A stretch of 33,529 nucleotides of DNA from Fimbriimonadaceae bacterium (GTDB lineage Bacteria; Armatimonadota; Fimbriimonadia; Fimbriimonadales; Fimbriimonadaceae). The stretch is taken from NCBI GenBank assembly GCA_025455775.1, contig JALOLT010000036.1, positions 1-33,529 on the forward strand. The letters are read 5' to 3'. Shown here in pieces: positions 1 through 33,529 of this stretch (position 1 is its first letter; each line of letters begins with the position of its first letter). The notes beneath the pieces were generated by a model. The model ran no database searches. It was not told the DNA's origin and saw only the letters and a program-made list of their open reading frames with translations. Made by a program: the position numbers and the translations under genes.

Positions 1-429
1 CTGTGCTGTGCTGCATTCCTGGTGCAGTGATGTGGCTCAGTGAAGGCCACTGGAAGGACTGTCCAAGACACCCAACATCATCAGCCCTGATGTGGTGGGG
101 GCTTCAAGCTGAGCCATGTGGCACGTCTCCACAAGGAAAGACAAGTCTCAATCTGTTGTACCCTGCAGCAGCATACCTTGAGATGTCATCCACCACCTGC
201 TGTGTTCACTGTTCTCAACACCCTTTCGTTGTGTGCCCCATGCTTGTCACTTGTAGGTGCCTGACAGCCTGAACATCCCAGCTGGTGAGGGGATCAGCCC
301 CCTCACCAGTTGGGATGCAGCCCTCGTCACGCCCTGCCAGCTGCAACACTGGTGAGGCAGCAACTGCTGATGCCTGATACTTCTGGCAAAGCTTGTGGTT
401 GATGGACCATGGTGCGGCCATAAGTCAGA
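1..429. other. CpG-poor stretch without recognisable genes
   Basis: I see no credible gene here; the open frames have no domain-like sequence. Positions 1-480 contain only 5 CpG dinucleotides by direct count, while the sequence from about 500 onward has roughly 2-4 per 60 bases. TG and CA words are correspondingly abundant. The stretch lies where the catalytic-Cys half of the downstream transglutaminase should be encoded, and it contains a stop (TAA, 421-423) in that frame. It could be a low-quality contig-end consensus, a chimeric join to foreign DNA, or a truly degraded region; the sequence alone cannot decide. Confidence 0.6.
274..317. repeat. 19-bp inverted repeat (hairpin)
   Basis: The left arm (274-292) and right arm (299-317) pair over 19 positions with one G-T wobble and a 6-nt loop. 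The arm sequence centres on CTGGTGAGGGG. No T-run follows on either strand, so it does not look like an intrinsic terminator. It sits inside the CpG-poor stretch and may be an artefact of whatever produced that region. Confidence 0.7.
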
Positions 430-438
430 GATCATGCT

Positions 439-711
439 GTGCTGATGGCTGCCATTTTGAGGGCAGCAAACATCCCTACAAGGCTTGTGAGTGGTCTGGT
501 TTATGGCGAAGGCGCCTTCTTCTACCATGCCTGGGTGGAGGTATGGGATGGGGAAAAATGGATCGGTTTTGACTCCACCCGACCTAATTCCTCCCTTTCT
601 GCCACTCATATTAAGACGGCACAAGGCACAATAGCGGAGGCCTACACCGGGTTTCTTCTTGAGGGAGCCAAGATAAAGGTAGTCGAGGCAGATGGATTGA
701 GTCAAAGATGA
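439..711 (+). CDS. Transglutaminase-like protein, C-terminal fragment
   Basis: This is the end of a transglutaminase-core (COG1305-type) protein. The readable part begins in the helix after the catalytic Cys (HAVLMAAILRAANIPTR), followed by the catalytic His in FYHAWVEV (about residue 30) and Asp in GFDSTRP (about residue 45). The GDC(T/S)E-H motif with the catalytic Cys should lie immediately upstream. There the frame is closed by TAA at 421-423, although TCAGAG followed by CATGCT resembles the codons for S-E and H-A separated by two extra bases. The fragment is therefore frameshifted or badly sequenced at its 5' side. Its stop overlaps the next gene's start (ATGA, 708-711), so the two genes are translationally coupled. 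Confidence 0.75.
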   Translation: MLMAAILRAANIPTRLVSGLVYGEGAFFYHAWVEVWDGEKWIGFDSTRPNSSLSATHIKTAQGTIAEAYTGFLLEGAKIKVVEADGLSQR

Positions 712-1916
712 GCGCAAAAGTCAGAGTTGGCCTGATCGTATTCTTCGCTCTCCTGGGGGCTCTCCTCAGTGCGTTTTTCGTGCCGACCGTTTTGGATAGC
801 TTGTACGGCGGCCTGACTAGAGCAGCGGCTGCGACAACAGATCGACCCAATGGGCCTCGCATCGGGCTGCAAAACCCGCCAGATTCCGCCACAGTTGACC
901 AAGATACCATTGCAATCCCCACTCGCTACAACCAAGGCCGCGAACCAGCCACCCTTATCGCCTTGGGCCTGCTCGGACTGATTGTTGGGGGCGCTTTGGG
1001 GAGTCTTCTGGCGCGTGGGCTCGAGGCAACCACCACGAGTTGGGAGAAAATGGCTACTGCCGACAAGGTAACTGTTTTCATTGGCATCTTTTTCGGAGTA
1101 GTGGTTTCCATGCCGTTCCTCTTTGTCCTGCAGGGGTTCGGAGGAGTGAACGCCCCGATCATCACGGTCGGGCTTATGGTGGGCCTGAGTGCCGCTGCTA
1201 TCTACGCTCTCCGTTCGATGGAAGAAGCCCTCCCCTGGTACGCGGTAGGCGGAGGAGCCAAAAAGAAGAAGACCGGGATCAAGATCCTCGATACCAACGT
1301 CCTCATCGACGGCAGAGTCTATGACCTCGTCAAAACTGGATTTATCGAAGGAGAACTCTACATTCCTCTCTTCGTCTTGAACGAACTCCAATACATCGCT
1401 GACAGTCAGGACTCTTTGAAAAGAGTGCGAGGACGAAGAGGTCTGGACTACGTGAAACGAATGCAAACGGAGTTCAGCCTGAGCGTAGGAAACTATGACC
1501 GCTTTGCCGCAGATCAGAACGAGAAGGTGGATGCCAGACTCGTGAAGATTGCAAAGGCAGTGGGAGGGGACCTGGTCACATCCGACTTTAACCTCAACCG
1601 CGTCGCGACCGTGCAACAGGTAAAGGTGCTCAATATCAATGAAGTTGCCCTGGCCCTGCGCCCAGAAGTTCTGCCTGGTGAAACCCTTGCAGTGCATGTC
1701 GTCAAAGAGGGAAATCAGTACCTCCAGGGAGTCGGCTATCTGGACGATGGCACAATGGTGGTCGTCGAACATGGCCGCGAACTCATCGGCCAAGACGCAG
1801 AAGTGACAGTGACTCAGGTGATCCAAACGGAACGGGGCAAGATGATTTTTGCCGATGCTCGAGTCGTCGAATCTGACGCTCCGGGGTATCAGCGAAGACC
1901 AAAGGGCCAAAAATAA
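708..1916 (+). CDS. PIN-TRAM membrane protein (YacL-like)
   Basis: A 402-residue membrane protein of the YacL/PIN-TRAM family. The N-terminal ~170 residues contain about four hydrophobic segments (near 5-27, 82-102, 120-140 and 145-165). A basic KKKK linker follows, then a PIN nuclease-like domain. PIN acidic residues are visible: Asp195 in LDTNVLIDGR, Glu in FVLNELQ, Asp in DARLVK and Asp in TSDFNLN. The last ~70 residues (GETLAVHVVKEGNQYLQGVGYL onward) form a TRAM, OB-like RNA-binding domain. Family members are suspected RNases, but the substrate is generally unknown. Its start overlaps the transglutaminase stop by 4 bp, and ispDF follows after 14 bp, which suggests one operon. Confidence 0.9.
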   Translation: MSAKVRVGLIVFFALLGALLSAFFVPTVLDSLYGGLTRAAAATTDRPNGPRIGLQNPPDSATVDQDTIAIPTRYNQGREPATLIALGLLGLIVGGALGSLLARGLEATTTSWEKMATADKVTVFIGIFFGVVVSMPFLFVLQGFGGVNAPIITVGLMVGLSAAAIYALRSMEEALPWYAVGGGAKKKKTGIKILDTNVLIDGRVYDLVKTGFIEGELYIPLFVLNELQYIADSQDSLKRVRGRRGLDYVKRMQTEFSLSVGNYDRFAADQNEKVDARLVKIAKAVGGDLVTSDFNLNRVATVQQVKVLNINEVALALRPEVLPGETLAVHVVKEGNQYLQGVGYLDDGTMVVVEHGRELIGQDAEVTVTQVIQTERGKMIFADARVVESDAPGYQRRPKGQK

Positions 1917-1930
1917 GACACACTCACTTT

Positions 1931-3043
1931 GTGTCCAAAGTGTTCGTGGTCTTGCTGGCTGCGGGAATGAGTAACCGTTTCGGTCGCGACAAGCTCACGC
2001 TGAATCTCGGGGGAAGGCCCTTGTGGCTCGTCGCTTTTCATCAGTTTCTCCACCATCCCCTGGTGGGAGGAGTCGGAGTGGTCTGCGCAGGAGACAAGCT
2101 GGAGGCAGTTCGCTCCCTTGCCCCCGAAGCCCTCTTCATCCAGCCGGGAGGCAAATCGCGCACCGAGAGTTCCAAATTCGGGTTGGAGAAAGTGCCAGCA
2201 GATTTTGACCTTGTTCTGATCCATGATGCAGCCAGGCCCTTTGTGAGCGAAGACCTGATCACGAGGGTGATCCAGGCAACGGAAATCCACGGGGCTGCTT
2301 TTCCCGCGATTCCTGTTACAGATACGATTCGTCAAAGAGACCAGGGCACTCTCACTACGCTCGACCGTGAGAAGTTGCTTGCTGTTCAAACTCCGCAAGG
2401 GGCTTTCCTGCACCACTGGATGGCAGCCTACAAAGACTTCGATGGGGATGCACCAGATGATATTGCTGTGCTCGAAGCAGTTGGAATTCAGAGCCAGGTG
2501 GTGATCGGAGAGAAGGATAACCGCAAAATCACCCATCCTGCCGACTGGTCTCACCCCTCAGAAATCAGAACCGGGCTTGGTTACGACATACACGCCTTCA
2601 GCCAAGACCCAGATCGTCCTCTTTGGCTGGGAGGCATCGAGTTCCCGGACGACAAGCCAGGGCTCGAAGGGCACAGTGACGCGGATGCTCTCTTTCACGC
2701 CATCACCGACGCTTTGTTGGGAGCGGCGGGACTCGGCGATATCGGCCTTCACTACTCAAACACAGACCCCCGTTGGAAAAATGCTCCCAGTTCCTTGTTT
2801 TTAAAGGAAACTACCCTCTTGTTACAGAGGGAAGGTTGGCATATCATACATATAGATGCTTCTGTTCTCGCCGAGCGCCCTCGAATCATGCGACGGAAGG
2901 ACGAAATCCGCTCCCGGATTGCGGAGCTGTGCGGCATCTCGGTCGAGCGGACATCGATCAAGGCCACGACCAACGAAGGCCTTGGTGCGATTGGACGCGG
3001 GGAAGGCATCTCTGCCTTTGCTGTCGCCACCCTCGGTCGATAA
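1931..3043 (+). CDS. ispDF: Bifunctional IspD/IspF (MEP pathway)
   Basis: A fusion of 2-C-methyl-D-erythritol 4-phosphate cytidylyltransferase (residues ~1-210) and 2-C-methyl-D-erythritol 2,4-cyclodiphosphate synthase (~214-370), two steps of the non-mevalonate isoprenoid pathway. The IspD part opens with the nucleotide-binding LLAAGMSNRFGRDK motif and has LIHDAARPF. The IspF part has the metal-binding GYDIH motif (Asp219, His221), EGHSDADALFHAITDALLGA and the C-terminal TNEGLGAIGRGEGI. The start is GTG at 1931; the next ATG lies inside the nucleotide-binding motif and is too late. No strong Shine-Dalgarno is seen, so coupling to the gene 14 bp upstream is likely. The intermediate CDP-ME kinase (IspE) is not in the window. 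Confidence 0.95.
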   Translation: MSKVFVVLLAAGMSNRFGRDKLTLNLGGRPLWLVAFHQFLHHPLVGGVGVVCAGDKLEAVRSLAPEALFIQPGGKSRTESSKFGLEKVPADFDLVLIHDAARPFVSEDLITRVIQATEIHGAAFPAIPVTDTIRQRDQGTLTTLDREKLLAVQTPQGAFLHHWMAAYKDFDGDAPDDIAVLEAVGIQSQVVIGEKDNRKITHPADWSHPSEIRTGLGYDIHAFSQDPDRPLWLGGIEFPDDKPGLEGHSDADALFHAITDALLGAAGLGDIGLHYSNTDPRWKNAPSSLFLKETTLLLQREGWHIIHIDASVLAERPRIMRRKDEIRSRIAELCGISVERTSIKATTNEGLGAIGRGEGISAFAVATLGR

Positions 3044-3067
3044 ACCTCTCATTGGGAGACTCTGAAG

Positions 3068-3409
3068 ATGAAAATCCTTCTCAGGAACGCCTCTGGCGTA
3101 CTGACCCAAGACGATCGTGACTTAGCCGAAAAGAAGTTCAACCGCTTGAACCGCTATTTCGCTACTCAACCCATCCTTGAGCTTGTCCACTTTGAGCTTC
3201 GCGGCTGGCATCGATTGGAGGTGACTCTCCGGGCCGATGGCAGGGTGATTCGCGCTGTCGGGGATGCGTCTGACTTCCGTCAGACAGTGGATCAGGCAGT
3301 TGATAACTGCGAGTTTAGGCTCGCAAAGCTGAAGGATAGGGTCTCTCGGGATAAGAGAGGATCTTCATCTCGGAGGTTCCCTGACTTGGAAAGTGGCTTG
3401 AGCGAATAG
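3068..3409 (+). CDS. hpf: Ribosome hibernation factor, short HPF/RaiA type
   Basis: A 113-residue protein matching the S30AE/HPF-RaiA domain: a beta-alpha-beta fold starting MKILLRNASGVL, a middle helix (DLAEKKFNRLNRYF) and a final helix (DFRQTVDQAVDNCEFRLAKLKDRV), ending in a basic tail. Family members bind the 30S decoding centre and silence ribosomes in stationary phase. It lacks the C-terminal dimerisation domain of long HPF, so it is the short type. A GGGAG Shine-Dalgarno lies about 9 nt before the ATG. It is the last gene of the leading plus-strand group, 24 bp after ispDF. The middle of the protein is divergent from the Escherichia coli versions. Confidence 0.75.
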   Translation: MKILLRNASGVLTQDDRDLAEKKFNRLNRYFATQPILELVHFELRGWHRLEVTLRADGRVIRAVGDASDFRQTVDQAVDNCEFRLAKLKDRVSRDKRGSSSRRFPDLESGLSE

Positions 3410-3476
3410 AGGCTCTTCTAAGAGTCAAATAGGAGCTGCCTCACAGGTACTTGAACCTCTTCTCTAAGAAACTCAC

Positions 3477-3544
3477 CTGCCCCGCCTCCCCGAGGCCACG
3501 CCCTCCCCTCCGCTTCGCTTCGGGGCTGCGCCTCGGCAGGGCAG
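3477..3544. repeat. GC-rich nested inverted repeat
   Basis: CTGCCC (3477-3482) pairs with GGGCAG (3539-3544), and CCGAGGC (3490-3496) pairs with GCCTCGG (3530-3536), giving a nested stem around a GC-rich core. Two similar structures occur at 27725-27809 and 30655-30749, so it may belong to a dispersed REP-like family. Confidence 0.5.
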
Positions 3545-3611
3545 TCACCAAGACTCAATCGGACTCCATTCTTGGAAGCCGAGGAGGGGGCTGCCACGAT
3601 TGAGACAGCTC

Positions 3612-3641
3612 CCTTCAGGATCCATGCTCCGATCCTGAAGG
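3612..3641. repeat. 11-bp perfect inverted repeat after pyrG
   Basis: CCTTCAGGATC (3612-3622) and GATCCTGAAGG (3631-3641) flank an 8-nt loop. It lies 72 nt past the pyrG stop on the minus strand and 203 nt past hpf. It could act as a bidirectional transcript-end hairpin, but there is no U-tract on either side. Confidence 0.45.
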
Positions 3642-3712
3642 AAGAATTCACGGACGAAGAAGAGTGGTTCAGGCTCAGCTTTTCGACTTGCGAACTCAGC
3701 TCACCCCACCTG

Positions 3713-5385
<1,673 letters not shown>

Positions 5386-5415
5386 CAAGGTTAAAGAATG
5401 ATCTGAAAGGCGTGA

Positions 5416-5823
5416 CTAGGATGGTTTTGCCGAATCTTTCTCGATCTTTTCAACCGATTGAACGGTTGCCGCGTACCTTTGGCTGACCTGAACGAGTGCC
5501 TCGTTCATCTTGTCTGGGTCTGTCTTTTGGGGATCAAACTCAACCGTCGCTGTTAGGGCGTAGCGGTCTGTTTCTACTTTATGAATACCTTCCACTCTGA
5601 CCAGAGTGGCGCGAACCTCGCCAGGACAGGAGGCTCACGTCATGCCAGGGACGCTCAACACGACGCGGCTGAGCGATGTCCCTGGTTGAACTGGTTCGCC
5701 GATTGATTCGACAACATCGGAGCGAGAGCCCCGCGAAACCATCGAACCAATCGCCACTACCAAAAGAATTCCCCCAATTACGTAGGGCACTTGCTTGTTC
5801 GCTCGTTTAGATTGATAGCTCAT
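5416..5823 (-). CDS. Putative selenoprotein: membrane-anchored HMA-domain protein with in-frame UGA (Sec63)
   Basis: Read through one UGA (5635-5637), this frame gives 135 residues. There is a hydrophobic anchor at ~12-30 (VPYVIGGILLVVAIGSMV), a short linker, and a heavy-metal-associated (MerP/CopZ-like) domain from ~53. The metal motif reads VPGMT-U-ASC, with UGA replacing the first Cys of the canonical GMTCxxC. After the UGA the domain continues normally: PGEVRATLVRVEGIHKVE, then TATVEFDP, then a final helix, stopping at TAG (5416-5418). A 7-bp hairpin with a GGUC loop lies 32 nt after the UGA. The gene starts 16 nt after the M42 peptidase stop, so it is probably co-transcribed. HMA domains bind or move soft metals such as copper or mercury, but a selenol-thiol pair could instead be redox active. 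The alternatives are a nonsense mutation or a sequencing error in a Cys codon. Confidence 0.8.
5592..5609 (-). promoter_or_regulatory. Putative bacterial SECIS hairpin
   Basis: On the mRNA strand CCACUCU pairs perfectly with AGAGUGG around a GGUC tetraloop. The first loop G is preceded by 32 nt after the UGA. Known bacterial SECIS elements lie just downstream of the UGA inside the coding region and carry conserved G residues in a small apical loop; the Escherichia coli fdhF element has GGUC in its loop. Length, position and loop therefore all fit SelB binding. No bulged U is evident in the stem. Confidence 0.7.
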
Positions 5824-5839
5824 CTTGATTCTTGTCTTT

Positions 5840-6895
5840 TTAGTCTACTGCGTAGCTGTAATCGCCTAGGTGGGCGTTTTCAATGTATGCCGCCAGCAGA
5901 TCGATAGAAGCCTGCACGTCTCGGGAGTGAACCGTTTCGTTCACCGTGTGAACATAGCGTGTGGGAATCGAGAGAGTAAAGGCAGGGACACCCCCATTCT
6001 GCCTTTGAATCCCACCAGCATCTGTGCCACCCATCGGGAGCAGTTCCATTTGGTAGGGAATGCCGTTTTGGATCGCAAGTTCCCGAAAGTGAGCCACTAA
6101 TTTGGGGTGACAAATGAGAGAGCCGTCCATAAACTTTATCGCCGTGCCTTCGCCGAGCTTGGTCACAGAGTTCTCCTCTGGGATTCCAGGGAAGTCGTTG
6201 GCAAGGGTGATGTCGATCGCAACAGCGATGTCCGGCTTAATGGCACTGGCACTCGCCGTCGCCCCTCTGAGGCCAATCTCCTCCTGAACCGTTGCCACTG
6301 CATAGACTTCGACCCCATTGCTCTTCGCTTTTTTCATGGCTTCGATCATCACGAAGACTGCCACTCGGTCGTCCATTGCCTTGCATGTAAAGAGATCTCC
6401 CATTTGCTGGAATTGGCGATTCATCGTGACCATGTCACCCACTGACACCTTTTTCTTGGCTGTTTCTCCATCGAGGCCGAGATCAATAAAAAAGTCCTCA
6501 GTGGTGAGGGCTTTGCCTCTTTCTTCGGCGCTTAGCATATGGATCGGTTTTACGCCTGGCATCATCACGCCATTTAGAGGCCCTTCGCTGGTGTGGACAA
6601 AGACTCTTTGGGCTGGCATTGTGCGGGCATCCCAACCACCGACCGGATGAATCCTCAAAAATCCCTTGTCGCTAATGTGCTTCACCACAAAGCCGATCTC
6701 GTCCATGTGGGCAGCCAGCATCAGTTTCTTGCCAGTCCCTGTGTCAGACTTTTTGAGGGCGATCACGTTGCCCATAGCATCGACACTGATGTCGCACAAG
6801 CCCTTTAACTCGCGAATGACGATTTTTCGAATCAAGTCCTCTTGGCCAGGAACGCCATGAGCCTCTGTGAGCTCTTTGAGCAAAGCGATATTCAT
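5840..6895 (-). CDS. M42-family metalloaminopeptidase
   Basis: A co-catalytic di-zinc (or cobalt) aminopeptidase/endoglucanase-like protein of the M42 family, probably a cytoplasmic peptide-degrading enzyme that forms large oligomers. The 351 residues are normal for the family. Visible ligands are His63 and Asp65 in AAHMDEIG, Asp175 in KAMDDR, the catalytic and metal glutamates in QEEIGLRG (205-206), Asp228 in AIDIT and His316 in TRYVHTVNE. I choose the ATG at 6895 (MNIALLKELTEAHGVPGQE) because it matches the family N-terminus. An in-frame start at 6922 would overlap the upstream cyclase by 8 bp. It sits 19 nt after the GGDEF gene and 16 nt before the HMA selenoprotein-like gene. Confidence 0.93.
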   Translation of the reverse strand: MNIALLKELTEAHGVPGQEDLIRKIVIRELKGLCDISVDAMGNVIALKKSDTGTGKKLMLAAHMDEIGFVVKHISDKGFLRIHPVGGWDARTMPAQRVFVHTSEGPLNGVMMPGVKPIHMLSAEERGKALTTEDFFIDLGLDGETAKKKVSVGDMVTMNRQFQQMGDLFTCKAMDDRVAVFVMIEAMKKAKSNGVEVYAVATVQEEIGLRGATASASAIKPDIAVAIDITLANDFPGIPEENSVTKLGEGTAIKFMDGSLICHPKLVAHFRELAIQNGIPYQMELLPMGGTDAGGIQRQNGGVPAFTLSIPTRYVHTVNETVHSRDVQASIDLLAAYIENAHLGDYSYAVD

Positions 6896-6914
6896 GCCCT
6901 TGTAGCTATACCAG

Positions 6915-9900
6915 CTAGGCAACTTGTTGTGTCGCGCCAGAAGGATCAGATGAGTCTGATGCTGCCCAGAGTGTGACGCGGTTTCGCCCCGATTCTTTGC
7001 TGCGATAGAGGGCCTTGTCAGCCCCCTCGATCAGGTCTTGCTTTCTCTGGGTCGAGCCATCCAGCATCGCCACTCCGAAGCTCGCTGTCACAGGACGATG
7101 AGCCCAATCTCGCGCTTCAAAGGCAGAACGACAAACTTCGGCCAAAGCGAGTGTCTCCTCAGGATCTAGCCCGACGACGACTACCACAAACTCTTCTCCC
7201 CCATATCGAGCGACAAGGTGCGGCTCTGGTACGGAAGCGGTGAGAAGAGCTGCGACCCCTCGCAAGACTTCATCACCAGCAGGGTGGCCAAAACTGTCGT
7301 TATACTGCTTAAACTTATCGACATCCATCAGGATGACCGAAAGAGGAGTCCCATCTTGTTGGCATTTGGCGAACTGTTCAGTCAGATACTCCTGGAAAAC
7401 CTTGTGGTTTTTTAGCCCAGTGAGGCCATCTGTACTCGCCAGCGCCGTCAGCCTTTGGTTAGCAACTTGCAGCTCTTCTCGCTTGATTTCCAGCTCAATG
7501 TTTGCTTCGTTGATCTGAAGCATCTGGTGTTCAATCTGTTCCTGGTAGTTTCTGCGTTCCGTGATGTCCTGGAAGAAGATCGAGAGGCCAGAGTCCGTGT
7601 TGTAGATTCGATACTCCATCCACGTTTCCTCCTCGATCGAGTAGCTTTCCCAAGTCCTCCACTCCTTTGTATGCTTGGTAAGCTCGCAGAGTTCTCGGAG
7701 CTCTAGGCTGGTATCACCCTGGAAGACCTCCCACACGTCTCTGCCGATCAAGAGTTCGACAGGGCGTCCCAGATACTCTGCGGCAGTTTCGTTGATGTAG
7801 GTGATGACATCGTCTCCATTCACGGACAGGAAGTAGTCCGAAATACTCTCGAGGATATCTACCATGTCGCGGTGAGCTTGCTCGAGCATGAGTTCCGCCT
7901 CCTTTTCGCGAGTGATATCGATTGTGGTTCCTCGATAACCCAAAAAGACACCGGCAGAATCGAACTTGGCAACCCCATTGGATCGAAGCCAAATCGGTGC
8001 GCCAGAGGCGGTTGCTCCTTGATAGATCAGTTCCCGGAAGTCGTTCTTGGTTTGAACCAGGGCTGCCATGAGTCGCAGAATTCTTTCCTGGTCACTAGGA
8101 TGGACAGTCTCCAGGCATGACTTTCCAGTGAGTTCCTGGGGCCTGGTTCCAAGAACTTCGGTTACCTTGTCGCTTATGAAGGAGATCACTAGTTCTGAGT
8201 CAGTCTCCCAAATGAATTCACCCGATGCGTCGATAACGTCTCTCAGCCTTCTCTCGCTTTCTTTAATCAGACTTTCCGTTTTCTTTCGCTCCGTGATGTC
8301 CTCAACAGACCCAACCATACGGATTGGCTCACCTTCCTCATCAGTAAGGGCCATGGCCCTCATCTGAATCCATTGAGGCTCTTTCTCGTTTGGCGGAAGC
8401 CGATATTCAATCTGAATTTGCTGGCCGGGGCATTCCCACTGTTCCGCAATCCTTTCTCGCACAGCCTGACTATCGTCTGGGTGAACATTCTGGAGGAAGA
8501 CTGCTGGGCGGTAAGGCTCCTCGTCCGGTGGCACGCGCAGTGCTTCGAGACATTTGGTAGAACAGTAAAACTCGCCTGTTACCAGATTCCAGTCCCAGAT
8601 CCCGACGGAAGCAGCCTGGACGGCAAGCTCAAATCGCTCTTCACTGTCCCGAACCCTTTTTTCGATCGTTCTGCGTGAGGTGATGTCCTCCGTCATCATA
8701 ATCACACCGCCTATTTCGCCACTGTGGTCAAACCAGGGCCGCACTTCCCATTTCATCCAGAATGCGTCTCCTCCTGGCCCCAGATAAAGATCTTCGTCGC
8801 TCCGCAAGATCTCGCCCATCAGAGCAGACTCAAAGACGGACTCCCAACCGCTGGGAAGGACTTGCAGACCCGAGAATGGACTCACCCCGACCACTGTCTC
8901 AGGATCCAATTCGTACTGCGAGCACCACTTCAGCGAAGCAGCCAATGTCGAGAAGTTGCGGTCAAACATCGCCAAAGGCAAGGGTGAGTGCTCGACAAAT
9001 GCTCGCAGGCGTGCTTCATTTGCTCGAATCTCGTTGGATTGGGCCCGCTCCGTCGTGATGTCATGGACTCGTGCCAAGACAAATTCTGGCGAATTCCCGT
9101 CGATCACCAAAGGAGCGAGAACGAGCTCAGCCCAGCGTTCGACCCCCCCTGTATCGATCCGAACAATTCTCTCGATTCCGTTGTTTTGGATCAAGACGCG
9201 CTGGACAGTTTTCAGCGGAACGTCGAGGTCAGAGAGGCGAACCTTCGAAACTGGATGCTGCGGAGTGGATAAGAACTGGGCGAGAGCATCGTTGGCAAAG
9301 ACCACGTCGCCTACTTCATTCAGGATTGCGACTCCGTCGATCGATTGCTCTGCCACCATCGACAGGAGCTTCAGGCGATGCTCCCGCTCTTGTTGCTGGC
9401 CGACCTCGTGACCCATCGCCACGTATCCCAAAGCTTGACTATCCTTTGTAACGATCCGCGAAAAGGTGAGCTGCACTGGGATGCGTTCGCCTTCTTGTGA
9501 GATGAGCGACAAGGTCATCTCTGAGCCTTCGCGATCGATGCACAAATCGAACAAACTGCGGCCAGATTGTTCGAGGTAAGAAAAGACCTCTGCTTCGGCC
9601 AAGAGGGAAGAGATCTTCCTGGCAGAGCCAAGCTCTTCATTCGTGAGCTTGAGCTTCTGAGAGGCACTCCGGTTTAGACCAGTCAGGTTTCCGGAAAGAT
9701 CCGTCGTGAGAATTAGGTACTCCGTGGAGTTTAAGATCGCTTCTTGCGTCGAAGCGAGTCGCTGGTTGTCGCTCGCAGCGCGAGACTGCTCTGTCGAGTC
9801 AGTGGCGCAGCCGATCCCTCCGACAATATCTCCCGTTGAACCCCTTAGGGGGAAGAGCTCAATGATGAGCACTCTCGGTTCAAATCCGGCTCGATCAAAG

Positions 9901-10976
9901 GCCCATTCGAACCTCTGAGTCATTCCCTCTTCCAATACGTTCCTAAGCGCAAGCGTCAGATCAAAGCCATTTGTCGATGTTCCGAGGACATCCTGGATCG
10001 GGTGGAGCAAGGCATAGTGAGTGGGAATCCCATAGGTCTGAGACATCTGAGGGTTCCATTCAAAGACCATTTGTTCGGTATCGAACGTAAAACATCCCAC
10101 CGGAAGCCCATCAAAGAGCGATTGGAAGCGACGGGAGGCGTGGTGATGCAGCTCGGTCTGGAGTTTCATGTCATCCAAAGCTTCGCTTAGGGCTTCCTCG
10201 CGCTCCTGCAGCTTTTCAATGGCTGAGTTCAAGTCACAATTAATCGCGTTTGCTTCTGCGTTGCTCTCATCGAGCGACCGCCCCATTTCCAAAGTGCGGA
10301 AGGTCTCGGATCTGAGCTTGAGAAGCAAGGGAAGCTGCACAAAGAACAGAACGGATATGGAGATGGCAACACACAAGAGAGCCCCTTTCTGCGCCTCTTG
10401 TTGGGCCAGGTGGTGACCCGAGGCAGCCATCGACTCAACCGCCGAAATGAGCCGATCCAGCTGTCGGCGGTACTGCCAGTTCTGAACTCGAATCTGGTTA
10501 AAGTCTGGATACTGTTCTGGCTTGCGAAGAGCTAGCTCTGCCTGATCGATGGAACCAGCGACCAGCGAAAGTCTGTTTTTGAGTTGGCTGAGCCCTGTTT
10601 CGACTCCAGAAGGGTCGGCAGAACTCAGAGATTTGAAGCTCTTGAGCATGAGGCCAAGCTGAGCGTGCCACTGGCTGACTTGCTTCATCTTTTGGTTCAG
10701 GGATTGAGCTACTTGGAGGCGTAAGCCTGTCTGACTGGCAAGAGTTTCCAGTTGGTCCAGGTCTCCAAAAATCTGGCGATTAGCCGAGCGGGCCTCAAGG
10801 ATCTGCCGAGTTGTGCTTGCTGCGACGAGTGAGGCCTGCGATGCTTTCGCGCTCGCCACGCTATTGGAGGCAACCAACAAGCAAATAGCTGTGAGTGAGG
10901 CAACAAAAGCGGCTGCCGCCCAAAAGGCAATCCTCTGAACCTTCTTGGCAGAGTTTACGAGGGATGATTGACTCAC
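6915..10976 (-). CDS. Membrane diguanylate cyclase with about seven PAS domains
   Basis: A 1353-residue sensor. It has two membrane segments (~17-39 and ~198-221) bracketing a helical extracytoplasmic region, then a coiled coil (~222-275) and about seven consecutive PAS/PAC modules from ~285 to ~1140 (for example FDGLPVGCFTFDTEQMVFEW, VIDASGEFIWETDSELVISF and ILESISDYFLSVNGDDVITY). A short coiled coil leads to a GGDEF domain with the active-site signature GGEEF at 1259-1263, which predicts synthesis of cyclic di-GMP. The positions five residues before GGEEF read PEPH rather than RxxD, so the inhibitory I-site appears absent. The start is GTG. No EAL domain is present. The gene diverges from trxB and leads the minus-strand group. 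Confidence 0.92.
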   Translation of the reverse strand: MSQSSLVNSAKKVQRIAFWAAAAFVASLTAICLLVASNSVASAKASQASLVAASTTRQILEARSANRQIFGDLDQLETLASQTGLRLQVAQSLNQKMKQVSQWHAQLGLMLKSFKSLSSADPSGVETGLSQLKNRLSLVAGSIDQAELALRKPEQYPDFNQIRVQNWQYRRQLDRLISAVESMAASGHHLAQQEAQKGALLCVAISISVLFFVQLPLLLKLRSETFRTLEMGRSLDESNAEANAINCDLNSAIEKLQEREEALSEALDDMKLQTELHHHASRRFQSLFDGLPVGCFTFDTEQMVFEWNPQMSQTYGIPTHYALLHPIQDVLGTSTNGFDLTLALRNVLEEGMTQRFEWAFDRAGFEPRVLIIELFPLRGSTGDIVGGIGCATDSTEQSRAASDNQRLASTQEAILNSTEYLILTTDLSGNLTGLNRSASQKLKLTNEELGSARKISSLLAEAEVFSYLEQSGRSLFDLCIDREGSEMTLSLISQEGERIPVQLTFSRIVTKDSQALGYVAMGHEVGQQQEREHRLKLLSMVAEQSIDGVAILNEVGDVVFANDALAQFLSTPQHPVSKVRLSDLDVPLKTVQRVLIQNNGIERIVRIDTGGVERWAELVLAPLVIDGNSPEFVLARVHDITTERAQSNEIRANEARLRAFVEHSPLPLAMFDRNFSTLAASLKWCSQYELDPETVVGVSPFSGLQVLPSGWESVFESALMGEILRSDEDLYLGPGGDAFWMKWEVRPWFDHSGEIGGVIMMTEDITSRRTIEKRVRDSEERFELAVQAASVGIWDWNLVTGEFYCSTKCLEALRVPPDEEPYRPAVFLQNVHPDDSQAVRERIAEQWECPGQQIQIEYRLPPNEKEPQWIQMRAMALTDEEGEPIRMVGSVEDITERKKTESLIKESERRLRDVIDASGEFIWETDSELVISFISDKVTEVLGTRPQELTGKSCLETVHPSDQERILRLMAALVQTKNDFRELIYQGATASGAPIWLRSNGVAKFDSAGVFLGYRGTTIDITREKEAELMLEQAHRDMVDILESISDYFLSVNGDDVITYINETAAEYLGRPVELLIGRDVWEVFQGDTSLELRELCELTKHTKEWRTWESYSIEEETWMEYRIYNTDSGLSIFFQDITERRNYQEQIEHQMLQINEANIELEIKREELQVANQRLTALASTDGLTGLKNHKVFQEYLTEQFAKCQQDGTPLSVILMDVDKFKQYNDSFGHPAGDEVLRGVAALLTASVPEPHLVARYGGEEFVVVVVGLDPEETLALAEVCRSAFEARDWAHRPVTASFGVAMLDGSTQRKQDLIEGADKALYRSKESGRNRVTLWAASDSSDPSGATQQVA

Positions 10977-11097
10977 TGATTACGATTGTTGGTTGTTCCC
11001 AAGCCCATCCTGAGAGGGAGATCACTTTTGAGCCGTTCTGGAAAGGCACGGAATAGGACCTGTAACAAAGGAACGGTAACCTGAGTGGAACACTCAT

Positions 11098-12042
11098 ATG
11101 ATTCACGATCTGATCATCATTGGCTCTGGCCCGGCCGGCTACACTGCTGCCCTCTATGCAGGAAGGGCAGACCTGAGTCATGTCGTTTTCACTGGACCTG
11201 ATCCGGGAGGCCAGCTTATGATCACTACCGATGTGGAGAATTATCCTGGCTACCCAGAAGGGATCTTGGGGCCTGACATGATGGCGGACTTCCGAAAACA
11301 GGCCGAGAGGTTTGGAACGAAGGTGATCGAAGAGACAGTGAGTTCGGTTGACTTCACGTCTAGCCCCTTCACTGTGACCTCCAGAAGTGGGAGCCACCAA
11401 GCGAAAACGATCATCATCAGCACTGGAGCAAAGGCAAAGTGGCTCGGCCTCGAATCAGAAGTCACCTTCGGCGGCTATGGAGTCAGTGCCTGTGCGACAT
11501 GCGACGGCTTCTTCTTTCGTGGGAAAGAAGTGATTGTTGTGGGGGGAGGCGATACCGCTATGGAGGAGGCGACTTTCTTGGCGCGACATGCCTCGAAGGT
11601 CTACGTTGTTCATCGCCGCGATGAGTTTCGGGCCAGCAAAATCATGCAGGGCAGGGTCTTGAGCAACCCCAAAATCGAGGTGATTTGGAACTCCACCATT
11701 GACGAAATCCTGGGTGATCTTGAACCAGTCAAGAAGGTGACGGGTGTTCGATTGAAATCAACCGTGGATGGATCGACGAGAGACATGGAGATCGGTGGCG
11801 TCTTTATGGCGATCGGCCACCAGCCAAATAGCTCTCTCTTCGACGGCTGGCTGGACAAGGATGATGCAGGTTATCTGAAGGTGATTCCTGGTACAACTCA
11901 GACCCAAATCCCAGGGGTTTTTGCGTGCGGCGACGTCATGGATCCTGTCTATCGCCAAGCAGTAACAGCAGCCGGAACTGGCTGTATGGCAGCTATCGAA
12001 GCTGGTCGCTACCTAGAAGGTCACGAGTCACAACGATCTTGA
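11098..12042 (+). CDS. trxB: Thioredoxin reductase
   Basis: NADPH-dependent flavoenzyme that reduces thioredoxin in the cytoplasm. The 314 residues are normal for the low-molecular-weight type. It has an N-terminal FAD-binding GSGPAGYTAALYAGRA, the redox-active CATC pair (Cys132 and Cys135), the NADPH-binding VVGGGDTAMEEA, a VHRRDEFRASKI segment that favours NADPH over NADH, and a C-terminal FACGDV motif. It is divergently transcribed from the cyclase with 121 bp between them; I could not identify a convincing promoter there. It faces the cytochrome gene tail to tail. Confidence 0.96.
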   Translation: MIHDLIIIGSGPAGYTAALYAGRADLSHVVFTGPDPGGQLMITTDVENYPGYPEGILGPDMMADFRKQAERFGTKVIEETVSSVDFTSSPFTVTSRSGSHQAKTIIISTGAKAKWLGLESEVTFGGYGVSACATCDGFFFRGKEVIVVGGGDTAMEEATFLARHASKVYVVHRRDEFRASKIMQGRVLSNPKIEVIWNSTIDEILGDLEPVKKVTGVRLKSTVDGSTRDMEIGGVFMAIGHQPNSSLFDGWLDKDDAGYLKVIPGTTQTQIPGVFACGDVMDPVYRQAVTAAGTGCMAAIEAGRYLEGHESQRS

Positions 12043-12122
12043 CCAGTTATCCCCCTTGTTGAGGTGCAGCCTCAATCAGAGTTGCTTTAAATGATGTGGG
12101 ATGGGTTATCGAAGGCTCGGAC

Positions 12123-12527
12123 TTAGAACTTCGCTCCTTGGTTGATCCAGTCTTCAAGAATCTTCTTTTGCGCTGGTTTGAGCTCGTCACCAACCATCGG
12201 CATTTTGGTCATGCCGTTGGTGCCATTGATGCTGTGAATCAAACGGCTGTCTTTCGCTTTTCCTGCCACAAAAAGCATCCCAGATTCTCCACCTTTTTTG
12301 ATCCCATCAACCGTGTCGAGCCTGAGGCCTCCTCTCTGGCGAGCGGCTCCATGACAGGAGATGCAGGATTTATCGAAAATCGGTTTAACCTGGGTTCGGA
12401 AGACGATTTCCCTGGTTTGTTGCTTTACATCGCCTGGAGATTGTCCGAAGGGCTGAGCTTGAACCGGCAGAAACAGAGATCCAGCGATCAAAACCGACGA
12501 TGCGGAAGCAAGCCATAAAGTCTTCAT
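12123..12527 (-). CDS. Exported c-type cytochrome (single heme)
   Basis: A 134-residue exported protein with a signal peptide (cleavage plausible after VQA, residue 24) and one heme-binding CISCH motif (Cys55, Cys58, His59). A distal Met ligand is probably in MTKMPM (109 or 111), followed by the usual C-terminal helix (ILEDWINQGAKF). The layout VKPIFDKSCISCHG...GGLRLDT...GG resembles the small cytochrome domain common in Planctomycetes and relatives. It likely carries electrons outside the cytoplasmic membrane. It stands alone, convergent with trxB and divergent from the HEYGH protein. The substrate or partner is not evident. Confidence 0.88.
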   Translation of the reverse strand: MKTLWLASASSVLIAGSLFLPVQAQPFGQSPGDVKQQTREIVFRTQVKPIFDKSCISCHGAARQRGGLRLDTVDGIKKGGESGMLFVAGKAKDSRLIHSINGTNGMTKMPMVGDELKPAQKKILEDWINQGAKF

Positions 12528-12647
12528 ACAGATAACTATGATACCGACGCTTTAGCCACAGTGGGGTGTTGCCCTGAATAAAAATAGTGGTCATCGCGAT
12601 GAATGTTTGCCTCAAGAAATCCGTCAGAATATCGAAGAGAGACAAGC

Positions 12648-13787
12648 ATGACCGGAAGCCTCGCAGCACTGCTTTTTTTAACCCAATTCCATCTGAGTTT
12701 CCAACCGAGCCAACCACCCGAAAATGAGACTGATCCCTACCTCATCCTACAGGGGAACTTCATCGGCACAGAGACGGGGGTGTTATCGGTACAAGTGGTG
12801 CAAAACGAACAGCCTCGCGATCCGGCTCACATGTGCCCCAAGTTCTCCTGGGAGTTTCGATTCCTCACTTTTGGCAACGTGCGCCTCGATAAAGATGTAG
12901 ACACTCGGAACACAAGATTTCGAGTCTTTTCGCAGTTTCGACGCGGGAACCCCCTGGAGGACGAGGGCAGGCAGGCTGCCCAGATGTTGACTCGCCTCTG
13001 GGAATTCAACCGCTATCGCCTGAACCTGGATCACCGCTCTGATACCTATGGCCGCTTCGTAGACGTGTACCTTGCTTTTGGCGGAAAGGCAGGCGGCGAG
13101 CAGTTGCTGATCCACAACAAAAATGAGCAGGTGGACGGAAAACCAGTCTTTACCAACACCTTTTACATCTACGACATCGCCTCATTCGTAAAGCCAGTCG
13201 AGCGAGCCAGGGAAGTCGCTCACGAATACGGACATGCCAGCCTGCCTGCTATCGGCCCCTTCGATCAGCCAGAGAGCTGGGCGAATGGCGACATCGGGGA
13301 GCGAATCTTCTTGCGCTGGATAATGGAAGAGATGGAGAAGAAGAAGCTCACGACTCTCGACACGATGGGAGCGAGCCTCGATGACCTAAAAGGCTACGTG
13401 AAAGAGAAGGTCACGCCCCAGATCCATGAGATCGGTCGGAACGGCCCAAACGCAAAGCTCCTTGAGGGAAAATCCAAAGCCTCTTTCGACCATGCGGTCA
13501 GCCTCTTTGTCTATGCTCAGCAAATTCTTCCGCAATCGGCCCTCTCCCGTCTGATGAGACTGAGTAACCAGGATGCGAGGCAAATTCCGAAGACCATTGT
13601 GGATGTGGCTGCGGAACTCAGAACTTGGTCTCCCGTTTGGCCAACGGAATTGGTCAATCAACCCCTGTGGCTACCGCTTGGCAAGGGAACGGTGAGAGGA
13701 GGGAGCGTCGTTCGTCGCCAAGGAGACTGGGCTCTGGTGAGTCGAACTGGAGTTGTCACGATCACGAACCCACCGGTCTCCGACTAA
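12648..13787 (+). CDS. Secreted HEYGH-motif protein, possible metalloprotease
   Basis: I do not recognise a named family. From the ATG at 12648 the protein is 379 residues with a signal peptide (MTGSLAALLFLTQFHLSF). The conspicuous feature is AHEYGHASL (His192, Glu193, His196), an HExxH zinc-protease signature, followed by WANGDIGERI, where an acidic third ligand could lie. Hence a secreted zincin-like protease is a reasonable inference. The N-terminal half is beta-rich and the C-terminal 60 residues look SH3-like. I prefer 12648 because the upstream in-frame start at 12603 precedes a charged stretch unlike a signal peptide, and AGAGAG lies just before this ATG. Its stop is 2 bp from the convergent rodA stop. 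Confidence 0.7.
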   Translation: MTGSLAALLFLTQFHLSFQPSQPPENETDPYLILQGNFIGTETGVLSVQVVQNEQPRDPAHMCPKFSWEFRFLTFGNVRLDKDVDTRNTRFRVFSQFRRGNPLEDEGRQAAQMLTRLWEFNRYRLNLDHRSDTYGRFVDVYLAFGGKAGGEQLLIHNKNEQVDGKPVFTNTFYIYDIASFVKPVERAREVAHEYGHASLPAIGPFDQPESWANGDIGERIFLRWIMEEMEKKKLTTLDTMGASLDDLKGYVKEKVTPQIHEIGRNGPNAKLLEGKSKASFDHAVSLFVYAQQILPQSALSRLMRLSNQDARQIPKTIVDVAAELRTWSPVWPTELVNQPLWLPLGKGTVRGGSVVRRQGDWALVSRTGVVTITNPPVSD

Positions 13788-13789
13788 GC

Positions 13790-14920
13790 CTACGCCGACT
13801 CTGGCTCCGGTTGATCGAGCAGGCCAATCATCGCCATGCAGGTTGCGAGGGCAGTTCCGCCATAACTTAAGAAGGGGAGCCACAGGCCCACAACAGGGCC
13901 AATCCCGAGCACCATCAGAAGATTAATGACAGTGTGGACGGAAAGAACCGCCAGAATTCCCCCGGAAACCATTCGCTTCATGGGATCCCGCGTGAGGAAG
14001 CCAACCAGCCAGACTCGGTAAAAAAAGAAGAGGAACAGGCCCAATAGAATCGCCGATCCCACCAAGCCACCTTCTTCCCCGACAACTGAGAAGATGAAGT
14101 CGTTTTGCTGGTGGGGGATGTAGCGGGCACCCTTCTGTTCGCCGTTGAGAAAGCCAACTCCATTCACACCGCCAGTGCCAATGGCGATGATGGATCGGTT
14201 CTGTTGATAAAAACTGCCTTTACGATCTGCCTCGTTCCCCTTCAAAACGTTAAAGGTTGTCGCGAGCCTCTCTTTGTGATAATCCTGAAGGAGCGGAAGG
14301 GGTGTGAAGGCAGCCAGGCCAAAGAGAGTGACACCAGCCGCAAGAGATAGGCCGAGCTTCTTCCAAGGGACTCCCGAATAGAGGCAAATCACGAACCAAA
14401 TGCTGAGAATGGAGATCGCGCCCCCCATGTGAGGCTGGGCCAGTAGCAACCCAACTGTCGGCAAAACATGGAGGAACGAGAATCCGAGCGTGCGCCAGGA
14501 CTGAATCTCCTCGCTACGATTTGCGAAGAAAGCGGCGAGAGTGATTGGAACAAGCAGCTTGCTCAGTTCGCTCGGCTGAAACTGGATACTCGCGATTTCG
14601 ATCCACCGCTGAGAACCGTTGACCTCTCTTCCCAGGAAGTGAACACTCACCAAAAGAGCGATGTTGAAGAGATAGAGGGGGTTTGCGGCTTTGCGCCACC
14701 ACTCCAGGTCGATCCGCTTGAATAAGAGATACAGTAGCCCTCCCAGAACTCCAAAGAATAGCTGGCGAGACAAGAATGTCAGATTGCCGCGGGAGTGGTC
14801 AACGCTGTAGATGGCAAGAAATCCGGCAAGGATGAGGAGGCCAGTCGAGAGGAGGAGCCACCAATCGGTTCTTGATTTTTGGCTCTTTTCAGGGCGGAGG
14901 GCCATGTCGAGCGGTACCAC
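13790..14920 (-). CDS. rodA: SEDS peptidoglycan glycosyltransferase (RodA/FtsW)
   Basis: A 376-residue polytopic membrane protein with about ten hydrophobic segments. SEDS proteins polymerise lipid II into glycan strands with a partner PBP. Family signatures are present: GSQRWIEIASIQFQPSELSK, the large loop with QQNRSIIAIGTGG, the catalytic Asp274 in HQQNDFIFSVVGEEGG, and GLWLPFLSYGGTA near the end. The IQFQPSE and NDFIF forms fit RodA better than FtsW, but the distinction is not certain. GTG at 14920 is chosen as the start because GAGG precedes it by 6 nt, whereas the ATG at 14905 has no Shine-Dalgarno. It begins 8 nt after the fourth lipoprotein gene, so its expression is tied to that operon. 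No PBP gene is nearby. Confidence 0.93.
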   Translation of the reverse strand: MVPLDMALRPEKSQKSRTDWWLLLSTGLLILAGFLAIYSVDHSRGNLTFLSRQLFFGVLGGLLYLLFKRIDLEWWRKAANPLYLFNIALLVSVHFLGREVNGSQRWIEIASIQFQPSELSKLLVPITLAAFFANRSEEIQSWRTLGFSFLHVLPTVGLLLAQPHMGGAISILSIWFVICLYSGVPWKKLGLSLAAGVTLFGLAAFTPLPLLQDYHKERLATTFNVLKGNEADRKGSFYQQNRSIIAIGTGGVNGVGFLNGEQKGARYIPHQQNDFIFSVVGEEGGLVGSAILLGLFLFFFYRVWLVGFLTRDPMKRMVSGGILAVLSVHTVINLLMVLGIGPVVGLWLPFLSYGGTALATCMAMIGLLDQPEPESA

Positions 14921-14928
14921 GTTAAGCC

Positions 14929-15603
14929 TCAGTTCGTTTCTGTCGTAGCCCGAGGCTCCCGCGTGGCATTGCTTCCAAGCTCACGCTTGACGACCCCTTT
15001 GCCAGGTGCCATCCAAAACTTGAGAGTTCGGCGGGAGGGATCTTTTGCCCCCACGCTCACTTCTAGCTCGACTGTCACGAGCATCGTCTCGAAGTGACCA
15101 CCAGCCGAATTGAGGTGATCGGGGCTCGAAGCGATGGTTGCTTTCGCAGGGTAGCTCTGCGAGGCGAGCATCACCTTGCCATCCCAGTCCCAGTTCGCTC
15201 GGTTAGCTTGAGGGAATTTTGCCAAAGTGATGGGAGGCACGTAAGACTCTCCACTGGCACCGACGAATTGAAAGAGGCCTGGAATCACGCGGTACCTTTC
15301 CTCGGCAACGAGGACTCCCGAGGATTGCAACTTCAAGGTGAGGGATTCACCATTTGTTTCGTGGGAGAGCGTCACTGGGATCACCGTTCCCTGCATGATC
15401 AGATTCGCCTCGGTTCCTGGCAAAACTTCCGGACCGAGCTCTTCCATGGTTTGGTAAGTGCGATCCGGCAAGGCTCGGTTTGGCTCGACTTGGCTCGGTG
15501 GATCCTGCAGGGCGAGCTTCGCTTGTTGGCACCCGACCAGACCAACGCCCAGAAGCGTAAGACCAAGTGTTGCCAAGAGGAGTTTGGAAGGGGAGACGAT
15601 CAC
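14929..15603 (-). CDS. Lipoprotein, tandem family member 4
   Basis: A 224-residue lipoprotein of unknown function with lipobox LVGC (Cys25). The start is GTG, overlapping the previous stop (GTGA), which indicates translational coupling. The ending WMAPGKGVVKREL matches the pattern aromatic-x-x-x-x-G-(I/V)-(V/K) shared with the three proteins encoded just upstream (WWVPTVGLVRFV, WYVKDIGVVKIE, YGEGIGLVEM). The middle has PPITLAKFP and NWDWDG, which parallel PPFKLVPFP and VNWDFAG in siblings. The family therefore looks like diverged tandem duplicates. It probably sits on the outer or cytoplasmic membrane facing the periplasm. The role is unknown, but its position before rodA hints at envelope work. 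Confidence 0.75.
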   Translation of the reverse strand: MIVSPSKLLLATLGLTLLGVGLVGCQQAKLALQDPPSQVEPNRALPDRTYQTMEELGPEVLPGTEANLIMQGTVIPVTLSHETNGESLTLKLQSSGVLVAEERYRVIPGLFQFVGASGESYVPPITLAKFPQANRANWDWDGKVMLASQSYPAKATIASSPDHLNSAGGHFETMLVTVELEVSVGAKDPSRRTLKFWMAPGKGVVKRELGSNATREPRATTETN

Positions 15604-16214
15604 CGTTTTTCAGCCTGTCTCATTGATACGAGTCGGCGGGTTCTTTCAGTTCTCTGTCTCCCAATTGTTTCGACCGATGTCATTTCCACGAGCCCGATTC
15701 CCTCGCCATAGATGCCTGTGTAGCGGGTCACTACCGGTACCCCCGAAGCAGCACCGACAACGTCTTCGATCGACATTTCCACAGTGTTGAACCTCTTTTT
15801 ATCAAGGGTGCGGGGTCGGCTAGGTCGAGACCATCCCTTGCTCATCTGCTCGGTTTCCTCGCCTTGCATGACAGTGTTTCCCGCGAAGTCCCAGTTCACC
15901 CGGCTCGATCCCACCTTGAGCATCGGATAGGGGGTGGCCAAAGGACGCTCTGCCGAAAAAGCCACCAGCAGGACAGTCTCGTCTTCGATGACAAAGTAGG
16001 CGCGATCCACCTCTCGACCAGAAACCCTGGTGATGATCGGCGTCGCCATTCGCTCCCCGACCTTTACGGGAGCCCCTACGACATCCACAGACGTCCAAGT
16101 TTCTTTAGCAACCCTGTTCTCATAGGTGAGAGTCAGCCCCTCAGTCAGAGGGAAGTAGTTCTCGACCTTCGGGCTCGAGGTCAATGTTGCGAGGGCGAGC
16201 AGAGGGGCAACCAT
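15600..16214 (-). CDS. Secreted protein, tandem family member 3
   Basis: A 204-residue protein of unknown function. A short signal peptide (MVAPLLALATLTSS) precedes VENYFPLTEGLTLTYEN, which parallels SLWPMKVGTQWTYET in family member 1. The middle carries MLKVGSSRVNWDFAG and the end carries TGIYGEGIGLVEM, the shared C-terminal strand motif. Unlike its three siblings I see no lipobox Cys, so it may be released or anchored differently. The ATG is preceded by AGGTG at 7 nt. It starts 10 nt after member 2 and overlaps member 4 by 4 bp. Confidence 0.72.
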   Translation of the reverse strand: MVAPLLALATLTSSPKVENYFPLTEGLTLTYENRVAKETWTSVDVVGAPVKVGERMATPIITRVSGREVDRAYFVIEDETVLLVAFSAERPLATPYPMLKVGSSRVNWDFAGNTVMQGEETEQMSKGWSRPSRPRTLDKKRFNTVEMSIEDVVGAASGVPVVTRYTGIYGEGIGLVEMTSVETIGRQRTERTRRLVSMRQAEKR

Positions 16215-16224
16215 CTTTTTTCAC

Positions 16225-16971
16225 CTATGGGGCCTGCTTAAGTTGGATGATAGAATTGACGTCGTTCCCGTCGTTATCTTTCGAGATAAGCTCAATCTTG
16301 ACGACTCCAATATCCTTCACATACCAGGAGTTAGCCCTGACGTTGCGTGTACCGTTGGCTAGCTTCATTTGACCATTCGCCGTGATGAGGAGGGCATCAA
16401 ACTCTCCGGCAGGCACCTTTATCTTTTCTTGACGCGCAACCTTGTTGGTGAGGTTCATCGTCACATCCGTTCCATCTGGTGCCTTTAGCTTTTGGTCGAC
16501 TTTCCACTCCTTCCCGACTGTGAGATCCTTGGGGAGGGCGAGCATCGGAGGATCCATGGTTCCTAGCTGAGTTCTGGTGGTAAAGAGGCCCTCTTGGGTG
16601 GCGTTGACATCGTCGGAGCCAAGGATCGCGAGAGCTCCCGTTCTCAGGATCGTAAACTTGGCCTGGCCCTTCTCCATTCCGCGGAACTCCACCTGTTGCG
16701 CCCCGCTCTCGGGAGTCGCCCCTTTGTTCGGGATGTATTCATAGGTCAGGGCTTCTTTGTTCAACAGGCCATAGTAGGCAAGGGCATCATGACGGAGCTC
16801 TGCCGGGATAGCCGAAGGATCCGGGGCTGGTTCTGGCGTCGTCGGCGTCGTAGACGCCCCAGCGGCAGGCTTTTCTGGGGTCGCAGTGCCAGCGGCCTGT
16901 TGGTTCGCGCATCCCGCTAAAAATGCCAGGATAAGAAGTACCGTGGTTGGAAGCAAGAATTTGGTTGCCAT
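16225..16971 (-). CDS. Lipoprotein, tandem family member 2
   Basis: A 248-residue lipoprotein with signal peptide and lipobox FLAGC (Cys21), then a Pro/Thr/Ala-rich linker (to ~52) typical of periplasm-spanning tethers. The folded part contains LNKEALTYEYIPNKG, DPPMLALPKDLTVGKEWKVD, an IKVPAGEFDALLI segment and the ending WYVKDIGVVKIE. The VPAGEF...WYVKDIGVVK layout is seen in many uncharacterised exported beta-rich proteins (DUF3108-like). I infer a beta-sheet domain of unknown ligand. It begins 18 nt after member 1 and is followed by member 3 after 10 nt. Confidence 0.75.
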   Translation of the reverse strand: MATKFLLPTTVLLILAFLAGCANQQAAGTATPEKPAAGASTTPTTPEPAPDPSAIPAELRHDALAYYGLLNKEALTYEYIPNKGATPESGAQQVEFRGMEKGQAKFTILRTGALAILGSDDVNATQEGLFTTRTQLGTMDPPMLALPKDLTVGKEWKVDQKLKAPDGTDVTMNLTNKVARQEKIKVPAGEFDALLITANGQMKLANGTRNVRANSWYVKDIGVVKIELISKDNDGNDVNSIIQLKQAP

Positions 16972-16989
16972 GGTTTCACTTTACTGGTT

Positions 16990-17724
16990 TTACTTAGCCG
17001 TGTGTGATTTCAGCCTGAGTGTCTGGCGATAGGTAACGCCTCCACCGGTAGCTTCTTGCACAAATCTAACTAGGCCTACGGTCGGAACCCACCAACTGGT
17101 GGTGCGACTCGTGAAGTCAGTTCCCTGGTGCGTGTAGGCGTTGGTCTGCTCAACTGCCAGGGCTCTCATCGGACCCATCCCTGTGTCGACTTCCATGAAG
17201 CCTAAGACCTTTCCATTGACACGTTGTTGGAGCTTTGTTCCGCGCGAGCTCGCATTGGCGTAGAGGGGGGCGGGGCCCATCCCCGTAAAGGAGAAAGTAT
17301 CACCTTCTTTCACCGGGAAGGGGACGAGCTTGAAGGGTGGTTCGTAGGTCGATGTTCCACCACTTCCTGCGACCTGAGAAATTCCCTCGGTGGTGATTTG
17401 CCAGATGTTCTTGTCCTCCACCTTGTCTTTCACGAGTACGTCGACATTCGCCCTCATTCCGCCTGGGATTTCGGTTAGATTAGCGACTTTGAGAGTGATC
17501 TCGTTCGACGAGGATCGGTTTTGGGGGCCAGAGATGGTGTCGTTCGTTTCGTAGGTCCACTGTGTTCCGACCTTCATGGGCCAAAGGCTTTTTTCTTGCC
17601 CTGGCTGCAGATCTACTTTTTTAACGACAGTGGACTCCTTGGGTGGGACATAGCCTCCCCCTTGGTTGCATCCGGTCACGACAAGCAGGCTCAATCCTGC
17701 TCCGATAATGGCGAAAGTTCTCAT
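16990..17724 (-). CDS. Lipoprotein, tandem family member 1
   Basis: A 244-residue lipoprotein with lipobox VVTGC (Cys19) and a short linker. The beta-rich domain starts SLWPMKVGTQWTYET, continues with YEPPFKLVPFPVKEGDTFSF, and ends TTSWWVPTVGLVRFVQE. These blocks are the clearest version of the pattern shared with the next three proteins. Its ATG overlaps the stop of the SecD-like gene (ATGA, 17721-17724), so both are made together. The function is unknown; the envelope location is inferred from the lipobox. Confidence 0.76.
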   Translation of the reverse strand: MRTFAIIGAGLSLLVVTGCNQGGGYVPPKESTVVKKVDLQPGQEKSLWPMKVGTQWTYETNDTISGPQNRSSSNEITLKVANLTEIPGGMRANVDVLVKDKVEDKNIWQITTEGISQVAGSGGTSTYEPPFKLVPFPVKEGDTFSFTGMGPAPLYANASSRGTKLQQRVNGKVLGFMEVDTGMGPMRALAVEQTNAYTHQGTDFTSRTTSWWVPTVGLVRFVQEATGGGVTYRQTLRLKSHTAK

Positions 17725-18842
17725 ATGGGCTTCTTACCTGCTACTCTGTTCAAAGACTCTACTGCATCAATCGCTAATTCGCTATTGGGTAATTGCGTGA
17801 TTGTGACCTCTGACTCGGCCAATTCGGTACTGATGCGGGGGGCAGCGAGGGCTACTCCTCGATGAATGAAGAGGAGTTGGAATCCAGGTCGGTCGTGGCT
17901 ATACTTCCACAATCTCATCCGACCTTCTTCCGTCAATCGAATAGTGATGTTGGTGAACTCCTTGTTGTTGTTACCCTTAATGGTTTCGTACCTTGCTCCC
18001 TCAAAGTGGGTTTCGTTCACCAATACTTGGGCTGAGCTGAGGATACGGTTTGGTTTTTCCCTCAGTTGTGCCAGGCGCCCCTCGTCGAACCTGGCCTGAA
18101 TCGCAGCCTTGAGGTCGTCTCTCCTCCCGTCCATTTCTCGAAGATATTCTTCGCGGTAGATACCCAGGATCACATTTTGGGGTGGGTTAAATCTTTCGCT
18201 CAAGCGATTCTCGATCCGCTGGGCAAAGGGAGGGAGGAAGGCTTCTTGAACCTTTGCGATCATCTTTCGGGGCTTGCCTCCGATCAGAACCTCAATTTCC
18301 ACCGGAATCTCCAGAACAATCCCTCTTAAGAGATTGTCGAGGTTCAAGGTTTCGAGCGGGCTTCCGTCGAGCCTCATGTTGAGGTCTCGCTCTAATTCCC
18401 GCAGAGTGTTCGCGTCTCCTGCAAAGGCTTTGTCGAGCTTTTCCTTGCCCCAAATCACTCTGACTGGTGGAAGGCTGTCTTGATTGATGTCGTTTAGCGA
18501 CATGACAAGATTTCCCAGGGCCTTCTCATCCCCTCTCAGAGATTCGACAAGATCCCTGATCGGTAGCCTCTTGGGGTTCGACAAGTTCTGCTGGCTCATC
18601 GCTTTGTCCTTGTCGCGTTCGTCAACCTCCGCCAGCTGAGCCACTTCGTTCGCGACAATGATTCGGTACCCTGTGCCTGGGGCCACAGCGATCAAGCTAA
18701 AGTACTCGCCAGAGGAGACAGGGGTCGGCTCGAAGTTCCTCAAGTTAAGATAGCCAAAGGCTCGAAACAGGAACCATCCGCTGGTTACCACCCAAATTGC
18801 GATTAGGGAAACCCTTATTCCAGGAGGGATCTTTTTGAACAA
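17721..18842 (-). CDS. Membrane-anchored protein with a SecD P1-head-like domain
   Basis: A 373-residue protein with one N-terminal membrane segment (~9-30) and the rest probably outside. The C-terminal ~75 residues (ITIRLTEEGRMRLWKYSHDR, FQLLFIHRGVALAAPRIST, then VTITQLPNSELAIDAVESLN) resemble the SecDF P1 head subdomain in the order strand, helix, strand GVALAAP, strand. The other SecD transmembrane segments are missing, so it is not a full SecD. The middle contains a long charged helical region. The start codon is TTG, supported by GAGGA 7 nt upstream. It heads the lipoprotein/rodA group, 92 nt after the kinase. A role in export or folding of the linked lipoproteins is possible but is inference. 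Confidence 0.65.
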   Translation of the reverse strand: MFKKIPPGIRVSLIAIWVVTSGWFLFRAFGYLNLRNFEPTPVSSGEYFSLIAVAPGTGYRIIVANEVAQLAEVDERDKDKAMSQQNLSNPKRLPIRDLVESLRGDEKALGNLVMSLNDINQDSLPPVRVIWGKEKLDKAFAGDANTLRELERDLNMRLDGSPLETLNLDNLLRGIVLEIPVEIEVLIGGKPRKMIAKVQEAFLPPFAQRIENRLSERFNPPQNVILGIYREEYLREMDGRRDDLKAAIQARFDEGRLAQLREKPNRILSSAQVLVNETHFEGARYETIKGNNNKEFTNITIRLTEEGRMRLWKYSHDRPGFQLLFIHRGVALAAPRISTELAESEVTITQLPNSELAIDAVESLNRVAGKKPI

Positions 18843-18934
18843 CAGAATTTCCTCAAGTCGTCAAGCACCCAGCCCATCAAAGAGCTGACTGGTTCACGAG
18901 ACATACAACCATTCTACCAATCCGTCGGTTCCTG

Positions 18935-21130
18935 CTAGGATTTCTTGAGATGCAGATTGATCCTGGTGGCGAGATCGCCAGCAAAAAGCGTGACTTCTTG
19001 CTTACCAGAGACAAGCCGGAACGAGAGTGTCTGAGGGGCGATTAAATAGGCTGCCTCGCCAGATCTGGTTTGGATAACCAGTAGGTCGTCCTCTGCCATC
19101 GCCGAAACCCATAGGTTGATGTCGTTGAAACGCCTGCGCAACAGCGACCCAAATGTAAGTCCATCACTCGTGATTTCAATCATCCCAGCCTTGACTGGGA
19201 CGAAACCTTCTCCTTCTGACTCGCACTGAGTCGCCTTCCCGCGCCAAAACAGATGGGCTTGCTTTTGGTCAAATGGGATCTCGCCTTCTCGGTAGGCTTC
19301 GGCGAGGGCCTCCAAAAGCTCGTCCTGAAGTTCTTGTTCAAGCCCGACGGCAGGCAAGTCTTGAGCGAAACGATGCCAATCTGGGAGGCTGTGGGATTCC
19401 CCGAGCCTTGCCGCCAATCGACGATCCCTGGTTCGCACCAGTCGATGGTGGCCATTCAAGGCATCGTCGAATTCGATTTCCGAATTCCAACACACCATTC
19501 CTGGGTTGCCGCTCGATTTTCCCACCGCAACCCAGGGGAGATCCTCATCTTTAACAGCCTCGCCAAAGTAGCTTGCGACAAAGGCGTTTTGGTGGGCACC
19601 CTCAACAGTGAGAAGAGTCGTTGTGCCGCCCTCGCAAAAGAAATCTGACTGGCAGTGATTACATTCCGCATTGCCAGCTCCGGGATCTAGGCCGTTGGCG
19701 ACTCGTGCCCACTCGTCGGGGGTGAGGCTATCATAAGGGTCTTGGGAATCATCTCCTCTCACCACACGTCGCCACCTTCCGTCTGGCAGTTCGTCTAGCT
19801 GGGCAGGACAAACGTCACAAGTCCAGACCTTTTGGGGACGTCCCGCCTGGGCTCGCCATTGGGCGAGATCCTTTACCTCACCGGCTGGATCTTCCCAGCC
19901 GTCCCTGGTCTTTGCGAGGTGGAAATCGCAGGAGCTGCAACGGTAACCCTTCGGGGCCCCGACGCCCAAAAATCCGCCGCTGGCCTTCATCCGGCCGATC
20001 CGGCAAGAGGGACAAAAGGGGAGCTGGTTTGTGGGGGAAACCTCGCTCAAAAGCCCCACGCGACACGAGGGGCAAAGCCTTTGTTCGATCTTGCGAACCA
20101 CGATGCGTCCTGCCCGACACACAGGGCATGTCCCTTTCTTCAGTGGCTTTGGCCGCTCCAGGGGTTCGCCCGAGACGGGACATTCACGTTGGTCGAAGCG
20201 GAATCGTTTTAATCTGAGCGCCTTTTGATCCAGATCTAAGACTGACCCAGTCTTTCCTCGGTCACTACCAGAGCGATTTAGGAGGGCAAGCAACTCCAGG
20301 GCTGAGGGGGGACGTTCCGCCAGGTGCAAAGCGAGCCCCGCGTGGATTGCCTCCACAAAGGAATCTGAGAGATCTGGCCTCACGGTAGAAAGCCTGGGAA
20401 GTTCCTGACCAGCCGACCGAGCGAGACTGTCCAGCGGCGGTGATCCCGAAAGCAGAGTGTAGGCAGTGGCGCAAAGGCCATAAAGATCCGTCCCTGGCCC
20501 TCGCGTGGCTTTTTCCGTCATTTGTTCGAGGGGAGCAAAGCCTGGCGTGAACTGAACGGTATGGGTCTGGGTGAAGAACGCAGCCCAAGATCGAGCACTT
20601 CCAAAATCGATGAGATAGGGAACTCCGTCTGGCGCAACCAAAACGTTTGTTGGCTTGATGTCGCGGTGGAGGATCTGAAGTTTGTGGAGATGGTTCAAGG
20701 TATCAAGAAGGAGTCTCATCCAACCTGCAACTTGTTCTTCCGTGAGTCTGCCGTCCCTCTGAAGCACGGTGGCGAGGGTGATTGATCCTGCGATGTACTC
20801 GGTGGCGTAGTAGGCAGTGCCGTTGTCGTGGGCAATTCCCATCACCCTCGGAACCCTCGGAACCCTCGCTCTTTCCAGAATCGAAACCTCACTCACAAAC
20901 TGGTGGCGAAGTCTTTGGGCAGCGCTTGGCCCGATGGCACTAAAGCTGAGCGAGCCATCGTCTTGACGGATCGCCTCCGGCGGCGCGAGCTCCTTGAGAG
21001 CGACGACTGCAGATCGTGCCAGGTCTTCGGCAAGGTAGGTAATGCCAAACCCACCCCGGCCCAGCGTCCGACTAACAATAAACCGGTCGCCAACCATCGA
21101 GCCTTCGGGAAGGGGAGCAGGGAGTTTCAC
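18935..21130 (-). CDS. Ser/Thr protein kinase fused to zinc-ribbon array
   Basis: A 731-residue soluble Hanks-type kinase. The kinase domain (~17-275) has the Gly loop LGRGGFGI, Lys46 in VALKE, catalytic Asp157 in HRDIKPTN, Asp175 in DFGSAR and FAPLEQ in the activation segment, so it looks active. From ~317 to ~500 there are at least six CxxC pairs (335/338, 353/356, 373/376, 398/401, 438/441, 490/493) forming consecutive zinc ribbons. The C-terminal ~170 residues have a beta-rich, PH-like look. No membrane segment is visible, unusual beside PASTA-type kinases. GTG at 21130 is preferred over the ATG at 21097 because LPEGSMVGDRF belongs to the family N-terminus. The gene precedes the SecD-like/lipoprotein/rodA group, making those proteins possible but unproven targets. 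Confidence 0.88.
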   Translation of the reverse strand: MKLPAPLPEGSMVGDRFIVSRTLGRGGFGITYLAEDLARSAVVALKELAPPEAIRQDDGSLSFSAIGPSAAQRLRHQFVSEVSILERARVPRVPRVMGIAHDNGTAYYATEYIAGSITLATVLQRDGRLTEEQVAGWMRLLLDTLNHLHKLQILHRDIKPTNVLVAPDGVPYLIDFGSARSWAAFFTQTHTVQFTPGFAPLEQMTEKATRGPGTDLYGLCATAYTLLSGSPPLDSLARSAGQELPRLSTVRPDLSDSFVEAIHAGLALHLAERPPSALELLALLNRSGSDRGKTGSVLDLDQKALRLKRFRFDQRECPVSGEPLERPKPLKKGTCPVCRAGRIVVRKIEQRLCPSCRVGLLSEVSPTNQLPFCPSCRIGRMKASGGFLGVGAPKGYRCSSCDFHLAKTRDGWEDPAGEVKDLAQWRAQAGRPQKVWTCDVCPAQLDELPDGRWRRVVRGDDSQDPYDSLTPDEWARVANGLDPGAGNAECNHCQSDFFCEGGTTTLLTVEGAHQNAFVASYFGEAVKDEDLPWVAVGKSSGNPGMVCWNSEIEFDDALNGHHRLVRTRDRRLAARLGESHSLPDWHRFAQDLPAVGLEQELQDELLEALAEAYREGEIPFDQKQAHLFWRGKATQCESEGEGFVPVKAGMIEITSDGLTFGSLLRRRFNDINLWVSAMAEDDLLVIQTRSGEAAYLIAPQTLSFRLVSGKQEVTLFAGDLATRINLHLKKS

Positions 21131-21219
21131 GTGAGAGGATTTCCTGGTCTCTTTGGACGATTTTAGGCGAAAAGGGGATTCTCTGGCTGAGGAAGTTCGT
21201 CAGACTCTCTACAGTCATT

Positions 21220-22245
21220 ATGTTCACCGCGACCCTTGCCGCCCTGACCTTGACCCCCTTTGCCTACGGGTTTAGCCCAGATGCAAAACACGAGTATCAA
21301 ATGACCGTGAAGATGGAAGGGTTCCTCCCTCTGCTAGGGGGAAATGAAGGAACAGCCGAGGTCGCAATGGGAGTCTTGGTTCTGGGACTTGCGGGCGAAA
21401 ATGGGAACCGCAAAGCGACGAACGAAATCACCTCCAGCGAGTTGAAGTTCAACGGAGCAAAGCTCCCTTTGACCGTCAGGAACGTCCAGGATTTCTTCCC
21501 CAAAACGACGGTCGTTTTCAGTCCCCAGGGGCGGATTATCTCAAATTCTGCCCCGGATCGGGCTCTGCCAGTTCAGTTACCAGGCCTCCATATCCGCCGC
21601 TTCCCCGACATCACCTATCTTCCTTTGGAAATCCCCGAGGCTGGGGTTCAGGTCGGTGAAAGTTTCCAATTTGTCAAAAATTTTGGAGATGCGCCTCTGA
21701 ACTACACCGTGACTCCTAAGACGATTACAGACAAGGACATCGAGTTTGACGTGAGAGTTTCCCAGAACTACACAGTTTTGGAAAACGACGCCCTGGAGGT
21801 TGTGAAGGATCGAGCCGACGCAGTATCAGAGGTCACAACACGGATGACCGGGAACGGGACTGTGGTCCTGAATCGCGAAGCTGGAGTTCCTATCAGGGTG
21901 AAGATGGTGAACACAGCGGTCAGTGAGGTTCGGGAACTTGCCGGGACAGGATCAAAGATCACGGAAAGGAAGCTGGTTTCGACCCTCGAAGTGGTGCGGG
22001 TCGGCCCAGGCTCTCTGAGAGCAAGTGAAAAGAAAGCCCCTTCACCTCCTGCAAGAGCCAGCAACCAATCTGCCCGACAGTGGACTCTCGACCCGAGAGC
22101 CTGGTGGAGCACCACGACCAGATGGGTCGGGGATCGTATGCAGGATCTCCAGAGCTACCTCACAATGGGTCGCATGGCCCTCGCTCTGGCCGCCAGTCAA
22201 ATTCCCGGCGGAACGGCCCTTATGCGATTTATCTTGGGGGGTTAA
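21220..22245 (+). CDS. Secreted protein of unknown function
   Basis: A 341-residue protein with a signal peptide (MFTATLAALTLTPFAYG), then a beta-rich region starting KHEYQMTVKMEGFLPLLGG. This resembles uncharacterised exported proteins that begin with a (Y/H)-x-Y-x-(V/M)-x-(M/L) strand. Around residue 265 there is a Pro/Ser/Ala linker, and the last ~60 residues form an amphipathic or hydrophobic helical segment (MALALAASQIPGGTALM), perhaps membrane associated. It is transcribed away from the kinase with 89 bp between. I do not recognise a function. Its stop codon lies inside a run of palindromes. Confidence 0.65.
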   Translation: MFTATLAALTLTPFAYGFSPDAKHEYQMTVKMEGFLPLLGGNEGTAEVAMGVLVLGLAGENGNRKATNEITSSELKFNGAKLPLTVRNVQDFFPKTTVVFSPQGRIISNSAPDRALPVQLPGLHIRRFPDITYLPLEIPEAGVQVGESFQFVKNFGDAPLNYTVTPKTITDKDIEFDVRVSQNYTVLENDALEVVKDRADAVSEVTTRMTGNGTVVLNREAGVPIRVKMVNTAVSEVRELAGTGSKITERKLVSTLEVVRVGPGSLRASEKKAPSPPARASNQSARQWTLDPRAWWSTTTRWVGDRMQDLQSYLTMGRMALALAASQIPGGTALMRFILGG

Positions 22246-22265
22246 CCCCTTTAAAGGGGCCCCTT
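22238..22265. repeat. Overlapping palindromes around a stop codon
   Basis: Three perfect palindromes overlap: GGGGTTAACCCC (22238-22249), CCCCTTTAAAGGGG (22246-22259) and AAGGGGCCCCTT (22254-22265). They share arms, so only one of the adjacent hairpins can form at a time. There is no long U-run, so it is at best a weak terminator for the secreted-protein gene. The rest of the gap to 22420 shows no feature I can support. Confidence 0.5.
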
Positions 22266-22420
22266 CTCGCCATTTTGGCTTCTTTTCTGGCTACCACTGG
22301 CCTCGCACCTGGTGCCACTGCGTCAAACCGATCCATTCTTCCGGCGTAAAGAGAGGGGTAGCCGAGGCAAGGGAACTCAAGAAACGGAGGACACCTTGAC
22401 TCTCGGCCTGGAGAACAAAG

Positions 22421-23422
22421 GTGAAGGTCCTCGTCTTTCTTAGCGAAATCCTCTCAGCGAAAACGCTGGTCCCAATCGTGGAAGCCTCTTTTCTTGATCC
22501 AGAAATCACGTGCGATCTCGTCAACGATGGTTTCTGTAGCGACTTCATCCTCTCTCTGAACCTTCCGATCGAAGTGATTCTTGATGACTTCAGGCAGCAT
22601 TTGGATCGAAGATTGGACGGAATCGATTGCATCCTGATGGGTAAGTCATATCAGCAGGAGTCCGAGTACATTCTCCTTGATCTTGCCCAAAAGAAAGGGA
22701 TTCCCGTCGTGATGGTTGTGCCAGATATGGGGATTGACGTCGTGACCGCCAAACTCAAACGAATCGGGACAGAGTTCCCTTGGCCCCTCTTGCTCGTGGC
22801 CGATACCAGAACGTGTCGGTCCCTTGGATTAGCCGGCGTTCCTCCGACCCGAATTGTAAAATTCGGAAACCCCTACTTTGATCAGCACTACGCTGCCCTC
22901 CAACACGATTTTGATGAGTGGAGCGGTGAAGGCATCGGTTACTTCTCCACTCCGTTTGAACTCGACTTTAAGCGAGGCATTTTGCCGACCGACTACCTGC
23001 AGAAAGACTATGTCCATGATTTGCAGTGGGTGGCAGACCAAAGTCAGCAGCCCTTGCAGTGCAAGAGCCATCCGCAAGTTATGCTGACCCAGTATGTCCA
23101 GACAACACTCTTCGAGGGATCACCTCTTGACATGATAAGGCAGATCAAGTACGCAGTTGGCTCCTACTCGACGACTCTTCTCGAAGCCTATTCCGCAGGC
23201 CTCCCGACATTTAGCTACCAACCCTGGGAGGCAAACATTCGGCAAGATGTCTTTGAAGGACGGATCCCCATCGTCAAGACGAAGGAAGAACTTCTGTCCC
23301 TGATCCGGGAGTCCCAGCCGAGGCGTACCCCTGGAGCCTTCGAGCCAGTCACCTTCAATCCAGGGACATCTCTGCAAATAGCGCTAAGGCACATCAAAGC
23401 CCAGGCCGCAACTTTGGCGTAA
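22421..23422 (+). CDS. GT-B-like protein, possible glycosyl- or glycerophosphotransferase
   Basis: A 333-residue cytoplasmic protein that reads like a two-domain GT-B fold. The N-terminal half alternates strands and helices (MKVLVFLSEILSAKT, LDGIDCILMGKSYQ, KGIPVVMVVPDMG). The C-terminal half has CKSHPQ, the helix IRQIKYAVGSYSTTLLEAYSAGLPTF and a YQPWE segment. The pattern of His-Pro then (S/T)-T-x-x-x-E-A-x-x-x-G-x-P is shared by CDP-glycerol transferases, epimerase-like proteins and other nucleotide-sugar enzymes. The exact substrate is unknown. The GTG start is supported by GGAG 7 nt upstream. Its stop is 3 bp from that of the convergent glgA. Confidence 0.55.
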   Translation: MKVLVFLSEILSAKTLVPIVEASFLDPEITCDLVNDGFCSDFILSLNLPIEVILDDFRQHLDRRLDGIDCILMGKSYQQESEYILLDLAQKKGIPVVMVVPDMGIDVVTAKLKRIGTEFPWPLLLVADTRTCRSLGLAGVPPTRIVKFGNPYFDQHYAALQHDFDEWSGEGIGYFSTPFELDFKRGILPTDYLQKDYVHDLQWVADQSQQPLQCKSHPQVMLTQYVQTTLFEGSPLDMIRQIKYAVGSYSTTLLEAYSAGLPTFSYQPWEANIRQDVFEGRIPIVKTKEELLSLIRESQPRRTPGAFEPVTFNPGTSLQIALRHIKAQAATLA

Positions 23423-23425
23423 TTT

Positions 23426-24752
23426 TCACCCTCGCTTTGCTGGCCTGGCTGGTTCCTTTCTGGCAGCAACTGCCTCTTGGAACATCTTTATGTACTCAGC
23501 TGCGCTGCGATCCCAGGAGTAGTCGCCATTCATGCCACTTGCCATGATTTGGCTCCACCTTCTGGGGTCTTCATAGGCCTTCTTGGCTCGGAAGAGGGCC
23601 GCCATCAGATCAGGCCCAGTGCGCTCTTGGCAGACAAAGCCATTGATGCCTTCGAAAACTGTATCTGCTAAGCCACCAGTGTTCCGAACGACTGGGACGT
23701 TTCCGTAGCGCATCGCGAACATTTGACCAAGACCGCAGGGTTCGAACGAGCTTGGCATGATGAAGATGTCCGATCCAGCGTAGATGCGCTGGGCGAGCGG
23801 AGCATCAAAAGCCTGGACAAAGCGGACTTTGCCAGGGAATCTTTTCTCCAGCTGGCGAAGCTGCTCGGCAGCCCAAGGATCTCCTGTCCCCAAAACCACC
23901 CATCCCCCGCCAGTCGTGAGGACGGTTGGCATCGCTTCCACCATGATGTCGAAGCCTTTTTGGTTGCTCAACCGGCTGATGACCGAGAAGAGAGGCTCCT
24001 CTGGCTTGATGCCGAGATTGAGCTCCCGGGAGAGAGCCTCTTTGGTTTTGGCTTTTCCGGAGAGGTCTTCCGTGCTAAAGGGAAAGGCAATCTGGGGATC
24101 CTTCATTGGATTGTGCTCATGCACGTCGATTCCGTTCAGGATTCCTCTCAGGCGGTTTGTCTCATAGAGGTGCGCCATTAAGCCTTCGAGTCGGCAGCCA
24201 AACTCAGGGGTCGTGATCTCCCTGGCGTAGTTGGGGCTCGCCTTGGTAAGCAAGGTTGTGAATGGTGTAGGTACTGGCAACGCCATTCCAAACACCACTC
24301 TTGGTTTCCCTCAAAATGACAGGAAAGAAGCCAGTGTGCCAGTCGTGGGAGCTGATGACATCGGGAACCCAGTTTTCCTCTTCACAGGCTTCAAAGGTTG
24401 CATGGGTAAAAGTCAGATAGTCATCGCGGCCGAAAGCGTAGACCTCCTCGCTCTTGCTCGCCTTGGCAAAAGTTTCGTTGGAATCGATAAACCAATGTCT
24501 GATTCCGTTTTTATCAGCTTGGTAGAGTTCTGCGCGGGCCAGGCGATAAGGATTGACTTGGACGAGCATCTCGGAGCGGATCTTTGTGATCTCGTATTGC
24601 TCATTTTCGATGACATAGCCATAGGCTGGCATCACGACCCGGACGTCGTGACCCAAATCGGCAAGTGCTCTTGGGAGAGACCCTGCCACATCGGCAAGAC
24701 CCCCAACTTTGGCATAGGGGGCAACTTCTACTGCGACAAATAGGATCTTCAT
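23426..24752 (-). pseudogene. glgA: Glycogen synthase with internal deletion and frameshift
   Basis: GT5 glycogen/starch synthase, which transfers glucose from ADP-glucose to glycogen. The N-terminal part (24752 down to ~24240) has MKILFVAVEVAPYAKVGGLADV, with the nucleotide-binding KxGGL, and ends in the right place at YTIHNLAYQG. The C-terminal part continues in another frame from SPNYAREITTPEFGCRLEGL, with NGIDVHEHNP, ISRLSNQKG and FEPCGLGQMFAMRYG. The roughly 55-60 residues that normally lie between these blocks are missing, and the frame changes at ~24236-24250. As written the gene cannot make a full enzyme: it stops at GDHDP. This is either a real deletion or an assembly collapse. I use ATG 24752 rather than the TTG at 24761. 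It lies 68 bp after the thiolase. Confidence 0.88.
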
Positions 24753-24820
24753 ATTGGCCAACCATTTGAATTATGGGAACTTGGTCGGTCTGGCTGTAGC
24801 CAAGTTCCCTATAAACAAAT

Positions 24821-25999
24821 CTATAGAGCTTCGATGAGGATCGCTGTTGCTTCGCCGCCGCCGATGCAGGGACTGCAGATTGCGTACCTTCCGCCTCTGC
24901 GCCGGAGCTCGTGCAGGGCAGTGAGGACGAGTCGAGCACCGGTCGCACCGATCGGATGGCCGAGGCTAACGGCTCCCCCATTCACGTTGAGTTTTTCCTC
25001 AGGGATCCCGACCTGCTGAGCAACGGCAAGCGCGACGACGGCAAAGGCTTCGTTTACTTCGAAGAGGTCAATGTCCGCGACGGTCAGGCTCTGTTTGGCG
25101 AGGAGTTTCTGGATGGCGAAAGCTGGGGCTGTGGTGAACCACTGGGGTTCCTGGGCATGTTGGCTATAGGCGACCACCTTGCCAATGGGGGTGAGGCCCT
25201 TTTCCTTGGCAGCCGACTCAGAGGCAAGGACGAGAGCAGCTGCGCCATCGTTGATCGAACTCGCGTTTCCAGCCGTAGTGACCCCATTCTTATCGAAAGC
25301 AGGCCTCAGGTCTGCGAGCTTGGCGATGTTTCCTCGACCTGGCTCTTCGTCGTGGGCCACCGTAATCGGGTCGCCCTTTCGCTGAGGAATGGAAATGGGG
25401 CTGATTTCAGAACTCAGTCTCCCATCACTTTGGGCAGCCAAGGCCCGGCTGTAGCTCTGGGCGGCAAATCGATCGAGTTCCTCTCGCGAAAAGTGCTTTT
25501 CGGCGGCACAGAGATCACCGCAGTTCCCCATGTGGGTGTTGTGGTAGGGATCCCACAGGCCGTCGTGAATCATCATGTCGATGGCGGTTTGGTTTCCCAT
25601 TCGGAATCCTGCCCTCGCGGTGGGGAGCAGGTAGGGAGCATTGGTCATCGACTCCATGCCTCCCGCAACCACAATCGAGGCATCCTCGCACCGGATCGTC
25701 TGGGCAGCCATCATGATCGTTTTCATGCCGCTCCCGCAGACCTTGTTGACTGTTGTGCAGGGAACCGAATCTGGCACTCCCGCCCCTTTACTTGCCTGAC
25801 GAGCCGGTGCCTGACCAAGTCCGCCGCTTAGGACGTTTCCCATCAAAACCTCATCAACCTGGTCCGGAGCGACGCCCGCGGCACTGAGGGCAGCAGAGAT
25901 GGCATGGCTTCCGAGCTGGGGAGCCGAAAGAGTGGAAAGAGAGCCTTGGAAGCAACCGATAGGGGTTCGCATCCCCGAGAGAATCACGACGCTGTGCAT
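24821..25999 (-). CDS. Acetyl-CoA acetyltransferase (thiolase)
   Basis: A 392-residue thiolase that condenses or cleaves acyl-CoA (acetoacetyl-CoA/acetyl-CoA type). The catalytic residues are present: Cys88 in VNKVCGSGMK, His348 in GHPIGATG and Cys378 in PCIGGGEA, with NEAFA before them. The length and a GGMESMTNAPYLL segment fit the biosynthetic type II class. It follows murJ after 13 bp and precedes glgA on the same strand, a loose grouping without an obvious pathway link. Whether it serves fatty-acid oxidation, butyrate or storage-polymer metabolism cannot be told from this window. Confidence 0.95.
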   Translation of the reverse strand: MHSVVILSGMRTPIGCFQGSLSTLSAPQLGSHAISAALSAAGVAPDQVDEVLMGNVLSGGLGQAPARQASKGAGVPDSVPCTTVNKVCGSGMKTIMMAAQTIRCEDASIVVAGGMESMTNAPYLLPTARAGFRMGNQTAIDMMIHDGLWDPYHNTHMGNCGDLCAAEKHFSREELDRFAAQSYSRALAAQSDGRLSSEISPISIPQRKGDPITVAHDEEPGRGNIAKLADLRPAFDKNGVTTAGNASSINDGAAALVLASESAAKEKGLTPIGKVVAYSQHAQEPQWFTTAPAFAIQKLLAKQSLTVADIDLFEVNEAFAVVALAVAQQVGIPEEKLNVNGGAVSLGHPIGATGARLVLTALHELRRRGGRYAICSPCIGGGEATAILIEAL

Positions 26000-26012
26000 A
26001 GTACGGGTGGTT

Positions 26013-27626
26013 TTACCCTTGAGGCTGGGCCGGGGCCGGTGGTTGAGGGTCTTCTTTCTTTCCTCGCTTTAAGGCCCGTTCAAAGTACGCAGCCTCTGGC
26101 ATCTTGAGCGCTTTGGTTAAGAAGTAGTAGCCCCAAGCAAAGAGGAGAAAGCCGAAACCGAGGAGGGCGAGGGTTCCCAGGCTGGATTGAAGGAGCGGGA
26201 GCGACCTGGCTCCTTGAACTCCGATCCACAGGAGGAAAGCGGTCAGACCAGAGGCCAGTGCCGCCAAGAAGAGAGTTCGGAGGATTCCCTTGATGTCGAT
26301 GCCTTCTCCGATCTTGCTGACGCCAATGAGCATCATTACGACGAGCAGAATGGCAGAAACAGACCCGGCAAGAGGCAGTATCCAAAAGTCAATTCCGAGC
26401 CGCAAAGTAGCCAAGGAAAGACCGATGAAGACTACCGTCGTGATAGTGCCGAGAACCACAGGAGTGATCGTGTTTTGGGTGCTGAAATAAGCCCTCATGA
26501 GTACGGGATGCATGCACCAGGCTGCGACTCCGACGGCGAACATTTGCAAAGCTGGTGCGGTTCTGGCAGTATCGGCTGCCGTAAAGTTGCCGTGCTGGAG
26601 CAGGGCTTGGATGATCTCTGCTGGCAAGAAGAGCAGGATCGCGGAGATTGGCATCGCAAGATACAGGGTGGTGCGTAGAGTTTTTGAGAGCTGATCGCGG
26701 AAAAGATCCATCTTCTTTTGGGCGAAGAATTGACTCAAAGCAGGAAAAGCGGCAATCGCTAAGCTCTGACCGAAGATTCCGAGCGGTGCCTGCATCAGCC
26801 GATTCGCCGTATCGAGGGCTGAGTTGACTCCTTCTTTGCCATAAAGGCCACCGAAGTATTGGAGAAGCAGGGCGAAGACTCCTGGCAGACTGAGGCCCAG
26901 CACCACCGGTAGCATCAATTTCAGCACTTTCTTGACTCCAGGATGGGAGAAGTCGAATGTGATTCGAAATTTTGCCCCCATGTGGCGAATGGCGAAGAGA
27001 GGGATCAGGAGGTTTCCGATCGAGGCTCCGACCAGTGCTCCCCAACTCATTCCTGCCACGGAAGGGGTAACGAGATGGCTAACGAGAAGGGCTCCCAGGA
27101 TGATTCCGACGTTGTAGATGTTGGGGCCAAGGCCAGGAACAGTGAAAACCTGCTTGGCGTAGAGAGTGCCGAACAGAATCCCCCCAATGAAGAAGGCGTA
27201 CTGGGCAGGGAGTACGATCCGGCTCATCAGGGTGATCTCGTTCCAGATATGGGGATGGTTTGGCGCAATGAGCTGGGTGAGTTGGGGTGCCAGGATCCAC
27301 GCAACGACGATAAAGGTGAGGACAATCGCCGACATGATGCAGACGATCGCGGAAAAGACGTGCCAGGCCTCGTCCTCGCGATCTGTGTGGAGATACTCGC
27401 TGAAGACCGGTATGAAGCTCGAACTCAGAGCGCCCCCTGCGATCAGGAAGAAAAGAAGATCGGGGATTTGAAAAGAAAAGCGGTAGGCGTCGGTGAAGGC
27501 GTTTTGACCGAAGCTGGACGCCAGGATCACGTCGCGGATGATGCCTAAGAATCGGGATGCAAGGAGGCTGATCATCATGATCACGCCTGCTTTGGCGACG
27601 TTTGGGAGCACTTCCTTCTTTCCCAT
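26013..27626 (-). CDS. murJ: Lipid II flippase MurJ
   Basis: A 537-residue MOP-superfamily membrane protein with about 14 hydrophobic segments, typical of MurJ (MviN), which moves lipid II across the cytoplasmic membrane for peptidoglycan synthesis. Signatures are the N-terminal SLLASRFLGIIRDVILASSFG, then FSFQIPDLLFFLIAGGALSS followed by FIPVFSEY, and ANRLMQAPLGIFGQSLAIAA. It ends in a short basic and Pro-rich cytoplasmic tail. The ATG at 27626 starts at the usual position before the first helix. It heads a same-strand group with the thiolase and glgA. It probably supplies substrate for the RodA-type polymerase at 13790-14920. Confidence 0.95.
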   Translation of the reverse strand: MGKKEVLPNVAKAGVIMMISLLASRFLGIIRDVILASSFGQNAFTDAYRFSFQIPDLLFFLIAGGALSSSFIPVFSEYLHTDREDEAWHVFSAIVCIMSAIVLTFIVVAWILAPQLTQLIAPNHPHIWNEITLMSRIVLPAQYAFFIGGILFGTLYAKQVFTVPGLGPNIYNVGIILGALLVSHLVTPSVAGMSWGALVGASIGNLLIPLFAIRHMGAKFRITFDFSHPGVKKVLKLMLPVVLGLSLPGVFALLLQYFGGLYGKEGVNSALDTANRLMQAPLGIFGQSLAIAAFPALSQFFAQKKMDLFRDQLSKTLRTTLYLAMPISAILLFLPAEIIQALLQHGNFTAADTARTAPALQMFAVGVAAWCMHPVLMRAYFSTQNTITPVVLGTITTVVFIGLSLATLRLGIDFWILPLAGSVSAILLVVMMLIGVSKIGEGIDIKGILRTLFLAALASGLTAFLLWIGVQGARSLPLLQSSLGTLALLGFGFLLFAWGYYFLTKALKMPEAAYFERALKRGKKEDPQPPAPAQPQG

Positions 27627-27724
27627 TGGGTGCGCCTAGTTTAGAAGAAGTATGGCATTGGGGATGGGTCAAAGCTGCGGGATCTCAACGGCTCTTTTAC
27701 GGATTCTCTCCCCTTTTTGGCTTG

Positions 27725-27809
27725 CCTGCCCCCGCCCGCGGCCAGGCCCGACCGGTTCCTCACCAGATGAGCAAAACCCAAACGCTCGTCCGGTCCGCCC
27801 GGGGGCAGG
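27725..27809. repeat. GC-rich nested inverted repeat in intergenic gap
   Basis: CCTGCCCCC (27725-27733) pairs with GGGGGCAGG (27801-27809), and GACCGG (27750-27755) pairs with CCGGTC (27790-27795), leaving an A-rich central loop. It is the longest of three similar GC-rich structures in the window. It sits in the 257-bp gap between murJ and the TPR gene, which otherwise shows no gene. Confidence 0.5.
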
Positions 27810-27853
27810 GCTTCGCCTGAACGGGAATCAAGCCACGTGAGAGTCGTGCAAGG

Positions 27854-27874
27854 CTTCCCCTGTCTCAGGGGAAG
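27854..27874 (-). terminator. Possible terminator hairpin after the TPR gene
   Basis: CTTCCCCTG and CAGGGGAAG form a perfect 9-bp stem with a 3-nt loop, beginning 10 nt after the TPR stop. Only a short CCTTG follows on the minus strand, so the U-tract is weak and the call is tentative. Confidence 0.4.
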
Positions 27875-27883
27875 ACACCCCTG

Positions 27884-28240
27884 TCACGGGCAGTAGATGA
27901 CCTGTTGCTTCGCCTTTTCGTGGTTCGGGTTCTGGCGAAGGATTTCCTTGAAATTGGCACAGGCTTCATCAAAAAGGCCGATCATCATCTGGGTCATTGC
28001 CAGGTCGTAGCGAGCATTCAAATGATTGGGCAAGCGATCCACAACGCGCTGCAGTGTGGCGATTGAGGCGTCGAAATCGCCCTCGAAACCTTGAACGAGG
28101 CCAATCTGCCAGTGAGCATCAGCGTGATTGGGGTCTGCTGCCAGAATGCGGTCAAACACACTTTTTGCCTCCTGGTAGCGACCGTCGCACCGGAGTTGGA
28201 ATCCTTGATCGTAAAGTTGCTGTACCGACATGACTGACAT
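27884..28240 (-). CDS. Small TPR-repeat protein
   Basis: A 118-residue protein made almost entirely of about three tetratricopeptide repeats (LYDQGFQLRCDGRYQEAKSV, then HWQIGLVQGFEGDFDASIAT, then RYDLAMTQMMIGLFDEACAN), each ending in the usual DPN/LPN/NPN turn. TPRs mediate protein-protein contacts. No signal peptide or membrane segment is visible, so it is probably cytoplasmic. Two ATGs (28240 and 28231) are possible; GAGG lies 4 nt before the first. It diverges from the repeat-protein gene. The partner is unknown. Confidence 0.8.
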   Translation of the reverse strand: MSVMSVQQLYDQGFQLRCDGRYQEAKSVFDRILAADPNHADAHWQIGLVQGFEGDFDASIATLQRVVDRLPNHLNARYDLAMTQMMIGLFDEACANFKEILRQNPNHEKAKQQVIYCP

Positions 28241-28275
28241 TTCGCCTCAGCCTAAGGCTTCCATCATACCGCCGT

Positions 28276-28303
28276 GTGAGTGATTTTGTCGATTCTCACT
28301 CAC
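28276..28303. promoter_or_regulatory. 8-bp inverted repeat between divergent genes
   Basis: GTGAGTGA (28276-28283) and TCACTCAC (28296-28303) are separated by 12 nt, in the 216-bp spacer between the divergent TPR and repeat-protein genes. The symmetry and position would suit an operator for a dimeric regulator. No regulator or promoter could be tied to it. Confidence 0.35.
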
Positions 28304-28367
28304 TTTATGCGTGAAGGCTCGCTGGTCTCTCTGATTGACGGTGCAAAAAATGCGAGAGTTCCCCGCT

Positions 28368-28428
28368 CCAAAAGGCCTGATTCCTTAGGCTCAATTGCGC
28401 TTTTGGTCACCATGTTGCGCCCAAAAGC
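28368..28428 (+). promoter_or_regulatory. Leader with alternative CCAAAAG/CTTTTGG pairings
   Basis: CTTTTGG at 28400-28406 can pair with CCAAAAG at 28368-28374 or with CCAAAAG at 28421-28427; the second stem extends to 8 bp. Only one can form at a time. The element ends about 30 nt before the ATG of the repeat-protein gene, so it could influence translation if it lies in the transcript. The transcription start is not known. Confidence 0.35.
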
Positions 28429-28456
28429 AGGTTAACGGCCCCATAATGATTGATCC

Positions 28457-30409
28457 ATGGCTATCAACTCGCGCCGATCTCGACAGACCGAGGATTTCGA
28501 TACCTTTCGGCGCAATTTGCTGAAGAGAGCAAAACCGATCGCCGGAGAGGAACGTTCCGAGTGGTTTGCTTTGATTCAGAACGTTGTGAACTCAATCTGT
28601 GTGAATGGTGAGACTGCCTTTGCTCGCCCCGGGCAAAACCTAAAACTCTTTTATGCCGAGTCATTTGTCCCTCTTCAGGACGGGGAGCCAGTTACGCAAC
28701 GCATGGCAGATTTGGAAGCTCTTTTGGTTGAATCTCTCCCAGTGACGGTCGCTGGCTACCAAATGAACAGCTTTAGTGATCGCTCGGGAATCACGTTTGA
28801 ATATGCCATTGACCTCGGCGACAAGTTTGTGACTGGCCAGATTCGGATGATGGCTGCAGTGGGAAGCCACCGCTACACCCCAGAACAGAGCAAGAAGAAG
28901 TGGGAAAAGAAGCGAGCTCAGGAAGAAGCACGTCGATTGGCTGAGGAAGCCGCAGCACTGGAGGCAGGCGACTTGGCAGAGTCAACTGATGTTGCTGCAG
29001 CCCCAATGCCTAAGGATCCCGCGATTGAGGGTGAAGAGCCATCCGCCGGGCCGACTCCTCGCCGCGATTTTGGCGGAGACAGGCCTCAGAGACCTTACGG
29101 GGACAGGCCCCAAGGGGATCGACCCTATGGCAACCGGGATGACCGTCCGCGCCGCGACTTCGGCGGGGATCGCCCACAGCGACCCTACGGGGATCGACCT
29201 TACGGTAACCGGGATGATCGGCCTCGCCGCGATTTTGGCGGGGACAGACCTCGGAGAGACTTCGGCGGGGATCGGCCACAACGACCTTACGGGGATCGGC
29301 CACAGGGTGACCGACCCTACGGTAACCGAGACGACAGGCCGCGTCGCGATTTTGGCGGGGATCGCCCTCAGAGACCTTACGGCGACAGGCCCCAAGGGGA
29401 TCGACCTTACGGTAACCGAGACGACCGACCGCGCCGCGACTTTCGCGGGGACAGACCTCGCAGAGACTTTGGGGGCGATCGGCCACAACGACCTTACGGC
29501 GACAGGCCCCAAGGTGACCGACCCTACGGCAACCGAGATGATCGTCCGCGCCGCGACTTCGGCGGGGATCGCCCTTACGGTAACCGGGATGATCGTCCGC
29601 GTCGCGATTTTGGCGGGGACAGACCTCGGAGAGACTTCGGCGGGGATCGCCCTCAGAGACCTTACGGGGATCGGCCACAGGGTGACCGACCGTACGGCAA
29701 CCGAGATGACAGGCCGCGCCGCGACTTCGGCGGAGACCGCCCTCAGCGACCTTACGGCGACAGGCCTCAAGGGGACCGACCTTACGGTAACCGAGACGAC
29801 AGGCCGCGCCGAGACTTTGGCGGGGACAGGCCGCGCCGCGACTTTGGCGGGGACAGACTTCGCCGCGACTTTGGCGGAGACCGCCCTCAACGACCTTATG
29901 GGGACAGACCCCAAGGTGACCGACCTTACGGTAACCGAGACGACAGGCCGCGCCGCGACTTTGGCGGGGACAGACCTCGCAGAGACTTCGGCGGCGATCG
30001 GCCACAACGACCTTACGGCGACAGGCCTCAAGGGGACCGACCCTACGGCAACCGGGATGATCGCCCTCGCCGCGATTTTGGCGGAGACAGACCTCGCAGA
30101 GACTTTGGGGGCGATCGGCCGCAACGACCTTACGGGGACAGACCCCAAGGTGACCGACCCTACGGTAACCGGGACGACCGACCGCGCCGCGACTTCGGCG
30201 GAGACCGATCTGGGCCACCGAAGAAGAATAACTGGGAAAAGCCCTCTACTTCCGATAAGTCGCCGAGGCCATTTGACGGAGCTCCAAAGTCACGCCCACC
30301 TTACGGGAAGAAAGGTAAGGGTGGAAGTGGGTTTGGAGGCGGGAAAAAAGGGAATCGCTCATTCGGCTCAAAAGGTCGGAAGGGCGGCCCTCCAAAACGC
30401 AAATCGTAA
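28457..30409 (+). CDS. Large low-complexity protein with Arg/Gly/Asp-rich tandem repeats
   Basis: A 650-residue protein. Residues ~1-150 look like a folded alpha/beta domain (WFALIQNVVNSICVNGE, YAIDLGDKFVTGQIRMMAAV) that I do not recognise, followed by a charged helix (~150-180). From ~202 to ~584 it is a tandem array built from the modules RRDFGGDRP, QRPYGDRP, QGDRPYG and NRDDRP, with eleven copies of GNRDDRP. The tail is Lys/Gly rich (GKKGKGGSGFGGG and on). The repeats resemble RGG/FG-type disordered RNA-binding segments, so nucleic-acid binding or condensate formation is plausible but inferred. No signal peptide is seen. No clear Shine-Dalgarno precedes the ATG. Its last 164 nt overlap the CHMI-family gene on the other strand. 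Confidence 0.8.
   Translation: MAINSRRSRQTEDFDTFRRNLLKRAKPIAGEERSEWFALIQNVVNSICVNGETAFARPGQNLKLFYAESFVPLQDGEPVTQRMADLEALLVESLPVTVAGYQMNSFSDRSGITFEYAIDLGDKFVTGQIRMMAAVGSHRYTPEQSKKKWEKKRAQEEARRLAEEAAALEAGDLAESTDVAAAPMPKDPAIEGEEPSAGPTPRRDFGGDRPQRPYGDRPQGDRPYGNRDDRPRRDFGGDRPQRPYGDRPYGNRDDRPRRDFGGDRPRRDFGGDRPQRPYGDRPQGDRPYGNRDDRPRRDFGGDRPQRPYGDRPQGDRPYGNRDDRPRRDFRGDRPRRDFGGDRPQRPYGDRPQGDRPYGNRDDRPRRDFGGDRPYGNRDDRPRRDFGGDRPRRDFGGDRPQRPYGDRPQGDRPYGNRDDRPRRDFGGDRPQRPYGDRPQGDRPYGNRDDRPRRDFGGDRPRRDFGGDRLRRDFGGDRPQRPYGDRPQGDRPYGNRDDRPRRDFGGDRPRRDFGGDRPQRPYGDRPQGDRPYGNRDDRPRRDFGGDRPRRDFGGDRPQRPYGDRPQGDRPYGNRDDRPRRDFGGDRSGPPKKNNWEKPSTSDKSPRPFDGAPKSRPPYGKKGKGGSGFGGGKKGNRSFGSKGRKGGPPKRKS
29060..30209 (+). 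repeat. Tandem coding repeat array, ~1.15 kb
   Basis: The nominal unit is 30 codons (90 bp) repeated eleven times, with variation by whole modules: some units carry one or two extra RRDFGGDRP blocks, the second lacks QGDRPYG and the sixth is reduced to RRDFGGDRPYGNRDDRP. Codons vary silently between copies (for example CGCGATTTT, CGCGACTTC and AGAGACTTT), so the array is not a fresh duplication. Confidence 0.95.
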
Positions 30410-30596
30410 GGTGAACGAAGCCAGTCGGGGCTCCTGGTCCCGTCTGGTAAACCTCTGACACTCTCACGTAGCTCTTGACGGAAAGAGGATCGATTGTTTC
30501 AAACTCGCAGAAGTGGCTCGTGAGATCGGCGAGGATTTCCGATAAGTTTACGAGGGGAGCCACATTGGCTGAGAGTTCGAGCTGAAGATGAGGCAT
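30246..30596 (-). CDS. CHMI-family tautomerase (5-carboxymethyl-2-hydroxymuconate isomerase-like)
   Basis: A 116-residue protein matching the CHMI (HpaF-type) tautomerase family. It starts MPHLQLELSANV, with the Pro right after Met that serves as catalytic base in this superfamily. It then follows the HpaF pattern of a helix, SYVRVSEVYQT, the strand GFVHLTICVLEGR, a helix LLSRMSDSLFSRLQTHFHPYL, and a last strand VGVTLELRQM. The length is near the HpaF norm. I choose ATG 30596; an upstream frame extension lacks family similarity. No other homoprotocatechuate genes are nearby, so the natural substrate is open. Its 3' 164 nt run antisense to the end of the repeat-protein gene, and its start overlaps the annotated start of the divergent M23 gene by 9 bp. 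Confidence 0.82.
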   Translation of the reverse strand: MPHLQLELSANVAPLVNLSEILADLTSHFCEFETIDPLSVKSYVRVSEVYQTGPGAPTGFVHLTICVLEGRPSDLLSRMSDSLFSRLQTHFHPYLSSRKVGVTLELRQMASATYRK

Positions 30597-32438
30597 GACG
30601 GGAGTATAGCGATTTTGGAAAAGATCACTGGGTGGGCGGTTGCGCATTTTTCGCGCTCGCGCCGCCGGGCCCGAGGCCAATCCCGCCCGGAGCCGAACAA
30701 GGCAGCAAGTTCCAAGCTGGTCTCCGGGCCGCCCCCGGCCAGCGCGAGCCCCAGGGCCTCCCTCCTAATTCTCGCCACTTTACTCATCGCCACCACCATC
30801 GCTGGATCAATGGCGAACCGCAACCCAGTGGCGAAGTCACCCAGGAAGCCAGTCGGGGCCGAAATCAGATTCGAAGGAGTACTGCGCTCGATCGATATCC
30901 AGAAGCGAACCGCCATCGTCGAAGTCGAGATTCAGCTCGACTCCCAGGGAAGAGAGCAGTTTTTCGGCAAACCAGCCCCTGTGACCTTCCGCTTCGAGCC
31001 AACATCTTTCGTCACAAGCGAATCGACCCCCGGCCGGTGGTTGCGTCTCGCAAGCGTCTCACCAGGACATCAGGTTCAAATTTTTGCCATCCCGACCAAG
31101 GAGGCCATCCTCGCACGAGAGATGACCTTGCTCAGATCCTCGAACGAGACCGCTCCCTGGTGGATTTCACCTCCTCCCAATCCAGTATTGGCCTCTGACG
31201 GAGTTTCGATGGATCGCGTTGTCGTGCCGATGGTCTTTCCCGTCCTCGGCAAAACCACATGGAGCGACACATTTTTGGCTTCCCGCGGTGGTGGCACAAG
31301 ACGTCACCTCGGGCAAGACATCATGGGCCCCAAGATGCTGCCCCTCGTCGCCTGCTTTGATGGAGTCGTGACGATCCGAAACGCTGGACAGCTTAGTGGC
31401 AACTTCCTGACCCTCGTCGGGGACAATGGGTGGCGGGCCAACTATATTCACATCAACAACGACACCCCAGGCACGGACGATGGTCTGGGAACCCCAGATT
31501 TTGCCTTTGTAAGGGGGATTCGCAGTGGAACAAGAGTCGTCGCTGGCCAGATCATCGCCTGGAATGGCGACAGTGGGAACGCAGAAAACACAGCCCCTCA
31601 CCTCCACTTCGAGCTTTGGAGCCTCGAGACAGGGGGCTGCTACAATGCGGCACCGAGCCTCAGGGCAGCTACCAGAATAGATCGACCGATCGTGAACCAG
31701 GTCGCGCCAGACTTCCTCCCTCCGGCGGGAATCCAGAGGATCGATGGTTTCTTGAGGAGCCTTGATGAGAACGCGAGCGCAGTGACGGTGGATGTCGTGG
31801 TCACTGGGATGGGGAGCCAAGAGCCTCGTTCGATCACAAAGCCAGAGTCTCTGACCTTGAAAATGGAAGATTTTTCAAAGTGGGGTGTCTTCGGCGACCG
31901 AGAGACCACCAGACCTGCTCCGAACAGCGGAGCGCCAGTGATCCTCTTTGCGCAAAATGGCAAGGTTGTTTCGGCTTTTTGGCAGGAGCTGGTGGTTGGG
32001 AGTCAGGAACCTGCGCCGGTTGAAGTCCTGAGCGATACGACTCTCTTTCAGCAAAGGCTCGGGGAATCCTTGATCAAGGAGATCAACGACTTGCGCAAGG
32101 CGAAGGGCCTCCCAGCCCTTACCTTGAGCCAACCCCTCACAAAGTTGGGGCAGGCTCACAGCTCTGCCATGGCAAGACTCGATTTCTACGGATTCGTAGA
32201 TCCTAACGGACTGAATCTCAAGCAGGAGGCGAACAAGGTCGGTGGCGCAAAGGCGGTCGCCCTCATCGGCAATCAGGCTGTATCAGCCTCTGAGATGGGA
32301 AAAGTCTTTGCGCAGGAATTGGGATCTGTTTTGCTGGATCCTGACCTCAAGAGTTTCGGCTTCGGATACAGTTACTGGGACGACGATCCTGGCACTGTCC
32401 GCCACAAAGCCTATTGGACCCTCATTTTGGGCGGTTGA
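30588..32438 (+). CDS. M23 peptidase with C-terminal CAP-like domain
   Basis: A 616-residue exported protein. A hydrophobic segment near residues 58-75 (ASLLILATLLIATTIAGS) follows a basic, Pro-rich stretch and serves as signal or anchor. The LytM/M23 domain (~205-370) has His240 and Asp244 in RRHLGQD and His338/His340 in HLHFE, all ligands of an active zinc endopeptidase that cuts peptidoglycan cross-links. The C-terminal ~140 residues (LIKEINDLRKAKGLPALTLS, then LTKLGQAHSSAMARLDFYGF) resemble a CAP/SCP domain. The start is uncertain: ATG 30588 overlaps the divergent CHMI gene, and a TTG at 30615 is possible. Whichever start is used must precede the hydrophobic segment, so ATG 30810 after it is unlikely. 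Confidence 0.8.
   Translation: MRHDGSIAILEKITGWAVAHFSRSRRRARGQSRPEPNKAASSKLVSGPPPASASPRASLLILATLLIATTIAGSMANRNPVAKSPRKPVGAEIRFEGVLRSIDIQKRTAIVEVEIQLDSQGREQFFGKPAPVTFRFEPTSFVTSESTPGRWLRLASVSPGHQVQIFAIPTKEAILAREMTLLRSSNETAPWWISPPPNPVLASDGVSMDRVVVPMVFPVLGKTTWSDTFLASRGGGTRRHLGQDIMGPKMLPLVACFDGVVTIRNAGQLSGNFLTLVGDNGWRANYIHINNDTPGTDDGLGTPDFAFVRGIRSGTRVVAGQIIAWNGDSGNAENTAPHLHFELWSLETGGCYNAAPSLRAATRIDRPIVNQVAPDFLPPAGIQRIDGFLRSLDENASAVTVDVVVTGMGSQEPRSITKPESLTLKMEDFSKWGVFGDRETTRPAPNSGAPVILFAQNGKVVSAFWQELVVGSQEPAPVEVLSDTTLFQQRLGESLIKEINDLRKAKGLPALTLSQPLTKLGQAHSSAMARLDFYGFVDPNGLNLKQEANKVGGAKAVALIGNQAVSASEMGKVFAQELGSVLLDPDLKSFGFGYSYWDDDPGTVRHKAYWTLILGG
30655..30749. repeat. GC-rich inverted repeat within the M23 gene 5' end
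   Basis: GCTCGCGC (30655-30662) pairs with GCGCGAGC (30742-30749), with CCGGG (30665-30669) against CCCGG (30734-30738) inside. The layout (GC-rich arms around an A-rich loop) recalls the elements at 3477 and 27725. Here it falls in the region coding for the basic N-terminal stretch of the M23 protein. Confidence 0.45.
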
Positions 32439-32475
32439 GACAGCCGGTTGCAGTTTTGGGCAAGCGGGAGTAGTC

Positions 32476-32513
32476 AAAAACCTTCCCCCGGAATCCGTAA
32501 TGCCGAGGGAAGG
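32476..32513 (-). terminator. Intrinsic terminator of pckA
   Basis: On the minus strand an 11-bp stem with one mismatch (CCTTCCCTCGG against CCGGGGGAAGG, 11-nt loop) is followed directly by TTTTT. It begins 27 nt after the pckA stop. Stem, GC content and U-run fit a Rho-independent terminator. It also separates pckA from the convergent M23 gene. Confidence 0.82.
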
Positions 32514-32539
32514 AGCGATTGCCACGAGGCTGGCACGTT

Positions 32540-33529
32540 CTAGTGGTCAAACTTCTGATAGTTTGCTTCGAAGAGGTCGCGGAGTTTGGTCGCCTGAGAA
32601 TCATAGGCTCCCTTGTCCACCCAGGTATCGCGCGGACGCAAAACGTCGTCTGGCACGTCTGGGCAAGATGTCGGAAGGGCGAGACCAAAAATTGGCTCCG
32701 TCTGGAACTCAATCGAGTCCAGAGCGCCAGAGAGGGCCGCCCGAACCATACTCCTGGTGTGGGAGAGCTTCATGCGGGTTCCGACTCCAGTAGGCCCTCC
32801 CGTCCAGCCAGTGTTGACAAGCCAGACCTTCGCGCCGTGGCGGTTCACCTTTTCGCGCAGAAGCTCGGCGTAGACCATCGGCTTGAGGGGAAGGAAGGGT
32901 GCCCCAAAGCAAGTGCTGAAGGTGGTTTGTGGTTCCGTGACCCCAGCTTCTGTTCCAGCAACCTTCGCTGTGTAGCCGTTCAGGAAGTGATACATCATCT
33001 GCTCTGGCGTGAGGCGAGCGAGAGGGGGCAAGACTCCTGTAGCGTCGCATGTCAGAAAAACGATGTTCTTCGGGTGGCCTCCCAGGCTAGGATGCACTGC
33101 CCCTTCGATAAAGTCCACTGGGTAGGCGCAACGAGTGTTCTCCGTGATGGTTGCGTCATTGTAGTCAGGGATGCGGTTCGCATCGAGCGGCACGTTTTCG
33201 AGCACCGAGCCAAAGCGAATCGCACTCCAAATCTGCTTTTCTCCTTCGGCAGAAAGGCGGATGCATTTGGCGTAGCAACCCCCTTCAAAGTTGAACACCC
33301 CTTCGTCGGTCCACCCGTGCTCGTCATCGCCTATCAAGGCTCGTTCCGGGTCGGCAGAGAGGGTCGTTTTGCCAGTTCCAGAGAGGCCAAAGAAAAGAGC
33401 TGTATCGCCATCCTTGCCGATGTTTGCCGAGCAATGCATCGCCATCACACCCTTCAGGGGGAGGAGGTAGTTCAGGATCGTGAAGACGCTCTTCTTCATC
33501 TCGCCAGCATATTGGGTTCCCATGATCAG
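32540..33529 (-). CDS. pckA: Phosphoenolpyruvate carboxykinase (ATP), C-terminal part
   Basis: Decarboxylates and phosphorylates oxaloacetate to PEP with ATP, the first committed step of gluconeogenesis. The reading frame is open to the window edge, so the N-terminal ~200 residues are missing; the readable part is 329 residues. Motifs are [15 protein letters not shown], the kinase-1a P-loop GLSGTGKTT, the metal-binding [21 protein letters not shown] and NTGWTGGP. These identify the ATP-dependent (bacterial/plant) class rather than the GTP class. The ATG within MGTQYAG is internal, not the start. A strong terminator follows the stop. Confidence 0.96.

Follow-up and report, generated by a model that had tools for sequence, protein, structure and literature searches.

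A putative membrane-anchored HMA selenoprotein with a single selenocysteine in a Fimbriimonadaceae genome

The locus and its interrupted frame

The stretch of DNA analysed here in full, referred to as the window, comprises 33,529 nucleotides from a member of the Fimbriimonadaceae whose genome (G000, the source genome) amounts to 2.99 Mb and is 98% complete. On the minus strand of the window, between a gene for an M42 aminopeptidase and pyrG, which encodes CTP synthase, lies a short frame interrupted by a single TGA (Table 1). Translation from 5823 to 5416 gives 62 codons, the TGA (5637-5635), 72 further codons and a TAG, the read-through product being MSYQ...VPGMT*ASCPGEV...KPS*. The TGA stands where the signature GMTCxxC has its first Cys, so the motif would be UASC, with one Sec. 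Retranslation reproduced exactly the frame given in an earlier sequence-only reading of the locus, which had also noted that the TGA falls at a Cys position of an HMA domain.

Table 1. Positions in the window of the putative selenoprotein gene, its parts and its neighbours
Feature	Position	Strand	Basis or remark
Putative selenoprotein gene	5416..5823	-	ATG at 5823, TAG at 5418-5416; 135-residue read-through product; PF00403 across TGA; AlphaFold2 model
In-frame UGA, codon 63, first ligand of GMT-U-ASC-P	5635..5637	-	TGA at the same codon in G009, G037 and G024; TGC in G006
SECIS-type hairpin CCACUCU-GGUC-AGAGUGG	5592..5609	-	Fold, covariation, synonymous-recoding null
HMA domain (beta-alpha-beta-beta-alpha-beta), residues 55-111, with putative Sec63/Cys66 ligand loop	5491..5661	-	PF00403; AlphaFold2
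N-terminal membrane-spanning anchor (predicted), residues 12-30 (VPYVIGGILLVVAIGSMVS), following a basic N-terminus	5734..5790	-	Hydropathy 2.1 over 19 residues
M42 aminopeptidase gene, upstream	5840..6922	-	16 nt before the selenoprotein start codon; neighbour kept at five orthologous loci
CTP synthase gene (pyrG), downstream	3713..5359	-	Neighbour; thought to be functionally unrelated

The assignment to the HMA proteins was borne out when the read-through product was searched, as PF00403 matched residues 55-111 with 47 bits against a gathering score of 24.8, and in a direct scan of the genome the same family scored 38.7 bits, again over its cut-off, with '1 TGA' inside the match. The protein has the beta-alpha-beta-beta-alpha-beta fold and the GMxCxxC loop of the family, with a putative Sec for the first Cys. 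In the AlphaFold2 model the fold (E51-57, H66-74, E80-86, E91-96, H103-113, E120-127) has a pLDDT of about 96 and Sec63, modelled as Cys, lies together with Cys66 at the start of helix 1. The best PDB match of the model was oxidised MerP (1osd; TM 0.95 by target, rmsd 1.0, 37% identity). In several orthologues the transmembrane anchor is replaced by a lipoprotein-like signal peptide with GC or AC at its end and, because both arrangements would place it there, the HMA domain is predicted, by eye and from hydropathy, to lie outside the cytoplasmic membrane.

Neither neighbour of the gene in the window is a metal gene, the two being those for the M42 peptidase and CTP synthase. On its other side the M42 gene adjoins a gene (6915-10976) for a protein of 1353 residues in which a GGDEF domain and as many as six PAS matches were found. 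The source genome has a single MerT match elsewhere, on contig C130 (L004), in a MerT-HMA fusion that has Cys as its ligands (IDCASC) and is a possible partner of the selenoprotein.

Conservation of the UGA, the hairpin and the selenocysteine machinery

Clear orthologues were found in five of the 85 genomes of the family sample, the source genome included, with E-values from 7e-58 to 2e-47 and the next match at 4e-16, a gap that exists partly by construction because the profile was built from those five orthologues. Each of the five genes directly follows an M42 aminopeptidase gene on its own strand, and the orthologues are therefore found at one locus. The identical codon is TGA in four species belonging to three genera (G000, G009, G037 and G024) and TGC in the fifth orthologue, G006. 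Since four species share the TGA at one codon with a conserved downstream frame, chance does not account for it. Past the TGA dN was lower than dS in every comparison that allowed an estimate of dS (dN 0.28-0.46, dS 0.64-1.20, for the six pairs with estimable dS not near saturation), and this part of the frame is under purifying selection. The sequence-only reading had pointed to homologues with Cys or UGA at position 63 as favourable signs, and to varied stop codons with a decayed downstream frame as contrary ones; four close relatives, counting the window gene, have UGA and one has TGC, there is no other stop and the frame downstream is intact. The protein of G021, considered as a further TGA case, was rejected as it is a Cys protein of which the TGA is the natural end. 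A scan of genome contigs with the read-through protein found only ordinary Cys MerP/HMA relatives, back-translated peptide patterns being unable to match UGA.

A bSECIS model has been described (PMC13188914) in which the loop is 3-9 nt, the stem 4-16 bp, the distance from UGA to loop 16-37 nt, G occurs in the first two loop positions and the MFE is <= -7.5. The window hairpin fits this model, with a 7-bp stem, a 4-nt GGUC loop, 32 nt from UGA to loop and a free energy of -8.9 kcal/mol. The loop sequence GGUC is also that of the apical loop of the E. coli fdhF SECIS. When the 60 nt from the UGA were folded, the hairpin was part of the minimum-energy structure in all four UGA orthologues, and it was absent from that of the Cys orthologue, G006. 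Across nine homologous UGA sequences, which are related to each other, 95.2% of the hairpin cells are paired and four of the seven stem pairs have changed on both sides, giving a covariation score of 0.635 as against <=0.222 with the partner slid. When the window sequence was recoded synonymously, 101 of 20,000 recodings had a GGUC hairpin with 6 bp or more, and such a hairpin was the best one in none of the 85 Cys HMA controls from the phylum. The free energy of the hairpin is by itself unexceptional, 81 of 1000 synonymous recodings folding as well, and because it does not separate the window sequence from its recodings it is the particular GGUC hairpin, with its covariation, that carries the argument. 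The SECIS hairpin that the sequence-only reading named as a condition of Sec insertion is matched here by a GGUC hairpin with compensatory changes. No Rfam family reached its gathering score over the window.

The genes for selenocysteine synthesis and insertion, selA to selD, which had been proposed as a check, are all present in the same genome. Matches to selA (472.7 bits), selB (346 bits) and selD (348 bits) exceed their curated cut-offs, and the tRNA-Sec was found both by Rfam (68 bits) and by ARAGORN, which called it tRNA-SeC with anticodon TCA. Across the phylum selA was present in eight of the nine genomes with a small or fused UGA-HMA protein as against 142 of all 291, an association with a Fisher p of 0.015 in a set of related genomes whose kinship is uncorrected; within the family alone it was not significant (p 0.11), and by itself it is modest. 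The exception among the nine is G212 (88% complete), in which selA and selB were undetected despite its UGA-HMA protein.

The Sec machinery, the conservation of the UGA and the covariation of the hairpin all support what had been proposed from the letters of the locus, namely that this is a selenoprotein. It is very likely indeed that UGA63 is read as selenocysteine, and the reading of the gene as a recoded HMA selenoprotein is given a probability of roughly 0.9, on genomic evidence.

Proposed function and alternative readings

In the mechanism proposed, the GGUC-loop hairpin would direct SelB and Sec-tRNA(Sec) to decode UGA63 as selenocysteine, and without such decoding translation would end after 62 residues. 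The full product would be a membrane-anchored, outward-facing, MerP-like HMA selenoprotein in which Sec63 and Cys66 (UxxC) may bind metal as a pair, in the place taken by CxxC in MerP, CopZ and the Cys orthologue. A soft metal ion would most probably be captured there and then passed on or sequestered. To judge from fold and site, a role in metal binding is probable, and any one particular metal can be put forward with less assurance than that role; Hg(II) and Cu(I) are the likeliest candidates, since the closest folds are those of MerP and CopZ and a MerT-like domain is joined to the HMA domain in one relative.

The main alternative, though an unlikely one, is that Sec is indeed inserted into a protein whose work is mainly thiol/selenol redox chemistry of an oxidoreductase-like kind, and not metal carriage. 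UxxC is common among the redox motifs of bacterial selenoproteins, and most uncharacterised selenoprotein families are held to be redox-active (PMC13188914), but the fold and motif are those of HMA/MerP proteins and not thioredoxin-like, GMTxxxC is the metal loop of HMA domains, and the domain fused in the relative just mentioned is of a transporter type. A metal-binding selenoprotein is the preferred reading. It is much less likely that the UGA acts as a selenium switch, with both products of importance, a 62-residue form made under selenium shortage and the full form under ample supply. Every Sec UGA competes with termination and the truncated form would retain the membrane anchor, but the N-terminal parts of the orthologues, made up of a transmembrane anchor or lipoprotein-like signal and a variable linker, are not conserved in sequence, which makes a conserved role for the short form unlikely.

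That the UGA has been reassigned to sense, or is read through by a near-cognate tRNA without selenium, is very improbable. Basal read-through exists in bacteria, although no support for either process was found at this locus; TGA terminates eight of the 24 evident genes of the window and none of their 9,882 codons is an internal TGA, so that outside this gene TGA serves as a normal stop in the window, and reassignment was rejected. A complete Sec machinery and a position that alternates with Cys, the usual partner of Sec, likewise argue against reading without selenium. Least probable of all is a pseudogene created by a nonsense mutation, or an error of assembly, since a lone TGA in an open frame would fit one point change or error, but its independent conservation at the same codon in related genomes (four species, three genera), the purifying selection past it and the covarying hairpin led to the rejection of both.

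Read as a selenoprotein, the gene exemplifies a family that is invisible in annotations because ordinary gene callers truncate the protein to a fragment of 62 residues. Natural pairs of Sec and Cys orthologues occupy the same chromosomal position, and what is gained from selenium in a metal site is therefore directly testable; candidate gains are in affinity for mercury or copper, in protection from oxidation and in the kinetics of transfer.

Known selenoproteins and relatives in the phylum

The sequence-only reading was right that HMA/MerP-type selenoproteins had been reported. The GOS survey (PMC2398784) predicted from metagenomes the selenoproteins 'Mercuric transport protein MerP' and 'Putative mercuric transport protein', with two sequences each, and a 2026 review (PMC13188914) has an entry 'Metal-binding protein (putative mercuric reductase)' with the motif UxxU and 2 Sec, corresponding to NF041115, as well as UxxC cation-transporting ATPases and MerT-type proteins. 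The GOS proteins resemble that of the window in being described as of mercury type, a likeness of description, as the motif is not given there.

NF041115 is the best NCBIfam match (50.4 bits, under the curated cut-off of 95) and shares with the window protein a small HMA-type domain with Sec at ligand positions, but it has two Sec (UxxU) where the window protein would have one (UxxC), and its model covers 74 positions whereas the window protein has 135 residues and an N-terminal membrane anchor. The MerT/CopZ fusion-like heavy metal transport selenoprotein (NF045683), likewise the HMA domain of a metal-transport selenoprotein, matched over the HMA part only, its 33.4 bits being far from the cut-off of 375, and the window protein is without a MerT part; G212 does have the MerT-HMA architecture with UGA, yet it too falls below the cut-offs. 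MerP (TIGR02052; PDB 1osd, 1afi) has in common with the window protein the fold, the position of the GMTCxxC loop and a presumed extracytoplasmic location, and the score against its model was 48.9 bits, under the curated cut-off of 92.55. However, MerP is soluble with a Cys as first ligand, whereas the window protein is predicted to be anchored with Sec there, and the window gene, beside those for the M42 peptidase and pyrG, does not stand in a mer operon. The E1-E2 cation-transporting ATPase selenoprotein (PMC13188914) shares the Sec motif UxxC, but is a large P-type ATPase and not a stand-alone domain. The table of that review contains neither a stand-alone anchored single-Sec HMA entry nor a UxxxU motif, and neither a UxxxU HMA motif nor selenoproteins in this lineage were described in the papers found by searches made without the lineage name. 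HMA-type selenoproteins are thus already known; what is new is the predicted stand-alone, anchored, single-Sec (UxxC) domain that falls below the cut-offs of the NF041115, NF045683 and MerP models, and it would add a subfamily to the few known metal-type selenoproteins.

The 291 genomes of the phylum sample were searched for HMA proteins with UGA at a ligand position. A second UxxC type was found in G141 and G132, with a hairpin like GCCUC-CGUGAAA-GAGGC, 17 nt from the UGA; in these sequences (L186 1102, L187 1156) the hairpin has a 7-nt CGUGAAA loop and the sequence of the stem differs between the two genomes, pairing being kept. The motif GMx-U-PxG-U-P (UxxxU), with two UGAs 12 nt apart, occurs in G094, G213 and G141 (two copies), and the same type of motif with Cys at the second place (UxxxC) in G132 and G212. 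The UGA-containing HMA domain of G212 (L189 628-1290) makes up the C-terminal portion of a fusion with a MerT-like domain, which scored 121 bits against MerTP_fusion, the cut-off being 180. In the UxxxU proteins (L185 1690-1704; L190 1108-1122; L191 and L192, minus strand) one GGUC hairpin follows both UGAs.

It is an evenly balanced question whether the phylum has radiated its own HMA selenoproteins, comprising the anchored UxxC type (GGUC), the second UxxC type (CGUGAAA) and a UxxxU/UxxxC type in which one hairpin serves two UGAs. If it has, selenols would provide both metal ligands of the UxxxU proteins, in a loop that exceeds that of classical HMA sites by one residue; UxxxU would be a Sec motif so far unlisted among HMA proteins, and the phylum would have an extracytoplasmic system that handles soft metals by means of selenium. 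The UxxxU relatives also pose a question of decoding, in that one SECIS would serve two close UGAs.

A P-type ATPase of G127 (L195, C382, minus strand) has GMT-UGA-SSC in its N-terminal HMA domain, and in that genome selB was found and selA was not seen. In G132 and G141 (L188 2-601; L191, minus strand) the HMA domain of UxxxU/UxxxC type has a conserved region (MRGTLACLGCDLKKAHG...) fused to its N-terminal side.
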